Both the position numbers and the translations under genes were made by a program. DNA of 64,000 nucleotides from Kushneria avicenniae (GTDB lineage: Bacteria; Pseudomonadota; Gammaproteobacteria; Pseudomonadales; Halomonadaceae). Of this stretch, positions 1 to 64,000 are shown piece by piece (within the stretch, counting starts at the first letter, position 1; the number at the start of each line of letters is the position of its first letter). The stretch spans positions 310,001 to 374,000 of the forward strand of contig NZ_FOLY01000003.1 of the NCBI RefSeq assembly GCF_900112585.1. The letters run 5' to 3'. The notes under the pieces are model-generated. The model had not been told where the DNA came from. It was given only the letters and a program-made list of their open reading frames with translations, and made no database searches.

Positions 1-2
1 AG

Positions 3-434
3 GAAGTGATCGATCAGCATGAACAGACGGCCACCGAGGCAGGCGTTCGTTTTGAGACACGACTGCCTTCGGAGACCCTGACAATTGACGGCGAGCCGGC
101 ACTGCTCAACGCCATGCTGACCAACCTGGTCGACAATGCGCTGCGCGTTTCCCCCCGGGATTCCAGCGTGGTGATGACACTCGAAACGGCAGCCCATGAC
201 GCTCTGCTCACACTACGTGATCATGGCTGCGGCATCTCCCCGGAAGAGCGCGAACGGGTATTCGACCCTTTTCATCAGGGCAACCAGGGCTCCGACAGCG
301 GTAGCGGGCTGGGACTGACCATCGCTCATGCCATCGTGGCGGCCCATCAGGGCAGCATCGACCTTGATACGGTCGATGGCGGCGGTACTGTCGTCAGGAT
401 TCGCCTGCCGTGTCATTCAGCGTCCGACGAGTGA
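3..434 (+). CDS. Sensor histidine kinase, C-terminal part (5' end outside window)
   Basis: Only the catalytic ATP-binding half of a two-component sensor kinase is present, and the reading frame is open to the window edge. The HATPase boxes are in order: N box (NLVDNAL, near residue 39 of the visible part), G1 (DHGCGIS), F box (FDPFHQG) and G2 (GSGLGLTIAHAI). This domain phosphorylates a conserved histidine in a DHp domain that lies upstream of the window. A GTG at position 6 could be read as a start, but a protein of this size would lack the dimerisation and sensor domains, so I treat the gene as truncated by the window. Its partner regulator and signal cannot be seen. Confidence 0.85.
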   Translation, partial: EVIDQHEQTATEAGVRFETRLPSETLTIDGEPALLNAMLTNLVDNALRVSPRDSSVVMTLETAAHDALLTLRDHGCGISPEERERVFDPFHQGNQGSDSGSGLGLTIAHAIVAAHQGSIDLDTVDGGGTVVRIRLPCHSASDE

Positions 435-743
435 TCCTGTCGGGCGCCGGCGCTGGCGGGCCAGCCGAAAAAGGCAGGGCCCATGGCTTCGAAACGCCAT
501 AAAATGGCCCAAACTGATCATTTCTACCGGAACCTGATCAGAAGTCGAAACGATTTGGGGGGTATTGGATTGACCCTGCACTGCTGGTGTGACACGATGA
601 ATCCAGTTGGTGAGCAAGATGCATATTGTCAGCAGTACTCGAGTCCTTCGATCGCCTGGTTTTATCCCCCTTGTTTTACCTGCTTCCTCTGGGGCAACAC
701 CCGGTAATTTTTTATAGCGCACAAGCGCAAAGGAACTTCGAAA
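435..743 (+). promoter_or_regulatory. Long leader region upstream of the cold-shock gene
   Basis: This 309-base gap holds no convincing gene; ORFs crossing it in either strand have no recognisable content. Genes of the cspA family often have a long 5' untranslated region that refolds at low temperature, and the position fits. A promoter-like TTGACC occurs near 569, but I cannot fix the transcription start. The ribosome site (AAAGGAACTTCG before the ATG) is at the 3' end of the leader. Confidence 0.35.
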
Positions 744-947
744 ATGGCAAACGGCACAGTCAAGTGGTTCAACGACGCTAAAGGTTTCGGCTTCATCTCT
801 CCTTCCGACGGCGGCGACGACCTCTTCGTTCACTTCTCCGAAATCAAGGCTGAAGGTTTCAAGTCACTGCAGGAAGGCCAGCAGGTCTCCTTCGACGTGA
901 CTCAGGGCAAGAAAGGCCTTCAGGCTGCAAACGTAGTAGCAGACTAA
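744..947 (+). CDS. Cold-shock protein, CspA family
   Basis: This 67-residue protein is a single cold-shock domain, an OB fold that binds single-stranded RNA and DNA and melts RNA secondary structure. The RNP1 motif (KGFGFI, residues 13-18) and RNP2 motif (LFVHF, residues 27-31) are intact, and the length is the family norm. The ATG is preceded by AAAGGA at good spacing. The gene stands alone, with a long leader upstream and a strong terminator downstream, so it is probably monocistronic. Which csp paralogue it is, and whether it is induced by cold, cannot be told from sequence. Confidence 0.95.
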
Positions 948-986
948 CCTTCGGGTTATCTCTGCCTCGAGCCGCAAGGCTCCGAG

Positions 987-1022
987 CACCGAAGCCCGCG
1001 CAAGCGGGCTTCGGTGTTTTTG
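987..1022 (+). terminator. Rho-independent terminator after the csp gene
   Basis: A 13-bp perfect stem (CACCGAAGCCCGC pairing with GCGGGCTTCGGTG) around a short loop is followed by five T residues. It lies 40 bases after the csp stop codon. Confidence 0.9.
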
Positions 1023-1101
1023 TATGTCAAATTCCTTCTTGCCCGTGACCAATCTTTCATGCAGGGCAACGCAGGCGACAAGCCAGCCTGCGTGTCTGCC
1101 A

Positions 1102-2667
1102 TCAGGCTATGGCCGTTTCCCTGATCCGGAAGGTTGCCACCAGTTTCTGCAGCTGCCCGGCCTGCTCTTCCAGCATGCTGGCGGCGGCCGTGGACTGCTC
1201 GACCATGGCCGCATTTTGTTGAGTGACCAGATCCATCTGGGCGATGGCCGTATTGACCTGGTCCACCCCGCCATCCTGCTCGCGTGAGGCCGTCGCAATA
1301 TCGTTGATCAGCGTGGCCAGCTGCTCGATGGCACCCCGGGTCTGTTCGATACTGCCACCACTGCGCTCCGCCTGGGCAACCCCGGAGGCGATCCGCTGGC
1401 TCATCTCTTCAAGGAGCTGGCGAATCTCGCCGGCAGACGTGGCACTGCGATTGGCCAGTGACCTGACTTCCGAAGCGACCACGGCAAAGCCACGGCCCTG
1501 TTCGCCGGCACGCGCCGCTTCCACCGAGGCGTTAAGTGCCAGAATATTGGTCTGAAACGAAATCGAATCGATGGTGGCCAGAATCTCGTTGACGCGCTGT
1601 GACTGGGTGGCGATTTCCTTCATCAACGACAGACTCTGTACCACATCCTCACGGCTGCTACGCACGTTACCAGTCGCCTCGATGGTCAGCGTATTGACCT
1701 GCTGAGTCGCCTCGGTGTTGTGTTTTACCGTAGAGGAAATCTCTTCCATGCTGGCCGCGGTTTCCTCAAGCGAGGCGGCCTGCTGCTCGGTACGTGCCGC
1801 CAGATCATGACTGGCATGCGACAGCTCACTGGCGCCGGCATGAACGCTTTGACAGGTCTCTCGAATCGAGCTGACCAGCGTCAGAAGCGAGGCATTCATC
1901 TTCTTCATGGCACCCAGCAGCTGGGCGGTTTCATCGCGGCCGGTCACCGTAATCTCCTGAGTAAGATCACCCTGCGCGACCTGCTCGGCGATATGCAGCG
2001 CTCGACCCAGAGGGCGCGTGATGCTTCGGGTGATCAGCACGGCCAGAAAGATAGCGGCGATCAGTGCCACACCGGCAAAGATCAGCAGGCTGGCCATGGT
2101 ACGCCCGTGGGCCGCTGCAATCGTCTCGGTGGCACGGCTCATCCGCTCGGCTGCCAGCGTATTGATCTGATCCGCCAGCGACTCGAGTGCATACACCTGC
2201 GCCTTGTAGGTAGCAAAGGCGGCGTTGGCCTGAGCCGGCGCTGTCAGCTCACCGTCGACAATGCGCTGATGCGTGGCCTGAAATCCGGCCGCGTAGGCCC
2301 CCAGTGCCGTTCCGGCCTGTTCATAGAGGCTGCGAAGTTCCTCGTTCGGCGCGATCTGCTGCCCATCTGCCAGCGTCTGACGCAGCGATTCCCGGGACCC
2401 TTCCCACTTTTCGTAATAGGAAGCGACCTTGTCGGGCTCGGCAATATTGATGAAGCTGTCCTTCTCGAAGCGCCGTTCTTCAAGTGCCAGGCGCTGCACG
2501 TTCAGGGCATTCTGCGCCAACATGGCATCCGTATTGATGGCTCTGTCAGCCGTCGCTTTCATATTGCCAAGTCCCAGCAGTCCCACGACAGCGCTGACGA
2601 TCAAAAGCAGTGTCAGCACACCGAACGCCATGGCCAGTCGTGGGCCAATTTTCAAACGAGTCAACAT
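1102..2667 (-). CDS. Methyl-accepting chemotaxis protein
   Basis: This 521-residue transmembrane chemoreceptor signals to CheA/CheW. Its layout is a membrane segment near residues 10-30, a four-helix-bundle periplasmic domain, a second membrane segment ([19 protein letters not shown]), a HAMP linker ([20 protein letters not shown]) and the cytoplasmic signalling domain with its conserved hairpin ([16 protein letters not shown]). The start is the ATG at 2667, because GAGGAAG lies just upstream; the reading frame extends six codons further but without a ribosome site. There is no C-terminal CheR-binding pentapeptide. No chemotaxis genes are adjacent, so this is an orphan receptor of unknown ligand. 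Confidence 0.92.
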
Positions 2668-2896
2668 GGTCACTTCCTCATGCAAAACAGGATTGCATGC
2701 TATATCGACGCTGACAGTGCTTTCTTGATAATAGTTTCAGGGAATTAAAATTTAGATTTGGATACCACAGGATTATTAAAGCATCGTGAACGCGACAACT
2801 GCCGGGATGCTCTGATCCACCGACAGCCGCCAGCATATACATGCCGGAGCAGATCGGTTTATATCAACATATTCTGATGCCAACCGGCAGACCACC

Positions 2897-3379
2897 ATGC
2901 TCATCAAGATTATTGCGTTACACGAGCGCCCCGGGTTTACTGATGCCTGTAGCGCCTGGGCTTATGGCCAGTGGGGCGTGCACTCCCCGCGCACACTCGA
3001 AGAGACCCGTTTGCTGTTTGCAAGCGCGGCCCACGGCTGTGGCCTGCCGCTGACCTGGGTGGCGCAGTACGGTGACCATCCGGTGGGCATGGCAAGCCTG
3101 GTCGACAACGACTGTTCGAAGCGTCCAAACCTGCGCCCCTGGCTGGCCGCCGTGTTCGTTCATCCCGACTATCGCGGCCGGGGCATTGCGGCGCGTTTGA
3201 TCAAAACGGTCGAGACGGCCGCTCTTGCGCTCGGAGAGGCGCGGCTCTATCTGATAACCGCCAATCAGCAGACGCTCTATGAGCGCTACGGCTGGCAAAA
3301 AATGGGCGTGGTGGCGTACCCCGAGCGGCCCTGTATCCTGATGGAGAAACATATCCTTGAAGCTGGCGTACCCGCCTGA
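2897..3379 (+). CDS. GNAT family N-acetyltransferase
   Basis: This 160-residue protein is a single acetyltransferase domain. The acetyl-CoA pyrophosphate loop is seen as YRGRGIAARL, after the strand AAVFVHP, and a late YERYGW motif is typical of the family. The substrate cannot be inferred. It is a monocistronic gene between a receptor and a convergent membrane protein gene, and the ribosome site before the ATG is weak. Confidence 0.85.
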   Translation: MLIKIIALHERPGFTDACSAWAYGQWGVHSPRTLEETRLLFASAAHGCGLPLTWVAQYGDHPVGMASLVDNDCSKRPNLRPWLAAVFVHPDYRGRGIAARLIKTVETAALALGEARLYLITANQQTLYERYGWQKMGVVAYPERPCILMEKHILEAGVPA

Positions 3380-3393
3380 ATCAACAGGCGGCG

Positions 3394-4719
3394 TCAGCTT
3401 GATGCCGACCGTTCGGGCAGCCGGCTGTCGATATGTAAACGGTGCAGCCCGCCTGCCAGCCGCGCCTCTATAAAGGCCACTTCCAGAGAAGCGGTGAAAT
3501 GATCCGCCATGAGCTGAATCACGCGATCGGCATGGGCCTGAATAACCGGACGATCGTCAGGTCCTGCAAAGTTGGACAGCGTCTTGAAGGCCTTCAGCAG
3601 TGACAGACAGATGCTCAGGTCCCGGCCGCCATAGTGGAGAATGGGATCAAAGACCCGGAACAGCAGGCTTTCAATGTCCTCCTCGCGCCATGACATCAGA
3701 CAGCGCCCGTCGTCATCCACCATGGCGTTGGGCGGCGTCATCATGAGCCGCTGGCACAGCAGTTCGGTGGTCTGGTGAATGCACAGCCTCGCCGTGCCCG
3801 GATCATTGATGCCCGGTGAAAGCGCCTTGATGGCCACTTCCATCAGCTGCGTCAGTCCGTTGACGTAGTGATCCCGGGTGGACTCCCCTTCCACGTATTC
3901 CAGACAGGCCAGCATCTGCTCCACCAGCCGGTTGTCCGGCGGCGACGCCGCCTCGATGATCAGGATGGGAAACTTCTTCACCACGAAGTCACCGAAGCTG
4001 AAAGAGATGTGGATGGTGAGATCATGACGGCGGGCAATGCCGGCCAGCGCATTGAAATTGACGGCCTGGATATAGCCGCTATCACGGGAATGGACAGGAT
4101 GACCCGCGCGAAGGTCAACCTCACCCGTCTGACAAGTGTATTCATCACGGTCCTGCCGCTTTCTCAGCTTGTCCAGCGAAAGCTGAGTGGAAACGAGCAG
4201 CCCCTGGGTGATCGCGTTGATCTGCACGGACTGGGAAGCGCCATGAATGAAAAAGACGAACATGGCGAGGCTGTTGATCACCATGCCCGCGCCGAGATAC
4301 ACCGCCAGCGAGCGCCAGGTGTCCGGCGTATCCCCATTGGTAGGCACCAGCAGCAGGATCAGCAGATACAATATGGTGCCGAGATAGTGTCCCAGCACCT
4401 GCTGGTGCCGCTTCTCGGTCATGATGCCGAACACCAGCTTGTTGGAGAAATTGCTGCCGGCCTGGGTCAGCACGGACATGACCGTGGAGAAACTGAACAC
4501 CAGAAGCGAGATCATGCCCGCCATCAGCGTGGTCAAAAGCGTCTGAGCGGTACCGCTCTGGTCGAAATTCAAGACATCCAGAACGCCCGGCAGGTTATTC
4601 ACATCCAGCGAGACGGCCGCGACCCCCAGCACCACATAGACCGTGATGATGATGCTGGTCAGGTAGGCGATACTGTTACGAAAGCCGTTGATACACTCGA
4701 GTATCCGTGACGTGTTCAT
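3394..4719 (-). CDS. DUF2254 family inner-membrane protein
   Basis: The 441-residue protein has about four predicted membrane segments in its N-terminal 170 residues (for example near NSIAYLTSIIITVYVVLGV and GTILYLLILLLVP), followed by a long soluble domain with the motif ALSPGINDPGTA, which I recognise from the DUF2254 family. The function of this family is not established. I chose the ATG at 4719, with GGGAG upstream; the frame continues further without a better site. It is convergent with the acetyltransferase gene, with 14 bases between the stops. Confidence 0.8.
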   Translation of the reverse strand: MNTSRILECINGFRNSIAYLTSIIITVYVVLGVAAVSLDVNNLPGVLDVLNFDQSGTAQTLLTTLMAGMISLLVFSFSTVMSVLTQAGSNFSNKLVFGIMTEKRHQQVLGHYLGTILYLLILLLVPTNGDTPDTWRSLAVYLGAGMVINSLAMFVFFIHGASQSVQINAITQGLLVSTQLSLDKLRKRQDRDEYTCQTGEVDLRAGHPVHSRDSGYIQAVNFNALAGIARRHDLTIHISFSFGDFVVKKFPILIIEAASPPDNRLVEQMLACLEYVEGESTRDHYVNGLTQLMEVAIKALSPGINDPGTARLCIHQTTELLCQRLMMTPPNAMVDDDGRCLMSWREEDIESLLFRVFDPILHYGGRDLSICLSLLKAFKTLSNFAGPDDRPVIQAHADRVIQLMADHFTASLEVAFIEARLAGGLHRLHIDSRLPERSASS

Positions 4720-4882
4720 GACGCGATGACAACTCCCTTTGATGAGGTGTACCGGTCGCTGCACGACACGGACAATCCACTACGCAGCCTATCAAAGCCG
4801 ACCGCGGCGCTTCAGGCAACAAAACCCGAACGGCCGCTGTGTTCCATTACCTGTTCCACCATTTCCAACCCTGTGAAACGTC

Positions 4883-5959
4883 ATGCCATTACGAACATCG
4901 ACCCGAATCAACAAATACATCAGCGAAAGCGGTCTGTGCTCACGCCGCGAGGCGGACCGCTTTGTTGAACAGGGCAAGGTCTGGATCAACGGCCGACGCG
5001 CCGGCACGGGCGATCAGGTCGCCGCCGGCGACCGGGTCACGGTCAATGGCCAGGAGATCGAGCCTCAGGAAGAAGAGGACCTGATCCTGATCGCGCTCAA
5101 CAAGCCGGTCGGCATCGTCAGCACCACCGAATCCAGCGAGAAGGACAACATCGTCGAGTTCGTCAAACACGGCGCGCGCATCTTCCCCATTGGCCGGCTG
5201 GACAAGGATTCCCAGGGGCTGATCTTTCTGACCAACAACGGCGATCTGGTCAACCGCATCCTGCGTGCCGACAACAACCACGAAAAAGAATACGAGGTGA
5301 CGGTCGACAAGCCGATCACCGAGGAGTTTATGGACGGTATGCGAAACGGCGTACCGATTCTGGGCCAGATGACGCGCCGATGTCAGATCGAGAAGGTCTC
5401 TCGCTTCACCTTCAACATTACGCTGGTGCAGGGGCTCAACCGACAGATTCGTCGCATGTGCGAGGTCTTCGGCTACGAGGTCACACAGCTGGTCCGCACC
5501 CGGATCATGAACGTCTCGCTCAAGGGCCTGGCCATCGGTGACTGGCGCGACCTGACCACGAAGGAAGTCGACACGATCATCGAGCTGACCGAGGGCTCCA
5601 AAAGCGAAGCGACGTCTGCCGGATCGGAATCCTCACCACGCGCCAAAAGCCCCCAAAAAGCACCGAAAGAAAAGCCGAAAGCCGACCCGCTGGGCATCGG
5701 CAAGCCAGCGCTGGACAAAATGTATTCAAAGGGCAAGGCCAGGCCGGCCGCCAGCGGCAAACCATCCAGCACCAACGGCAAGTCATCCGCCAGCGAGGGT
5801 CAGAAAACCGGCAGCGGCAGGCCCGCCACAAAGGGCAGACCGGGCGGCAAACCCGCCCCTCAGGGTCGGTCGAACGGCAAACCTGCCGGCAAGGGAAGAC
5901 CCGGTAGCGGCAAGCCCTCACCGCGCGGTCAGGGGTCTGGTCCTAAAAAGAAGCGCTAG
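4883..5959 (+). CDS. rluF: 23S rRNA pseudouridine(2604) synthase RluF, with an extended basic tail
   Basis: RluF converts a uridine in 23S rRNA helix 74 to pseudouridine. The first 240 residues match the family closely: an S4 RNA-binding domain (residues 8-65, [18 protein letters not shown]), then the synthase core with the catalytic aspartate in [12 protein letters not shown] (Asp at about residue 107) and the [12 protein letters not shown] motif. From about residue 245 to 358 the protein is a low-complexity tail rich in Lys, Gly, Pro, Ser and Ala with repeated GKPA/GRPG units. Enterobacterial RluF has a similar but shorter tail. The tail is probably a disordered RNA-binding extension. Confidence 0.93.
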
Positions 5960-6019
5960 GCGCTATACAACTCTGCCGGGGCGACCCACACTTTGCGTTT
6001 TCCCTGCAGGACCATTCCC

Positions 6020-6856
6020 ATGCCACATCTGTTTACCGACCGCCCCCGCTCTGCCCGACCGGGTCGGGGCAAGAGCGATCTCAAAAAGGATTACCGCTGG
6101 GAAGGCATCAACGCGGTGCTCTACGAGCTGGGCGGTGTCATGTTCATCGTTGGCAGCGTCATGTTCTACCCCCGGCTTGAACACTACCGCGATATCGGGG
6201 CCTGGCTGTTTTTCGTCGGCTCGCTGGTCTACCTGGTCGTTCAGGCCCATGACGTCATTGAAGTGCGCCGCTTCTGGAACAAAAGCAAGAAGGTTTCCCC
6301 CTCGCAGCTTCTGGAGGTCATTTCACTGGTCGTCTATATCGTCGGCACCGTGCTCTACGCCGTGGGCAGCCTGCTGTTTCTGTCATGGTGGGACTGGATC
6401 GAGATCGGCGCGTGGATGTTCATCGTCGGCTCGGTGCTCTTTCTCATCGGCGCCTGTCTCAACGTCATGATGGTGATCCGCGCCTCGGCCCTTTTAACCC
6501 TGCAGTTGATGAATCTGACCGCCGTCACCTTCGTGGTGGGCTCGGTACTGTTCGTGGTGGCTTCCATTCCCTACCTCTGGGGGTTCGACAGCACCGCCGA
6601 CCATGACCAGCTGCATAACCTGCTGGCCTCGCTCTTTCTGGTCGGCAGTGCCTTTTTCATGGTCGGCGGGCTCTTCAACCACCAGCGTGCGCGCATCGTC
6701 ATTCGCCACCGCTTTGACGCCACCGCCGAGGACAGCGAAGCCGATGAGCGGCTACTCGCCTTCATGCGCGGTGAACTCAACGACCCCGAGCACAACCTCG
6801 ATGACGACTTCGACTACGAAGACAAGAGCACGGTCAAGCCCGCCGAACCTGCCTGA
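6020..6856 (+). CDS. YrhK domain membrane protein
   Basis: The 278-residue protein begins with a short basic stretch and carries repeated pairs of membrane segments, each with a G-SV(M/L)F motif (FIVGSVMFY, YAVGSLLFL, FIVGSVLFL, FVVGSVLFV, FLVGSAFFM). This repetition matches the YrhK-like domain, which I recall as a membrane domain of unknown role. The acidic C-terminus (residues 235-278) is cytoplasmic or disordered. I set the start at the ATG at 6020 because GCAGGA precedes it; a TTG 27 bases upstream is less likely. A terminator follows. Confidence 0.75.
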   Translation: MPHLFTDRPRSARPGRGKSDLKKDYRWEGINAVLYELGGVMFIVGSVMFYPRLEHYRDIGAWLFFVGSLVYLVVQAHDVIEVRRFWNKSKKVSPSQLLEVISLVVYIVGTVLYAVGSLLFLSWWDWIEIGAWMFIVGSVLFLIGACLNVMMVIRASALLTLQLMNLTAVTFVVGSVLFVVASIPYLWGFDSTADHDQLHNLLASLFLVGSAFFMVGGLFNHQRARIVIRHRFDATAEDSEADERLLAFMRGELNDPEHNLDDDFDYEDKSTVKPAEPA

Positions 6857-6900
6857 GCCGACCCTGCGGCCATTTTGATCGCATACGTACCCCCCCGACA

Positions 6901-6923
6901 GCCCCCGCTGATCGGGGGTTTTT
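6901..6923 (+). terminator. Terminator after the YrhK-type gene
   Basis: A compact GC hairpin (CCCCCG, loop, CGGGGG) is followed by TTTTTAAT, 44 bases after the stop codon. Confidence 0.85.
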
Positions 6924-6956
6924 AATCTCCGGCATCAGGGTGATGAAGGCAGCGCG

Positions 6957-7523
6957 CTACTGGCCACCATCGATGCGCCGCTGGGTCTCGCCATCGATCA
7001 ATGTGCGCAGCATGGTCAGCACCGGCTCGGCATCCGTCTGTGCCAGCCCATAGGTGAGGTTGAACGCGTAATCGAAGTCAGGCGGGTTATCGCCCTGACT
7101 GTGCTGCAGGATGGTTTCAAGCTTATCGAGGCCCTTTACCAGCCGCGCCTCCCGCGTATTGCCCTGCTCGTAGTCCTCCCACAGGGCGAGAAACTCAGCC
7201 CTGAGTGCCTCATCCAACGGAGCCATGACCGTCAAGAGGTCCAGTCGCTCCTGAGCGTTCTTGTCCGTATTTTGGGCAATCGCTGGCTGATCGCCATGGA
7301 TCGCCTCGCCCAGATCATGCAGCACGCAGAGCTTCAGCACCCGCGTCATGTCCAAAGGCGCCAGCTCGCGCTCGAACGTCATCGCCATCAGACACAGCCG
7401 CCACGTATGCGCCGCCGTATCCTCCTGCCGCCCGGTGGTGGTATACGCCATGCGCAGCACGCTCTTGAGCCGCTCGGCTTCCTTCAAAAACGCCAGCCCG
7501 TTGCCGAGTCGTTCGATGTCCAT
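6957..7523 (-). CDS. HD-domain hydrolase
   Basis: This 188-residue protein has the metal-binding H...HD...D pattern of HD phosphohydrolases: a first His in TAAHTWR (about residue 38), the HD pair in CVLHDLGEA, and a later Asp in KGLDKLE. It resembles the HDDC2/YfbR-like group, which includes 5'-deoxynucleotidases, but the substrate is inference. The start is uncertain. An ATG at 7523 (MDIERL) fits the family start, while a GTG at 7565 would place the gene one base after the ABC-F gene stop. It is probably co-transcribed with that gene. Confidence 0.75.
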   Translation of the reverse strand: MDIERLGNGLAFLKEAERLKSVLRMAYTTTGRQEDTAAHTWRLCLMAMTFERELAPLDMTRVLKLCVLHDLGEAIHGDQPAIAQNTDKNAQERLDLLTVMAPLDEALRAEFLALWEDYEQGNTREARLVKGLDKLETILQHSQGDNPPDFDYAFNLTYGLAQTDAEPVLTMLRTLIDGETQRRIDGGQ

Positions 7524-7566
7524 AAGAAGTCCGGTGGTGTATTGATTGAGTATGCAGGCACTCACT

Positions 7567-9180
7567 TTATGGCCACGGCTTCAACTGCCAACCCGTCTCG
7601 TTCGCCATCAAGGCGTGCGTCAGATTGAGACTATCAAGGAAGGCCGCATCATGGGAGACCACCATCAGAGCGCCCTGATAAGCGCGCAGCATGCGTTCCA
7701 GCGCCTCCAGAGATTCGATGTCCAGATGATTGCCGGGCTCATCCAGCAACAGCAGTGGCGGCGGAGGGTCAGCATATAACACACCGGCCAGCGCGGCCTT
7801 CAAACGCTCGCCCCCACTAAGCGCCCCGCTGGGCATCATGATTTTTGACGCCTCAAGATCCAGCTGCGCCAGACGCATGCGGATCTCCCCCTCAGTCATG
7901 CGACTGACCGCCTGCATGTGGGCCAGTACCGAGCACTCCGGCGCGAGACTGGCCAACCGCTGGTCCAGCCAGGCACGGTTGGCCGTCACACAGCAACGCC
8001 CGCCCAAGGGCTGAAGATGACCGGCCATGACCCTGAGCAGCGTAGACTTGCCACAGCCGTTGGGGCCAGTGACGCCGATGCGCTGCTGGCCGGTCATCGA
8101 CAGCGTCATGAGGCACGTGCTGTGAGACACAAAAGGCAGCACCAGTTGCTCCAGCCTCGCCACCTCACGATGCGTTGCCGAGCTTTGCGGCAGCGCATGC
8201 AGATGGATGGCGGCCTCGTGCTCCACTTGCTGTGCGGCTTCCCGCTCACGCCGGGCAAGCTGTTCACGGGCCTGCCTGTGCTGCTGCTGTAAACGGCCAC
8301 TGGCCCCTTCACTGCGCGCTTTCTGACGATCGAGCAGGACCCTGGCCTGATTAGCACTTTTGCCCTCTCGGCGACCCCGGCCCTGGCGCCGCTCCTGACG
8401 CTCGCGCTGCTGCTGAAGGACCCGCTCTTCGCGCTTGCGCATCACTCGACACTGCTCAAGCTGCTGATGCGCCGCGTCGCGTTCCTGCGCCTGACGCTGG
8501 GCATAAAACGTATAACTCCCACCGTAGCGGCGCAGGCCATGCGATGTCAGCGCCACGATAGCCTCCATGGTCTCCAGAAGCTGTCGATCATGGCTGATGA
8601 CCAGCACACCGCCCGGCCATCGCTGAAGCCTTTCAATCAGCGCCTGTCGACTCGGCTGGTCAAGGTGATTGGTGGGTTCGTCCAGAATCAGAAAATCGGC
8701 ATGGGCGAGCGCTGCGCCGATCAACGCCACACGCATGGCTTCACCGCCGCTGAGTTGGCTCGCGGGTGTCATCGCATCAACATACGCCAGACCGTCATGC
8801 TCCAGCGCCTGCTGCAAGCGCTGGCGGATATCCCAGCGCTCCCCCAGGGCCTCGAAATCCGCGACGGCAGCGCTTCCGGCTTCAATGCGCGTCAGGGCAT
8901 TCAATGCCGACCCTACACCGGCCAGATCCGCCACTGTGGCATCGTCAGGAACAGACACCTGCTGAGCAAGGTAATACACAACGCCCGAGCGAAGGCAGGT
9001 GCCGCTCGATGGCGCGATCTCGCCGGCCAGAATGCGCGCCAGCACGCTCTTGCCGATGCCATTACGGCCCACCAGCCCCGTATGTCGGGCATCGAAGTGT
9101 TCATTGAGCTCGGAAAAGAGGGTTCTGCCATCCGGCAGGAGACAAGAGACGCCTTCCAGCGTCATATAAGGGCTCGTCAT
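7567..9180 (-). CDS. ABC-F family ATPase (two nucleotide-binding domains, no membrane domain)
   Basis: The 537-residue protein has two ABC cassettes in tandem. The first has Walker A GRNGIGKS, signature LSGGEAMR and Walker B LILDEPTNHLD; the second has GPNGCGKS, LSGGERLK and LLLDEPGNHLD. They are joined by a charged, helical linker (residues about 230-330). ABC-F proteins lack membrane segments and many act on the ribosome. Which subfamily this is, and whether it gives antibiotic protection, cannot be read here. The start is the ATG at 9180 with GGAG six bases upstream. Confidence 0.88.
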   Translation of the reverse strand: MTSPYMTLEGVSCLLPDGRTLFSELNEHFDARHTGLVGRNGIGKSVLARILAGEIAPSSGTCLRSGVVYYLAQQVSVPDDATVADLAGVGSALNALTRIEAGSAAVADFEALGERWDIRQRLQQALEHDGLAYVDAMTPASQLSGGEAMRVALIGAALAHADFLILDEPTNHLDQPSRQALIERLQRWPGGVLVISHDRQLLETMEAIVALTSHGLRRYGGSYTFYAQRQAQERDAAHQQLEQCRVMRKREERVLQQQRERQERRQGRGRREGKSANQARVLLDRQKARSEGASGRLQQQHRQAREQLARREREAAQQVEHEAAIHLHALPQSSATHREVARLEQLVLPFVSHSTCLMTLSMTGQQRIGVTGPNGCGKSTLLRVMAGHLQPLGGRCCVTANRAWLDQRLASLAPECSVLAHMQAVSRMTEGEIRMRLAQLDLEASKIMMPSGALSGGERLKAALAGVLYADPPPPLLLLDEPGNHLDIESLEALERMLRAYQGALMVVSHDAAFLDSLNLTHALMANETGWQLKPWP

Positions 9181-9716
9181 GAAGGACTCCATTGATACCA
9201 GACACTCCCCCAGCGGATGGGGTGGGCGGAGACTGGCCGTCAGGGCGACGGCGGCATCAATGGCGCATTGGACGAATACCCTTGAAGTAGAAGTGAAAAT
9301 CTATATTAACGACTCATGATGAAAAATCAAAAGCCGCGACTCTGAATCTTCGCAACGATTTTAAAGGCATAAACCGGCAGTGATTGAAGCCATTTAAAAG
9401 TATTGGCACGGAGGAAAAACGGGGAAGGGTGCAGCAGAGCACTTGTTGAGATTATAAAAACAAAATAACTATTTGTTTTTATTGAAAATTTCAACAGGAA
9501 TCCTAAAAAATATACCTTCTTGTATACCATTCTATTGTTAGCGCAAGAACCTCAAGAAACCTTTGCCCCTAGGTGTCTTAAAAGAATCCATCTCCTGAAC
9601 AAAAAATAAACAATCTGGGTAAAAATTGATAAATATGCGCATGGTGCATAAAAATTGTTTAATTTGGTGCGAGACATGCTAACATCCTAATGCTAACAAC
9701 ACATAAGGATTAGCAA
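9181..9716. other. Junction between chromosome and island 1, AT-rich promoter region
   Basis: From about 9,290 the sequence turns sharply AT-rich and stays so into the GTPase gene, so the left edge of island 1 probably lies near 9,270-9,330. I looked here for a copy of the tRNA-Arg 3' end, which would mark the attachment repeat, and found no convincing one. ORFs in this stretch have no recognisable content. The last 40 bases hold the operator-like repeats listed separately. Confidence 0.5.
9677..9715 (+). promoter_or_regulatory. Three TGCTAA half-sites overlapping the GTPase ribosome site
   Basis: TGCTAAC occurs at 9677-9683 and 9691-9697 as direct repeats 14 bases apart, and the inverse TTAGCA lies at 9710-9715, immediately before the ATG and next to the AAGGA ribosome site. 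The gene that follows starts with an HTH domain, so autorepression by that domain is the simple reading. This is inference from position and symmetry. Confidence 0.45.
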
Positions 9717-11900
9717 ATGGACACGAATCTTGAAGGACTACGTAAGGCTGCGGGAATATCTCAAGCAGAGATGGCCTCTTACCTCGAAATATCACAAAGC
9801 CAAGTTTCACGTTATGAAAAGGATCCTGATGAAGTTCCTTTGAAAATCTTTCGCAAGTGGCAAGCATTCTGTGGGCACATTTCAAGCAACCGCTCCCTCG
9901 ATCTAGGTGAGCATGATCCTATGGCCGAGATCGATAATCGTATCGAACTTATAAACGATTATTTGGATGCACACCCGATTCCGCCTTCTGACTTCTCTAT
10001 GGACCATCTAGAGAGAGACAGTGATGTAGCCTCTATCGACCATTTGCGTGAAACCATTAGTCGCGTTGGACGTAAACCTAGGGTTGGCTTGTTTGGTCGT
10101 TTTGATATGGGGAAATCTCGGCTAGCCAATATGCTGATGGGCGGCGATAGCCTACCAGCTCAGTATCAACCGACGACCAGTATCGCTTGCTTAATTCGCC
10201 ACATGGATGACAAGCCCGAGTGGCAACCAGAAAACGTTTGGATCATGGACTCAGGGTTCGATCTTGACCGGCCGGATGATGAAAAGCATTGCAATGCCCA
10301 CCGTTTAGTTGGTGGCGGTTATGAAGCACTAAGCGATCACGGAACTCACTCCAAGAATGGTGTAAAGCACACACGGAAAGATGCCGCGGCCGCTATTGTT
10401 TATGTTCGCTCAGACTTTTTAAAAGGTTGTGATTTGATAGACCTACCCGGCTATCAGAACCATGAAGACGATGACCAGCGCGCTGAAATGGCTCAGCGTA
10501 TCGCAGATGTCATTATCTATGTTTCTCTCGCAGCAGGATTTATGAATGAGCAGGATCGCGGTTATCTGGCACAGTTGACTCGCCATCTTCCTGCCTTCGA
10601 AACGCCAATGAATGGCCTTCCTCCACTTCGCAATCTGATGGTAGTGGCAACAAGGGCCGACATAGCCGGCAACGAACCCAACAAACTCCTTGAAATGGCC
10701 TGTCGTAACACTTTTGATGGGATTGGGGAGACTTTACAAGATCGTGGAGAGCAACTTGGCGTATCCCTCTCTCGCGACGACTTCTTAAATAGATTTTTCA
10801 CATATTCCGCTGACTCTCCTAGCTTTCGAAAAGACTTTGAGAATGACCTTGTGGAACTATTGGCAGATATTGCCCCACAGAGGATCTTAGAAAATCTTGA
10901 TCGCATAGTCCGTGATGCTAAAGCAAGCAATGCGAGAAGTTGTGACGGGATTATCGAATCGATCACTGGAAGGCTGGATAATCGAGAACGAGCACAACAA
11001 GAAATTAAAAGCGTTTTAGATAACGAAGATGAGCGAATAGAAAGAAAAAACGAACATGAGTCCAAAGTGCTTCGTTTAATCGAATCGCTTAAGCGAGAGT
11101 CATTATTAGAAGCATCGAATATCTATAGGAAACATACAGACGTAGATTACATAGAGAATATAATCAAACATAGATATGAAAATAAAAAGCAAGCAAAAGA
11201 GCTAGCCCCAACATATATAGTTGAACAAATTCAACGCGCCTTGGATAACAACCTGAAAAAAAAAGCTGAGCGCCTCAGAATCGAAGTTGACTCTTTTCTT
11301 GATCAATATCAAACGGCTATAGGAAAAGACTCTAACTTAAATGACAGTTGGAATTTCAATGCTAAGGGCGCTTTCATAGGTGCATTAGCGGGCTTTGGTA
11401 CTTTTGGGGCTCTAGCGACTTGGGCAAGCGTGGTGGCTGCCGGCAGTAATCTTGGCGGCTATATTCTAGCAGCAAAAATAGTTTCCATGCTGTCTTCGAT
11501 CGGAATCAGTTTAGGCGGCACTGGCACTGTCATGTCTTTAATAAGTTTATTGGGTGGCCCAATCACTATCGCCGTTGGTATCGGAATAGCGGTAGGTGCC
11601 GTTATAGCTTTCATAGCCGGCGATTCATGGGAACGCAGCTTAGCCAAGCGAATTGCCAAGGGATTAGATAAAGAAAATGCAATGGGAGTTATTACAAAGC
11701 AGTTAAACGGCTTTTGGGATGACACAAAGAAAGCTTTTGAACATGCTGCAAGTGAAACGGAAAAAGACTTCAAAAAGAAACTTAAAAGCCTGAGTCATAT
11801 TGCCTTTAACACTAATGTTGAAATACTTAAAGAGCATCTAGTTTTCGTAAGAGAGCTACGTGATTTCTTCGCAGGAATTCCTTGGAAATCGATCCAGTAA
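9717..11900 (+). CDS. XRE-type HTH fused to a dynamin-like GTPase with a hydrophobic C-terminal segment
   Basis: The 727-residue protein starts with a helix-turn-helix of the Cro/C1 (XRE) type (residues 4-52, LRKAAGISQAEMASYLEISQ). A GTPase domain follows with G1 GRFDMGKS (about 127-134), G3 DLPG (about 242-245) and G4 TRAD (about 311-314), the arrangement of bacterial dynamin-like proteins. Residues about 410-540 are charged and predicted helical. A glycine-rich hydrophobic stretch (about 551-636) could insert into membrane, and a helical tail ends the protein. Codon use is far more AT-rich than in the neighbours, indicating transfer. Dynamin-like GTPases such as LeoA/Eleos occur in defence loci, so a defence role is plausible but inferred. 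Confidence 0.8.
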   Translation: MDTNLEGLRKAAGISQAEMASYLEISQSQVSRYEKDPDEVPLKIFRKWQAFCGHISSNRSLDLGEHDPMAEIDNRIELINDYLDAHPIPPSDFSMDHLERDSDVASIDHLRETISRVGRKPRVGLFGRFDMGKSRLANMLMGGDSLPAQYQPTTSIACLIRHMDDKPEWQPENVWIMDSGFDLDRPDDEKHCNAHRLVGGGYEALSDHGTHSKNGVKHTRKDAAAAIVYVRSDFLKGCDLIDLPGYQNHEDDDQRAEMAQRIADVIIYVSLAAGFMNEQDRGYLAQLTRHLPAFETPMNGLPPLRNLMVVATRADIAGNEPNKLLEMACRNTFDGIGETLQDRGEQLGVSLSRDDFLNRFFTYSADSPSFRKDFENDLVELLADIAPQRILENLDRIVRDAKASNARSCDGIIESITGRLDNRERAQQEIKSVLDNEDERIERKNEHESKVLRLIESLKRESLLEASNIYRKHTDVDYIENIIKHRYENKKQAKELAPTYIVEQIQRALDNNLKKKAERLRIEVDSFLDQYQTAIGKDSNLNDSWNFNAKGAFIGALAGFGTFGALATWASVVAAGSNLGGYILAAKIVSMLSSIGISLGGTGTVMSLISLLGGPITIAVGIGIAVGAVIAFIAGDSWERSLAKRIAKGLDKENAMGVITKQLNGFWDDTKKAFEHAASETEKDFKKKLKSLSHIAFNTNVEILKEHLVFVRELRDFFAGIPWKSIQ

Positions 11901-12305
11901 AATCATGCTTTGAAAACCGGCTAATGTTTGATCAATTCAAATATTGAAAATAAACCTTTGCCTAAGCCCCCAAGCGCGCTGTCGACTCCCCGCCCCGCCT
12001 GCGCGCTAAATGGGTCGGTTTTATTGCACCCTTGCAAGGGCCGCCGGGCCGCGCCTGTACTGGGCCGCGCGGCGGTTTTATGGCGTCCAGAAACCTTGCG
12101 TTTCCTTGCATTTCACACCGGCCACACCGAGTGGTGTGGGGTCAAAAGCCGGCTCTGTGATACGCATTGTTGCGCTGACCTGAAAACGGGTGTCTCGTGC
12201 GATCCTCGTCAAGCTCTACTGGTCTTTTCAGCACAATATTTGAGTGCGCTGATTAAGTAAAGTTGTGTAACGGTGAAGTGAGACAAAAGCAGCATCTATC
12301 CCGAA
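11901..12305. other. Gap between the GTPase gene and cassette A
   Basis: No gene is supported here. Base composition returns abruptly to GC-rich after about 11,970. A small inverted repeat (CACACC, loop GAGT, GGTGTG) lies at 12123-12138, preceded by another CACACCGG copy at about 12114. I see no terminator with a T run after the GTPase gene. Confidence 0.4.
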
Positions 12306-12421
12306 CCCCTTCGCTCGCCAGAATGAAATGATCACGCCCTGATCCAGCCATTTCTGGCCCATCTTTTGTTGAGACTGATTCTCATTCCCCTGATACGTTT
12401 TCACACCTGTGATTTTTGAGT

Positions 12422-12642
12422 GGGAACACCGGGAACAGTGGGAACAAGGCTCAACCATGCGGGTTCCAGCGTGGGAACATTGTTCCCACTGAAAAATCGA
12501 GTGGGAACAGAAAAGGGCAAAAACACCCCTATACAGGTAGGTGTTCCCGTTTGTTCCCACTCTTTAGTGTTTTACCGGGAACAAGCGAGCCCGCCTGTGG
12601 CGCGGCTTCCGGCGAGGTGTTCCCACTGTTCCCGCTGTTCCC
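12422..12642. repeat. Iteron cassette A (core GGGAACA)
   Basis: Twelve copies of GGGAACA or its complement lie in fixed order. Forward copies start at 12422, 12431, 12440, 12473, 12503 and 12577; inverse copies start at 12481, 12542, 12552, 12618, 12627 and 12636. The first three and last three copies are each 9 bp apart and are mutual inverse repeats of about 25 bp. The pair at 12473/12481 makes a tight palindrome. Flanking invariants shared with the other cassettes are TCACACCTGTGA (12401-12412), CAACCATGCGGGTTCCAG (12452-12469) and TTCAGGTTCCTGT (12650-12662). Homology with cassette C extends outward to about 12306-12780. The likely role is an origin or a structured control element; this is inference. 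Confidence 0.9.
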
Positions 12643-12821
12643 GGTCGTTTTCAGGTTCCTGTGAAAACCTTCCTCACCGTTCCAACGCTCGATGAGAGTT
12701 GTCTGGCCACCATCACCGTCGGTTTTACCGATTCTTTCTCTTGGAGAGCGATGGGTTTGTGATCGTGGCCACCATAGTTGCCAGTGATGTGTATGGGGAG
12801 ACGCTTAACGATCTGACCTCG

Positions 12822-13163
12822 CTAGCGTGAAAATGACTTCTCGAAGGTATCGAGATCGAGTGCGATTCCTTCCTCAACCAAAAAATCGAGAGCTTTTGCA
12901 GATGCCTCAATTCTTTGGTTATCACCAAATCGCTGGGCAATTCGGACATTTTTAAGGAGTTTTTCCGTGACCACATGGCGGGGGAATTTTCGAAGCACGT
13001 CTGAGTGCTGATATATATCACGCTCTATCTGGGCACCTCGCTCTTCGGAAAGGTAGGTGCCGTGCCCCTCACTAGGAGGCTTTCTATTATATTCCACCTC
13101 TTCAATCAGACTGACAATTCTAGTTAATGCCTTACCTGCCTTCAGCTTGCCGAATATCCACAT
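12822..13163 (-). CDS. Orphan small protein between cassettes A and B
   Basis: This 113-residue hypothetical protein starts at the ATG at 13163 with CAGGGAAC upstream. It opens with MWIFGKLKAGKALTR and is mostly helical and charged, with no signal peptide, membrane segment or motif I recognise. It reads away from cassette B and towards cassette A, so cassette B could serve as its upstream region. Its composition is less GC-rich than the primase genes. I cannot assign a function; it may be satellite cargo. Confidence 0.6.
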   Translation of the reverse strand: MWIFGKLKAGKALTRIVSLIEEVEYNRKPPSEGHGTYLSEERGAQIERDIYQHSDVLRKFPRHVVTEKLLKNVRIAQRFGDNQRIEASAKALDFLVEEGIALDLDTFEKSFSR

Positions 13164-13366
13164 GATCGTTCCCTGCCTGTTCTCGACGATGCTCTTACTG
13201 GCGACTATCGAACATCGCACGAACTGTTGTTAATTATGGTGTTGTCTCTACCGCCCCCCTTCATCGATATGGAACCGAATAAGAGCTTTCAGGTTACGGC
13301 ACGAGCTTCAAAATGGAAATCGAGACTGATTCCCCTGATACGTTTTCACACCTGTGATTTTTGGGT

Positions 13367-13586
13367 GGCAACACTGGCAACAGTGGCAACGAGGCTCAAC
13401 CATGCGGGTTCCAGAGCGGCAACACTGTTGCCAGTCAGAAAAGCAGTGGCAACAGAATCAGGGTGAAAAACCCTTATATAGTGTGGTGTTGCCAGTTGTT
13501 GCCACTCTTTAGTGATTGACTGGCACCGCATCAGCCCGCCTGTGGCGCGGCTTTCAGCGACGTGTTGCCTTGTTGCCAGTGTTGCC
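13367..13586. repeat. Iteron cassette B (core GGCAACA)
   Basis: Same layout as cassettes A and C with a different core. Forward GGCAACA starts at 13367, 13376, 13418 and 13448, with near-copies at 13385 (GGCAACG) and 13522 (GGCACCG). Inverse TGTTGCC starts at 13426, 13487, 13497, 13563, 13571 and 13580. Relative to the first iteron the positions equal those of A, apart from one lost base near the right end. The invariant boxes recur: TCACACCTGTGA at 13346-13357, the 18-bp central box at 13397-13414, and TTCAGGTTCCTGT at 13593-13605. Its homology with A and C stops close to these boxes (about 13320-13630), so it is the shortest and most worn cassette. Confidence 0.88.
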
Positions 13587-13630
13587 ACTCGATTCAGGTT
13601 CCTGTGGCAGTCTGTCCTCACTATTCCAGA

Positions 13631-13942
13631 TCAGGGGGATGATTCATAAACGACTTCAAACTCGGGACCAAGCTCCGTTTGAAGTCTGGATCTCATATCA
13701 TGAGCGGCAGTTTCAAAAGCTCGAAACTCTTCCTGGCTCCAGGGGCTGGGGTCAGGTGGATAATCCCAGTTCAATGCCTTGTCATGCCAGGCAGTCAGCG
13801 CATGAAGCTTCTGGAGAGTGGCTTCCGATAGCGGCAGATTCTCTTCAATGGAGCCCACACTAAACCTTTCCCGAGCAGCATCATTTCCGCACCAGATACA
13901 TCCACCACCCCATTCAAACATCAGCCGTACCCTATAGAGCAT
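13631..13942 (-). CDS. Orphan small protein between cassettes B and C
   Basis: This 103-residue hypothetical protein starts at the ATG at 13942. It is rich in Trp and acidic residues (WGGGCIWCGND near the start, then DYPPDPSPWSQEEF), with a CxxC pair at about residues 16-19. I recognise no family. It reads leftward, directly upstream of cassette B, and its own upstream region merges into the left flank of cassette C. The repeated order cassette then small gene suggests modular cargo. The ribosome site is weak, so expression is uncertain. Confidence 0.5.
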   Translation of the reverse strand: MLYRVRLMFEWGGGCIWCGNDAARERFSVGSIEENLPLSEATLQKLHALTAWHDKALNWDYPPDPSPWSQEEFRAFETAAHDMRSRLQTELGPEFEVVYESSP

Positions 13943-14137
13943 TTGCCCGAGTCCCCTTGAACAAAAATGGTGATTCGACCACCCATTGCAGCATGAAGAT
14001 TACCGCGCCGGTCAAAGTCAGTAATCCCGCTCGCCAGAATGAAATGATCACGCTCCGATCCGACCCTTTCTGGCCTCTCTTTTGTTGAGTCTGATTCCCA
14101 TTTCCCTGATGCGTTTTCACACCTGTGATTTTCGACC

Positions 14138-14358
14138 GGGTACACCGGGTACACCGGGTACAAGGCCCAACCATGCGGGTTCCAGCGTGGGTACACTGTA
14201 CCCGGTCAAAAAATGACCGGGTACAGAATGAGGCAGAAATGTACCCATATTGGGAGGTGTACCCGTTTGTACCCACTCATATGTGATCTACCGGGTACAC
14301 GCCAGCCCAGTCATGGCGCGGGCTGGCGAGGTCTGTACCCGTTGTACCCGCTGTACCC
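14138..14358. repeat. Iteron cassette C (core GGGTACA), nearest to the replication genes
   Basis: Forward GGGTACA starts at 14138, 14147, 14156, 14189, 14219 and 14293; inverse TGTACCC starts at 14197, 14240, 14258, 14268, 14334, 14343 and 14352. Twelve of these thirteen sites fall at exactly the same offsets as in cassette A, and the copy at 14240 is extra. Invariant boxes are at 14117-14128, 14168-14185 and 14366-14378. Homology with A continues outward on both sides (about 14025-14490). The cassette lies about 180 bp from the gene cluster encoding the coiled-coil protein, DUF927 ATPase and primase, so it is the best candidate for the origin used by the resident enzymes. Confidence 0.9.
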
Positions 14359-14539
14359 GGTCGTTTTCAGGTTCCTGTAAACATCGTCCTCACCGTTCCG
14401 GCGCTCGATGAGGGTCGTTTGGCCATCATCACTGCATTTTTTACCGATCCTTTCCTCTGGCAAGCGATGGGGTTTGTAGCGGTGGCCACCACGTAAAAAG
14501 GGCCGCCCGAAGGCAGCCCCTGTTGGTATGGTTCGTTTG

Positions 14540-15349
14540 TCAGTGGGTTTTCTGACGCTGTAACTCCTGTGCCTGATTCTGCGCCCGCTGCTGAAGGCTG
14601 TTTTTCGGGCCGCTGTATTGCTGTTCGCAGGCCAGCAGTGACATGGCACGCAGTACGGTCAGGCTTTCCGGTGCCGGCGGTGTCTCCTGTGCCGGGTCGA
14701 TTTGTCGATTCAGCCCCATCAGACGTTTAACCAGCTTCTGCTGGAAGCGTTTGGCCTGTTCCTGCTCGACCCGGGCGCGGTGATCGGCCGGACCATGCTC
14801 CTGATTGTTCGGCTCACTTTTCACATCGTGGTCGGTCTTGCGCTTGACCTCCGGCAGCAGGGACAGCAGGTGGCGACCCTCGGGCAGATCCAGCAGCGCT
14901 GCGGTGGCATTCTCAAAAGCCTGTTCGACTTCCAGCCCCCATGCCTCCTGCCGCGCGACCTCGTATTTACGGCGGGCGTCGATCACGGCGATGTGTTGCT
15001 CGGTTAGTGGCGCCTGCAATTCGCCGGCCATGGACTCAAGTTCTTCGGCGGTCTCTCGGCTTTCACTGACCGAGCGTTTGACCTGCCGAATCTCTTTGGT
15101 CAGGTCGCCGTTGCTCTCGCGCAGCAGGTCGCGCCAGCGGCGGTCGTTGCTCTCGGCTTCTTCCCGGGACGCTGCCGCACCCTTGCTGAAGCGCTCGACG
15201 CGCTGGTGAAGGTCGGTCAGCGTTTCACGCTGGCTCAGGTACTCATTGCGGGCCTGTTCGTGTCGGGTCATGTGGTTGGCCATGGGGGCAGCTCCTGTCT
15301 GTGTATCGGCGGTGGTCGTGGTCTGGGCGTTGGCGTTGGCAGCGGTCAT
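14540..15349 (-). CDS. Coiled-coil protein of the island replication operon
   Basis: The 269-residue protein is rich in Glu, Gln, Arg and Ala, with long predicted helices (residues about 30-175). It has no motif I can name. I place the start at the ATG at 15349 with GGAG upstream; a second ATG at 15283 also has AGGAG and could give a 247-residue form. A GTG at 15454 overlapping the previous stop codon is less likely. It is the last gene of the leftward operon after the primase and DUF927 genes and ends next to cassette C. A replication or packaging accessory role is a guess from position. Confidence 0.6.
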   Translation of the reverse strand: MTAANANAQTTTTADTQTGAAPMANHMTRHEQARNEYLSQRETLTDLHQRVERFSKGAAASREEAESNDRRWRDLLRESNGDLTKEIRQVKRSVSESRETAEELESMAGELQAPLTEQHIAVIDARRKYEVARQEAWGLEVEQAFENATAALLDLPEGRHLLSLLPEVKRKTDHDVKSEPNNQEHGPADHRARVEQEQAKRFQQKLVKRLMGLNRQIDPAQETPPAPESLTVLRAMSLLACEQQYSGPKNSLQQRAQNQAQELQRQKTH

Positions 15350-15450
15350 GGGGTGGCTCCATGCAGTGGATGAGGGGGCGGCCATCAGGCCGCCCCGGAT
15401 TGCGGGGGTAAAGATGAGCGCGGCAAGCGGCGCCATAGCAGCGGTCGTTG

Positions 15451-17226
15451 TCACGACGTCGTGTTCTCCATGTCCAGCCGTTCGGGATCGATCACGAAAA
15501 ACCGCGCCGTACCGCCGCCGGGCAGGCGGTACTTTTTCTGTATCCGGCCCACCTCCACCTTGGCCAGTGCCTGGTGTGTATTGAGCGTTCGAAGGATGCG
15601 ATCCCGGCTGTAGCCTTCGACGGCTTCCAGCAGCGCGGCGCGGTTGAACAGGTACAGTCGGCGGTTGTCGTCCACCTCATAGAAGCCGGCACGGTGTGAG
15701 ACGTGGGCGGCAAGCTGGGCGTTAACGTCGGAGAAACGGCTATCGCCGTGCAGTGCGATGAAGTCGGCCAGCGCGGTGAGGATTTGCCGGTCTTCGGCGT
15801 TGCCGTCGCCGATGGTGGCCAGCCACTCCATGAACAAGAGCCGGCAGGCCTGAATGGCGGTTTCCGGTGGCCACGGCAGGATCTCCCATTCGCTGGCCAG
15901 CTCCCCGGCCAGCGCCATGGCGGCGAAGCGATCCGCCACACGTCCGGCCTGCGAGCTGGTGACGTTGAAGCGCCTTCTGATCTCGCCAAAGCGCCACGGC
16001 AGGCCGTTGGCCACGTCCTCATCGATCAGGTGTTCCACCAGTGCCGGACCGGCGTGGCCGTAGTGCTTTGATACTGCCCCGGTCAGGGTACGGTGGAAGG
16101 TTTCGCCGTCCATGCCGTGAACGTCATCAAAGGCGCGGTATTTGCGGGTGCCGGCGTTGATGTCCACCATGCGCAGTTCGGCCCCGGCATGTGCCGTGCT
16201 GCCGCCCATGGCGGCGTGATCGGAGAGCGAGCGCTCGCCGCTCGAGAGCGCCAGCAGGCGCCAGTAGTTCTTGGGCCGGCCTTCCCGCTCGCGGGTCATG
16301 GTGCCCTTGCCGGTGCCGTTGGCAATCGCGTAGGCGTGGCCCTGTATCTGCTTCGGGCTGGCCCGGCTCATCTCGTCGTTGATCATCACGGTGTCATTGC
16401 GAGACGACGCCTCGATCTCGACCCCGCCGCCGGACATGTCCCACGACACCTTGAAGCGATCCGGTGGCCCCCAGATCGTGGCGGCCACGTCCTGTGCCAG
16501 CGATTTGCCGCTGGAGGAATCCCCCACCAGATGGATGCCGCCGCCGTTGACGCCGACCTTTTTGAGCAGCGGCCCGGCCAGCGCGCAGCACACCGACAGG
16601 ATCAGTACCGGGTTGCCCAGGCATGGGGTGGCCACCTCTTGCTGCCATGCCTCCAGACTGCCCCGGGTGTCGAAGATCTTCGCTTCACGCCCGGAACTCT
16701 GGAACCGTACCCGGGTGCTGCCGATGATCCGCTCGGGCAGCACAAAGGCGCCGCTGCGTTCATGCCAGCCGGGCCTTGTGGTGGTTTCCAGCACCACATC
16801 AGGGGCGTGATGACTGGCCACGAACGCCGGAATGTATTTGCGGTGGTGGTAATCGACGATCAGGCCCTGACGCATCAACGGCTTCAGCACGTCGTCACCC
16901 TTGCCGGCCAGCGCCTCCATGGGAATGACGTATTCCAGCTCCCGGCCCCGGTGATAAAAGCGCACCAGCCGCCCGATGCTGCCGTCGTCGCTGTCGATGG
17001 TCTCGGCCTCGATATACAGCGGCGAGCAGATCCATAGGTCGAACGGCTGGCCGGGTTCATCCGGCGAGGTCTGCTTGATGCCGTGATACCAGGTGCCGGC
17101 CCGGTAGAGCCGCCCGTCGATGTTCACCGGGCCGTCATAGGTGGCAAAGCCGGGCCGGGTGATGCCCTCGCGCTCGGGTACGTTGGGATTGCCCACCAGT
17201 GACAGGTGCGGTTCGTGGTTGCTCAT
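15451..17226 (-). CDS. DUF927 domain ATPase, helicase-like replication protein
   Basis: The 591-residue protein has a DUF927 domain with Walker A GDSSSGKS (residues 235-242) and a Walker B-like MINDE (281-285), followed by a winged-helix-like C-terminal half. DUF927 proteins occur in satellites and integrative elements beside primases and are thought to act as replicative helicases, comparable with the helicase part of P4 alpha. The ATG overlaps the stop of the upstream primase gene (ATGA), so the two are translationally coupled. Together they would unwind and prime the island origin, and cassette C is the likely target. That link is inference. Confidence 0.85.
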   Translation of the reverse strand: MSNHEPHLSLVGNPNVPEREGITRPGFATYDGPVNIDGRLYRAGTWYHGIKQTSPDEPGQPFDLWICSPLYIEAETIDSDDGSIGRLVRFYHRGRELEYVIPMEALAGKGDDVLKPLMRQGLIVDYHHRKYIPAFVASHHAPDVVLETTTRPGWHERSGAFVLPERIIGSTRVRFQSSGREAKIFDTRGSLEAWQQEVATPCLGNPVLILSVCCALAGPLLKKVGVNGGGIHLVGDSSSGKSLAQDVAATIWGPPDRFKVSWDMSGGGVEIEASSRNDTVMINDEMSRASPKQIQGHAYAIANGTGKGTMTREREGRPKNYWRLLALSSGERSLSDHAAMGGSTAHAGAELRMVDINAGTRKYRAFDDVHGMDGETFHRTLTGAVSKHYGHAGPALVEHLIDEDVANGLPWRFGEIRRRFNVTSSQAGRVADRFAAMALAGELASEWEILPWPPETAIQACRLLFMEWLATIGDGNAEDRQILTALADFIALHGDSRFSDVNAQLAAHVSHRAGFYEVDDNRRLYLFNRAALLEAVEGYSRDRILRTLNTHQALAKVEVGRIQKKYRLPGGGTARFFVIDPERLDMENTTS

Positions 17227-18353
17227 TGCGCACCTCCTGTCTGGCCGGTGCCTTTTGACTGGCCGGCGCCTTTCTTCTGGCGAGCGTGGGGGTTGCGGTG
17301 TTCTTCCGGTGACTGACCGGCCTGCTGCCGGTCGCGGCGGCGTTCACCGTCGATGCGCTGCCGGTGCCAGCAATACAGGTCGTTGAAGTCGGTGGCGTCC
17401 TCCGGGGCGCCTTCCGGCCACTTGGGATACAGCACCAGCGCGCCGGCGGCGACCGCGGCGTCATTGGCCATCTTTTTGCCGGGGTTGCCTTCGGTGTGCC
17501 GGTCATCGTCGCCGGCGATCACCAGTTCCAGAGAGCCGTTGAGCGCCCTTTTCATGTAGAGGGCCACGGCTTCCAGATTGCCGGCATTCATGGCGCACGC
17601 CACGGGGTCGCCGGTCAGCCGGTGAAGGGTGGCGCCGGTGGCCCAGCCCTCGCAGACGAACAGACGCCCGCCGGGGATCAGATCCCCGATCAGCGAGTAG
17701 GCGCCGGTCACACGGCCGCCTTTCAGAAAGCGCTTGCGCCCGTTGGGCATGATCCATTGCAGATTGACCAGCTCGCCATCGGCATACAGGGGCACCATCA
17801 GCCAGCCGCGCCCGGACTGGCGCAGGTTATAGACCGGCAGCTTTTTGGCGATCAGGTAGGGGTGATGCTTGTTGGCCGGGCGGGCGCTGTCCCAGTAGCG
17901 CCGGGCGCGTTCGGCGGCGGCCTCGCGGTTGCGGGCCTGCTCCTGTTCCATCGTGCGCCGGCGTTCTTCATGGGCTGCCGTCAGTGCGGGATCAAGCACC
18001 GGCGAGGACTGGACCGGCATACCGCAGCGGGCAGGCCGGAACACACCGAGCCCCAGCCGGGCATCGATCTCCATGGCGGCATCGACCTGCCGGCGATAGC
18101 TGCGCAGGTAGCACAGCAGTGACACCAGATCACTGCCCCGGGCGTCACTGTCGGCAAAGTCGTTCCACTTGCCGCTGGTCAGTGATACCCCAAAGGAGCC
18201 GGCGTGGCGGTCGCCCCGGACGGTATTGCGGGCCTGCCACTCGCTGCCCTGTCGCCTGCCTTCCGGCAGCCACTCGGAGAGCAGCAGTTCGGCGTACTCG
18301 AGCGCCGCAAGACTGACGCGGCGGATTTTGGCGATGGTCTCGTGCTCAGCCAT
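17223..18353 (-). CDS. Toprim-domain primase of the satellite type
   Basis: This 376-residue protein has a Toprim domain in its second half. The glutamate motif is CEGWATGATLH and the acidic cluster is AGDDDRH, the residues that hold the catalytic metal in primases and topoisomerases. The N-terminal part (WLPEGRRQGSEWQARN, then GKWNDFAD) resembles the DNA-binding front of satellite and phage primases. A basic tail rich in Gln and Gly ends the protein. The start is the ATG at 18353, with GGGAGG six bases upstream. It overlaps both neighbours, so it is part of a tightly coupled operon with the DUF927 gene. Confidence 0.85.
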   Translation of the reverse strand: MAEHETIAKIRRVSLAALEYAELLLSEWLPEGRRQGSEWQARNTVRGDRHAGSFGVSLTSGKWNDFADSDARGSDLVSLLCYLRSYRRQVDAAMEIDARLGLGVFRPARCGMPVQSSPVLDPALTAAHEERRRTMEQEQARNREAAAERARRYWDSARPANKHHPYLIAKKLPVYNLRQSGRGWLMVPLYADGELVNLQWIMPNGRKRFLKGGRVTGAYSLIGDLIPGGRLFVCEGWATGATLHRLTGDPVACAMNAGNLEAVALYMKRALNGSLELVIAGDDDRHTEGNPGKKMANDAAVAAGALVLYPKWPEGAPEDATDFNDLYCWHRQRIDGERRRDRQQAGQSPEEHRNPHARQKKGAGQSKGTGQTGGAQ

Positions 18354-18639
18354 GGGCCACCTCCCGGCTGTGCGCCCGACCTGCAATGTTCATCAGATCG
18401 TCGGCATCGTTGAGCAGCAGATAGGCGGCGTGGGCGATGCTGGACAGGTCGCGGCCATCGATGGCGCCGCCCTTGCTCTCACCGCCCAGGGTGGTGACGG
18501 TGAACAGCATGTCGCGGGCCGCCGAGAGTCGCAGGCCGGCGCAGTCGTGCAGCTCGTCAAAGCTGGCATGGCCATCGATCAACAGCGCCGGGCGATTGTT
18601 GGTCGGGTGAGCGGTCAGCGGGACGTATTGATCAGCCAC
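18346..18639 (-). CDS. Small island protein, upstream of the primase
   Basis: This 97-residue protein starts at the GTG at 18639, chosen because a GAGGGGG ribosome site precedes it. It overlaps the upstream gene by eight bases and the primase start by eight bases. The sequence (residues 15-90) contains HASFDELHDCAGLRLSAARDML and a helical end, and resembles small DUF-type proteins of unknown role beside satellite primases. I cannot name a function. Confidence 0.65.
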   Translation of the reverse strand: MADQYVPLTAHPTNNRPALLIDGHASFDELHDCAGLRLSAARDMLFTVTTLGGESKGGAIDGRDLSSIAHAAYLLLNDADDLMNIAGRAHSREVAHG

Positions 18640-18889
18640 GGGCCACCCCCTCACCGATCAGGTCATTCAGGTCAGAGAGCAGGTCGGAATAGTCAGCAGC
18701 AGAAATGGCGCCCAGCGTGTGAGCCATGCGGGCCATGCCCACCAGTTCGGCAAACTGCTCCGAGCGGCGATTGACGCGCAGCTCGATCAGGCGCGAGCCG
18801 ATCAGAGCGATGGCTTTCTGGGAAGCGGGTATGTCTTGAGTATGGGAATTTTGCGGGCGTGCGGACGCACTACAGGCGTGAATAGCCAT
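18632..18889 (-). CDS. Small island protein, first of the coupled cluster
   Basis: This 85-residue protein starts at the ATG at 18889, with AAAGGAG upstream. The open frame extends to 19258, but that extension has no ribosome site and looks non-coding. The C-terminal half (IELRVNRRSEQFAELVGMARMAH) is helical and similar in style to the next gene product, so the two may be distant paralogues. No function can be given. It opens the chain of four overlapping genes that ends with the DUF927 ATPase. Confidence 0.6.
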   Translation of the reverse strand: MAIHACSASARPQNSHTQDIPASQKAIALIGSRLIELRVNRRSEQFAELVGMARMAHTLGAISAADYSDLLSDLNDLIGEGVARG

Positions 18890-19343
18890 GGGGCGGACTC
18901 CTTTGTGTGATTCGGAGTCGTCGCCAAACGTTCTCACGCGCTTGGAGACGACTGTGCACGGGGTGAGAAACCGGCCACAAAGGAAACCGGCCAGACCGAA
19001 GTCTGCCCATGCACAGCCGCCATAACAGCAGGGTGCGGACGCAAAAAAAGCGCCTGCAATGCTATTGGGGGCGCTACTGCGCCTTTGTGAACTCGGGTTC
19101 TCACGCCCGGTCGCAGATTTTGCTGCGACCCTTTCATCATAATCAGACCGGCGAGGACGTGGCAAGCCATGCCGGGACGATTTTGTCCCGGTGGCCAGTG
19201 CCGGATCTCGAAAAAAGTGCCCGGCAGCCCGTCGTGTCCTGGTTTTTTCGCGTGTCATGGGAACAAAATCTCCCCAACCCCACCCGGTGACTACCGGGCA
19301 GCGGTGATATGGATCAGTTCAGAGGGTCAGGCGGTGGCGCGGC
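18890..19343. other. Gap upstream of the primase operon
   Basis: I see no supported gene in these 454 bases. The stretch holds a leftward terminator for the 19,344 gene (listed separately) and a short repeated CCGGCCA motif near 18,971-18,990 that can form a small hairpin. The promoter of the primase operon should lie here, but I cannot fix it. Confidence 0.4.
19043..19075 (-). terminator. Possible leftward terminator after the AlpA-linked small gene
   Basis: Read on the minus strand, AGCGCC and GGCGCT pair across a 15-base loop and are followed by seven T residues. The stem is short, so confidence is moderate. Confidence 0.5.
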
Positions 19344-19598
19344 TCAGCAATCGGTCTCGATGCTGGGGCCCCGGTGCAGATCGGTCAGCAGGTGACGGTT
19401 TGCGGGATGTTCGGCGTGATGGCCGGGTGAGGCGTTCGACTTGTGCTGTGTGACAGACACAAAGCGCTCACTGCCGCCGCGCACAACCTCGCGGCCCGGC
19501 AGGTTGATGGCCCCGGTCAGGGCCGAATCCATCGACTCCATGTCCGCTTCGGTAAAGTCGATGCTCTGATTGCCGATCTTCATGGTGAAGCGTTTCAT
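19344..19598 (-). CDS. Small protein coupled to AlpA
   Basis: An 84-residue protein starting at the ATG at 19598, with GGAGG upstream and an ATGA overlap with the alpA-like gene. The first 25 residues (MKRFTMKIGNQSIDFTEADM) look like a folded beta-strand pair with an acidic helix, while the end is His-rich and irregular. I recognise no family. Coupling with AlpA suggests a role in island regulation or excision, by position only. Confidence 0.6.
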   Translation of the reverse strand: MKRFTMKIGNQSIDFTEADMESMDSALTGAINLPGREVVRGGSERFVSVTQHKSNASPGHHAEHPANRHLLTDLHRGPSIETDC

Positions 19599-19876
19599 GC
19601 GCGGGCCTCCGGTCGGGCTGTGTTTTTCAGGGTGGTGTTGCGCTGGGCGAGGCGTTCGGCGATCCAGCCGTCGATCTCTTCTTCCAGCCAGGCGACGCTG
19701 TTGTCGCCAATCGGGACCGGCGCCGGGAAGGTGCCGTCGCTGACGCCCTTGTAGATCGATGAACGGCTCTTGCCGGTCTTGAGTTCGACGTCACGGCGGC
19801 GCAGCAGGCGGTTGCCCAGCTGGATGCGCTCGACGTGCCGGCAGGCACTGGTTTGGGAGTGTGTTGATGCCGTCAT
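19595..19876 (-). CDS. AlpA family excisionase/regulator
   Basis: This 93-residue protein is a short winged HTH of the AlpA/MerR-like type: LLRRRDVELKTGKSRSSIYKGVSDGTFPAPV, then AWLEEEIDGWIAERL (about residues 24-78). In P4-like prophages AlpA proteins activate integrase expression and aid excision. It lies between the integrase-cargo block and the replication block, and it opens a leftward operon with the 84-residue gene. Confidence 0.88.
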   Translation of the reverse strand: MTASTHSQTSACRHVERIQLGNRLLRRRDVELKTGKSRSSIYKGVSDGTFPAPVPIGDNSVAWLEEEIDGWIAERLAQRNTTLKNTARPEARA

Positions 19877-20024
19877 GGGCGTTTCCTGTCGTGGTTGATT
19901 CGAGCGGCGCAGGTGCCGCCGGGGACAGGATCAGCTTGCCAAGGGATGGTGGGGACTTCGAGCGGCTGGCGTTGTAAAACCGGGCTTTACAGCAGAATCG
20001 GCAGAACAAGGCTTATATATGGCC

Positions 20025-20059
20025 ACAAAAAAACCGCGACGGCGTTAACGGTCGCGGTT
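20025..20059 (-). terminator. Leftward terminator after the KAP-type NTPase gene
   Basis: A 9-bp perfect stem (AACCGCGAC, loop of ten, GTCGCGGTT) is followed on the minus strand by seven T residues. It lies about 70 bases downstream of the NTPase stop codon and would end the integrase-NTPase transcript. Confidence 0.85.
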
Positions 20060-20128
20060 GAAAATCCAGTAATTTCAAATATCGATTTAGGTAGGTGTTT
20101 GTCATCCACATCAAAAAAACTAAAAACT

Positions 20129-22018
20129 TCAAACATAAGAAAGCAATAGCTGATCCTTACTCCTAAACCCTCTTCTGTTTAAAGTCTGAGCCAGCATTTC
20201 CATTTGATCATTTTTTAGGAAATTCCTATACATATATCTCATTCTTTCCTGATCCAACTTGTGCAAACTCGTATTTTCAGTGTAAACATATCTAGCAAAC
20301 TTTCTTAACCATATCTTTTCTGAGCGCGGTATTTTAGATGCACTCCTATGTCGAACACTAATATTGATCATTAGACTTAGTTGAACGCTAGCATGTAATC
20401 TCAAAAAATCTTTATAAAATTGATAGGCATTTAAATATTCAAAAAAGGAAGTATCAGCGAACCCTCCATCGTGTCTATCAAGTTTAGAAAGCTTTTCAAA
20501 GAAGCTTTGCGGATTTTCCGTCCACCTTTTATAAGCTATCAGAACATCTTTTCGGATATTACCCTTTAACTTGCAATTGACTTTTTGCACCAAATATCTA
20601 GTTATTTCGGCAAACTCGCTACTATCTGATTCAAAATAACCTAGATTTTCGTAAGATGTAGCTAAGAACCCATTTTCAACACTCAAGCTTTCATACGGAA
20701 ACTCTGCAGAAAATTGGTCGTGACTATATATATTATCTATATAAACCTTACTTTCGCGCACCGATTCTTCTACACTCATATTTATAACGCCGATTCTAGC
20801 AAGCCAAATTTTTATCCCGGCGGCATGCATTATATCCCCAAATTCTATAAAGTTTTGCTTAGTCCAGTCAGATTCAAATCTAGCAATATCCACCTCAACT
20901 TCTTCTGCATTTTTTTGTGACCAGCGCCATACAGAACGCCAAGATTTTTCAAACTTTATTTGGTTATAATAAGGACTTAACTCTAATTGATCCAATACAT
21001 CCTGATCACTTAAAGAAGCTTTCGAAACAAGCTCTAGCATAAATTTAGCTGGAAGAACTTCTTTACTAAAATTAAAGTTTTTGTATTTCTCATTGATAAG
21101 AGCAGCTAACTTCTTATCTTCTTCTCCTAACCCGCCAAACCAATATTCCCCGAGCTTATCCACATCTATATTTTTTATATCCCCTCCATGGTATTCAAGA
21201 TAAAAGGCCGTATAAGCATAAGCTAGCGCTTCATTGCCTGCCTGATTCAGCTTGGCTCCTTGAGTCAACTTGAAAATATGCTCTAATTCTAACAAAGCTC
21301 TTTTTAGCAAGCGCAAGTTATTTAAGGATGATTCTTCGTAGGCTCTAAATATCGAATCCTGAGCACTCCCTAAAATTTCCTTGCACAAGACTTCATTTTT
21401 TCTAGAACATTTTGACTTATCTAAAAAGTCATTTAGCACAATCTCGGGAGAAGGGTTAACTTTTACTGTTTTTCCGATCACTTTTTCCCGAATTTTTTTA
21501 AACTCGGGCATTTTAACCAACAACTCTTCTTGATGAGCTATTAGAACCACTTTTGAGCCAAACGTGCTGATCAATTTATCAGCCAACCCCAGCAACTCGT
21601 AATCTTTTAAACCACAGCGCTCGATATCATCAAAAATATATATTTTTGGCTTTTCGAAAACGTTTAGAACAGCTTCAGAAAAAACTGAAGAATCTATTCT
21701 AAACCTTTTAAACGTAGCTCTTGCGAAACCGTTTGTGAGCTTTTTCCATTTACTGCGCATTCTTTTTTTATAGAAATTATCAAAAACCAATTCTTCGTAT
21801 AAAAAATTGATGTCGCTTATTCCATGCAAACTGACCTTTACGCACTTACCCTTTATTTCAGGTGGCAAACTTTCAAGGACATTTTCCACAAAAAAAGTTT
21901 TTCCTGCCCCCCATGCTCCATCTATTAAAAAAGCGTAATCCGTTTTATCTTCACTTACTATGTATTTTCTTAGCAAACGTTCGCTATTTAAGTTCAATGA
22001 ATTATTTGTACTCCCCAT
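20129..22018 (-). CDS. KAP-type P-loop NTPase, probable defence cargo
   Basis: The 629-residue protein has Walker A GAWGAGKT (residues 34-41) and Walker B IYIFDDIERC (about 126-135), with LIAHQEELL as a sensor-like strand, as in KAP/STAND-related ATPases. The remaining 400 residues are helical and AT-rich in coding, with no clear effector domain or membrane segment. The ATG is five bases after the integrase stop region and on the same strand, so the two are probably co-transcribed. Cargo beside the integrase of P4-like satellites is often anti-phage. A role in defence fits but is inferred, and the effector, if any, is not visible. Confidence 0.75.
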   Translation of the reverse strand: MGSTNNSLNLNSERLLRKYIVSEDKTDYAFLIDGAWGAGKTFFVENVLESLPPEIKGKCVKVSLHGISDINFLYEELVFDNFYKKRMRSKWKKLTNGFARATFKRFRIDSSVFSEAVLNVFEKPKIYIFDDIERCGLKDYELLGLADKLISTFGSKVVLIAHQEELLVKMPEFKKIREKVIGKTVKVNPSPEIVLNDFLDKSKCSRKNEVLCKEILGSAQDSIFRAYEESSLNNLRLLKRALLELEHIFKLTQGAKLNQAGNEALAYAYTAFYLEYHGGDIKNIDVDKLGEYWFGGLGEEDKKLAALINEKYKNFNFSKEVLPAKFMLELVSKASLSDQDVLDQLELSPYYNQIKFEKSWRSVWRWSQKNAEEVEVDIARFESDWTKQNFIEFGDIMHAAGIKIWLARIGVINMSVEESVRESKVYIDNIYSHDQFSAEFPYESLSVENGFLATSYENLGYFESDSSEFAEITRYLVQKVNCKLKGNIRKDVLIAYKRWTENPQSFFEKLSKLDRHDGGFADTSFFEYLNAYQFYKDFLRLHASVQLSLMINISVRHRSASKIPRSEKIWLRKFARYVYTENTSLHKLDQERMRYMYRNFLKNDQMEMLAQTLNRRGFRSKDQLLLSYV

Positions 22019-22022
22019 TACA

Positions 22023-23219
22023 CTATCCTTTTGCGCTTGGAAATATATAGCTTGCCCATGCCTGCATCATTGCCGGTCTCTGCTCCGGCGCCATATGCTC
22101 TGCATGGGTATAGATCCCTTGAATACCCGGCAGCTTATGCGAGAGCTGCATCTCTATCCATTCGCCCGGGTAGCCCATCTCCTTGAGCGCTGTGGCGATG
22201 GTATGGCGTGTGCCGTGAGGCACATGCCGGCCATCAAAGCCCATGCGCTTGAGCGCCATGCTCCACGTCATATCGGACATGGGCCGAGTGCTGTCATTAC
22301 GACCGGGGAATAGCAGGTTGTAGTGGCCAGTGATGCGGTGCAGATCCCTGAGCACGTCCAGTGCCTGGGTAGGCAGTGGCACCTTATGCTCCTTGCCCAT
22401 CTTCATCCGCTCGGCGGGAATGCGCCATAGGGCCTTGTCGAAGTCGAACTCTTTCCACTCGGCCTTTCTCAACTCTCCCGGCCTGACAGCGGTCAGCAGC
22501 AGGAGCTTGAGGCCGTACTTCACCAGTACGTTGCCCCTGTAGTTCTCGATGGCCTGCACCAGCTCCGGCAGTTCTTCGGGGCCAATGTGGCTCATGCTGC
22601 CTTTCTTGAACCGCTGGAGCGCGACGCCCAGATCGGCCAGTGGGTTACTGTCTACCCGGCCCGTTACCACAGCCAGCCGGTAAATATCCCGGCAGAAGAA
22701 ATGCACGCGGCGCTTTTGCTCATGCTTGCCCTGCTGTTCCAGCCGGCGAAGAATCCCCAACCAGTCCATGGGGGTAATGCTCTGGATCGGGCGATCCCCG
22801 ACATAGGGGAATACGTGATTTTCCAGCACTGACCAGCTCAGCTTTGCCCGGTTGGAGGTGGCCTTCCATTGCTGCGCCTTGCCGCTGTGCCATTCATTGG
22901 CCAGCGTGCGGAAATGGTCAGCGTCGAGGTTCTCCAGCGCTTCCTGTTCGGTTCGGCGATGTTCGGCCGGGTCGATGCCCTGAGAGACCAGCCGGCGGGC
23001 CTCACTGGCCTTCTCACGGGCCTCTGCCAGCGTCACCGTGGGGTAACTGCCAAAGCTCATCATGTTGCGCTTCTTGGAGCCGTCCGGGCGGGTATAGCGA
23101 AAGCGCCAGCCCTTGCGACCATTGGGCGCCACGATGAGCTGCAAACCGTCGCCGTCACTGAGCGTGATGGTCTTGTCAGATGGTTTGGCGGTTTGGATCT
23201 TCTTGATGGTCAACGGCAT
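22023..23219 (-). CDS. Tyrosine integrase of the P4/CP4-57 type
   Basis: The 398-residue protein has the N-terminal arm-binding domain (DUF4102-like, ITLSDGDGLQLIV), a core-binding domain and the catalytic domain. The catalytic residues are seen as Arg in LTAVRPGELR, HxxR in HGTRHT, the second His in SHKLPG and the nucleophile Tyr in GIYTH. It would insert island 1 at the 3' end of the tRNA-Arg gene about 165 bases upstream and excise it again with AlpA. The gene is close to the tRNA and points away from it, the usual layout. Confidence 0.93.
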   Translation of the reverse strand: MPLTIKKIQTAKPSDKTITLSDGDGLQLIVAPNGRKGWRFRYTRPDGSKKRNMMSFGSYPTVTLAEAREKASEARRLVSQGIDPAEHRRTEQEALENLDADHFRTLANEWHSGKAQQWKATSNRAKLSWSVLENHVFPYVGDRPIQSITPMDWLGILRRLEQQGKHEQKRRVHFFCRDIYRLAVVTGRVDSNPLADLGVALQRFKKGSMSHIGPEELPELVQAIENYRGNVLVKYGLKLLLLTAVRPGELRKAEWKEFDFDKALWRIPAERMKMGKEHKVPLPTQALDVLRDLHRITGHYNLLFPGRNDSTRPMSDMTWSMALKRMGFDGRHVPHGTRHTIATALKEMGYPGEWIEMQLSHKLPGIQGIYTHAEHMAPEQRPAMMQAWASYIFPSAKG

Positions 23220-23387
23220 GGTGGTATAGAAACAAAAATCTAACAGGGGTATATACCACTTACTATACCTTTCGGGTGCTGGATTGGGTAGGAACAGGCA
23301 GGAACGGGAAAGACGCTAAAACGGTATTTTTGCAGCAATTTCAGGGATTTAAAGGAATGGAGAGGACTTGCTGGGAAGGGGTAGTGG

Positions 23388-23463
23388 CGCGCTTGTTGGG
23401 ATTCGAACCCAAGACCCCCGCCTTCGGAGGGCGGTACTCTATCCAGCTGAGCTACAAGCGCGC
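23388..23463 (-). tRNA. tRNA-Arg (anticodon CCG)
   Basis: On the minus strand the full cloverleaf is visible: acceptor GCGCGCT pairing at the end, D arm with AGCTCAGCTGGATAGAG, anticodon stem CCGCC/GGCGG around the loop CTCCGAA (anticodon CCG), and T arm with GGTTCGAATCC. The CCA end is encoded at 23385-23387. The gene is intact. Its 3' end faces the integrase, so it is the likely attachment site of island 1. Confidence 0.95.
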
Positions 23464-23641
23464 GGGGTGTCTTCGCAGGGAAGACAACGCGCTATCCTAA
23501 CGCTCGCACCCGCCACTGTCCACTCTCCCACGGCGCGCCGTCCTGTGTACGTCATCAGACAGGCAAGCGCCGGCAGGGCTTTTATACTAAGGCTCGAACC
23601 ATAAAAAAAGATCTGACCTGACCACCTTCGAGGTAGAGATC

Positions 23642-23959
23642 ATGCGCCTGCATTTCACATCTTTGATGGCCGCCACCACGCTGATGGCCGGTCTTGTCAC
23701 CACGACCGCCCACGCCGACGATATCAACGGCCAGCGAATCTACGACGGCAACTGCGCCGGCTGCCACGACGGCGGTCGCGGCCCGCAGCGCGGCGCCAAC
23801 GGCTGGAAGGTGCGCCTGAAGGCAGGCGATGAGACCCTCTACGATCACGCCATCGAGGGCATCGGCGGCATGCCGGCGCGCGGCGGCAACGAAGCGCTCT
23901 CTGATGAGGAAGTGGAGGCGGCAGTCGATTATCTGGTCGCCCCGGCCAGGGACAGGTAA
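23642..23959 (+). CDS. Small periplasmic cytochrome c (c5-like)
   Basis: The 105-residue protein has a signal peptide (residues 1-25, cleavage after AHA) and one haem-binding CAGCH motif (about residues 39-43), with Met in GIGGMPARGG as the probable second haem ligand. This is the pattern of cytochrome c5/c553-like electron carriers in the periplasm. It stands alone between the tRNA and thiM; its partner oxidase or reductase is not in the window. Confidence 0.88.
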   Translation: MRLHFTSLMAATTLMAGLVTTTAHADDINGQRIYDGNCAGCHDGGRGPQRGANGWKVRLKAGDETLYDHAIEGIGGMPARGGNEALSDEEVEAAVDYLVAPARDR

Positions 23960-24014
23960 CGTCTATCCTGACGCGTCAGACCACCTTTTTTGGACAAGCA
24001 GAGGGAATCCCTCG

Positions 24015-24875
24015 ATGGGCATGAGCGAACAACCGGGCGGTGAGCCCACTATCGACATGGTCATTCAGGCGCACCAGGCGCTGAAGGCCAGAAAACCACT
24101 GGTGCAGTGCCTGACCAACAACGTCACGGTCAATCTGGTCGCCAATGCACTGCTGGCCGCCGGCGCGACGCCGGCGATGATTGATAACCCGGAAGAGGCC
24201 GGACGCTTTGCCGCCCGGGCCGATGCGGTGCTGGTCAATCTGGGCACACCGCAGAGCGACCAGGTCAAGGCCATGCACAAGGCCGCCAGCGGCGCCCATC
24301 AGAGCGGCACACCCTGGGTGCTCGACCCTATCGGCGCAGGCAGCATGACGTGGCGTCACGGCCTGGCACTGGAACTGCTGGAACATCGGCCCACGGTGGT
24401 ACGCGGCAACGCTTCCGAAATCATCGGGCTGGCCGGTCAGGAGGGCCACGGGCGCGGCGTGGACAGCGCCATGAGCCCGCAGGCCGCCATCGGTGCAGCC
24501 AGGGAGCTGCTCGATCAGGCCTGCGCGGTGTCGGCTTCCGGGCCGGTCGACATGCTGGTCGGCCCGCTGCTCAACCGCCATCACAATGGTCATGCTGTGG
24601 CCGAAATCGGCGGCGGCAGCGAGTGGCAGCCGCGCGTCAGCGGCACCGGCTGCGCGCTGGGGGCGATCGTGGCGGCCTACTGCGCCGTGGTGCGCGACCC
24701 GCTGTGTGCTGCCGTGGCCGCGCACGTTCACGTGGCCGTGGCCGCCGAGCTGGCCGAGGAGCACGCCCAGGGGCCGGGCAGCTTTGCCATGGCCTGGCTG
24801 GACGCGCTCGATCAGGTGGATGAAGCGCTGCTGCGCCAGCGCGGGCTGATCGCCGTGCGCTGGCTGGAGGCCTGA
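24015..24875 (+). CDS. thiM: Hydroxyethylthiazole kinase
   Basis: ThiM phosphorylates hydroxyethylthiazole, the salvage route to the thiazole half of thiamine. The 286-residue protein matches along its length: PLVQCLTNNVTVNLVAN near the start, WVLDPIGAGSMTWR, VRGNASEI, and the C-terminal phosphate-binding VSGTGCALGA. The start is the ATG at 24015 with GAGGGA upstream; the same frame is open further upstream, inside the cytochrome gene, without a ribosome site. No thiD or thiE is adjacent. The next gene begins five bases after the stop codon, so thiM is probably the first gene of the carotenoid operon. Confidence 0.93.
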   Translation: MGMSEQPGGEPTIDMVIQAHQALKARKPLVQCLTNNVTVNLVANALLAAGATPAMIDNPEEAGRFAARADAVLVNLGTPQSDQVKAMHKAASGAHQSGTPWVLDPIGAGSMTWRHGLALELLEHRPTVVRGNASEIIGLAGQEGHGRGVDSAMSPQAAIGAARELLDQACAVSASGPVDMLVGPLLNRHHNGHAVAEIGGGSEWQPRVSGTGCALGAIVAAYCAVVRDPLCAAVAAHVHVAVAAELAEEHAQGPGSFAMAWLDALDQVDEALLRQRGLIAVRWLEA

Positions 24876-24879
24876 GTCG

Positions 24880-26430
24880 ATGCCACCGGCGCCTGACGCA
24901 ACACCGCCGCGCATCGGCATCATCGGCGCCGGTATCGCGGGGCTGGCCGCCGCCATCCGCCTGCGCCTTGAAGGCGCTCATGTCGAGGTGTTCGAGGCCG
25001 GTGAGACAGCCGGCGGCAAGCTGGGCGAGCTGGTACTGGGCGAGTATCGCTTCGGCATCGGACCGTCGCTTCTGACCATGCCGGAATACATCGACGAGCT
25101 GTTCGAACTGGCCGGTGAAGTGCCCGGGGAACACTTTCGCTATCAGCGGCTGGACACCGTGTGCCGCTACGCCTGGGAAGATGGCACCCGGCTGGACGCC
25201 CGCGCCGACCCACAGGCGTTTGCCGAGGAGGTTGAGCGCGTGCTGGGCGTGCCGGCACAGCGCGTGCTGGCAACGCTTGACCATGGTCGGGAGAAGTACG
25301 ATCTGACCGGGCGGACCTTTCTGGAAAAGTCGCTGCACACCCCGGGCACCTGGCTCACGTCGGAAGTGGGCCACGCCCTGACCCGGCTGCACCGGCTCGA
25401 TCTCACCCGCACCCTGCATGAGGTACACCAGCGCGATCTGGGTGAGCCGCATCTGGTACAGCTCTTTGATCGCTTCGCGACCTACAACGGCTCCAACCCG
25501 TATCGCGCGCCGGGGCTGCTGTCGATGATCGCCCACTTTGAACACGGTGCCGATGCCGGCGCCTTCGTGCCCGAGGGCGGTATGCCGGCGATCGCTCAAA
25601 CCCTCTATGGTCTGGCCAGCCGCCTGGGGGTGATCTTTCACTTCGAAACGCCAGTGGCCGAAATCCTCACTCGCAAGGCAGGCCGACGCCCCCGCGCGAC
25701 AGGTCTGCGTCTGGCAAATGATCGAGAAGTGCTCTTTGACCGAATAGTCAGCAACATGGATGTGTTTTTCACCCATGAGCGGCTACTGCCCCATGCGCCG
25801 GCGCCCAAACGGGTGCTGGCGCGGGAGAAGTCGACCTCGGCGCTGATCTTTTACTGGGGTGTGGATAGATCCTTCCCGGAACTGGATGTGCATAACATCT
25901 TTTTCAGCGAGGATTACCCGGGTGAATTTGAAGCGCTGGAGGCCGGCACGCTCTGTGATGATCCGACCGTCTATGTCAGCATCTCTGCGCGCTACGACCG
26001 GCGCGCGGCCCCCGCGGGCGGCGAAAACTGGTTCGTGATGATCAACGCCCCGTTTGCTGCGCCGGAGCAGGACTGGCCGGCGCTGATCGAGTGCACCCGC
26101 GAGCGGGTGATCCAGAAACTCGAGCGCATGCTGGGCCGCGGGCTGCGCGACGCCATCGTTGAAGAAGCGGTTTTTGACCCGACCACGATCGAGGCACGCA
26201 CGCTGTCCCATCGCGGGGCGCTCTACGGCACCAGCTCCAACGACCGCATGGCGGCCTTCATGCGCCACCCGAACTACAGCCGTCACGTTGATGGGCTCTA
26301 TTTCTGCGGCGGCAGCGTGCATCCCGGCGGCGGCCTGCCGCTGTGTCTGCTGTCGGCCAGAATCATGACCGAGGTCATGGCCCGCCGTGAGCCCTTGCCG
26401 CACACTTTTGACGCGAAGGACACTGCCTGA
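24880..26430 (+). CDS. CrtI/CrtD-type carotenoid desaturase
   Basis: The 516-residue FAD enzyme has the Rossmann dinucleotide motif GIIGAGIAGLAAAIRL (about residues 12-27), TAGGKLGEL, and the C-terminal GLYFCGGSVHPGGGLPL that marks phytoene-desaturase-like proteins. It desaturates a carotenoid chain. The next gene is CruF-like, and in other bacteria CruF is paired with CrtD (C-3',4' desaturase), so CrtD is as likely as phytoene desaturase. No phytoene synthase or geranylgeranyl synthase is in the window. The stop codon overlaps the next start by one base (TGATG). Confidence 0.85.
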   Translation: MPPAPDATPPRIGIIGAGIAGLAAAIRLRLEGAHVEVFEAGETAGGKLGELVLGEYRFGIGPSLLTMPEYIDELFELAGEVPGEHFRYQRLDTVCRYAWEDGTRLDARADPQAFAEEVERVLGVPAQRVLATLDHGREKYDLTGRTFLEKSLHTPGTWLTSEVGHALTRLHRLDLTRTLHEVHQRDLGEPHLVQLFDRFATYNGSNPYRAPGLLSMIAHFEHGADAGAFVPEGGMPAIAQTLYGLASRLGVIFHFETPVAEILTRKAGRRPRATGLRLANDREVLFDRIVSNMDVFFTHERLLPHAPAPKRVLAREKSTSALIFYWGVDRSFPELDVHNIFFSEDYPGEFEALEAGTLCDDPTVYVSISARYDRRAAPAGGENWFVMINAPFAAPEQDWPALIECTRERVIQKLERMLGRGLRDAIVEEAVFDPTTIEARTLSHRGALYGTSSNDRMAAFMRHPNYSRHVDGLYFCGGSVHPGGGLPLCLLSARIMTEVMARREPLPHTFDAKDTA

Positions 26431-27086
26431 TGACCTCACGCCTTCCTGCCACACGCCTGCGCCCGACGCCGGTGATCGTGCTGTTGACGCTGATCTATCT
26501 GGCCGGCGTCATCGGCATCGCCCTGCCACTCCATGATCAGTTCATTCGCCTGACCCCACTGACCCTGCTGGCCTCGCTGGGGCTGGTGATGGCCTTTCAC
26601 CCGGGCCCGAGCGGGCCGCTACGGGGCTATGTGGCGCTGTGTTATGTCGTGGGCTTTGCGGCCGAGGCGATCGGCACCTCGACCGGGCTGCTGTTCGGCG
26701 ACTATGCCTACGGCCACGTACTGGGACCGACACTCTGGCACACGCCGCTGATCATCGGGGTGAACTGGGCGCTGCTGCTGTACTGTCTCAATGTGGTGGT
26801 GCAGCGCGTGCTGCCGGGGCTTTCGCGACTGCTCAAGGGGGTGGTTGGCGCGGCCCTGATGGTCGCACTTGATGTACTGATCGAACCGGTCGCCATCCAT
26901 CACGAGATGTGGGCCTGGAACGCCACGCAGGTACCACTGAGCAACTACATCGGCTGGTTTATTGTCTCGCTGCCGGTCTCGATCTACTTTCACTTCCTGT
27001 TTGCGCGCGTTTATAACCCCGTAGCCACGGCTGTGGCGCTGTTGCTGGCAGGCTTTTTTGCGGCGCTGACGCTGCTGGGTGTCTGA
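26430..27086 (+). CDS. DUF422/CruF-like carotenoid biosynthesis membrane protein
   Basis: This 218-residue integral membrane protein has about seven predicted helices. It shows the family landmarks AEAIGTSTGLLFGDYAYG, TPLIIGVNWALLLY and ALDVLIEPVAIHHEMWAW. DUF422 proteins include CruF, which hydrates the psi end of lycopene-like carotenoids to 1-hydroxy products. With the desaturase before it, the pair would convert an acyclic carotenoid made elsewhere. The reading as CruF is by family and context, and the exact product is unknown. Confidence 0.82.
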   Translation: MTSRLPATRLRPTPVIVLLTLIYLAGVIGIALPLHDQFIRLTPLTLLASLGLVMAFHPGPSGPLRGYVALCYVVGFAAEAIGTSTGLLFGDYAYGHVLGPTLWHTPLIIGVNWALLLYCLNVVVQRVLPGLSRLLKGVVGAALMVALDVLIEPVAIHHEMWAWNATQVPLSNYIGWFIVSLPVSIYFHFLFARVYNPVATAVALLLAGFFAALTLLGV

Positions 27087-27133
27087 CCGACGCAAGAGGG
27101 CTTGAACCCGCCAGAGGCTATATGAGAACGACA

Positions 27134-27166
27134 GATGCCCCGACACCAGCAGGTGATCGGGGCATC
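27134..27166. terminator. Two-way terminator between the carotenoid and dehydrogenase operons
   Basis: A 10-bp perfect stem, GATGCCCCGA with TCGGGGCATC, contains an inner CACC/GGTG pair. It sits between convergent genes whose stops are at 27086 and 27178. There is no long T run, so efficiency is uncertain. Confidence 0.65.
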
Positions 27167-27177
27167 ATGAGTTGAGG

Positions 27178-28596
27178 TTATCGGCGCCGACGCCGATGCA
27201 GGATGACCGCAATGAGCACCACCACCAGCACGATCCCACCGGCGGCCATGCCCACCCGGGCCAGCATCAGGATGTTCGAGGCCGGGCCTCCATCACGAAT
27301 GCTCTGCACGTCCTGCGACGAGACGCTGACATCAGGGTTGCCGTAACGCTCAAGCAGATAGTTGGCCAGTGCCGCGATCTGCTCGTTGTCCAGCGAGGTG
27401 ACTGCGTTGGGCTGATCACCAAAGGGCGGCATGAAGAAATGGCCGTTCTGCGTTTCGCGATCCACGCCGTAGAGGATCGCCGCCAGCAGGTTGCTGGCAG
27501 TGTCACCGCCCAGTGCGGCATTGTGATAAAGGCTCGGATAGTAGCCATCCGCCGTACCCTGGCCATCGTAATTATGGCACGAAGCGCAGTGTGCGGCGTA
27601 CAGCTGGGCGCCTTCGCTGTCGCCTTTCAATCCTTTGGCATAGCTTGTGCCGCGAAAGCTCAGATCACTGCCGGGACTGCCACGCTCAAAGCGGTTGTCT
27701 TCCTCGGCACTGCTGCCGTCATCCCCGGTGCGAATGGCCGGCAGCGTGCCCAGATAGGTCGCCATCGCCTTTAGATCATCATCCGTTAGATGCTGGAAGC
27801 TGTGCTCGATGGCCTCGGCCATGCTGCCTGCGGCCTGCGCACGATCGATCCTGCCGGTTTTCAGGTAGGTGACCAGATCCTGCCTGGACCAGCTACCGAT
27901 GCCGCTGGTCACGTCAGGCGTGATGTTGGGCGCATACCAGGGTCCCACCTGGGCGCCGGCCAGCCATTGATCGCCTTTCTCCTGCATCAGAATGCCACGG
28001 GGGGTATGGCAGGTGCTGCAGTGCGCCGGCCCTTCGACCAGGTAGCGGCCGCGATTCCAGGTCTCACTGTGCTGCGGGTCCGGCGTGATAACGCCATCCT
28101 TCAGAAAGAGCAGATTCCAGAACTTCATGGAAAAGCGCAGATTCATCGGAAACGGCAGGTTTGTTGTCCCGGTGGGCTCGTTGACCGGCGTCACGCCCTT
28201 CATGAAATACACATACAAAGCGTGAATGTCGTCATCGCTGAGATGGGCATAGGCCGTATAGGGCATGGCCGGGTAGAGATTGGCACCGTCGGCACGCACG
28301 CCCTTGCGCAACGCACGGGCAAAGTCCTGCTCGCTGTAGTCGCCGATGCCATCACTCGTTGAGGGCGTGATGTTGGAGGCGATGATATCGCCGACCGGTG
28401 AGGCGATCGCAAGGCCTCCAGCCATGGGCTTGCCACCCGGTGCCGTATGACACGCCGTACAGTCGGAAGCGGTGGCCAGATACGCTCCGCGCGCCATGAC
28501 GGCCGCGTCATCGCCGGCAGGCGTCGAGGTCGCTGCCATGGCCTGTAGACTCAGCAATAGAGCGCCGGCGCCTGTCATCATGATGACCCTTCTCAT
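27178..28596 (-). CDS. Membrane-anchored tri-haem cytochrome c subunit of a GMC dehydrogenase
   Basis: The 472-residue protein has a signal peptide (residues 1-22), three haem sites (CTACH, CSTCH, CASCH) and a C-terminal membrane anchor ending in five or six arginines. This is the layout of cytochrome subunits of gluconate, sorbitol or alcohol dehydrogenases, which pass electrons to ubiquinone. I chose the ATG at 28596, preceded by GAGGGGGG; the frame runs further upstream inside the GMC gene. The start overlaps the stop of the catalytic subunit gene (ATGA). Confidence 0.9.
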   Translation of the reverse strand: MRRVIMMTGAGALLLSLQAMAATSTPAGDDAAVMARGAYLATASDCTACHTAPGGKPMAGGLAIASPVGDIIASNITPSTSDGIGDYSEQDFARALRKGVRADGANLYPAMPYTAYAHLSDDDIHALYVYFMKGVTPVNEPTGTTNLPFPMNLRFSMKFWNLLFLKDGVITPDPQHSETWNRGRYLVEGPAHCSTCHTPRGILMQEKGDQWLAGAQVGPWYAPNITPDVTSGIGSWSRQDLVTYLKTGRIDRAQAAGSMAEAIEHSFQHLTDDDLKAMATYLGTLPAIRTGDDGSSAEEDNRFERGSPGSDLSFRGTSYAKGLKGDSEGAQLYAAHCASCHNYDGQGTADGYYPSLYHNAALGGDTASNLLAAILYGVDRETQNGHFFMPPFGDQPNAVTSLDNEQIAALANYLLERYGNPDVSVSSQDVQSIRDGGPASNILMLARVGMAAGGIVLVVVLIAVILHRRRRR

Positions 28597-30236
28597 GCCG
28601 ATGCCCCCCTCGCCTGATTCACCAGCGCCTCGGCGGCCCGAAAGGCCAGCGCCACCATGGTGAGGGTACTGTTGCCACAGGCGGTGCTGGGCATCGCACC
28701 CCCGCCGGGCAAAAAGAGATTGTCGTGATCGTGTGATCGGCACCAGCTGTCCACCACCGAGTCGCTCGGATCATTGCCCATGATGGTGCCGCCCATGAGG
28801 TGCTTGCTCTGAGCAAACCCTTTGGGCTCCTTCACCTCGACAGCCCCCATGGCGCTGGCAATGCGACGAGCGATCGGCATTGAGTAATCACGCGCCGAAC
28901 GGCGGGTATAGTCACCCACGTCATAATGGATGTGCGGTTTGGGCAGCCCCAGCCAGTCCTTGCGATCGGACAGCGTCAGGCGATTATTGGCGTCGGGCAG
29001 AATCTCGTGGGCCGCCACCAGGTTGACCGTGCAGGCCGTGCGGCGGCGAATTTCCTCATCCAGCGCCTGCCCGACCTTGCCGGTCCTGAGCGCATCGAAG
29101 GTGACATAGCGGTTGCGGGCGAAGTTGTTCATGCGGAAGTAGGCACCGGCATGCTCGCTTCGAAAATCGCCCTGGGAGGTTTCCATGATCCCGCTGTTCA
29201 CCACCGGCCCGCGACCCAGCCAGTAGGGCTCCTCAAGCGTGAGTGTCAGCCCGATCTGCGGGTGGTCCATCATGTTGCGACCGACCTGGTCGGAACGATT
29301 GGCAATGCCTGTCGGATTGCGCTCATCGGCCGACATCAAAAGAAGTTTGGGCGTTTCGATCCCGTTGCAGGCGATCACGAAGTGTTTGCCGGTGACCCGA
29401 TGGCTCGTCTTTTGCGGATCGAGATAGTGCACCGCCTGTATCCGATTGTTCTCACCGGTTTCAATGCGATGAACCACCGCGTTGGAGAGAATCACGGCGC
29501 CCTTGCTCTCGAGACGCGCAAGGGCAGTGGCCGCATCGTACTTCGCCCCGATCGGGCAGACCGGCACGCAGTTATTGTTGGCACAGCAGGCCGGTCGACC
29601 ATCGTAGGGCGTGCCACTGTTGCGTGCCTGCGCCACCGGCAGGTTGGTGTAGCCCAGTGCCTCACTGACCACGCGGGTAAATTTTTCCTCGCCCGGTGAA
29701 AACGGCAGATGCGGCATCGGATAGGGTCTTGAGCGCGCGCGTCTCGGCCACTGAAGGTCCGGGTCGGATGGCCCGCAGATCCCCAGGGCGTATTCGGCCA
29801 TGTTGTAGTAGGGGTCCAGCGTGTCGTAGTCGAACACCCAGTCCCGCCCCACGCCATACAGGGAGTTGAGCCGCATGTCCTCCGGCGTCAGGCGCCAGCA
29901 TGTTCCTGCCCAGTGCCAGGTCGAGCCACCGGCATAGCGGATGTAGGTCTGGGCATATTCGTCCGGCCCGCTCAGCTGGAGATAGTCCTCATCGGGATTG
30001 CCGGTACGCGGCATCGGATGCGGTGCCCAGGGGCGCGGTGGATAGCTGGAGGAGGCATTGCCCTTGATGCCCAGCGGCAGATTGCGAAAGGTTTCGACCA
30101 CTTCGCCGCGGCTGACCCGCGGTCCGGCTTCCAGCATCAAAACGGAAATGCCGGCGTCGAGCAGCTGCTCGGCCATGACGGCACCGACCACACCGGTACC
30201 CACGATCACGACCTCGGCAGAGGATGGATGACTCAT
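28593..30236 (-). CDS. GMC-family FAD dehydrogenase, catalytic subunit
   Basis: The 547-residue flavoenzyme has the FAD-binding GTGVVGAVMAEQLLDAG near residue 12, and the C-terminal GMC region with HLMGGTIMG, WCRSHDHDNLFLPGGGAMPST and GNSTLTMVAL. A cysteine cluster CCANNNCVPVC at about residues 218-228 matches the iron-sulphur site of bacterial FAD glucose/sorbitol dehydrogenases. With the small subunit upstream and the cytochrome downstream it forms a periplasmic quinone-linked sugar, polyol or sugar-acid dehydrogenase. The substrate is not determinable. The protein has no signal of its own and is probably exported with the Tat-tagged small subunit. Confidence 0.9.
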   Translation of the reverse strand: MSHPSSAEVVIVGTGVVGAVMAEQLLDAGISVLMLEAGPRVSRGEVVETFRNLPLGIKGNASSSYPPRPWAPHPMPRTGNPDEDYLQLSGPDEYAQTYIRYAGGSTWHWAGTCWRLTPEDMRLNSLYGVGRDWVFDYDTLDPYYNMAEYALGICGPSDPDLQWPRRARSRPYPMPHLPFSPGEEKFTRVVSEALGYTNLPVAQARNSGTPYDGRPACCANNNCVPVCPIGAKYDAATALARLESKGAVILSNAVVHRIETGENNRIQAVHYLDPQKTSHRVTGKHFVIACNGIETPKLLLMSADERNPTGIANRSDQVGRNMMDHPQIGLTLTLEEPYWLGRGPVVNSGIMETSQGDFRSEHAGAYFRMNNFARNRYVTFDALRTGKVGQALDEEIRRRTACTVNLVAAHEILPDANNRLTLSDRKDWLGLPKPHIHYDVGDYTRRSARDYSMPIARRIASAMGAVEVKEPKGFAQSKHLMGGTIMGNDPSDSVVDSWCRSHDHDNLFLPGGGAMPSTACGNSTLTMVALAFRAAEALVNQARGASA

Positions 30237-30274
30237 GTCAAGGGACTGCCTGATGAAAAAAGAATAAAAAGGAC

Positions 30275-30817
30275 TTAAAAATCCGGAAGGGCATCCAGCG
30301 GTGCCGAGGCGATCTGCCAGCCATTGGGCGCGGAAAGTCCGAAGGAGGGAATGGGCGTCATGTCGAGCGTGGTCTGGTAGGTCAGGGCGCGCTCATAGGT
30401 GAACAGCGTCGCCTCCGGACTCGAGTCCGAACTGCCGCTGTACCAGGCCGCGATGATCCAGTAGGCCAGCTCGCGCGCCGGCCCTTCGGGCACATCGTCA
30501 AAGAACGCTTCGACCCTGCGCGCCTTCCGGCCCTCGGCCGTGGCCAGCAGCTCATCGATCAGCGTCTCGAGCTGTTTGAAGTGGCGTGCGGCATGAATGG
30601 CCATTTTCCTGCCCACTTCTTCGTCAAGCTGATGGTTGACCAGCAGCCCAGAGAGACGCATGAAGCGCTCATTCAGGGCCCCGTCGATCTCGGGCGCGGC
30701 CCAGGCAAGGTGTGGGGACGCCAGACAAAAGCTGCCCGCCAGGGCAAGCGTATTACGCAGGACCCGGCGACGGCTGACGCCGCGGGCAGAGAAAGCATTG
30801 TTCACGGAAAGGCTCAT
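30275..30817 (-). CDS. Small (gamma) subunit of the GMC dehydrogenase, Tat signal
   Basis: The 180-residue protein starts with a twin-arginine signal (SRRRVLRN, then a hydrophobic stretch ending near LAWA, residue 40). The rest resembles the gluconate 2-dehydrogenase/sorbitol dehydrogenase small subunit. It helps fold and export the flavin subunit by the Tat route. It is the first gene of a three-gene leftward operon, 38 bases before the catalytic subunit. Confidence 0.85.
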   Translation of the reverse strand: MSLSVNNAFSARGVSRRRVLRNTLALAGSFCLASPHLAWAAPEIDGALNERFMRLSGLLVNHQLDEEVGRKMAIHAARHFKQLETLIDELLATAEGRKARRVEAFFDDVPEGPARELAYWIIAAWYSGSSDSSPEATLFTYERALTYQTTLDMTPIPSFGLSAPNGWQIASAPLDALPDF

Positions 30818-31016
30818 CGTTTTGTCGTGCTACAAAATCGGCAGGCATATGGACGCGTGCTGTCAGGACACTCCTGCCCACCGCAGATGTGCGGCATTGT
30901 AACGCAGGCGACAAAAAACTTAATTATTTCTTATGTCAGATACCGTGGTTTCGATAGACCGCCTCATGAAGCTCAGGCCTTCTGGCGGCACTGAACCTGT
31001 CCGGTTTTAACCCCCT

Positions 31017-32060
31017 TTAACCTTCCTCCGGCGAGCGGAAAGGCGCAGGCCCGGTGGTCTCGCGCACCACCAGCTCGGGCGCCATTGTGACCTGCTGCGG
31101 TGCCCCCTGTTCACCGCTAATGCGCGCCAGCAACAGCTCACTGGCACGTGCCCCCATCAGATCGGTTCTGACCCGCACGCTGGTCAGAGGTGGCGTGGTG
31201 TAGGCCGCCGCACTCATGTCATCAAACCCGGTCACGGAAACGTCAACGCCAGGGCGCAATCCCAGCTTATGACAGGCTGATAGCGCCCCGAAGGCAATCA
31301 GATCCGAGAAGCAGACCACGGCAGTCGGGGGACAGTCCTGATCCATGAGCGCCTCGAGGCCGCGATGACCGAATGCCAGTGTGGTCGGGCCGTATTGCAC
31401 ACTTCGCGGATCATGTGGATAACCGGCCTGCTGAAGGGCCTCCCTGAAGGCCTGCTCGCGATCTTTCGCGGTGGAGGTCGTGCTGCCGCCGCCCAGCCAG
31501 GCAATACGCCGATGCCCGAGCGACAGCAGATGCTCGACCACCAGCGTCATGCCGCGGGCATCATCGTTGATGACCCGATCCACTTCGGCACCGGGCACAT
31601 CCCGCGAGAGCAGTACCAGTGGCAGATGACGCAGATGCGCCACGTCCACACCATGGAGATCATCCCGGGTCGTACCGGCAGCCGGAATCAGGATCAGTCC
31701 CGAAGCACCGTGTTCAGCCATGCGACGCATGAAATCGGCCTGTACCGCCAGCGATTCCTGAGCGTGGCAAAACAGCATCATCCGCTCCTCGACACGAAAG
31801 CGCTGCTCCATGGCCGTAATGAATTCGGTGAAAAACGGGTTACCCAGATCATTGAGGCACAGGGCGACCGTGCCGCTGTCACCGCGCCTCAACCCTGCCG
31901 CATGACGGTTGTAGATATAGCCCACATCAAGAGCGACCTGATGAATCTGCTCGCGCATCGCCGTTGATATTCGCACATCGTTTCGAAGGGCCAGCGACAC
32001 CGTTGAAACGGTAACGCCAACACGCTCCGCAATATGCTTGAGAGTAGGACGGCGAGTCAT
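31017..32060 (-). CDS. LacI-family transcription regulator
   Basis: This 347-residue regulator has the LacI-type HTH at the start (TLKHIAERVGVTVSTVSLALRND, residues 5-27), a hinge, and a periplasmic-binding-like effector domain (TVALCLNDLGNPFF, SVTGFDDM). It is divergent from the TctC operon and surely controls it; a perfect palindrome lies between them. I chose the ATG at 32060 with AAGGAGA upstream; the frame extends 35 codons further without a ribosome site. The effector is probably the substrate of the transporter or an early breakdown product. Confidence 0.93.
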   Translation of the reverse strand: MTRRPTLKHIAERVGVTVSTVSLALRNDVRISTAMREQIHQVALDVGYIYNRHAAGLRRGDSGTVALCLNDLGNPFFTEFITAMEQRFRVEERMMLFCHAQESLAVQADFMRRMAEHGASGLILIPAAGTTRDDLHGVDVAHLRHLPLVLLSRDVPGAEVDRVINDDARGMTLVVEHLLSLGHRRIAWLGGGSTTSTAKDREQAFREALQQAGYPHDPRSVQYGPTTLAFGHRGLEALMDQDCPPTAVVCFSDLIAFGALSACHKLGLRPGVDVSVTGFDDMSAAAYTTPPLTSVRVRTDLMGARASELLLARISGEQGAPQQVTMAPELVVRETTGPAPFRSPEEG

Positions 32061-32176
32061 ACCCGGTCTCCTTGAAACAGCACGAATATCGTTTTGGCGC
32101 GCAGGGATCCGCCCTGACGAAACGCAGCAGATCGAGCCATATTCGACCTTGTCATGAAAGACCATGGTCGGATTGG

Positions 32177-32190
32177 TTCAATCGATTGAA
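32177..32190. promoter_or_regulatory. Palindromic operator for the LacI-type regulator
   Basis: TTCAATCGATTGAA is a perfect 14-bp palindrome with the central CG typical of LacI/PurR-type operators. It lies 117 bases before the regulator start and 80 bases before the TctC start, so one site could control both directions. Confidence 0.75.
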
Positions 32191-32269
32191 TTGCGTTTAA
32201 TCCTATCAGATTTCGACGCAGCGGCGGATCAGCCGCGCCTCTTTCCTGTTCGACCACAGGAGCACCGAC

Positions 32270-33265
32270 ATGGCTCATACGTTCTCCGGCATCGCGCTGA
32301 TGACTGCCGTCACACTGGGCATCCTGACAACCACCGGCGTGGCTCGGGCCGATGATGCCGCCTGCACATGGAAACCCGAGCGGGCCGTCACGATGATCGT
32401 GCCCTGGGGCACCGGCGGCGGCACCGATGCCAATGCCCGCCGACTGGCCAGCCTGCTGGAGCAGGAGATGGGCGTGCCCTTCAATGTGGTCAACCGCACC
32501 GGCGGCAATGGCGTGATCGGCCATACGGCACTGGCTCGAGCGCGACCGGATGGTTACACCATCGGTGCTGCCACCATTGAGCTGGCCACCATGCATCACC
32601 TGGGGCTGACACCCCTGACCTGGCAGGATGCGACGCCGATTGCACTGGTGGATCAAAATCCTGCCAGCGTTGTGGTGAAAGAGGATGCTCGCTGGGACTC
32701 CCTGGAATCCCTGCTGGAGGAAGCCAGGGAAAATCCCGGCGAGCTGACAGCTTCCGGCACTGCCCAGGGCGGCATCTGGCACCTGGCGCTGGCCGGCATG
32801 CTTCAGGCGGAGGGGCTGCCCCCCGATGCCATTCGCTGGGTGCCCAGCCAAGGCGCGTCACCGGCGCTTCAGGAGCTGATGGCCGGCGGTGTGGATGTCG
32901 CCACGCCATCCCTGTCAGAGGCGCAGCATCTGGTCCAGCAGGGCGAGCTGAAAGCGCTGGCTTACATGAGCGACACGCCCAATTCGAGCCTGCCCGAGGT
33001 GCCCCTCACGGCAGACGTGCTCGACAGCGGCTGGACACAGAGCGCCTTCATGACCATCAGCGGCCCCGGCAATCTGCCTGAAGAAATGACCTGCGCCTAC
33101 GACCAGGCCATCAGGAAAATTACCCGGAGCGATGAGTGGGCCCAGTTCAAGGCCAGTCGGGGTAGCGAGGTAGTGTATGAAGGGCCCGAGCAGACCGCAG
33201 AGCTTTTTCATGACACCGACCAGCAGCTGGGCGACGTCATCAATGCCATCGGGCTGGCCCGATAG
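32270..33265 (+). CDS. TctC-type periplasmic solute-binding protein
   Basis: This 331-residue secreted binding protein belongs to the tripartite tricarboxylate transporter family. It has a signal peptide (residues 1-27) and the family motifs VTMIVPWGTGGGTDANAR, TGGNGVIGH and RPDGYTIG. It captures a carboxylated substrate in the periplasm and delivers it to the TctAB membrane pair encoded next. CAGGAG precedes the ATG. It is the first gene of the operon under the LacI-type regulator. Confidence 0.92.
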   Translation: MAHTFSGIALMTAVTLGILTTTGVARADDAACTWKPERAVTMIVPWGTGGGTDANARRLASLLEQEMGVPFNVVNRTGGNGVIGHTALARARPDGYTIGAATIELATMHHLGLTPLTWQDATPIALVDQNPASVVVKEDARWDSLESLLEEARENPGELTASGTAQGGIWHLALAGMLQAEGLPPDAIRWVPSQGASPALQELMAGGVDVATPSLSEAQHLVQQGELKALAYMSDTPNSSLPEVPLTADVLDSGWTQSAFMTISGPGNLPEEMTCAYDQAIRKITRSDEWAQFKASRGSEVVYEGPEQTAELFHDTDQQLGDVINAIGLAR

Positions 33266-33306
33266 TCAGGAAAGAATGAACGAAAGAAGCAGGCAAGGAG
33301 CAGGAC

Positions 33307-33804
33307 ATGACACGCACTGATCTGTTTCCGGGGCTTTTGCTGGTGCTGTTCGGTGCGCTGGTCTTCTGGCGTGCTTCAACCTTTCCGAGCATGGCAGGCC
33401 TGCCCTATGGTCCCGGCCTTTTTCCCTCAATTGCCGCCGTCGGGCTCATGGTCTGTGGTGTGCTGCTGCTGATCTCGACGCTTCTGATTCGACAGCGCCC
33501 AACGCCGGCCAGCACTTCCGCCCAGTCCGAAGAGGATCAAAACCCACCCATGCATCATCGCCGGGCCGGTATACGACTGGCGTTACTGGTGCTGATCGTG
33601 GCCGGGTTTGGCCTGGCGCTGGAGCCGCTGGGCTTTCATCTCACCTCGCTGCTGGCCATCACGGCCACGGCGCTGCTGTTTGGTCTGAACCTGCCCCGCG
33701 CGCTGTGCCTGTCCGTGTCGCTGATCTTCGGGGTGCATCTGCTGTTTTATTCCCTGATGAATGTTCCGCTGCCCTGGGGCGTCCTGACACCGCTGGCCTG
33801 GTGA
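33307..33804 (+). CDS. TctB-type small membrane subunit
   Basis: A 165-residue protein with four predicted membrane helices (first near LFPGLLLVLFGALVFW) and the family motif LPYGPGLFP. It pairs with the large TctA subunit. A good ribosome site (AGGAGCAGGAC) precedes the ATG. The sequence of TctB proteins is poorly conserved, so this call rests on topology and position. Confidence 0.88.
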   Translation: MTRTDLFPGLLLVLFGALVFWRASTFPSMAGLPYGPGLFPSIAAVGLMVCGVLLLISTLLIRQRPTPASTSAQSEEDQNPPMHHRRAGIRLALLVLIVAGFGLALEPLGFHLTSLLAITATALLFGLNLPRALCLSVSLIFGVHLLFYSLMNVPLPWGVLTPLAW

Positions 33805-33810
33805 ATCCAT

Positions 33811-35337
33811 ATGGATATCGATACCCTCCTGCGCCTTTTCTCGCCACAGTCGCTGACCGTTCTGGCGCTGTGCACGCTCTACGGCACGCTGGTCGGTGCC
33901 ATGCCGGGCCTGACGGCCACCATGGCGGTGGCACTGCTGGTGCCCTTTACCTACGTCATGGACCCGCTGATGGCGATCAGCGCCATCGTGGCGACCACCA
34001 CCACGGCCATCTTTGCCGGCGATATCCCCGGCGCGCTGCTGCGTATCCCGGGAACGCCAGCCTCGGCGGCCTACGTCGAAGATGCCTTCCAGCTGTCGAG
34101 TGCCGGTAAATCACGCTCGACCCTGCTGATCTCGTTACTGGCCGCCTCTATCGGCGGGATCGTAGGCGTCGTGCTGCTGGCCCTGATCGCACCGCAACTG
34201 GCCAGAGTCGCCATCGGATTCTCAAGCCATGAGGTGTTCTGGCTGGCAACCCTGGGACTGAGCTGCGCCGTCATGACCAGTAATGCCTCGGTCATCAAGA
34301 GCTTTGCCAGCCTGTTCATCGGCCTGTTTATCGCCTGTATCGGCATCGATGTGGCCGTGGGCCATCCGCGCTTTACCTTCGGCTGGTACGAACTCTTCGA
34401 TGGCGTCAGTTTCATTCCCGCAATCATCGGGCTTTTTGCCCTCAGTGAAATCATGCGTGCTGCCAGCAGCGGCAAACGCCAACCGCCCCCCATCGAAGTA
34501 CGGGAAACGCTGCCACAGGCCTGTCGCGAGGCCATTGCCACTCTGGCGCGCTATCGGCGCAACGTGGCGCGTTCAAGTGTTGCCGGCACTCTGATCGGTG
34601 CATTGCCCGGGGCCGGCGCCGATATCGCCGCCTGGATCTGCTATGCCTTTTCAAAGCGTTTTTCGCGCCAGCCCGAACGCTATGGCAAGGGGCATATTGA
34701 GGGGATTGTTGATGGTGGCTCGGCCAACAACGCCGCCATTGGCGGGGCCTGGACTCCGGCACTGGTGTTCGGCATTCCGGGCGACAGCGTCACGGCCATC
34801 GCCATCGGTATCCTGTTGCTCAATGGTCTGTCGCCGGGGCCGCGTATCTTCACCGACAACCCGGAGATCGTTCACACCCTGTATGGCGCCTTTGCGCTGA
34901 CCAATCTGCTGATGATTCCGGTCGGCATTGCGGTCATTGCCCTCTCGAGCAGAATCGTGCGCGTCCCGCGCCGTGTCCTGATGCCGATCGTGCTGCTCTT
35001 TTCGCTGGTCGGCGCCTACGCCATTACCAACTCGGTCGTCGCGGTCTGGATTGTTCTGGCCCTGGGCATTCTGGGCCATGCCATGGAAGCGACCGGGTTT
35101 CCGCTGGCGCCGGCAATTCTCGGCATCGTGCTGGGAGGTATTGTCGAAGAGAACTTCATGACCTCGATGATCAAGTCCCAGGGTGACCTGCTGGCCTTTT
35201 TTGAGCGCCCCTGGGCGGCGGCGCTGGGCGTGCTCACGCTGATGGTCTGGACAGTTCTGCTCTGCCGAGCACTTTATGAGGGCTATAAGCGCCAGCGGGC
35301 CCTCTCCTTCAATGCACCCAAGCGAGAGCCCCGATGA
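33811..35337 (+). CDS. TctA-type large membrane subunit
   Basis: The 508-residue permease has about eleven membrane helices. The TctA signature is clear twice as a glycine-rich loop: GAMPGLTATMAVALLVPFTY early and GALPGAGADIAAWICYAFSKR in the middle, with TPALVFGIPGDSVTAIAIGILL. It moves the substrate by ion symport. The gap to tctB is six bases, and its stop codon overlaps the aldolase start (ATGA). Confidence 0.93.
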   Translation: MDIDTLLRLFSPQSLTVLALCTLYGTLVGAMPGLTATMAVALLVPFTYVMDPLMAISAIVATTTTAIFAGDIPGALLRIPGTPASAAYVEDAFQLSSAGKSRSTLLISLLAASIGGIVGVVLLALIAPQLARVAIGFSSHEVFWLATLGLSCAVMTSNASVIKSFASLFIGLFIACIGIDVAVGHPRFTFGWYELFDGVSFIPAIIGLFALSEIMRAASSGKRQPPPIEVRETLPQACREAIATLARYRRNVARSSVAGTLIGALPGAGADIAAWICYAFSKRFSRQPERYGKGHIEGIVDGGSANNAAIGGAWTPALVFGIPGDSVTAIAIGILLLNGLSPGPRIFTDNPEIVHTLYGAFALTNLLMIPVGIAVIALSSRIVRVPRRVLMPIVLLFSLVGAYAITNSVVAVWIVLALGILGHAMEATGFPLAPAILGIVLGGIVEENFMTSMIKSQGDLLAFFERPWAAALGVLTLMVWTVLLCRALYEGYKRQRALSFNAPKREPR

Positions 35338-36131
35338 CCTCCTTCAACCCGACCCGTAAAGCCCTGGAGCAGGGCCGTACCGTCAGTGCACTGTGGCTTG
35401 AAAGCGCCAGTCCCGAGATTGCCGAGATGGCCGTCCATGCTGGCTGGAAAACCATTCTGGTCGACAACGAGCACGGCATTGCCAGTCTCGAACACACCGC
35501 GCATCTGCTACGCGCCGTCGAGGCCGCCGGAGGCGATGTGGTCCTGCGCATTCCTGCCGAAGACCCGGCCTATCTGAAACGGATACTCGACATGGGTGTG
35601 CGCTCGATCATGGTGCCCATGATCAATTCTGCCGCACAGGCCCGCGCCATCGTGGATGCCTGCCGCTATCCCCCGCAGGGCAATCGTGGCTACGCCGCCC
35701 CCATCGTGCGTGCCTCACGCTTTGGCGCCGTTGGTGACTATGCCCGGATAGCCAACGACAATCTGCTGCTGATCGTACAGATCGAGCATATCGATGCTCA
35801 AAAAGAGATAGAGGCCATTGCAGCCATTGAAGGTATCGACATGCTGTTTATCGGCCCCAACGATCTGGCCGGTTCCATGGGGCGCCTGGAGCAGCTGGAG
35901 GATACCGGGGTGCGTCAGGCCATTCAGGACATGGAAGCACGCATCAATGCAAGTGGCTGCTGGATGGGCACCATCACGGCACCGACCCGTGGTGTAGACA
36001 CATTGTCACAAGCCGGTTATCGCTTTGTGGCAGGGCCCAACGACATTGCCATCATGGCAAATGCCCTGCGCAGTGAGGCGACTCGATGGCGGGCACTGAA
36101 CGATGACTTTGATCTTGTCCAAAAAGGATAG
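35334..36131 (+). CDS. HpcH/HpaI-type aldolase
   Basis: The 265-residue class II pyruvate aldolase has the family metal-site region (ILVDNEHG, MVPMINSAAQAR, IVQIEH, FIGPNDLAGSMG). Members split 4-hydroxy-2-oxo acids to pyruvate and an aldehyde. Translational coupling to TctA and the next dehydrogenase gene suggest a catabolic operon for an imported hydroxy- or oxo-acid. The exact substrate is not shown. Confidence 0.88.
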   Translation: MTSFNPTRKALEQGRTVSALWLESASPEIAEMAVHAGWKTILVDNEHGIASLEHTAHLLRAVEAAGGDVVLRIPAEDPAYLKRILDMGVRSIMVPMINSAAQARAIVDACRYPPQGNRGYAAPIVRASRFGAVGDYARIANDNLLLIVQIEHIDAQKEIEAIAAIEGIDMLFIGPNDLAGSMGRLEQLEDTGVRQAIQDMEARINASGCWMGTITAPTRGVDTLSQAGYRFVAGPNDIAIMANALRSEATRWRALNDDFDLVQKG

Positions 36132-36259
36132 CCATCTCTGGAGGACGACATGAGCCATGCTCGCCCATCCGGCGCTGTCGATGCCAGCAATCGGCTACAA
36201 CCATTCTTTTTGGCAGACTGTGCGTCGGCTCGGCCTGTCTATACCGATCGGAGTCTTTC

Positions 36260-37292
36260 ATGGAACACGACATCACGCTTTCGCTTGAAGAAGCACGAGC
36301 GCTGAGCCGGCGCATTCTTCAAAACGCAGGTTTCAGCGAGGGACATGTCGAGGCGATCACCCGGAGTGTGGTCGCCGCGCAGCGCGATGAGTGTCACTCC
36401 CACGGGCTGTATCGCCTGCTGGGCATCGTGGAGACGGCCAAAATGGGCGGGCTCGATCCACAGGCGGTGCCGGAAGTGATCGATCATGCCCCCGGCATCG
36501 TGAAGGTTGATGCCCGCTATGGCAGTTCGCTGCTGGCCTTCGAGCAGGGCCTCCCCCCCTCTGCAGGAAAAGACCCAGCGCAACGGTATTGCGGTGCTGA
36601 TGATCAATCACTGCTTTCATTTCTCGGCGCTGTGGTCGGAGGTGGAAGCGCTCTGCGCGCGCGGGCTGGCGGGGATTGCGATGAACCCGACCCACGCCTT
36701 TGTGGCCCCCAGTGGCGGCGTGCAGGCCCTGCTGGGCACCAATCCTTTTGCCTTTTCCTGGCCGCGGCCGAACGGCAATCCCTACACTTTCGACTTTGCC
36801 ACCAGCATGGTGGCGCGCGGCGAAATCGAGCTGCACCGCCGCGCCGGCAAGGCCATTGCCGACAACTGGGCGCTGGATGACCACGGCCAGCCGACCACCG
36901 ACCCGACAGCAGCACTTGAGGGCGCCATGCTGCCCTTTGGCGGTCACAAGGGCTCGGCGCTGTCCACCATGATCGAGCTGCTGGCGGGGCCCTTGATCAA
37001 CGATGCCCTGAGCCACGAGACCCACGCGGCCAACGAAGAAGGCACCGGTCGGCCCTGTCACGGCGAGCTTGTCATCGCGCTGTCACCAAAAACATTTCTG
37101 GGCGATCAATGTGATGCGGGGCTGGCGCACGCAGAGAGGCTGTTCGAGCAGATTCTGGGCCAGGGCGCGCGGCTGCCGTCGCAGCGCCGCTTTGAAGCGC
37201 GCGAGCGCAGCCTGACATCGGGCGTATCGATCCCGGTGGCACTCTATCGGGATCTGAAGGCGCTAACCGGTGAGAAGGCCGGCGAGAACTAG
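36260..37292 (+). pseudogene. LdhA2/MDH2-type malate/lactate dehydrogenase, frameshifted
   Basis: The gene encodes an NAD(P)-linked dehydrogenase of the malate/L-lactate/ureidoglycolate type, but it is split into two frames. The first 97 residues (RSVVAAQRDECHSHGLYRLL to LLAFEQGL) run in the frame from 36260, and the rest (EKTQRNGIAVLMINHCFHFS to the end at 37292) in another. The break falls in a run of seven C at 36553-36559. Six C would restore one continuous product of about 343 residues. It is either a real inactivating or switching mutation or a sequencing error in a homopolymer. The predicted substrate is a 2-hydroxy acid linked to the aldolase product. Confidence 0.85.
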
Positions 37293-39340
37293 CTGAGCAG
37301 CGAGCGCAGTCCGGCAATCGCGCTCTGGCCGCGCTCGTGTTTCTTGTCGGGGTCTTCCTTGTCAGCACGACCGAACCATTCCAGATCCTCCGGCGGCAGT
37401 TCATCGAGAAAGCGACTCGGCGCGCAGTTCATCATCTCGCCGAACTGCTTGCGCTGCTGGGCCAGCGACAGGGTCAGCGTCTGGCGGGCGCGGGTGATCC
37501 CGACATAGGCCAGCCGGCGCTCCTCTTCGATGGTGTCCATCTCGATCGAGTTGCGGTGCGGCAGCAGCTCCTCTTCCATGCCCATCACATAGACGTGCGG
37601 AAACTCGAGCCCCTTGGAGGCGTGCAGGGTCAGAAGCTGCACCTTGTCGGTGTCATCTTCCTGAGCCTGCTGATCGAGAATATCGCGCAGTACCAGCCGC
37701 GAGATGGCCGCTTCGACGTCGTCGGTCTCCTCGGCTCCCTCATCGCCCTCGTCCGTGTCACGGTGCATCGACTTCTCGAGCTGGTCGATCAGGATGTACA
37801 CGTTACCCATGCGCTTTTCAGCGATGATCGGCGCGCTGGCGTTCTGATAGAGCCAGGCCTCGTAATCCATCTCGGCAAACATCGCCCGGATCGCGGCGAT
37901 CGCATCGCCCTGATCCATGCGCTTGCGAATGCCTTCAAGGAAGTGATTGAAGCGCCCCAGCCGATCCACGGCGCGCTCCGAAAGCACATGCGACAGCCCC
38001 ATCTCACTGCAGGCGGCAAAGAGACTCACCTTGCGCTCCTGAGCGTAGTTGGCGAGTTTTTCAAGCGTCGTGGGGCCGATCTCGCGGCGCGGCACGTTGA
38101 CGATACGCAAAAAGGCGTTGTCATCGGCCGGGTTGATCAGAAGGCGCAGATAGGCCATCGCGTCCTTGATCTCGTTGCGCGAGAAAAAGGAAGTGCCGCC
38201 GGAGAGCTTGTAGGGAATCTGGTGGTGCTGAAGCTTCAACTCCAGCAGCCGGGCCTGAAAGTTGCCGCGATAGAGCACGGCAAAATCGCGCCACTGAGCG
38301 CTTTCCTTGATGCGCCGAGTGAGGATTTCGGTGGCCACCCGCTCGGTCTCGGCCTCCTCGTTGCGATTGACGATCACCCGAATCGGCTCGCCGCGGCCCT
38401 TGTCCGACCACAGCGTCTTTTCATAGACGTGGGGGTTGTTGGCAATCAGGGTGTTGGCAGCCTTGAGGATCACCGAGGTGGAGCGGTAGTTCTGCTCCAG
38501 TTTGATGACGTTGAGCGAGGGAAAGTCCTCGCCCAGCTGCACCAGATTCTCCGGCCGCGCGCCGCGCCAGGCATAGATCGACTGGTCATCATCACCCACC
38601 ACGGTGAAGGTCTGACGCTCGGCCATCAGCATGCGCACCAGCTGATACTGGCTGGAGTTGGTGTCCTGATACTCGTCCACCAGCATGTAGTGGATGCGGT
38701 GTCGCCAGCGCTGGAGCACCTCCGGATGACGCTCGAACATGGTCGCCGGCAGCATGATCAGGTCATCGAAATCGACCGCGTTGTAGGCCTTCAGGTGACG
38801 CACGTAGTGCTCATAGATGCGTGCGCAGTACGCGTCATCCTCGGTCTCGGCATGCGACAGGGCGTGGCCCGGCAGGATCAGATCGTTTTTCCAGTTCGAG
38901 ATCTGGTGCTGCACCCGGTTGATCTGATCGGCATCGATCTGGGCATCCTTTTGCATCAGATCGCGCAGCAGCGCCTTCGCATCCTCCGGATCAAACAGCG
39001 AAAAGCCCGGGCGCAGACCCAGCGTTTTCAGCTCCGAGCGGATGATGGTCAGTCCCAGCGTGTGAAAGGTCGACACCGTCAGGCCGTGGCCGCTGCGACC
39101 GGGCAGCAGCGCCTGCACGCGTTCCTTCATCTCGCGGGCGGCCTTGTTGGTAAAGGTCACCGCTGCAATGCGCCGGGCACTCATGCCGCACTCATGCACC
39201 AGATAGGCAATCTTGGTGGTGATCACGCTGGTCTTGCCGGAACCGGCACCGGCGAGTACCAGACAGGGGCCATCGATGTATTTCACGGCGTCACGCTGGC
39301 GCGGATTGAGGCCGCTGATGCGGTGGCGAATATCGGACAT
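37289..39340 (-). CDS. rep: ATP-dependent DNA helicase Rep
   Basis: The 683-residue superfamily 1 helicase opens like Rep (LNPRQRDAVKYIDGPCLVLAGAGSGKT) and has motif II VDEYQDTN, motif III GDDDQSIYAWRGA, motif IV NYRST, and the late VQLLTLHASKGLEF and GITRAR motifs. Rep moves 3' to 5', removes protein blocks ahead of the fork and restarts replication. The start at 39340 (MSDIRHR) is preferred over the upstream in-frame ATG at 39388. Length agrees with Rep of Gammaproteobacteria. Confidence 0.93.
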   Translation of the reverse strand: MSDIRHRISGLNPRQRDAVKYIDGPCLVLAGAGSGKTSVITTKIAYLVHECGMSARRIAAVTFTNKAAREMKERVQALLPGRSGHGLTVSTFHTLGLTIIRSELKTLGLRPGFSLFDPEDAKALLRDLMQKDAQIDADQINRVQHQISNWKNDLILPGHALSHAETEDDAYCARIYEHYVRHLKAYNAVDFDDLIMLPATMFERHPEVLQRWRHRIHYMLVDEYQDTNSSQYQLVRMLMAERQTFTVVGDDDQSIYAWRGARPENLVQLGEDFPSLNVIKLEQNYRSTSVILKAANTLIANNPHVYEKTLWSDKGRGEPIRVIVNRNEEAETERVATEILTRRIKESAQWRDFAVLYRGNFQARLLELKLQHHQIPYKLSGGTSFFSRNEIKDAMAYLRLLINPADDNAFLRIVNVPRREIGPTTLEKLANYAQERKVSLFAACSEMGLSHVLSERAVDRLGRFNHFLEGIRKRMDQGDAIAAIRAMFAEMDYEAWLYQNASAPIIAEKRMGNVYILIDQLEKSMHRDTDEGDEGAEETDDVEAAISRLVLRDILDQQAQEDDTDKVQLLTLHASKGLEFPHVYVMGMEEELLPHRNSIEMDTIEEERRLAYVGITRARQTLTLSLAQQRKQFGEMMNCAPSRFLDELPPEDLEWFGRADKEDPDKKHERGQSAIAGLRSLLS

Positions 39341-39460
39341 GGGAACAACCTGAGAAAAGGCAGATGACGCAAGCAGGTCATGATACATCCTGCACCCGCT
39401 CCTGTGCTGTAATGACAGCCTGCCGATCGATCAACGGCCACCGACCAGACGAGGAAACTC

Positions 39461-40042
39461 ATGCGCCATCAAATGCTTGTACGCCACATCGGACAGCGTC
39501 TTTTTCGCATCACGGCCTGTTTGCTGCTGGCCGGCACCACCGTCAGCGCTTCGATGGCCGCCAGCGCCGCCTGTCAGATCCAGGCGATGGCGTATGACTA
39601 TCCCGAACAGCGACTGGACCAAGCGCTTCAGCAGTTTGCCCATACCAGCGGTTGCCCGGTCGAGGTCGACACCTCCCAGCTCGGTGATCGCCAGGCACCG
39701 GCGCTGCAGGGAAAATTCACGCCTGATGCCGCGCTGATCCAGCTGGTACGCGGCTCGGGTCTGGAAGTTCATCTCGACGATGGTCACTATCGGGTCAATC
39801 AGAGTGATCGGGAACGCATCAATGATCGTATCGAAACGCTGCGCTATCGCATTGAAAGCGCCCGGGACAGCGATCAACTCACACAAAACGATGCCCGGAC
39901 CCTCGACACGCAGCTCGAGGCCATCAGGACACAAAGCGATCAGCTGATCACCGAGCAGGGCTTTTTAAGTGCCGCCGAGATGGCCAGCTACGAGCGCCTG
40001 TTTGCCTGGCTGGAAGGGCGGCTGGCGCCGTCCAGCCTCTGA
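39461..40042 (+). CDS. Secreted STN-domain protein
   Basis: This 193-residue protein has an N-terminal signal region (residues 1-38). The STN fold (secretin/TonB N-terminal) follows at about residues 45-112: YPEQRLDQALQQFAHTSGCPVEVD, ALQGKFTPDAALIQLVRGSGLEVH and DGHYRV. STN domains usually sit at the front of TonB receptors or secretins and contact the anti-sigma factor. Here the domain is alone, followed by a helical tail of 75 residues and no barrel. A GAGGAA ribosome site supports the start. Its partner is not visible. Confidence 0.78.
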   Translation: MRHQMLVRHIGQRLFRITACLLLAGTTVSASMAASAACQIQAMAYDYPEQRLDQALQQFAHTSGCPVEVDTSQLGDRQAPALQGKFTPDAALIQLVRGSGLEVHLDDGHYRVNQSDRERINDRIETLRYRIESARDSDQLTQNDARTLDTQLEAIRTQSDQLITEQGFLSAAEMASYERLFAWLEGRLAPSSL

Positions 40043-40092
40043 AGCCCTTGTCCAAAGCGTACATCTCATTCACAACAATAAAGGCAACAGCG

Positions 40093-40599
40093 ATGAAGAT
40101 TATCGAGGACGATCTGAGCAGTGACGCCACTATCGCGCTGATCCGCGCCCATGTGACAGAGCTTGCCGGTCACTCTCCCGAAGAGAGCTGTCATGCGCTG
40201 GATCTTGAAGCGCTGCGCGCGCCCGGACTGACCTTCTGGAGCGTGTGGGAGGATGACACCATTGCCGGCTGCGGCGCGCTCAAGGCGCTCGATGAGACCC
40301 ACGGCGAGATCAAGTCGATGCGCACTGCCGGCACGCATCTGCGCCGCGGCGTGGCGGCCAAGCTGCTCGATCATATTATTCGACAAGCACGCATGCGCGG
40401 TTTCAAGCGGCTGAGCCTTGAAACCGGAACACCCGCTGTCTTCGCCCCGGCACGCAGCCTCTATGCCCGCTTTGGCTTTGAGACCTGCCCGCCGTTTGGC
40501 AGCTACTGCGAAGATCCTTACAGCGTGTTCATGACAAAATCGCTCGACGGTCCGGGCGATAACGCGCCCTCGAAATCGAGCTGCCGCCAGGCCTCATAG
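40093..40599 (+). CDS. GNAT family N-acetyltransferase
   Basis: The 168-residue protein has the acetyl-CoA binding loop [14 protein letters not shown] and the late strand RLSLETGTP, ending in [15 protein letters not shown]. It resembles the YafP/YsnE-type acetyltransferases, but the substrate is unknown. The last 82 bases overlap the 3' end of trmL on the opposite strand. I chose the ATG at 40093; the frame extends to 40048 without a ribosome site. Confidence 0.85.
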
Positions 40600-41021
40600 A
40601 CCAGCACCGCGCAGGCATTGGAGAGATTCAGGCTGCGGCTGCCTTCGCGCATTGGAATGCGCAGGAGCTGATGCTCGGGAAGGCTGTCGATCAGGGTCTG
40701 CGGCAGGCCGCGGCTTTCCGGGCCAAACAGCAGCGCATCGCCGGTCTGATAGGCCACATGATCATGACGGGTGCGCCCGCGCGTGGTGATGGCCAGTAGC
40801 CGCAGTGGTTCGACCGCGGTCATGAAGGCCTCAAGCGAGGCATGCACCTGCACGCGGGCCCACTCGTGGTAATCGAGCCCGGCCCGACGCAGACGTTTGT
40901 CATCGAGTTCGAAGCCGAGCGGCTCGATCAGATGCAGGCGAAAGCCGGTATTGGCGCAGAGTCTGATGATGTTGCCGGTATTGGGCGCGATTTCCGGCTC
41001 GAACAGGGCGATATCCAGCAT
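40518..41021 (-). CDS. trmL: tRNA (cytidine(34)-2'-O)-methyltransferase
   Basis: TrmL methylates the ribose of the wobble base of tRNA-Leu. The 167-residue SPOUT protein matches throughout: [22 protein letters not shown] at the start, [11 protein letters not shown] in the middle, and the cofactor-binding knot [24 protein letters not shown] near the end. The stop codon lies inside the convergent acetyltransferase gene. Confidence 0.94.
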
Positions 41022-41068
41022 GGCGGGGTGTCTCTACCTCGGAAAATCGTATCGCGGATACCAACGAC

Positions 41069-41098
41069 AGCGGGCCCGGCACAAAGGCCGGGCCCGCT
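41069..41098 (-). terminator. Hairpin downstream of the yfaZ-like gene
   Basis: A 12-bp perfect stem, AGCGGGCCCGGC with GCCGGGCCCGCT, lies between the yfaZ-like stop and the trmL start. There is no T run, so it may be a weak terminator or a transcript-stabilising hairpin. Confidence 0.5.
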
Positions 41099-41118
41099 CA
41101 TGTCAGGCGCCTGCCGTT

Positions 41119-41670
41119 TTAGAAACCGACGGAGACACCCAGTTCCGGACCGCTGAACAGCGTCTTGCCGTCGTGGTTATCGAAATCGGTATGGTAATAG
41201 CGATAGCCCACATAGCCATAGGTGTTGGCGATCAGCGTGGCACGGGCGCGGGCGCCGTACTCATAGCTTTCGTTGACATCGCCATGGCTCAGTCCTTCCG
41301 GCGTATAGAAGCCGTAGCCCCCCACACTGACACGCGGGATCGGCGTATCGACATAGGCCGAGCCACCCAGCCCCAGACCGCCGCCATCACCATAATCGGA
41401 ATCCAGATACTGATAGCGCCCACCCAGCGACACATCAACACCCGGCAGATAGGGGGAGAACATCAACTGACCGGAATAGGCCTTGGTATTATTGCCGCTA
41501 TCGTTGGTGCTGAAATATCCCAGACCGGCGCTGAAGCCGGGCAACAGTCCCTGATTGACCTGAAAACCGTGAGCGTCTTCGCCACCACTGGCCGAGAGGC
41601 TCAGGGCAGAAGCGTTGAGGCTTGCAAGGGCAAGGCCTGCACCCAGTGCCGAGATGATGATCTTTTTCAT
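41119..41670 (-). CDS. YfaZ-family outer membrane protein
   Basis: The 183-residue protein has a signal peptide (residues 1-22, MKKIIISALGAGLALASLNA) and then an alternating pattern of aromatic and glycine residues typical of a small beta barrel, ending in an aromatic residue (GVSVGF) as outer membrane proteins do. The family landmarks are GGRYQYLDSDYG and GPELGVSVGF. The function of YfaZ is not established. The true start is the ATG at 41670. Confidence 0.82.
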   Translation of the reverse strand: MKKIIISALGAGLALASLNASALSLSASGGEDAHGFQVNQGLLPGFSAGLGYFSTNDSGNNTKAYSGQLMFSPYLPGVDVSLGGRYQYLDSDYGDGGGLGLGGSAYVDTPIPRVSVGGYGFYTPEGLSHGDVNESYEYGARARATLIANTYGYVGYRYYHTDFDNHDGKTLFSGPELGVSVGF

Positions 41671-41844
41671 TTTGAAGTCCTTGGCTTGTTGTCCCCTTGA
41701 ACGGGACATGCGCTGTCAGAGAGGAATCCGTTCGCCTGCGGGAATACAGACCGGTGTGCACCGGCACATTGTGCCATCATGACGATGTGGATCGACATGA
41801 TGGTACCTTTTTTATTAAGGACACCTTACCACTGTCTGAAACCG

Positions 41845-42498
41845 TTATCCCTGAACACCGTAGCGGGCACGATAGTCCTGGATGGCGCGGGCATGGGGCG
41901 CCAGCGTGTCATCGCCGTGGGTCTCGAGATATTCAAGAATACCTGCCAGCGTGACGATCGGGATCACCGGAATATTGTAGCGCCGGCGAACGTCTTCGAT
42001 GGCGCTGATGTCGCCCTGACCGCGCTCCTGTCGATCAAGGGCCACGACCACACCGGCGGCAGTGGCCCCGGCCGCCTCGATCAGTGCCATGGACTCACCA
42101 ATGGCCGTGCCGGCGGTAATGACATCATCAATAATCAGCACGCGACCCGACATCGGCGCACCAACAATCGAGCCGCCTTCACCGTGGTCCTTGGCTTCCT
42201 TTCGATTGAACGACCAAGGCAGATTGCGGTCATGATGAGTCGCCATCGCAATGGCGGTACTCGATGCCAGCGGGATGCCCTTGTAGGCGGGGCCGAACAA
42301 AAGATCGAACTCCAGGCCGCTGCGCTGAATGGCACCGGCATAGCAGCGCCCCAGCACTTCCAGCGCTGCCCCGGTGTGGAAAAGGCCGGCATTGAAGAAA
42401 TAGGGACTGACACGCCCCGACTTGAGAGTGAACTCACCAAAGCGGAGCGCCTGCTCGGCAATGGCGAATTCGATGAATTCCCGCTGCTCATTCAACAT
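41845..42498 (-). CDS. pyrE: Orotate phosphoribosyltransferase
   Basis: PyrE joins orotate to PRPP to make orotidine monophosphate in pyrimidine synthesis. The 217-residue protein has the PRPP loop [16 protein letters not shown] and the start [26 protein letters not shown], all in the expected places. It is divergent from crc with 86 bases between the starts, the same neighbourhood as in Pseudomonas. Confidence 0.95.
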
Positions 42499-42584
42499 GT
42501 CGTACCCTTATTTCCTGGATCGGCCCTTTACCCAAACCTGTCAGGCTCGGGTATCATACACGCGCGAAAAACAAGGGACCATGT

Positions 42585-43346
42585 ATGAAAATCGCCAGTA
42601 TCAACGTCAACGGCATGCGCAGGGCGGTCGAACGGGGCTTTCTCGACTGGCTGAAAGCGCAGGATGCCGACATCGTCTGCGTGCAGAACCTGAAGACCAA
42701 AAGCTTCGAACTGGACGACTCGATCCTCTATCCCGAGGGCTATGAAGGCTATTTCCTGGATGCCGAGCAGGACGATTTTGCCGGCGTCGGGATCTACTGC
42801 CGCAAGATCCCCAAGGCGATCATGTATGGTCTGGGCTTTGAGCAGTGCGACAACGAAGGGCGCTTTCTGCAGGCCGACTACGAACGCTTCAGCGTGGCGT
42901 CCTTTCTGATGCCGGAAGACCCGCACGCCAAGCAGCGCTTTATCACCCAGTACAGCGACTATCTCGGCAAGCTGCGCCGCAAGCGTCGCCAGTACATCAT
43001 CGCCGGCAGCTGGTACATCGCCCACAAGACCGTCGATCTCGACCACTGGTCCGAGCATCAGAGCACGCCCGGGTTTCGTCCCGAAGAGCGCGCTTTCATG
43101 GACCAGGTCTTCGGACCGATGGACTTTGTCGATACCTTCCGTGAAGTCGAGCGCAACGCCGGCCATCACACCTGGTGGCAAAAGCCCGACAGCGACGTCC
43201 CGCGCAAGCGTCAGGACGGCTGGCGCATGGACTATCAGATCACCGGGCCCGACCTGGCCCGCACGGTCAAAAGCGCCTGGATCGATCGCGATGCCGATTT
43301 CAGCGAGTTCGCGCCGCTGATCATCGAGTACGATCTGGAGCTCTGA
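42585..43346 (+). CDS. crc: Crc-type catabolite repression control protein
   Basis: The 253-residue protein has the exonuclease III fold but not its chemistry. The ExoIII catalytic glutamate position reads CVQN, and the GDFN motif has become GSWY. This matches Crc, which assists Hfq in repressing catabolic mRNAs in Pseudomonas and relatives. Family landmarks are RQYIIAGSWYIAHKTVDL and the end PLIIEYDLEL. The pyrE-crc-rph neighbourhood supports the call. The tctCBA and sugar dehydrogenase operons in this window would be plausible targets, by inference. Confidence 0.85.
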   Translation: MKIASINVNGMRRAVERGFLDWLKAQDADIVCVQNLKTKSFELDDSILYPEGYEGYFLDAEQDDFAGVGIYCRKIPKAIMYGLGFEQCDNEGRFLQADYERFSVASFLMPEDPHAKQRFITQYSDYLGKLRRKRRQYIIAGSWYIAHKTVDLDHWSEHQSTPGFRPEERAFMDQVFGPMDFVDTFREVERNAGHHTWWQKPDSDVPRKRQDGWRMDYQITGPDLARTVKSAWIDRDADFSEFAPLIIEYDLEL

Positions 43347-43405
43347 CAGACCGTCCGATCACGACGCCATCGTGATCGCACTGCCCGGCCCCGGTCCCTT
43401 CGCGC

Positions 43406-43445
43406 CACGGCGCCGACAGCCTCTCGCTGTCGGCGCCGTGTTGTT
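43406..43445. terminator. Terminator between crc and rph
   Basis: A 15-bp perfect stem (CACGGCGCCGACAGC with its complement) around a five-base loop is followed by TTGTT. It lies between convergent genes and can serve both. Confidence 0.85.
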
Positions 43446-43533
43446 ACTGTTTGGCGTCGTTACTGGCTGGCGTTGTTATTGTCCAGCGTGATCACTACCC
43501 GGGCGTATCCACACACGCCCCGATCGACCTGTT

Positions 43534-44256
43534 TCAGCTGACCATGCCCAGCGTCTCGCGCTGACGCGCAAAGAGCTGCTCGCAGCCCGCTTCGGCCATA
43601 TCCATCATGGCGTTGAGCTCACTGCGCGAGAACGACTTCTGCTCGGCGGTGCCCTGCACCTCGATGATGCCGCCATCGCCCGTCATGACCACGTTCATGT
43701 CGGTCTCGGCGCGCGAGTCTTCGGCGTAGTCCAGATCCGTCACCGCCTGTCCCTTGTAGATACCGACCGACACCGCACTGACCAGCTGCTTGAGCGGATC
43801 CGTCTTGATCTGCTTGTTGCGCTGCAGCGTCTGCAGGGCATCGACCAGCGCCACGCAGCCGCCGGTAATCGCCGCCGTGCGCGTACCGCCATCGGCCTGA
43901 AGCACGTCGCAGTCAATGGTGATGGTGAACTCGCCAAGCTTTTTCAGATCCACCGCCGCGCGCAGGCTGCGCCCGATCAGACGCTGAATCTCGACCGTGC
44001 GCCCGCCCTGCTTGCCGCGGGCTGCTTCCCGACCGCTGCGGCTGTGGGTCGCGCGCGGCAGCATGCCGTACTCTGCGGTGATCCAGCCCTGCCCCTTGCC
44101 GCGCAGCCAGCGCGGCACGCCGGCTTCAACGCTTGCGGTGCACAGCACCTGCGTATCGCCAAAGGCGACCAGCACCGAACCTTCGGCATGCTTCGTATAG
44201 CCGCGGGTCAGGGTAATTTCACGGGTTGCCTCGGGGGCACGTCCACTGGGTCGCAT
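43534..44256 (-). CDS. rph: Ribonuclease PH
   Basis: RNase PH trims tRNA 3' ends by phosphorolysis. The 240-residue protein matches the family from [27 protein letters not shown] through [22 protein letters not shown] to the end. I chose the ATG at 44256; the frame is open 70 codons upstream, but that part is unlike the family. It is divergent from yicC with 127 bases between the starts. Confidence 0.95.
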
Positions 44257-44383
44257 GACACTCTCTCTACTGGTAAAAATGAAAACATAAACCAAAAAGC
44301 GGGCCGGGCATCTTACACGCCTGCCTGCGCAATGAACGAATCGTTTAGACTGATCAATCTTACCTCTCATGCAAGGATGACCC

Positions 44384-45250
44384 ATGGCACGCAGCATGAC
44401 CGCCTTTACCCGCCAGACGCTGGATGCCGACTGGGGCAGCCTTGCGCTGGAACTGCGCTCGGTCAACCAGCGCTACCTCGATCTGCACTTTCGTCTGCCC
44501 GAGGCCCTGCGCGATCTCGAAACGCCGTTTCGTGACAGCCTGCGCGGTGCCCTTTCCCGCGGCAAGATCGAATGTTCGCTGCGCTTTGAGCGCGCCCAGA
44601 GCGGCAGCGACGGTCTCGACATCAACGTCGAGCATCTGGAAGTGCTGATGGAGACGCTGACGCGCCTGCGCCGTCACGCCCCGGAAGCCTCGATGCCGAC
44701 CCTGCTGGAGCTTCTGGACCATCCCGGTATTGCCCGCGGCGGCGAGATCGACATGGACGCCGTACGCGCGGGAGCACTCCAGCTGATGTCGCAGGGCCTC
44801 GAGGACCTGAACGCCGGCCGCGAGCGCGAAGGGGAGCAGCTCTGCGCGTTGATTCGCGAGCGGCTCGGTGCCATTCGCACTCAGGTCGAGGAGGTCCGCG
44901 GCCATCTCCCGGCCGTGCTGGAGCGTCAGCGCCAGCAGATCCTGGAACGCCTGGAGACCGTGAAAGCCGAACTCGACCCGGCCCGGCTGGAAGCAGAGAT
45001 GGCGCTGATCGCACAAAAGGCCGACGTGGCCGAAGAACTCGACCGGCTGGAAACGCATGTAGGGGAAGTCGAACGACAGCTCAAGCAGAAGGGGCCGATC
45101 GGACGCCGACTGGATTTTCTGATGCAGGAGCTCAATCGCGAAGCCAACACGCTCTCGTCCAAGGCCGCGGTCACCGACACCACCCGCTGCGCAGTGGAGC
45201 TGAAGGTGCTGATCGAGCAGATGCGCGAGCAGATTCAAAATATCGAGTAG
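44384..45250 (+). CDS. yicC: YicC family endoribonuclease
   Basis: The 288-residue protein has both family domains: the N-terminal [33 protein letters not shown] region and the C-terminal DUF1732 ([22 protein letters not shown]). YicC cleaves RNA and has been linked to small RNA turnover. The gene is intact to its stop codon. Genomic islands are known to insert at the 3' end of yicC, and here an integrase gene follows. Confidence 0.93.
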
Positions 45251-45583
45251 GGTCTATCAAAAGCCACAACGATACATAAGACCATTGTTTCTAAAGAATT
45301 TTTATCGACAACCATTCCACTGACGTCTATCAACATCTATCAAAATCCACATCCTTTTGGGTAGTAAAGTGGGGAGTAAATTCATTGCCTCCCCACTTTT
45401 TGCCGTTTATCATCGAAAGTACTCCCCACCGCTTGCCGATTCTGTAACGTTCACAGTGAGTTAGCTGCCCATCGCTCGAAGGGAGCAGGCATAGGCAGAC
45501 GCTCTTTTGTGGCAGGGCTGGATTATTCGGGGTATCCGGAGAGACCGTTCTCCATCCGCTTTCACTGAAAAGAGAAAAGAACC
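45251..45583. other. Left attachment region of island 2 with integrase-type repeats
   Basis: No gene is visible in these 333 bases. Just after the yicC stop, TCTATCAAAA followed by GCCACA occurs at 45253, and nearly the same (TCTATCAAAATCCACA) at about 45337. GGGTAGTAAA and GGGGAGTAAA follow in tandem near 45359-45380, with the inverse ACTCCCCAC at about 45421. Repeats of this type beside an integrase are typical arm-binding sites. The core attachment sequence is probably the last bases of yicC. I did not find its second copy in the window. Confidence 0.5.
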
Positions 45584-46828
45584 ATGGGAAGCCTCAATGC
45601 CAGAAAAGTGCAGGCCCTTATCAAGGGCGGCAAAGCCGGGCGTTACAGCGACGGTGACGGCCTGTACCTCATGGTGCCGCAAAAGGGCGCGCCATACTGG
45701 ATGTTGAGATATACGCTGTTGGGTAAACGCCGGGAGATGACGCTGGGCAAACAGGCTCATCTCTCTCTTGCAGAAGCTCGAGCCAGAGCTCAGGATCATC
45801 AGAAGCTGGTTCAGGATGGCGTTGACCCCATCGAGGCGCGCAAGCAGGAACAACAGATGTCGATAAAAACCGTCGACGACCTGTTTGCAGACTGGTATCC
45901 GGATCTTGAGAAACGGCTCAAGCATCCCAGAATCCCCTACCGTATTTATCACAAGGAGGTGGCCCCCAGTCTCGGCAAACGCGAGCTGGATACCGTGACG
46001 CCCATGGAAGTAAGGAGCATCATCAGGAAGGTGGCCCAAAGCGGTCGACCAACGATCGCCAACGATACATTGATGTATCTGAAGCAGTTGTTTAACCACG
46101 CCATCAAGCTGGGGCTTATCACCTATAACCCCGCGACAGCTTTCAACGTCAATGATGCTGGCGGCGTGGAAAAGAGTCGTAGCCGGGCCCTGACCCTAGA
46201 CGAAATCAACACCGCCTTCAGCGTATTTCGAGACAACAGCGCAAGCTTCAGTCGAGAGAACTATCTCGCCTGCGCGCTTCTGCTTGTACTGGGAACACGA
46301 AAGACCGAGCTGACCGAGGCGAGATGGAAAGAATTCGATCTACCCAATAGTCAATGGACGCTGCCCGGCGAACGCAGCAAGTCCGGCAATGGGATCAGGA
46401 TTCCGCTTCCTCCTCAGACCATCAATTGGCTGGAGGAGCTCAAGATACGGGCCTGCGGCTCGGAGTTCGTATTCCCCAGCCGACGGGGCAACAGCTCGCC
46501 CCATATGGGCAAGGACACACTGAACCGCGCTATCGCCAAGCTGTTCGGCAGCGAGCCCGGCAAGAAGCAACAGCCAGAGAACCGAATGGGAGATCTGGAG
46601 CCCTTTACCGTGCATGATTTACGGCGGACCTGCCGGAGTCTGCTGGCTGCTACGGGTACACCGGCGCATGTGGCGGAGCGCTGCCTGAACCACAAGATCA
46701 AAGGCGTTGAAGGCATCTATGATCGGTACGATTATTTCCAAGAGCGAAGAGAAGCGATGATTAAAGTTGCCAATCTTGTTGCACCTGCAATCATCATTAA
46801 TTTGGCTGATTACCACTTTTCGTTGTGA
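45584..46828 (+). CDS. Tyrosine integrase of island 2
   Basis: The 414-residue recombinase has the DUF4102-like arm-binding domain (GRYSDGDGLYLMV), a core-binding domain and the catalytic domain with Arg in LGTRKTELTEARW, HDLRRTCRSLL, CLNHKIKGVEG and the nucleophile Tyr in GIYDRYDYF. It is in the same broad P4 family as the island 1 integrase but clearly a different protein. Its position directly after yicC suggests a yicC-specific integrase, as in some mobilisable islands of Vibrio. The start has only a weak ribosome site. Confidence 0.92.
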   Translation: MGSLNARKVQALIKGGKAGRYSDGDGLYLMVPQKGAPYWMLRYTLLGKRREMTLGKQAHLSLAEARARAQDHQKLVQDGVDPIEARKQEQQMSIKTVDDLFADWYPDLEKRLKHPRIPYRIYHKEVAPSLGKRELDTVTPMEVRSIIRKVAQSGRPTIANDTLMYLKQLFNHAIKLGLITYNPATAFNVNDAGGVEKSRSRALTLDEINTAFSVFRDNSASFSRENYLACALLLVLGTRKTELTEARWKEFDLPNSQWTLPGERSKSGNGIRIPLPPQTINWLEELKIRACGSEFVFPSRRGNSSPHMGKDTLNRAIAKLFGSEPGKKQQPENRMGDLEPFTVHDLRRTCRSLLAATGTPAHVAERCLNHKIKGVEGIYDRYDYFQERREAMIKVANLVAPAIIINLADYHFSL

Positions 46829-46928
46829 GCTCTTTTGATAATTCTCTCAAGGGTTTGGTAAATTTTTTCATCTCTGTTTTTTGCCAGACTATCCAACTGT
46901 TTTTTTGATTCACTGCTGATATATGTAT

Positions 46929-47723
46929 TTAACGGTGATTTCTCGGATTGTTTTTTTCGATACTCTCTTTGATCCCAAGCTTTTTTAGTTTTAAAACAAA
47001 AAGTTCTTTTGTCCCGACTTCAGCCTCCCAATAATCTAAAACAGCAAAAGCACAATAGTAAGCTTGCTCACTATTCAGTGGACGAAGTGACCAAAACATT
47101 TTGTTAAGCAAATGCTTTTCAAACTTTATTTTCATATAATCCCAAGCCCAATCGCACTGCTCTTTATTTTTAAAATTCAGCCAAGCAAGCTTTATTTTTT
47201 CTCTCCTCTTATACTCCCAGCCTTTTTTTAATTTATCCATCATGTTGTTTTTTGTAATAGATAACTCATTCCAATTATCAAAGAATGCCACTACTTTTTG
47301 ATAACTATTTTTGATGTCGAAAAAATCTTCCGTTTCAACAATGTTATCGAAGAAAGTAGTGTGAGCATTTGATTTCGGAAGATCATATTTTTGGTCAATA
47401 AAAGACATAATTTTTATCTGATCATCGGTAGCCCATTTCAGGACACACCAAACAAAATTACAAATGCGCCTCTCATCTTTTATCCAAGAGAAATCTTCTT
47501 CTGATAAAAGCTTTGCTTTTCTGGCATCTATTAATTTAAGGATAACATCCGTCTTTTTATCTTCTTGCAAGCTTTTAAAGTAATCAACCATGCCGCTATA
47601 AGATGAATCAATACCTTTACCACGATCCATCTCCTGCCTCAAAGCACTTGCATAAAAATTGCGGTATCTATCGTTCTTAAGCTCCAGCTCCTTAAAATAA
47701 GGAAACCCCGCATCTATAGGCAT
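46929..47723 (-). CDS. AT-rich orphan protein next to the integrase
   Basis: This 264-residue protein has no family I recognise. It is rich in Lys, Asp, Phe and Trp, mostly helical and soluble, with no signal or membrane segment. Codon use is strongly AT-biased compared with the integrase, a sign of recent transfer. The gene is convergent with the integrase. Orphans in this position are often defence or counter-defence cargo, but nothing in the sequence proves it. Confidence 0.65.
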   Translation of the reverse strand: MPIDAGFPYFKELELKNDRYRNFYASALRQEMDRGKGIDSSYSGMVDYFKSLQEDKKTDVILKLIDARKAKLLSEEDFSWIKDERRICNFVWCVLKWATDDQIKIMSFIDQKYDLPKSNAHTTFFDNIVETEDFFDIKNSYQKVVAFFDNWNELSITKNNMMDKLKKGWEYKRREKIKLAWLNFKNKEQCDWAWDYMKIKFEKHLLNKMFWSLRPLNSEQAYYCAFAVLDYWEAEVGTKELFVLKLKKLGIKESIEKNNPRNHR

Positions 47724-48142
47724 GTCATCTCCAAACTTCTATCAATAAAAAAGAACTACGTAACCATACTGTAGAGTTATCGGGCTATTCCTGAGTAACT
47801 TTAGGGCTATTTTCATGGAGATCTTATAAGGTTTATGGCACAAGTAGAGAAGCTGGACCGCTCCAAGCCTGACCCCGCTTGCTCTCCTAGCCATTCTCAG
47901 TCTGTTGTATCGATTTGGTTGGAGACTTATGAAGGCTCACTCAGAGCCAGCCAAGTCAGTTTGAGCATTTCGGTGAATCGGCCCTGCAAACCGATGATTA
48001 GTAATCATCGGCATCAGAAAAGACATTTCGTATTTCACGGAAGCTCTATAGGCCTATCAGTTTTGATAGCTGCAGATAGATCCAAAAAGTGTTTTCTTAC
48101 ACATGCGTCAGATCTCATGAGACGAATACGGAGCTTCGCATC
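47724..48142. other. Divergent regulatory gap before the AlpA-like gene
   Basis: No supported gene. GGGCTATT occurs at 47782-47789 and 47804-47811, two direct copies 22 bases apart (about two helical turns), a possible regulator site. The gap must hold the promoters of the orphan gene (leftward) and the AlpA-like gene (rightward). Confidence 0.35.
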
Positions 48143-48334
48143 ATGAGATTACTCAAGCTGAAAGATGTCATATTTTTAACAGGGCTGGGGCGCTCTACTG
48201 TTTACAAGTACATCGCTGAAGGCAATTTCCCCAAGCCTGTTTCTTTAGGCGAGAGAAACGTTGCCTGGGTTGAGAGTGAAATCAATGATTGGATTTTTCT
48301 AAAAATAAAGATGAGAGATGAGGCTAAACTCTGA
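48143..48334 (+). CDS. AlpA-like HTH regulator of island 2
   Basis: A 63-residue winged HTH: LLKLKDVIFLTGLGRSTVYKYIAEGNFPKPVSL, then NVAWVESEINDWIF. It closely resembles AlpA excisionases. GGAG lies before the ATG at 48143; the frame extends upstream to 48089 without support. It probably controls integrase expression or excision of island 2. Confidence 0.85.
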   Translation: MRLLKLKDVIFLTGLGRSTVYKYIAEGNFPKPVSLGERNVAWVESEINDWIFLKIKMRDEAKL

Positions 48335-48764
48335 GCTGCATCAGACCATACTCCCGCCCTTTCTCAACCAAGCACTTTAAAAGCTATTAACTTTCTGTCC
48401 CTTCCAATCCCCCTCTGAACTTCCTGGGCCTGCCGTAGTCATTTATTTGCATGACCATGCTTATCTGTCCATTAGAGACATGGACCGCTATATATTTCTT
48501 CAGCAAGCCCGCCAAACCACTTTGAGCTATTTGAACGAAGGCCAGAATTGGCGCAAGAATTTTCAAACCATGCTGTTTGGGCAAAAAATAATGGGGCTGA
48601 TCACGCAACCATGGCGGCTCTTTTTGAGAGCCGCCATGGTTGACGTGTCATCATCCCTACCACATCTCATCGGCTAAATGTCTGAGCCAGGGAAGTTTGA
48701 AATTATTTTTGAGGTGGCCTGATAAAACGCAAAATAGAAATATCTTGAATGATATTCCTTGTAA
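48335..48764. other. Non-coding gap between alpA-like and yqaJ-like genes
   Basis: ORFs here on both strands overlap one another and have no recognisable content, so I treat the stretch as non-coding. Its main feature is a large hairpin, listed separately. Confidence 0.4.
48606..48642. repeat. Large perfect inverted repeat (16-bp stem)
   Basis: CAACCATGGCGGCTCT at 48606-48621 is the exact complement of 48627-48642, with the loop TTTTG. Four further bases (CACG/CGTG) pair after a one-base bulge. No T run follows, so it is not a classical terminator. It could be a terminator for the convergent genes, a protein-binding site or a replication hairpin. Confidence 0.8.
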
Positions 48765-49379
48765 TTACGCTGCTATAACTACGGCCATACGCCTGTCCAT
48801 TTCTTCATAAAACGCCGCCACACGCTCGGCGATTTTCTGAATTATTGCCTCATCACGATAGGCACGTTTCACGAACAGCGGCATCCCCGGCCAGTAGCTG
48901 ACAAAATCGATCCACTCGCGTTCGCTCACCCAAAGCCCACCCTGACACTGGGCTATATGCTCCTGTGGCAACTCATCGGCAATCAGCAGCTCGATCTGGT
49001 ATTTGGGCAGTTTGGTCTTTACCTCAATGAGCCCATCACTGCCTACCAGGCTATCCGGTGAGTAGCCGGCTCTATGGTTAAGAATGATCCCGACCTGCTC
49101 CAGATGAGCATTGCCGGTAGCCTCGCTATAGAGTTCCCGTGCCACGGGTTCCAGTGTATGCCCACGCTGGGTATGGGCATTGCCCGAGAAAGCATCTGCC
49201 GATTCGCCGGTAATGCGTTCTCCAATTAGCTGGTGCATGTAGCTCAGGGCACCGGCCCCGAAACCACCCGGCCCCTTGCCCTTGACCAGTAACGTCTTGA
49301 GCTCTGACATGGTAACGATGCCCAGCCGTGCGGCATGCCACTCGGGTGTTCCCTGCTCGCAGTTGAGTATCTGCATCAT
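48765..49379 (-). CDS. YqaJ-type (lambda exonuclease-like) recombination nuclease
   Basis: The 204-residue protein has the YqaJ fold signature: QGTPEWHAARLGIVTMSEL at the start, RGHTLEPVARELY, and the PD-(D/E)xK site as SPDSLVGSDGLIEVKTK (Asp, then Glu-x-Lys near residue 120). It would resect double-stranded DNA ends for strand annealing by the ERF protein encoded upstream. Together they form a phage-type recombination module on the island. Confidence 0.9.
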   Translation of the reverse strand: MMQILNCEQGTPEWHAARLGIVTMSELKTLLVKGKGPGGFGAGALSYMHQLIGERITGESADAFSGNAHTQRGHTLEPVARELYSEATGNAHLEQVGIILNHRAGYSPDSLVGSDGLIEVKTKLPKYQIELLIADELPQEHIAQCQGGLWVSEREWIDFVSYWPGMPLFVKRAYRDEAIIQKIAERVAAFYEEMDRRMAVVIAA

Positions 49380-49418
49380 GCGCTCCTGAAGGGTGTGACG
49401 GCATATATGGCGAGGGCG

Positions 49419-50174
49419 TTAACCCTCGCTCGCCTCGCCATGTGGTGGCTGTTGTGGCTGGATGCGCTTTTGCAGTGAAGCACGCAGCCTGTCGAAATCA
49501 TTCTGGGGGACCTGCTCGGCATCGCCATAGCGACCGATGAACCACTCCTGTGTGGTTGTCGGGCACCGGGCGATCAGCTGCCGAAGCTGTCCGGCCTGAA
49601 AGGAGGTGATCCGCTTCATAGGGGCAGCGGCATGACCATCATCGTCCTGTCCCCGCGTGGTGATGTTGAGCAGCGCGCAAAGCACGTAGCGCTTGCCATA
49701 GCTGGTCGAGGAGCCAAAGGCCTGCACGGCGTTCTTGTTGCCGCTGACATCGGCAGGAAGCAACATGCTGGTCTCTTCGCGATGGCCATCCCGATGCATC
49801 AGCACACCGGTCACCTGAATGCCGCGTTCCTGTGTCTGAATGCGAAAGCTCACGGCAAAGCCGTGGCGCTGCAGGATAGGCCGCACCGTATCGACGATAT
49901 CCTCCAGCGTGGCGTAGTGACCGTTATTACCCTTGCCTCGCTCGACAATGCTGGGCAGCTCGGTCTGCATGGCGGCCATGGCACTGCTGTAGGCCATCAG
50001 GGACTGACGATCGAGGACACGCTCCTGCATCTGCAGCAGACGCTCCATCTTGTCGATGTCCACATCGGGGTTGAGCGCTGCCCGTTCGATCACCTGAATG
50101 ATGGCAGTGCTGTCGCTACTGGATTCAGATGGATGCCGGGTGATGTTGTCCTGCCGTGTGATTGACTGCGTCAT
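49419..50174 (-). CDS. ERF-family single-strand annealing protein
   Basis: The 251-residue protein shows the ERF core AYSSAMAAMQTELPSIVERGKGNNGHYATLEDIVDTVRPIL and YGKRYVLCALLNI (about residues 60-170), with a low-complexity end. ERF proteins anneal complementary single strands in phage recombination. It is transcribed just before the YqaJ nuclease, a classic pair. Its start overlaps the stop of the preceding small gene (ATGA). Confidence 0.9.
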   Translation of the reverse strand: MTQSITRQDNITRHPSESSSDSTAIIQVIERAALNPDVDIDKMERLLQMQERVLDRQSLMAYSSAMAAMQTELPSIVERGKGNNGHYATLEDIVDTVRPILQRHGFAVSFRIQTQERGIQVTGVLMHRDGHREETSMLLPADVSGNKNAVQAFGSSTSYGKRYVLCALLNITTRGQDDDGHAAAPMKRITSFQAGQLRQLIARCPTTTQEWFIGRYGDAEQVPQNDFDRLRASLQKRIQPQQPPHGEASEG

Positions 50175-50371
50175 GAGGTCTTCTCCGGAAGGTATTCATT
50201 GATGACGTCCTGCAGATCCTCTTCTGCAATACGCTCAAGCGTCATGGACGCGCGGTAAAAGCAGCCTTTGGCACAGACAAGGGTGTCGGCCTGCGTCTTG
50301 TTCTGTTCCAGCATCTGGCGCGACAGGTCAGTCAGCGCGATGGAGATGGATAGAGGGATATCGGTATTCAT
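50171..50371 (-). CDS. Small protein coupled to the ERF gene
   Basis: A 66-residue protein with one predicted helical domain (ISIALTDLSRQMLEQNKTQADTLV, then RIAEEDLQDVINEYLP). I know no family. AAGGAG precedes the ATG, and translational coupling to the ERF gene makes a recombination-accessory role likely, from position only. Confidence 0.65.
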   Translation of the reverse strand: MNTDIPLSISIALTDLSRQMLEQNKTQADTLVCAKGCFYRASMTLERIAEEDLQDVINEYLPEKTS

Positions 50372-50396
50372 GAATCGCTCCTTGCGACGACAAAAA

Positions 50397-50424
50397 AGCC
50401 CGACCAGTTTTTTGGTCGGGCTTT
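50397..50424 (-). terminator. Leftward terminator after the DUF932 gene
   Basis: A 10-bp perfect stem (AGCCCGACCA with TGGTCGGGCT) and a T run on the minus strand. It separates the DUF932 gene from the recombination module. Confidence 0.85.
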
Positions 50425-50457
50425 ATGCGGTTGAGTGGTGAACAACAGGCCTGGTGG

Positions 50458-51423
50458 TCAGGCGATCAGCTCGAGGGCGCTATCCAGTGCCCGATGCTTC
50501 AGATTGGCGCCCTGCCCGAACCAGGCCGAGTCCATGCGGGTATCGTTGCTGCGGGCCCGCTTCTCGTGATCGACATACTCGGTCACGGCGTTGAGCAGCC
50601 CCCAGGCCGTGTCCTTCGCTGTTGCTAAGTGAGATCCACGTCCTTCACCGTGATAGAGCTGCTGCACTCGGTTCATGGCACGACCTGGCTTCCCGGTCGG
50701 CGTGCCCAGCGACGCGTCGGTATTGTTGAGCACGGCCTGGAAGTAACGGGTGGCCTCGTCATGACTGATCCTGCGTTCAGCCAGTGCCTTCATGCGGTAC
50801 ATGAAGTCATCCCACTGCGATACTGAAATACCCAGCTGCTGTTTGACCCGTTGTGCATTGAACTCGGTACTGTGAGGTACCCGAACCATCTGAGAAGCAC
50901 CTTCGATGGCCATACTCAGCGTGTTGTTACAGACCACCCGCACGGAAGTGGGTGTAGCTACTGTGGCCAATGTCCCATCACAGGACGTAGCCAGTAACAG
51001 ATAGCCCCTGACCTCATCCGTGTTCTTGAGTGACGTGCTTAAACCACTACGGGCCAGTGCCCAGAACTTGCGACCACCTTTGAGTACCCCTGCAGTTTCC
51101 AGCTCATACCCCGCGTACTCGGTCAGGTCACGATAAAAATTTAGTACCTCCTGTGGCTGCACCACCTTGTAGCGCTGCGATACGACCGAGAGCGGCACCT
51201 GGGTATCCGAGCGGAACAACACCTTCTGTTCGGGGAAGGAGTGGATGCTGCCCAGATGAGAGGACGAATCGGCAATAAACCGCACCGGCGTCTCTTCGAT
51301 GTGCCAGTTCATGCCGGCCTGCTGCTGCCAGACTTCCAGTGGCTGATGGGGAGACAGCTGCTGTCCCAGCCCATGCCAGGGGGTGTCGCCAACGTACGCC
51401 ATCTGCTCGACTTGATGTGTCAT
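50458..51423 (-). CDS. DUF932 (plasmid/phage-type) protein
   Basis: The 321-residue protein matches the DUF932/TIGR03299 family: PWHGLGQQL near residue 16, LSVVSQRYKVVQPQEVLNFY, and RVVCNNTLSMAI. These proteins are common on plasmids, phages and integrative elements beside recombination genes; their job is not known. The start is the ATG at 51423, with AAGGAG upstream; the frame extends 66 codons more without support. Confidence 0.88.
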   Translation of the reverse strand: MTHQVEQMAYVGDTPWHGLGQQLSPHQPLEVWQQQAGMNWHIEETPVRFIADSSSHLGSIHSFPEQKVLFRSDTQVPLSVVSQRYKVVQPQEVLNFYRDLTEYAGYELETAGVLKGGRKFWALARSGLSTSLKNTDEVRGYLLLATSCDGTLATVATPTSVRVVCNNTLSMAIEGASQMVRVPHSTEFNAQRVKQQLGISVSQWDDFMYRMKALAERRISHDEATRYFQAVLNNTDASLGTPTGKPGRAMNRVQQLYHGEGRGSHLATAKDTAWGLLNAVTEYVDHEKRARSNDTRMDSAWFGQGANLKHRALDSALELIA

Positions 51424-51457
51424 GAGAAAACTCCTTGCTGATAGTGGTATAGACGGC

Positions 51458-51492
51458 AAAAGGGCCCGCCATCGGTTGATGACGGGCCCTTT
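51458..51492 (-). terminator. Leftward terminator after the zinc-ribbon/glycine-zipper gene
   Basis: Nearly perfect arms (AAAGGGCCCG...GATC and complement with one unpaired base) are followed on the minus strand by TTT and a short AT stretch. It lies between two leftward genes. Confidence 0.65.
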
Positions 51493-51535
51493 GAATGAAG
51501 AGATGGGAATGAGTCGGTGCCTCCGAGGGAGACAG

Positions 51536-51871
51536 CTATTGGGTGGATTGAATGCGAAAAGTATGGCCGCAGTAGCAGCACTCGAGGTTATCGAGCACAC
51601 GCTCATCGAGCTCGCTGCCAAACCGGGCGCCGGTCACGCCACCGGCAGCCCCACCTGCCAGGGCGCCGAATACGGCGCCAGCCAGACCGCCTACCGTGAT
51701 GCCTACAGGCCCTGCAAAGGCCCCTGCCAACGCCCCTGCCTGTGAACCACTCCACGCCCCGGCAGCACCGCCTGCAGAGCCCGCTGCCATACCCACGCTT
51801 CCGCAGACCTTGCGCCCCTGATGAAGAGAACGAATTTTAATCGAGCCGCATTTCGAACATTCGGTCGCCAT
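51536..51871 (-). CDS. Split zinc-ribbon protein with an inserted glycine-zipper region
   Basis: This 111-residue protein has Cys pairs at both ends: CSKCG (residues 5-9) and CCYCGH near residue 102. Between them are about 65 residues of Gly- and Ala-rich hydrophobic sequence (GGAAGAWSGSQAGALAGAFAG and so on) like glycine-zipper membrane domains. The two half-ribbons could close into one zinc site when the hydrophobic hairpin is in the membrane. No function is known to me. AGGGAGG precedes the ATG at 51871. Confidence 0.7.
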   Translation of the reverse strand: MATECSKCGSIKIRSLHQGRKVCGSVGMAAGSAGGAAGAWSGSQAGALAGAFAGPVGITVGGLAGAVFGALAGGAAGGVTGARFGSELDERVLDNLECCYCGHTFRIQSTQ

Positions 51872-52379
51872 AACTACCTCCCGGCTTTCTGGAAAAAAAC
51901 TGAAGCCATTTCTTACAGGCTCATGGAGGTAGTGTGCGTCTGAAAGTTTTTTATTCTCGATAACCAAAAATTTAATTGATAATCGTGACGCTAACTTTCA
52001 GAAAATGATGGTTCGAAAAACCCGGTAAAACAGCCACCAAAGGGTGGCTATCGAAGTCTCAGCAGTGGGATATGGATAACTCTTTTTTTCGGATTATTTG
52101 TTATTAAGGTGTTTATTATTTGATCAGGAGTAATAAGTGGATGCTGCATATCACTTAGCCAATGATAGCGACAGGGAAACAAACCAAATAGGCTAAGCTT
52201 CTCAAGAGCTTGGCCTATTTATACTCATCCCTTACACAATCAGTATAGGCTCAAGCCCCTGATTGCCTCAGGGGCCTTGTATTCATTGGCGAGGCTCATC
52301 AGCTTTCAGTCAGAAAAGGTTTGTTTTTACAACCATGGGGAATGCTACGAGGAAAACCAACCGTAGCCAGGAGCACCCC
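51872..52379. other. Non-coding region before the YagK/Gp2-like gene
   Basis: These 508 bases hold no supported gene. Two short hairpins are visible: AGCCACC/GGTGGCT at 52032-52049 and GCCCCTGA/TCAGGGGC at 52255-52275. If the next gene is a rolling-circle-type initiator, its origin could lie here; that is inference. Confidence 0.4.
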
Positions 52380-53483
52380 ATGCACAACCCCACCGACGAC
52401 TACATTGCCAATGATGACATATCGTATTTTTTGAATGATCTGAATATGGATTACCATGACGAGCAGATATTGTGGGACCCATCAACTCAGCCAAATCAAA
52501 ATCAGCAGCTTGCAGCTCTGATTGAAATCGAGGAAAGACTCAAGCAGCTTACTAGCTCTCACCTATGGTTTGACCCTGCCACTGTGATTCAGTCTACCCC
52601 CTGTGGCAGCGGCTTGGTAAAACTGGCAGATGATCCGCTACTGGACGAGTTGCAGAGTATTGTGGCAAGCCTTACAGGGATACTTGACCATAATGAGGGC
52701 GCTTACAGTTTACAGTCACCTCCCTATACCAAAAGCTTTTTGCAGGCATTTAAGAGCTGCTCATATCTCCACACGTCAACCATGGAAGAACCTCTACCGA
52801 TGACGCGATCAGCTGCCGAGCAGGTGGTTGATGACCTGAATCAGAGATTATGGTCGTGGCATCAACACCTATCATTACCATCATTTGGCATTGAACACGC
52901 CCGCCTAAAAAGAAACAGTCGCGACAATTACAGAAGATTCTTTCGTCTGGTAGATTCTCTTTTTGGCTGCTGCAGCCGCCTACTGGTGGTACGTATCGAC
53001 CTAGGCTATAGCGAGACTGATGGATACTATATAGATCATGAGACAGCCGATTATCACCGAAAAAAATTCTGTCGAATGTTTCACTCACACCCGATGTTCG
53101 AACACCTTCTAGGTTACGCATGGAAGCTGGAATGGCGACCTAAAAAAGGGTTCCATTATCACTTCGTTTTCTTCTTTGACGGTAACCGGGTACGCAGGGA
53201 TATTGCGCTGGGAAGGAATATTGGTGAGCTTTGGAGAAGGCTCACTAACAATCAAGGGATGTATTTCAACTGCAACCATAGCGGTGGCAGCAACTATCGA
53301 TACAACGCGCTCGGTGACATACATTATTCAGACGACCTGAAAAGGGAGCACCTGGATAAAATTGCAGCCTATCTCACCAAAGTCGATGAATACGTCTCTC
53401 TTGCAGTAAAAGGCCGAACGTTTCAGACCAGCTCAACACCCCGTGCATCAGAGAAATGCGGCGGCCGGCCGCGTCTTTATTGA
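52380..53483 (+). CDS. YagK/YfjJ (inovirus Gp2-like) replication protein
   Basis: The 367-residue protein has, in its second half, the features of the YagK/YfjJ C-terminal domain: SRLLVVRIDLGYSE, YAWKLEWRPKKGFHYHFVFFFDG (a His-x-His pair at about residues 263-265) and later IAAYLTKVDEYVS with possible catalytic tyrosines. This is the HUH-like arrangement seen in inovirus and satellite replication initiators. The first 150 residues are unfamiliar. AGGAG lies before the ATG at 52380; the longer frame from 52263 is less likely. It is the only rightward gene among leftward neighbours in this block. Confidence 0.75.
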   Translation: MHNPTDDYIANDDISYFLNDLNMDYHDEQILWDPSTQPNQNQQLAALIEIEERLKQLTSSHLWFDPATVIQSTPCGSGLVKLADDPLLDELQSIVASLTGILDHNEGAYSLQSPPYTKSFLQAFKSCSYLHTSTMEEPLPMTRSAAEQVVDDLNQRLWSWHQHLSLPSFGIEHARLKRNSRDNYRRFFRLVDSLFGCCSRLLVVRIDLGYSETDGYYIDHETADYHRKKFCRMFHSHPMFEHLLGYAWKLEWRPKKGFHYHFVFFFDGNRVRRDIALGRNIGELWRRLTNNQGMYFNCNHSGGSNYRYNALGDIHYSDDLKREHLDKIAAYLTKVDEYVSLAVKGRTFQTSSTPRASEKCGGRPRLY

Positions 53484-53710
53484 TTCAGGCAATGTAAGGT
53501 CACAAGGACCATAGAAGCAGGTTTGATTCACAATAAACCTGCCCTCTACTTGCTGGGGTCGCACAATTGGCCAAAGGCCTCCATCATTTCTGGAGGCCCC
53601 ACTAAACCAGGCTCAGGGCGCTATCTTTCGATGCATGCCTACTTTGTCCATTTGATGGCTGATTAATCGTTAGAGCTGAAGAGGCTCTGCAAACATCTAG
53701 AGAACCGCCC

Positions 53711-56700
53711 TCATCCTGCCTTCGTCACGATCTTCGGCTGAGTCGCTTCTAGCGCCTCGAAGATCCCTTCAATCACGTTATCCTTATCGGCAAATAGGGC
53801 ATCCGGCCCACCGGCATGCACACTGCTGAAAGGAGCTTCATAGAGCGCGCTGGCGTCCATGACGCCGCGGGCGGTGAGCTGTTCGATAACCATTTCGATA
53901 AAGCGCATCTGTGGAACAGTCAGGCTGTGATCAGAGAGGTACTGCGAAAAGGCTGCCTTGGCGGCTTCGTTGTCCATTCCTACCAGTCCACGAATGAAAT
54001 GGGCCAGTGACGGCGCCTCATGCTGCGCCATGAGGTTTTGAAGCAGCTCTTCACCGTCTTCTTCACCGATGGTAGTGAGCATTGTCTCCAGGCTTTCCAG
54101 ATCAGTCTGGGTCATCGGCTGATTGGTGCGCAGTCGGTGAATGACAATATTATCGAGATGCTCCTGCAGATAAGCCTCTACCTTCCGGGCATATTGAACG
54201 CCGGTCATCTTTGGCAGCTCAAAGACTTCTTCATTGCGTACGCCCAGCACTTCATCCTTGAAATCGGTGTAGACGATGGGGCGGCGCTTCTTGTCCAGAA
54301 AGGGCGTCAATTCACGAAGGCGCAAACGCATCTCTTCCAGCATATTAACGTTGATGCCTTCCCAGAATCCGGCATCTGCCAGCGCCTGCAGGTAACCCAG
54401 CTGCGCCTTGACCAGTGGTACCGAGGCTTTCTCCTCCAATAGCGACGCCATCTCAACCACGCGGCGACGCAGCTGCTCAAAGGTCGCAGTATCGCCCTCG
54501 ATGTGAGCCAGCTGCATGCGAAGAGCCGTGAGATCGAACAGACGGGATTCGATCTGCTCGGGTTCCTGCTCTGTAGGCAAACCAGCAACATCATTGATCA
54601 GCGTCTGACACGCTTCGTTGTCGAGCTGATTCCAGCTATCGCGCTCTCTGAAGGTCTCCACGGAGGCCAGATGCATGCGCACGATGAAGTTTTCAGGGTT
54701 CATGGCCGACACTTCTGCCTGCAGTGCATCGGCCAGTTTGGAAGTGAGTTGCTTCTCAGCATCCAGATCCGGCGTGGCCTGAAGATGGCTCAATAGCTGA
54801 ACGCGACTCCGAAACAGTCGCGTTCCGAGTGGCACACCGCCGCTGGCTTCGATACCTTCCGGATTCTCCTTGAAGAAATCGAAGTTGAAGCAGAAATCGA
54901 ATACCCGGAAATCCTTTTTCTCATCCTCCTCACCACCGGGGCCGAACAGACCGGGGCACAGGCGGGTCCCTCGGCCAACCATCTGCCAGAACTTGATCTT
55001 TGAATAGACCGGTTTGAAAAACACAAGGTTGGCGACCTCCGGCACATCGATGCCGGTATCCAGCATATCAACCGAAATGGCGATATGGGGCGCCTTCTCC
55101 GGCTGTGAGAAGTCATCGATCAGGCTTTGCGGATATTTGGCTTTATTATCGATGATACGTGCGAATTGCCCAGCGTGTTGGGGGTAGTGATGATTGAAAC
55201 GCTCTTCGATGGCTTTGGCATGCTCATGATTGCGCGCGAAAACGATGGTTTTTGCCAGCCGGTCGCCACCATCCACGTGGTAGCCGTTTTCCATCAGGTG
55301 CTGAAGCATTTTGTCGATGGTGTCGTTGTTGAACAGCCAGTTGTTGATGGCTGGCGCGTTGACCTTACTGGGAATGCCTTCCTCTTCTGCATCGTCTCCC
55401 CAGTCAAGGCTTTCCCATTCGGCTTTCTCCTCATCGCTGAGCTGCTCATAGTCGATCCCCTGACTGGGAAACTTCAGGTCGATCTGCTGAACTCTGGGCG
55501 GGACCAGAAAGCCGTCCTTGACGGCCTGAGTGAGCTCATAGGCATCCGTGGGGACGCCTGGCTCCAGTTCGAAAAGATCGTAGGTATTTTTATCGACCTG
55601 CTCACGGGGTGTGGCGGTCAGACCAACCAGCAGCGAATCGAAATAGCGGAAGATGGCACCGTACTTTTGATAAACCGAGCGGTGCGCCTCATCAATGATG
55701 ATCAGATCAAAATGGCCCGGTCCGAAACGAGCCTTGTCGCCATCCATGTCATCAATCAACCCCATCATGGTGGGGTAGGTGCAGACATAAACCCGACCTT
55801 CGGTATGCTTTTCGGTCACCAGATTCACCGGACTGGCATCAGGCAGGTGGGTCTTGAAGGCATTGGCGGCCTGGTTGACCAGTGATACCCGATCGGCCAG
55901 AAACAGCGCCCGCTTCACCAATCCAGTACGCTGTAGTGCATCTACTAGTGCCACGGCGGTACGGGTCTTGCCTGTGCCGGTGGCCATGACCAGTAGCGCC
56001 TTGCGACGGGCCTGGTCGAACTGGCTGAAGATGCTGGTAATGGCGCGCTTCTGGTAATAGCGCCCGGCAATGTCACTGTTGATAACAGTGGCATCCGGCG
56101 TTTTGCGCTGCTGGCGTCGCAGAATGACGCGCGACAGCTCATCCCTGGTATAAAAGCCTGCGACCTGACGGGGTGGGTAAGACTCATCGTCCCACAGCCA
56201 GGTCTCATAGCCATTGGTGTAGAAGATCAGCGGGCGCTGGCCGTGCATCTTTTCCAGACAGTCGGCATACAGCTTGGCCTGCTGTTGTCCGACTGCAGCG
56301 TCCGCCGTCGTGCGTTTGGCCTCGACCACGGCCAGTGGCTTGCCGTTGTCTCCCCACAGTACATAGTCCACATAGCCGACATTTTTGGCGTTCGGCATCC
56401 CGGTGACCCCGTACTCCCGGTCCTCCGGCTTATCCAGTGGCCAACCGGCACGACGCAACTCGACATCGATAAGATAGTCGCGTGTCTCTGCCTCGGAATA
56501 ATCATGGGTATCCGGGCACTGCTCGGCGGCTTCGCGGGCCTCGGCCACTTTCTGACGCAGCGTCTGAACTTCTTCAGCGTCGAGGGCATCGCGCTCCTGC
56601 TGCTGCTTGAGCGCGGCCTTGTTCTGCTCGGCCAGCCTCTTCTCCAACCCCTCCAGCTCCGCTCGCGGCACGACATCGGCCGCGACGAGCTTGTCCATGG

Positions 56701-57124
56701 GAGCAGGTACACGCTCATCCCGCCAGGCCGCGCCATCTCTCGAGGCCTGTGGCGTATAGGTGCGGGTCAGCCAGTAGCAAAGATGGTGCAGCTCTTTTAC
56801 CACCTGTCGCGCGTCGCTCTCCCTGACGGGCCGTGGCTCATGGACCGCCTGGTTGCCCATCTTCTGGATGACTCGCGCCTTTTGAAACACTGCCTCCGGC
56901 AGCAGGTTCTGAAAGGTCGGCTCATGGAGCAGGGCACCCAGGTTGCGGTCATAAGGCATCCTGAGCGTCTGATCGAAGCGATAGAGCCAGTGCACGGCCG
57001 CTTCCAGCGCAAAGCGCGCATGGAAGCAGGACGCCCTGGGGTCACCGACAATATGCCCCTCTGCCAGAGTGGCGGACTCGGCGACGGTGCTGAATTCACG
57101 TGGCAGAAAGGCAAAATTGCTCAT
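53711..57124 (-). CDS. hsdR: Type I restriction endonuclease, R subunit
   Basis: The 1137-residue motor and nuclease subunit cleaves unmodified DNA. It has a DUF4145-like N-terminus, a nuclease site with EAK in LAVVEAKRTT (about residue 270), helicase Walker A ATGTGKT (about 385), IIDEAHRSVY, SVDMLDTGIDVPEV and the VGRGTR motif, then an EcoEI-type C-terminal domain. It is the last gene of the leftward operon, three bases after hsdS. Confidence 0.94.
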   Translation of the reverse strand: MSNFAFLPREFSTVAESATLAEGHIVGDPRASCFHARFALEAAVHWLYRFDQTLRMPYDRNLGALLHEPTFQNLLPEAVFQKARVIQKMGNQAVHEPRPVRESDARQVVKELHHLCYWLTRTYTPQASRDGAAWRDERVPAPMDKLVAADVVPRAELEGLEKRLAEQNKAALKQQQERDALDAEEVQTLRQKVAEAREAAEQCPDTHDYSEAETRDYLIDVELRRAGWPLDKPEDREYGVTGMPNAKNVGYVDYVLWGDNGKPLAVVEAKRTTADAAVGQQQAKLYADCLEKMHGQRPLIFYTNGYETWLWDDESYPPRQVAGFYTRDELSRVILRRQQRKTPDATVINSDIAGRYYQKRAITSIFSQFDQARRKALLVMATGTGKTRTAVALVDALQRTGLVKRALFLADRVSLVNQAANAFKTHLPDASPVNLVTEKHTEGRVYVCTYPTMMGLIDDMDGDKARFGPGHFDLIIIDEAHRSVYQKYGAIFRYFDSLLVGLTATPREQVDKNTYDLFELEPGVPTDAYELTQAVKDGFLVPPRVQQIDLKFPSQGIDYEQLSDEEKAEWESLDWGDDAEEEGIPSKVNAPAINNWLFNNDTIDKMLQHLMENGYHVDGGDRLAKTIVFARNHEHAKAIEERFNHHYPQHAGQFARIIDNKAKYPQSLIDDFSQPEKAPHIAISVDMLDTGIDVPEVANLVFFKPVYSKIKFWQMVGRGTRLCPGLFGPGGEEDEKKDFRVFDFCFNFDFFKENPEGIEASGGVPLGTRLFRSRVQLLSHLQATPDLDAEKQLTSKLADALQAEVSAMNPENFIVRMHLASVETFRERDSWNQLDNEACQTLINDVAGLPTEQEPEQIESRLFDLTALRMQLAHIEGDTATFEQLRRRVVEMASLLEEKASVPLVKAQLGYLQALADAGFWEGINVNMLEEMRLRLRELTPFLDKKRRPIVYTDFKDEVLGVRNEEVFELPKMTGVQYARKVEAYLQEHLDNIVIHRLRTNQPMTQTDLESLETMLTTIGEEDGEELLQNLMAQHEAPSLAHFIRGLVGMDNEAAKAAFSQYLSDHSLTVPQMRFIEMVIEQLTARGVMDASALYEAPFSSVHAGGPDALFADKDNVIEGIFEALEATQPKIVTKAG

Positions 57125-57127
57125 GAC

Positions 57128-58252
57128 CTACAGTTCTCCGGTAAAAGCGCGGTGTTGAAGTGAGGCGAAAAGAGAATCCAGCTCATTAAGATGAGAATGC
57201 ATCTTGGCTTTTTGCTTCTCAATGGATTCAACAATAGCGACAAAGCGCTCTTGGAGATCAATCGGAGGCAACAAAACATTTACTTGCATCAGATTTTTCT
57301 GATTTATACCCGAAATAGTAGAGCGCGTAACTAACGGCAAAACATATTTCGATCGAGCACGCTCATTTTGAAGAAAATAAAACAAATAAATAGGTTTTAA
57401 TTTAGATTGGTTAGACCTTAAACGTATTAGGGAAGATTCGAATATTAATGGTTCAGAAGATGCAGGGATCATGCAAGGTTTGGCTGCTCCTTCATAGCTT
57501 AGTGAGCGGCGAGAAACTAAAATATCGCTGTGGAAAAGCCCATATTTATGGATATCTTGAGGTGGAGCATCAACACGCCTCATTCCAGCCAAATTTGCTG
57601 TTCCATAAAATGCATCTGCCATATGCACCATGCGAGTTCCATTGCTTACGTATGCTTCTTTAGAATAGTAAGCACCATTTATAGGCTTTTCAGAAATAAC
57701 ATTCTTTATTTCTGACACTTCCCAGTTGTATGGGTTAAAAACTGGATCTCCAAACATCTCTAAAAAGGTCGATTGAAGCAATGCATCCAGCTGCGCGATC
57801 GACTCCCGACGCTTGGCGCGTAGCTCATCTGCAGCATCGAGAATGGACGCGATGCGTTTTTGTTCATCGAGAGGAGGTAAAGGAACTTGAAGGCGATTCA
57901 AAGATTGACGTGTGATTTGAGGCTGAGCAACTCCTGTTATAATTTGGTCAAAGTCTGAGTTCTGTAGACAGTAATACAAATATTTTATATGCACCTTGGC
58001 TTCATCAAGAAAATCCAAAGCCATTGCATTACCATTCACATAAGATTTTGGCTCAGAAACATTGACCCTGCCACAGGTTGCTCCGCGACAAGTTATAAGA
58101 ACTGTTGGCTCTTCATGGTTATATGTTGAATGAAAACCTATTTTTCCATTTGCCCCGTATACTGGATAACCATCGCTTGTAAACTCGGATTTGGAAATCG
58201 TTGGCCACTGCTTTGGTTTGCAAAAACTAGGGAGCGAGACTAGCGGCCACAT
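57128..58252 (-). CDS. hsdS: Type I restriction-modification specificity subunit
   Basis: The 374-residue protein has two target-recognition domains (about residues 1-130 and 185-330) separated by conserved helical spacers (PLPPLDEQKRIASILDAAD, and LLPPIDLQERFVAIVESIE near the end). Its coding sequence is visibly richer in A and T than hsdM and hsdR, most of all in the recognition domains. This suggests they were exchanged by recombination. It overlaps hsdM by 13 bases. The recognition sequence cannot be predicted. Confidence 0.92.
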   Translation of the reverse strand: MWPLVSLPSFCKPKQWPTISKSEFTSDGYPVYGANGKIGFHSTYNHEEPTVLITCRGATCGRVNVSEPKSYVNGNAMALDFLDEAKVHIKYLYYCLQNSDFDQIITGVAQPQITRQSLNRLQVPLPPLDEQKRIASILDAADELRAKRRESIAQLDALLQSTFLEMFGDPVFNPYNWEVSEIKNVISEKPINGAYYSKEAYVSNGTRMVHMADAFYGTANLAGMRRVDAPPQDIHKYGLFHSDILVSRRSLSYEGAAKPCMIPASSEPLIFESSLIRLRSNQSKLKPIYLFYFLQNERARSKYVLPLVTRSTISGINQKNLMQVNVLLPPIDLQERFVAIVESIEKQKAKMHSHLNELDSLFASLQHRAFTGEL

Positions 58253-59733
58253 TGAATCAACTCCTCCAGCTCTTTACTTCCTTCAGCAATCTCATTCTCA
58301 AGCCTTGCCAATCGCTCCATGATTACCGACGGCGCCTCATGCTCTACCGCCTCGTACTCGACTTCCTTATAGCGATTGATCGAGAGGTCATAGTCGTTGC
58401 CGACAATCTCAGCTCTAGGCACCAGAAAGCTTTTCTCCGTTCGTATACGATCATGCTCGGCGTCCCGATTTTTCCAGCGGGCCAGAATGTCTGGCAGGTC
58501 GCTTTTTTCCGGCTGCGGCGTACGCCTGTCGTCCAGTGACAGCCCGTCAGAATGCATGTCGTAAAACCAGACATTGTCGGTACCGCCGGAGTTCGTCTTG
58601 GTGAAGAACAAAATGGCGGTGGACACGCCGGCGTAGGGTTTAAAGACACCTGAAGGCATCGAGACCACGCCCTCGAGCTTGTGCTCTTCCACCAAGAGCC
58701 GACGAAGCGTCTTGTGGGCTGTACTCGAGCCGAACAACACGCCATCTGGCACGATGACGGCAGCGCGTCCACCGGTCTGCATAACGCGCAGGAACAGGCT
58801 CAGAAACAGCAGCTCGGTCTTTTTGGTCTTGACGGTTCGCAGCAGATCCTTGGCGGTGGATTCATAATCCAGACTACCGGCGAAGGGCGGATTGGCGAGA
58901 ATCAGCGAGTACTTTTCAGCATCGTTTTCGTCGGTTTCGCCCAGCGAATCCCGGTAGCGGATATCGGGATTTTCCACGCCGTGCAGCAGCATGTTCATGC
59001 TGCCGATACGCAGCATGGTGGAGTCGAAATCGTAGCCGTGGAAGGTGCCTTCATTGAAGCGACGGCGGGCCGCATCATCCCGATAAATCTCGCCTCTATG
59101 GTGCTTGTTCAGGTATTTAGAGGCCTCGATCAAAAAGCCTGCCGTGCCACAGGCCGGATCACAGATCACGTCTTTGGGGCTGGGTGCGGTCATCTCGACC
59201 ATCAACTTGATGATATGGCGTGGCGTGCGGAACTGGCCGTTCTGGCCGGCACTGGCAATCTTGCCCAGCATGTATTCATAGAGATCACCCTTGGTATCGG
59301 CATCGCTCATGTCGATATCATTGAGCTGATCCACCACGCTGGCCAACACCCTGGGCGCTGGCATCAGAAAGAGGGCATCGCGCATGTGATGGGTATAGGT
59401 CGAGCCACCCTCACCGTCATCTTCGCCTTTTTGCCCCAGCGTCTTGATAAAGGGAAAGACCTCATCACGAACGGTCTCGAACATCTTGTCAGGTGCTGTT
59501 TCGCGGAAGTATGACCAGCGCAGATGGTTCTGCGAGTCCTTGAAAATCGGCTCTTCGATGGGTCGCCTTGTACGTGACGCCTGGCGCTCCTTAAGCGTGT
59601 GCAACTCATCCAGCCGCTTGATGAACAGCAGATAGGTGAGCTGCTCGATAACGGTAATCGGGTTGGAGATACCGCCGGACCACATCGTGTCCCAGATGCG
59701 GTCAATACGCGATTTCATATCGCCTGTGATCAT
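58240..59733 (-). CDS. hsdM: Type I restriction-modification methyltransferase subunit
   Basis: The 497-residue N6-adenine methylase has the SAM-binding motif DPACGTAGFLIEASKYL and the catalytic NPPF in LILANPPFAG, with the N-terminal HsdM helical domain (MKSRIDRIWDTMWSGG). Length is the family norm. I set the start at the ATG at 59733 with AAAGGA upstream; the reading frame runs 75 codons further up inside the preceding gene. It acts with two copies per HsdS. Confidence 0.95.
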   Translation of the reverse strand: MITGDMKSRIDRIWDTMWSGGISNPITVIEQLTYLLFIKRLDELHTLKERQASRTRRPIEEPIFKDSQNHLRWSYFRETAPDKMFETVRDEVFPFIKTLGQKGEDDGEGGSTYTHHMRDALFLMPAPRVLASVVDQLNDIDMSDADTKGDLYEYMLGKIASAGQNGQFRTPRHIIKLMVEMTAPSPKDVICDPACGTAGFLIEASKYLNKHHRGEIYRDDAARRRFNEGTFHGYDFDSTMLRIGSMNMLLHGVENPDIRYRDSLGETDENDAEKYSLILANPPFAGSLDYESTAKDLLRTVKTKKTELLFLSLFLRVMQTGGRAAVIVPDGVLFGSSTAHKTLRRLLVEEHKLEGVVSMPSGVFKPYAGVSTAILFFTKTNSGGTDNVWFYDMHSDGLSLDDRRTPQPEKSDLPDILARWKNRDAEHDRIRTEKSFLVPRAEIVGNDYDLSINRYKEVEYEAVEHEAPSVIMERLARLENEIAEGSKELEELIQCGR

Positions 59734-59776
59734 GACTTTCCTTTCTATAAATTGGGCTCCGGGCTGCTGTCTTTCG

Positions 59777-61222
59777 TCAGACTGCCCAGTACTGCTGAGA
59801 TAACGCTTCGATTTTGGCCTGGTGCGCCTTGATGGCCTCGTACTCTTCCATAATCTGGCTATGAACGTCGACAACTTGCTCCTGCGCTTCCAAGCTGGGT
59901 ACCGGCACTGGCAGGTGTTTGATGTCATTGGCCTTGAGAACGGGAATGCTCGTACCACTGACGATCTCTTTCAGGTACTGCTGCACCATGGGAGAGGCCA
60001 AATAGCGGTAGAGGTATTCAGGTCTCAACCGATCACGTTTCTGAGCCCGAATGATCAGAAAAACCTGCCCTGCTACCCAGTTCTCACCGCAATCCTCTCC
60101 CACCAGTGCCACCCGTCCGATGCTGCCCTTACCGATGAGAAGCACATCACCCGGGCGTAATTGCTGCTGCTCGGCACGCTTTCGGGCACGGCCCGCTACC
60201 ACGATCTCCTTGCAAGGCGCTTCGATATGGATCTGTCCGCTCGCGTCGATATCGCGACCGCCAATTTCAATAAAGAGACGCCCGTCATCGCCTTCTTCAC
60301 TCTTGAGTACTTGAGCTCGCACAATTTCGGCCACCTCGTTCAGCGAGCGAGCCTCCTCCAGATCACTGATCTTCTGAGTGGCATCCCCTGCGACGTAGCG
60401 ACTCACCGACAGGTCAAAGTCGTTTTGTTCGATCTCGCTCAGGGTGACCTGTCGAGATGCTTCGCTGGTTGATGAGCCTAATTCGATGAGCTGGTTCAGT
60501 GCTTCCCAGAACTCCAAGTTCTGATGGAGCGGCTTAAGACGTTGCCGGGAGGTATCCGGAAGCAACCGAGCAGCATCTATAAAGGTAATGGGCGCTTTCG
60601 GTCTTCTCTGATGATCCAGCACGAGTAGAACAGGCGGGATGCTGGTGCCCCGGAGCGTTTGACCAGGCAACTGAATGACCATGTCGATGGCGTCGTTACG
60701 GACAAGCGTTTCTCTCAGCGCGTACTCTGTCTTATCAAAAAGGAGGCTTGCAGGGCCAAGTACGGCCGCTCTTCGTGTAGACAGCTCATGCGCTTCCTGA
60801 AGACCGACAGCTTCGGACCGGCGAGGTCGCTGCTTCTCGGCGCCTCCTGAATCGGGAATCCTAACGCCCATAGGCGGGACCGACAGCACGACATCAGCCT
60901 GTGGCGCTGTAGCTGCGTGAGTCCCATGAGCCTGTGTCACCATCATGGCACCACTGATCAGCATTAGAGCCTCGGACAGTGCAGAGTGCGACGCACTGAC
61001 ATAGGTACGCTCTACAGCCTCATCAGCCAGGGCCATCGGCAGATCACTCATGGGGTAGGCGGCAAGCAATCGTTGGCCATTCGCTCGGCCCAGCCTTGCC
61101 ATCAATCTGGCCAGCGGTAATGGCAACTGGAGCTGGTGTGCATGTTGCCCTGGTGCCTGCTCAACCAGACCGGCCAGCTCTGTAACCAGACTTTCAGCAT
61201 CTGGCCACTCAAGGGTAGCCAC
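59777..61222 (-). CDS. Degenerate N6-methylase fused to a type I specificity-like domain
   Basis: The 481-residue protein has an N-terminal half that resembles an N6-adenine methylase but lacks a clear SAM motif. The catalytic NPPY/F position reads SVPPMG (about residue 113). The C-terminal half (about 290-481) is like one HsdS target-recognition domain with its helical end (LPVPVPSLEAQEQVVDVHSQI). It is the first gene of the operon, 43 bases before hsdM. The start is the GTG at 61222; no good ribosome site is seen, and an internal start is possible. It may tune or add to the specificity of the complex, but it is unlikely to methylate by itself. Confidence 0.65.
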   Translation of the reverse strand: MATLEWPDAESLVTELAGLVEQAPGQHAHQLQLPLPLARLMARLGRANGQRLLAAYPMSDLPMALADEAVERTYVSASHSALSEALMLISGAMMVTQAHGTHAATAPQADVVLSVPPMGVRIPDSGGAEKQRPRRSEAVGLQEAHELSTRRAAVLGPASLLFDKTEYALRETLVRNDAIDMVIQLPGQTLRGTSIPPVLLVLDHQRRPKAPITFIDAARLLPDTSRQRLKPLHQNLEFWEALNQLIELGSSTSEASRQVTLSEIEQNDFDLSVSRYVAGDATQKISDLEEARSLNEVAEIVRAQVLKSEEGDDGRLFIEIGGRDIDASGQIHIEAPCKEIVVAGRARKRAEQQQLRPGDVLLIGKGSIGRVALVGEDCGENWVAGQVFLIIRAQKRDRLRPEYLYRYLASPMVQQYLKEIVSGTSIPVLKANDIKHLPVPVPSLEAQEQVVDVHSQIMEEYEAIKAHQAKIEALSQQYWAV

Positions 61223-61408
61223 TTGGGAGCTACTGGAGAGACGTAATTATAGCGACCCTGAGTGCAAAATTGTCCGTATGGCGGAGTGTTTATCCCCTGT
61301 ACCTGTCATAATTGCTGACTTCTTCATGATTTATGTGCCAACAGAGCAGGTCAAAAGCGTAGTGGCTGCAGAAGTAGCACAGCGCCGACTTTCTCTTGAG
61401 GTTACGGT

Positions 61409-62074
61409 ATGTCGAGGTATGTTCTACTAATGGCGCACAAAAGCCTGAATCCCGGTAAAGCATTGATTTGGCGGATTACCCACCGACAAAATGTGCCATG
61501 GATTCTGGCTAATGGCTTGCATGCCGGCACCAGCAATGTGCGCTCAAGCAGATGGATGACCATCGGCAATGAAGACCTGATCGATCGTCGAGCGCATCGC
61601 AAGGTGCCACTGCCACCGAATGGTGTATTGAACGACTATATCCCCTTCTACTTCACGCCTTTCTCGCCAATGATGTACAACATCCATACGGGCCGGGGTG
61701 GAGTTCGCCAATTGAGAAACGAAGACATCGTTATCCTGGTATCCAGTCTGCACAAGGTAGCAGAGTTGAACCTGCCGTTTGTCTTTACCGATCGGCATGC
61801 CTATCCGGTTACCGCCAATTATTTCAACGGCCTGGAAGATCTGCACGCCATCGATTGGCCACTACTTCAGCAGCGCAATTTTCAACGGGATCCGGACGAT
61901 CCAGAAAAGATTGAACGCTATCAGGCAGAAGCGTTGATTCATGAGCATGTACCTATCGAGGCGTTGCTGGGTGCCATATGTTACACACCAGAAGTAAAGC
62001 TGGAGCTACAGCAGCAGACCGATGAGTTGAGTGTCGCGTTGGATATCTACTGTAAGCCCAGCTGGTACTTTTGA
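61409..62074 (+). CDS. darT: DarT-type DNA ADP-ribosyltransferase toxin
   Basis: The 221-residue protein matches DarT (DUF4433). The NAD-binding front is [20 protein letters not shown], the [15 protein letters not shown] motif follows, and the catalytic glutamate lies in [12 protein letters not shown] near residue 178. DarT attaches ADP-ribose to single-stranded DNA and stops replication. It is divergent from the type I operon and directly followed by its antitoxin. GAGG precedes the ATG; the ATG at 61430 (MAHKSLNPG) is an alternative start closer to family practice. Confidence 0.92.
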
Positions 62075-62084
62075 GGAGACCATC

Positions 62085-63164
62085 ATGATCACCTTCACAA
62101 CAGGCAATCTACTGGAGGCAGAAGTTGAAGCCCTGGTGAATACCGTTAACACGGTAGGCGTGATGGGAAAGGGCATCGCGCTGATGTTCAAGGAGCGCTT
62201 CCCTGCCAATACTGAGGCTTATGCTCATGCCTGCAAGGCAGGTGAGGTACAGACTGGACGCATGTTTGTCACTGAATCCAGCGAGTTGATGGGGCCACGG
62301 TGGATTGTCAATTTCCCTACCAAGCAGCATTGGCGTGCAAAATCTCGGATGCAGTGGATCATCGATGGTCTGGCCGATCTTCGAAACTTCATCGAGCGAA
62401 ACCAGGTGCGCTCTATTGCTATCCCACCACTGGGTGCGGGTAACGGTGGCCTGGATTGGGATGAGGTAAAGCCCCACATTGAGCGAGCCCTGAGAGATCT
62501 AACCGATGTAGAAATCATCGTTTTTGAGCCTACAACTCGATATCAAAACGTGGCGAAGCGTCAGGGTGTGGAAAAGCTAACCCCGGCCCGGGCTCTGATT
62601 GCCGAGCTGGTGCGTCGCTACTGGGTGCTGGGCATGGAGTGTAGTTTGCTGGAGATCCAGAAACTGGCATGGTTTTTGGAGCGAGCAATTGAAGCAGAAG
62701 GCCTGGACAACCCGTTGGACCTTCGCTTTGAAGCCAATAGCTACGGCCCTTATGCCGACCGTCTTCGTCATTTATTAAGTGGGCTGGATGGGAGCTACCT
62801 GAACAGCGAGAAACGCATCAACGATTGCGGGCCACTGGATACCATCTGGTTCAATGACGCTTGTCGGGAGAAGGTAGAGCTTTATCTCAAAACCGAGGCG
62901 AAAGCTTATTTGCCTGCGCTTGAAAAAACTGCAGAGCTGATCGATGGCTTCGAGTCACCTTTCGGGATGGAGTTACTGGCGACAGTGGACTGGTTGCTGT
63001 TTCGATCGAATGTAGCCCCAGACATGGAGTCGATTATGGAAAGTGTTCATCACTGGCCTGGAGGCAAGGGCTCGGCACAACGTAAGCTCAAGCTATTTGA
63101 TCGACCTAAAGTAGAGCTGGCGCTTAATCGGCTTAAAGACGCTTCTATGCAGTTATCTATTTAG
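62085..63164 (+). CDS. darG: DarG-type macrodomain antitoxin
   Basis: The 359-residue protein begins with a macrodomain (residues 1-155): [37 protein letters not shown] and [13 protein letters not shown]. This domain removes ADP-ribose from DNA. The second half (about 165-359) is the DarT-binding region. GAGGAG lies before the ATG at 62085, ten bases after the darT stop. Toxin first, antitoxin second is the usual order. The pair stabilises the island and may act as an anti-phage module. Confidence 0.92.
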
Positions 63165-63614
63165 CCTTATCTGATAATTAACGGCAGTGCTATAAGAACG
63201 TCTAATCAAGATTGAAAAATAATTCTGGGCATTATGTTGATGACATAAAAACATCTACTTTGTCACTAATGCCTTTATTATTAAGTTAAAGAAGAATTCA
63301 TTTTGAGCTCATCCCCACGAAGCAGTCTATCCAGTCTGAGACCGGTTGAAATGGCCGCAAACCATAGCTCTCAAGCACGCTGGTAGAAACATGAGCACAC
63401 GTCGCTCGATATTATCAAGCTGGTCATGATGCAGGGCCCTGCTAACCAACAAGCCGGTGTCTTTCACATCAGGCCGGGCCTTCCATTAGGCGCGAAAAGA
63501 AGCGGTCAACGACTAGCGTCGGGCTAATCAGGAGCCCAGGCAGGTACTGCTACATCGCTGTCGTCGAGAAGATTTTCATTACCTTTGACCCAGCCCTGTC
63601 TCGAAGGGGAGTGC
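63165..63614. other. Gap between darG and the last partial gene
   Basis: I see no supported gene in these 450 bases. The first 130 are AT-rich and the rest rises to average composition. I searched for a second copy of the yicC 3' end, which would mark the right end of island 2, and saw none. Confidence 0.4.
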
Positions 63615-64000
63615 ATGTCAGCATGTATCTATCGGACCTGGCCAGCCTACCTCGCTGCTCTTGTAGCCGGCTGTCTCTCAACGCTGAGCTTTGCACCTTT
63701 CCACCTCTGGTGGTTAGGGCCGCTCGCCGTGGCGTTGATGTACCTAAATCATCATCGCCTGGGCACGGCACAGGCGATGTTGCACGGCTGGCTTTTCGGG
63801 ATCGCTCTATTCGGTACAGGTACCAGTTGGGTCTACGTCTCGATCCATGACTATGGCTATACCAGTGTATCGTTGGCAATCGTTCTGACTGGACTATTCG
63901 TCGCCGTACTGGCTCTGTTTCCCGCTATTTGCCTTGGACTCTATCGATATTTCACCTCACCTCGGCTGGCATTCCTGAGCTTTGCTGGCATCTGGGTGCT
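63615..64000 (+). CDS. lnt: Apolipoprotein N-acyltransferase, N-terminal part (runs off window)
   Basis: From the ATG at 63615 (AAGGGGAG upstream) the frame is open to the window end, giving at least 128 residues. Hydrophobic helices follow one another, with the Lnt landmarks LSTLSFAPFHLWWLGPLAVAL and FGIALFGTGTSWVYVSIHDYGY. Lnt adds the third acyl chain to lipoproteins in the inner membrane. The usual neighbours (ybeX/ybeY) are not visible, so this could be the chromosomal gene or a second copy carried by an island. Confidence 0.88.
   Translation, partial: MSACIYRTWPAYLAALVAGCLSTLSFAPFHLWWLGPLAVALMYLNHHRLGTAQAMLHGWLFGIALFGTGTSWVYVSIHDYGYTSVSLAIVLTGLFVAVLALFPAICLGLYRYFTSPRLAFLSFAGIWV

What the first reader, a model, noticed from the sequence alone, without database searches (positions are those of the whole stretch)
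12306..14490. Three non-coding cassettes with identical site geometry but three different iteron cores
Seen directly: cassettes A, B and C each span 220-221 bp and carry twelve 7-bp sites at the same offsets from the first site (0, 9, 18, 51, 59, 81, 120, 130, 155, 196, 205, 214) in the same orientations. In A all twelve read GGGAACA or its complement, in C the same twelve read GGGTACA (plus one extra copy), and in B ten read GGCAACA with two near-copies. Three non-iteron boxes stay unchanged. So the core has changed in concert at about twelve places, twice, while spacing and scaffold were kept. A co-evolving initiator such as a P4-alpha-like protein, or a structure needing self-complementary arms, could force this. 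I know no described element with this behaviour.
Basis: seen in the sequence. Interest (0 to 1): 0.95.

Follow-up and report, generated by a model that had tools for sequence, protein, structure and literature searches.

The report
Stacked replication origins with different recognition codes
A virus-satellite island in a salt-loving bacterium carries three origin-like cassettes built on one plan but written in three recognition codes; the one nearest the island's own start protein looks like its own origin, and across many related islands one amino acid of that protein tracks one letter of the code.

Summary
In detail: A has 12 GGGAACA sites, B 10 GGCAACA, C 13 GGGTACA on nearly the same offsets; shuffles give at most 4 copies. 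The window is from Kushneria, in a P4-like satellite: integrase, AlpA, Toprim, DUF927 helicase, Psu-like gene, P2-type cos. C lies just downstream of psu/DUF927, where 93 of 101 related elements have a scorable iteron array, proposed as the DUF927 initiator's origin. Residue 565, on the wing of its C-terminal winged helix, agrees with core base 3 of the nearest array in 92 of 93 (K with GGG 54, N with GGC 38), best of all columns, with about 15 switches on the helicase tree, 8 on the C-terminal tree. So the concerted change is best explained by initiator-iteron coevolution. The odd part is the stacking: A and B differ in code from C, yet A's sites are conserved. Clear extra arrays occur in 6 of 101 elements, each differing from the own code; in the window A differs from C at base 4 only. 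One, in Pseudomonas, is 95% identical to another lineage's origin. Binding and replication were not measured.

The parts
12422..12642 (+). Array A: 12 iterons GGGAACA; extra origin-like cassette, core differs from C at base 4
13367..13586 (+). Array B: 10 exact GGCAACA plus two near-copies; extra cassette, core matches the own array of the second island in the same genome (contig C6)
14138..14358 (+). Array C: 13 iterons GGGTACA; nearest to psu/DUF927, proposed own origin
15451..17226 (-). DUF927 helicase, proposed origin-binding initiator
   Evidence: Pfam PF06048 E 1.9e-61; SaPIbov1 Rep 8tch E 3.4e-14 and SCCmec Cch 5dgk E 1.3e-6
15490..15567 (-). Wing of the C-terminal winged helix (residues 554-579)
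   Evidence: models
15532..15534 (-). Codon of K565, the residue that tracks core base 3
   Evidence: codon read
14540..15454 (-). Psu-like protein gene
   Evidence: phrog_6165 E 2.4e-11
17223..18386 (-). Toprim primase-like protein
   Evidence: PF13362, phrog_2249
19595..19876 (-). AlpA-type regulator
   Evidence: PF05930
22023..23219 (-). Tyrosine integrase
   Evidence: PF00589 and arm-binding domain
23385..23461 (-). tRNA-Arg next to the integrase, probable integration site
   Evidence: no exact repeat of 14 bp or more of this region elsewhere in the window
11966..12112 (+). P2-type cos block
   Evidence: aligns with annotated cos/cosR of Burkholderia phages Mana and AP3; 20 copies in 8 of 10 Kushneria genomes
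13631..13942 (-). 103-aa ORF between C and B, unknown; 94% identical in L044
12822..13220 (-). 132-aa ORF between B and A, unknown
   Evidence: no family match

Best explanation
The cassettes are iteron replication origins of a P4-like phage satellite. The DUF927 helicase encoded next door acts as a self-loading initiator: its C-terminal winged helix binds the GG[G/C][A/T]ACA iterons of the nearest array (C) through its beta-wing, helicase rings assemble on the array, melt it and start replication with the Toprim primase. Residue 565 in the wing reads core base 3 (K with G, N with C), and the wing loop before it tracks the base in front of the core. When the wing changes, by point change or by swap of the C-terminal domain, all sites of the cognate array must follow, which gives a concerted change on a fixed scaffold. 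Arrays A and B are further origin-like arrays of other code, kept or captured. Shown here: the arrays, the residue-base association, a block of divergence confined to the C-terminal domain (read as a swap), the foreign source of one extra array in Pseudomonas, and the conservation of A's sites. Inferred: binding, origin function, helicase loading, and any function of A and B.
For: (1) 93 of 101 full-length elements have a scorable GG[GC][AT]AC array within about 2.5 kb downstream of DUF927. (2) Residue 565 vs core base 3: 92 of 93 agree; the column ranks first, MI 0.904 of 0.981 bits, next 0.611. (3) 15 residue and 14 core changes on a quick tree of residues 1-490; 8 supported independent pairs: 7 agree, 0 oppose, 1 no difference, p 0.0156. 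(4) Rule written down before fetching: 15 of 15 scorable new loci fit, and so does phiAH14b, reported as an induced satellite packaged in its helper's capsid (PMC4936722, passages). (5) Base -1 is G in 31 of 31 elements with a DSR/ESR wing loop; in the other 61 of 92 it is T in 26, A in 2, C in 1 and not clear in 32. (6) Window vs L037 DUF927: 92% nt over codons 1-500, 64% over codons 551-591, with proximal cores GGGTACA vs GGCAACA. (7) K565 lies in a wing strand of both models; the top Foldseek hit TcpK binds 9-nt tandem repeats with its beta-wing in the major groove (PMC6137059, passages). (8) SaPI Rep uses its C-terminal domain on iterons directly downstream of rep, and DUF927 Cch is related to SaPIbov1 Rep (PMC7581432, passages).
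Against: No binding or replication was measured. L044 breaks the rule: K565 but a nearest array mostly GGCAAC with three GGGTACA left; it looks like a recombinant. Eight of 101 elements could not be scored. On a tree of the C-terminal domain only 3 supported independent pairs remain (p 0.25; 8 changes on the best tree), so co-transfer of domain and array explains part of the association. Many of the 15 test loci are close to training sequences. Some Halomonas-group arrays mix GGCAACA with GGCTACA and GGTAACA sites, so homogeneity is not universal. Base 4 (T) rests on the window plus L044's remnant: K565 alone would also fit A (GGGAACA), so binding of A by the window's own initiator is not excluded. 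Foldseek hits are weak (best E 0.017, 0 at or below 0.001). The single strands of A, B and C fold far better than shuffles (z -8.6 to -8.9), so a structural role is not excluded.
Confidence: 0.82

Rival explanations
1. The extra arrays A and B are passive relics: former own origins, left behind when the C-terminal domain was swapped and a new cognate origin inserted, or debris of recombination between islands.
For: Inside the array, window B is closest to the proximal own-type GGCAACA arrays of L036-L038 (15 to 18 of 136 spacer differences), where it would lie if C plus the 103-aa ORF had been inserted between psu and B; B has lost one site. L044 carries a similar order with a chimeric proximal array. 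Window A and C6 A differ at 2 of 221 positions inside the array but 12 of 115 in the flanks, which looks like recent exchange.
Against: A's sites are conserved across genomes: window vs L044, 1 of 84 iteron positions vs 27 of 137 spacer positions differ (Fisher 1.4e-5), and window vs L037 0 of 84 vs 8 of 137 (p 0.025). In L036 and L037 the own initiator is N565, which does not go with GGG.
Confidence: 0.36
2. The extra arrays serve competition with other satellites: hitchhiking origins fired by another satellite's initiator in the same cell, or decoys that titrate it.
For: 8 of 8 clear extra arrays, in 6 of 101 elements, differ in code from the own array or the code expected of it. L147's extra array is 95% identical over 260 bp to the own origin of L143, of another satellite lineage. 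The same cell carries an N565 (GGCAACA-type) island that fits B. Staphylococcal plasmids that mimic oriT subtypes of conjugative plasmids are a precedent for transfer origins (PMC8136818, passages), iteron-dependent trans-replication of a betasatellite one for plant satellites (PMC10745424, title and abstract start in the listing).
Against: Of the 8 DUF927 matches in the 10 Kushneria genomes none shows the GGGAACA type, so A has no known partner there; L147's genome had no second match at 1e-120. In the window A differs from C at base 4 only, and L147's extra array from its own at base -1 only. No functional data.
Confidence: 0.37
3. The arrays are a self-complementary DNA or RNA structure, and pairing of arms forces the sites to agree.
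For: Strong single-strand folding of A, B and C, z -8.6 to -8.9.
Against: Pairing needs partners to agree, not all 12 sites; cores track a protein residue; no Rfam match. Folding follows from inverted iterons.
Confidence: 0.05
4. A is a P4 crr-like or cos-linked site read by a different island or helper protein, or by the own initiator.
For: A lies 310 bp from the cos block in the window and about 310 to 400 bp in L036, L037 and L044 (positions). K565 of the window fits base 3 of A.
Against: 15 of 20 Kushneria cos copies have no iteron array within about 1.5 kb; the 5 with arrays are islands already in the set. In five Salinicola elements a GGGAACA array is the proximal one and the initiator is K565.
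Confidence: 0.14

Closest known systems
SaPI Rep-ori replicons and SCCmec Cch/Cch2 self-loading helicases
   Same: SaPIbov1 Rep and Cch are DUF927-related; [quoted passage not shown] sequence hits)
   Different: Here Gram-negative P4-like islands, a one-residue/one-base association, and several arrays of different code in one island
Phage P4 alpha/ori/crr (recalled) and P4-like satellites (PMC8628076, passages)
   Same: integrase, AlpA, Psu-like protein, P2-type cos; iterons in more than one place (recalled)
   Different: alpha is split into Toprim and DUF927 genes; P4 ori and crr share one iteron type (recalled), these cassettes do not
Vibrio PLE RepA_N-ori modules (PMC8263062, passages)
   Same: The initiator's DNA-binding domain covaries with the origin and is swapped
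   Different: RepA_N initiator, not DUF927; no single-residue rule or stacked origins in the passages seen
pWBG749-family oriT and SmpO (PMC8136818, passages)
   Same: One residue (F7K) switches origin specificity; mimicked origins on plasmids that hitchhike
   Different: Transfer origins and ribbon-helix-helix proteins, not replication origins
TcpK-oriT (PMC6137059, passages; PDB 5vfx)
   Same: Winged helix whose beta-wing reads 9-nt tandem repeats in the major groove
   Different: Conjugation accessory protein; weak structural hit only (E 0.017)
phiAH14b satellite of Pseudomonas sp. ANT_H14 (PMC4936722, passages)
   Same: Member of this family: DUF927-type helicase with K at 565 and a GGGGAAC array behind it; reported as induced and packaged with its helper
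   Different: One array seen in the 400 bp behind the gene (rest not scanned); the word 'iteron' has 0 occurrences in the paper's main text

Membership tests
P4-like satellite | P4-type integrase and AlpA | tested here: met
   integrase beside tRNA-Arg
P4-like satellite | Psu | tested here: met
   phrog_6165 E 2.4e-11 over 128 residues; missing or strongly diverged in several relatives
P4-like satellite | alpha as one primase-helicase protein | tested here: not met
   two genes, Toprim 17223-18386 and DUF927 15451-17226
P4-like satellite | delta, sid, epsilon | tested here: inconclusive
   no such match among the ten proteins scanned; other ORFs not scanned
P4-like satellite | helper-type cos | tested here: met
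SaPI-type DUF927 Rep/ori | DUF927 helicase related to SaPIbov1 Rep | tested here: met
   8tch E 3.4e-14; NF047345 only 38.5 bits vs cut-off 700, so not an SCCmec Cch1
SaPI-type DUF927 Rep/ori | iteron array directly downstream of the initiator gene | tested here: met
   93 of 101 elements have a scorable array; where a psu-like gene follows DUF927 the array usually lies behind psu, but in L047 one lies between them
SaPI-type DUF927 Rep/ori | C-terminal domain binds the iterons | not testable with these tools
   needs EMSA or footprinting; association only
P4 ori/crr pair | same iteron type at both sites (recalled) | tested here: not met
   A, B and C differ in core
Known structured RNA | match to an Rfam family | tested here: not met
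   0 matches at gathering score in 11900-14540

The most novel reading that the evidence does not exclude
These satellites stockpile working replication origins written in the codes of rival satellites, so that another element's initiator in the same cell either replicates them (hitchhiking) or is soaked up by them (decoy). The codes are set by a simple wing-residue rule that lets elements escape or join a compatibility group by one substitution or one domain swap.
Probability: 0.35. Interest if true: 0.88.

Novelty: new variant of a known kind. Interest (0 to 1): 0.77.

Why it matters
It gives a readable residue-to-base rule for origin recognition in a large family of phage satellites, so compatibility groups could be predicted from sequence, and it shows how a dozen binding sites change together. 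If the extra arrays work, satellites exploit or block each other's replication initiators, a layer of conflict that I did not see in the listings. Natural K565, N565 and I562/K565 variants make a long-standing question, how a DNA-binding specificity switch spreads over many sites, directly testable.

Tried and rejected
RNA element: no Rfam match; strong folding follows from inverted iterons. A as a feature of helper cos: 15 of 20 Kushneria cos copies lack an iteron array and the other 5 are islands. att repeat: no exact repeat of 14 bp or more of the tRNA region elsewhere in the window, so the island's other end is not placed. Toprim and Psu-like proteins as binders: not scored column by column, so not excluded; several elements without a psu hit keep the array (L045, L048, L049). 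GGGTACA in more genomes to test base 4: 4 of 275 family genomes and 25 of 396 Pseudomonas-group genomes had a triplet match, most of the latter not arrays, and 52 viral stretches. Viral GGGTAC-type arrays lie behind distant DUF927-like genes in L258, L285, L289 and L292, too far off to align the wing, so the base-4 rule stays untested. L153 has a short second array of six GGGGAACC-like copies, left out of the 8 extra arrays as doubtful. Six- and seven-copy clusters of mixed 7-mers (L107, L110 and others) were taken as chance. VIA-align was not available. A profile search of the PDB with the C-terminal domain found nothing credible.

Rows dropped before the 93: 16 loci under 50% DUF927 identity (L062-L075, L189, L190), duplicates (35 pairs), four short or broken DUF927 genes (L054, L059, L188, L136), and eight without a scorable array, five of them with R or S at the position (L046, L096, L097, L104, L148, L155, L182, L183). 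Some of these carry arrays of other cores. The scan for extra arrays saw at most 9 kb on either side of the gene, less at contig ends.

Full report
What is there. The three cassettes are as described, apart from a 1-bp shift at one end of B, and cannot be chance. The window lies in a Kushneria genome: kin G082 and G103 of the same genus have contigs of the same length and position as records titled Kushneria; 10 genomes of the genus are held. The cassettes lie in a P4-like satellite: tRNA-Arg, integrase, KAP NTPase, AlpA, Toprim, DUF927 and Psu-like genes, then C, a 103-aa ORF, B, a 132-aa ORF, A, and a GC-rich block that aligns with annotated cos sites of Burkholderia phages Mana and AP3. The same genome holds a second such island on contig C6, with a GGGAACA and a GGCAACA array.

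Relatives. A DUF927 search hit 52 of 201 family genomes at E 0.001 or better, 29 of 275 at 1e-120, 3 of 293 order genomes at 1e-150 and 44 of 398 Pseudomonas-group genomes at 1e-120. A genome-contig scan kept the best 80 of 105 confirmed loci; IMG/VR gave one. After removal of duplicates and of loci under 50% identity, 105 unique elements remained, 101 with a full-length gene. A k-mer scan that knows nothing of the core finds arrays behind DUF927, or behind the psu-like gene where one follows.

The code. In each element I took the array nearest downstream and the residue aligned with window K565. K goes with GGG in 54, N with GGC in 38, K with GGC in 1 (L044); 8 were not scorable. Residue 565 is the best of all DUF927 columns. 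On a quick tree of residues 1-490 the residue changes 15 times and the core 14; supported independent pairs give 7 for, 0 against, 1 neutral, p 0.0156. On a tree of the C-terminal domain without the wing there are 8 changes but only 3 supported pairs, p 0.25, so part of the association comes from domain and array moving together. That residue 565 beats the other C-terminal columns, which travel with it, argues for a contact. A prediction written before fetching was right in 15 of 15 scorable new loci; of 34 fetched, 14 were duplicates of loci in hand, 2 had R, 1 a broken gene, 2 were under 50% identity. phiAH14b, reported as an induced and packaged satellite (PMC4936722, passages), fits too. 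The base before the core is G in 31 of 31 elements with a DSR/ESR wing loop; among the other 61 it is T in 26, A in 2, C in 1 and unclear in 32.

Structure. Models of the whole protein (mean pLDDT 75.2) and of the C-terminal 137 residues (84.0) show a winged helix with K565 in a wing strand. Foldseek's best credible hits are TcpK-oriT, SaPIbov1 Rep and SCCmec Cch, all weak (best E 0.017). TcpK binds tandem 9-nt boxes with its beta-wing in the major groove (PMC6137059, passages), which suits 9-bp-spaced iterons read by a wing residue.

How twelve sites change together. The window's DUF927 is 92% identical in DNA to L037's over codons 1-500, 78% over 501-550 and 64% over 551-591. L036, 85% identical in protein to the window overall, is 92% identical to L037 over codons 501-591. 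So the DNA-binding domain appears to have been exchanged as a block. L037's array at the position of C (in a 6-kb alignment) is GGCAACA. In Pseudomonas, L153 (K) and L177 (N) have the same 12 offsets with GGG and GGC. Against full homogeneity, several Halomonas-group arrays hold GGCTACA or GGTAACA sites among GGCAACA.

The stack. Clear extra arrays occur in 6 of 101 elements (window 2, L036, L037, L044 2, L047, L147: 8 arrays), each with a code other than the own one (for L044 the expected own code rests on K565 plus its GGGTACA remnant). The difference is at base 3 in L036, L037 and L047, at base 4 only for the window's A, and at base -1 only for L147. L147's extra array is 95% identical over 260 bp to the own origin of L143 and lies right behind its own origin. 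Array A differs from its L044 counterpart at 1 of 84 iteron positions and 27 of 137 spacer positions. Window A and C6 A are nearly identical inside but differ in the flanks, so that pair reflects exchange rather than selection. B fits the initiator type of the C6 island in the same cell. Whether the extras are used in trans, act as decoys or are relics is not settled. On checking, the base-4-only difference of A led me to lower the odds of the boldest reading from 0.38 to 0.35 and to shift the odds of the rivals slightly.

Literature. Searches: in the held open-access library only. The papers seen in passages give initiator-origin covariation and domain swapping in PLE (PMC8263062), SaPI/SCCmec architecture (PMC7581432), and one-residue switching with mimicked oriT (PMC8136818); PMC7145576, PMC8628076, PMC12548392, PMC4936722 and PMC6137059 were also seen in passages only. 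I saw no residue-base rule for DUF927 initiators and no stacked replication origins of different code in these listings and passages; most subscription papers are not in the library.

Noticed in passing
window 20129-22018: KAP-type P-loop NTPase between integrase and AlpA, strong match to the candidate defence family PDC-S49 (E 1.4e-101); no KAP relative was found in the 40 loci L036-L075, so this looks like a cargo slot.
   Followed up: partly
window 9717-11900: HTH plus dynamin-like GTPase beyond cos with LeoBC/LeoA matches (E 2.7e-14 and 1.3e-10); possible second cargo slot.
   Followed up: partly
L044 about 11520-11860: Chimeric origin: body GGCAAC, one end three GGGTACA, apparently a recombinant of B-type and C-type arrays.
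   Followed up: partly
L046 / L100 (Kushneria sinocarnis): DUF927 element (wing NRLQKN) with no iteron array found in its 20-kb locus; the origin may be deleted.
   Followed up: partly
L036 7910-8995 vs window 14540-15454: The Psu-like gene is only about 26% identical between islands whose DUF927 is 85% identical: it seems to be exchanged on its own.
   Followed up: no
L258, L285, L289, L292 (IMG/VR): Viral contigs with GGGTAC-type arrays behind distant DUF927-like genes: the replicon type is wider than P4-like islands.
   Followed up: no
L193 (pHS87b) 7517: An 11-kb circular P. aeruginosa plasmid record of this family with S at position 565 and a sparse GGGAAC array.
   Followed up: no
G000:C15:3933-4070 (L209): Third cos copy in the same genome, possibly a helper prophage; its surroundings were only listed for ORFs.
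   Followed up: no
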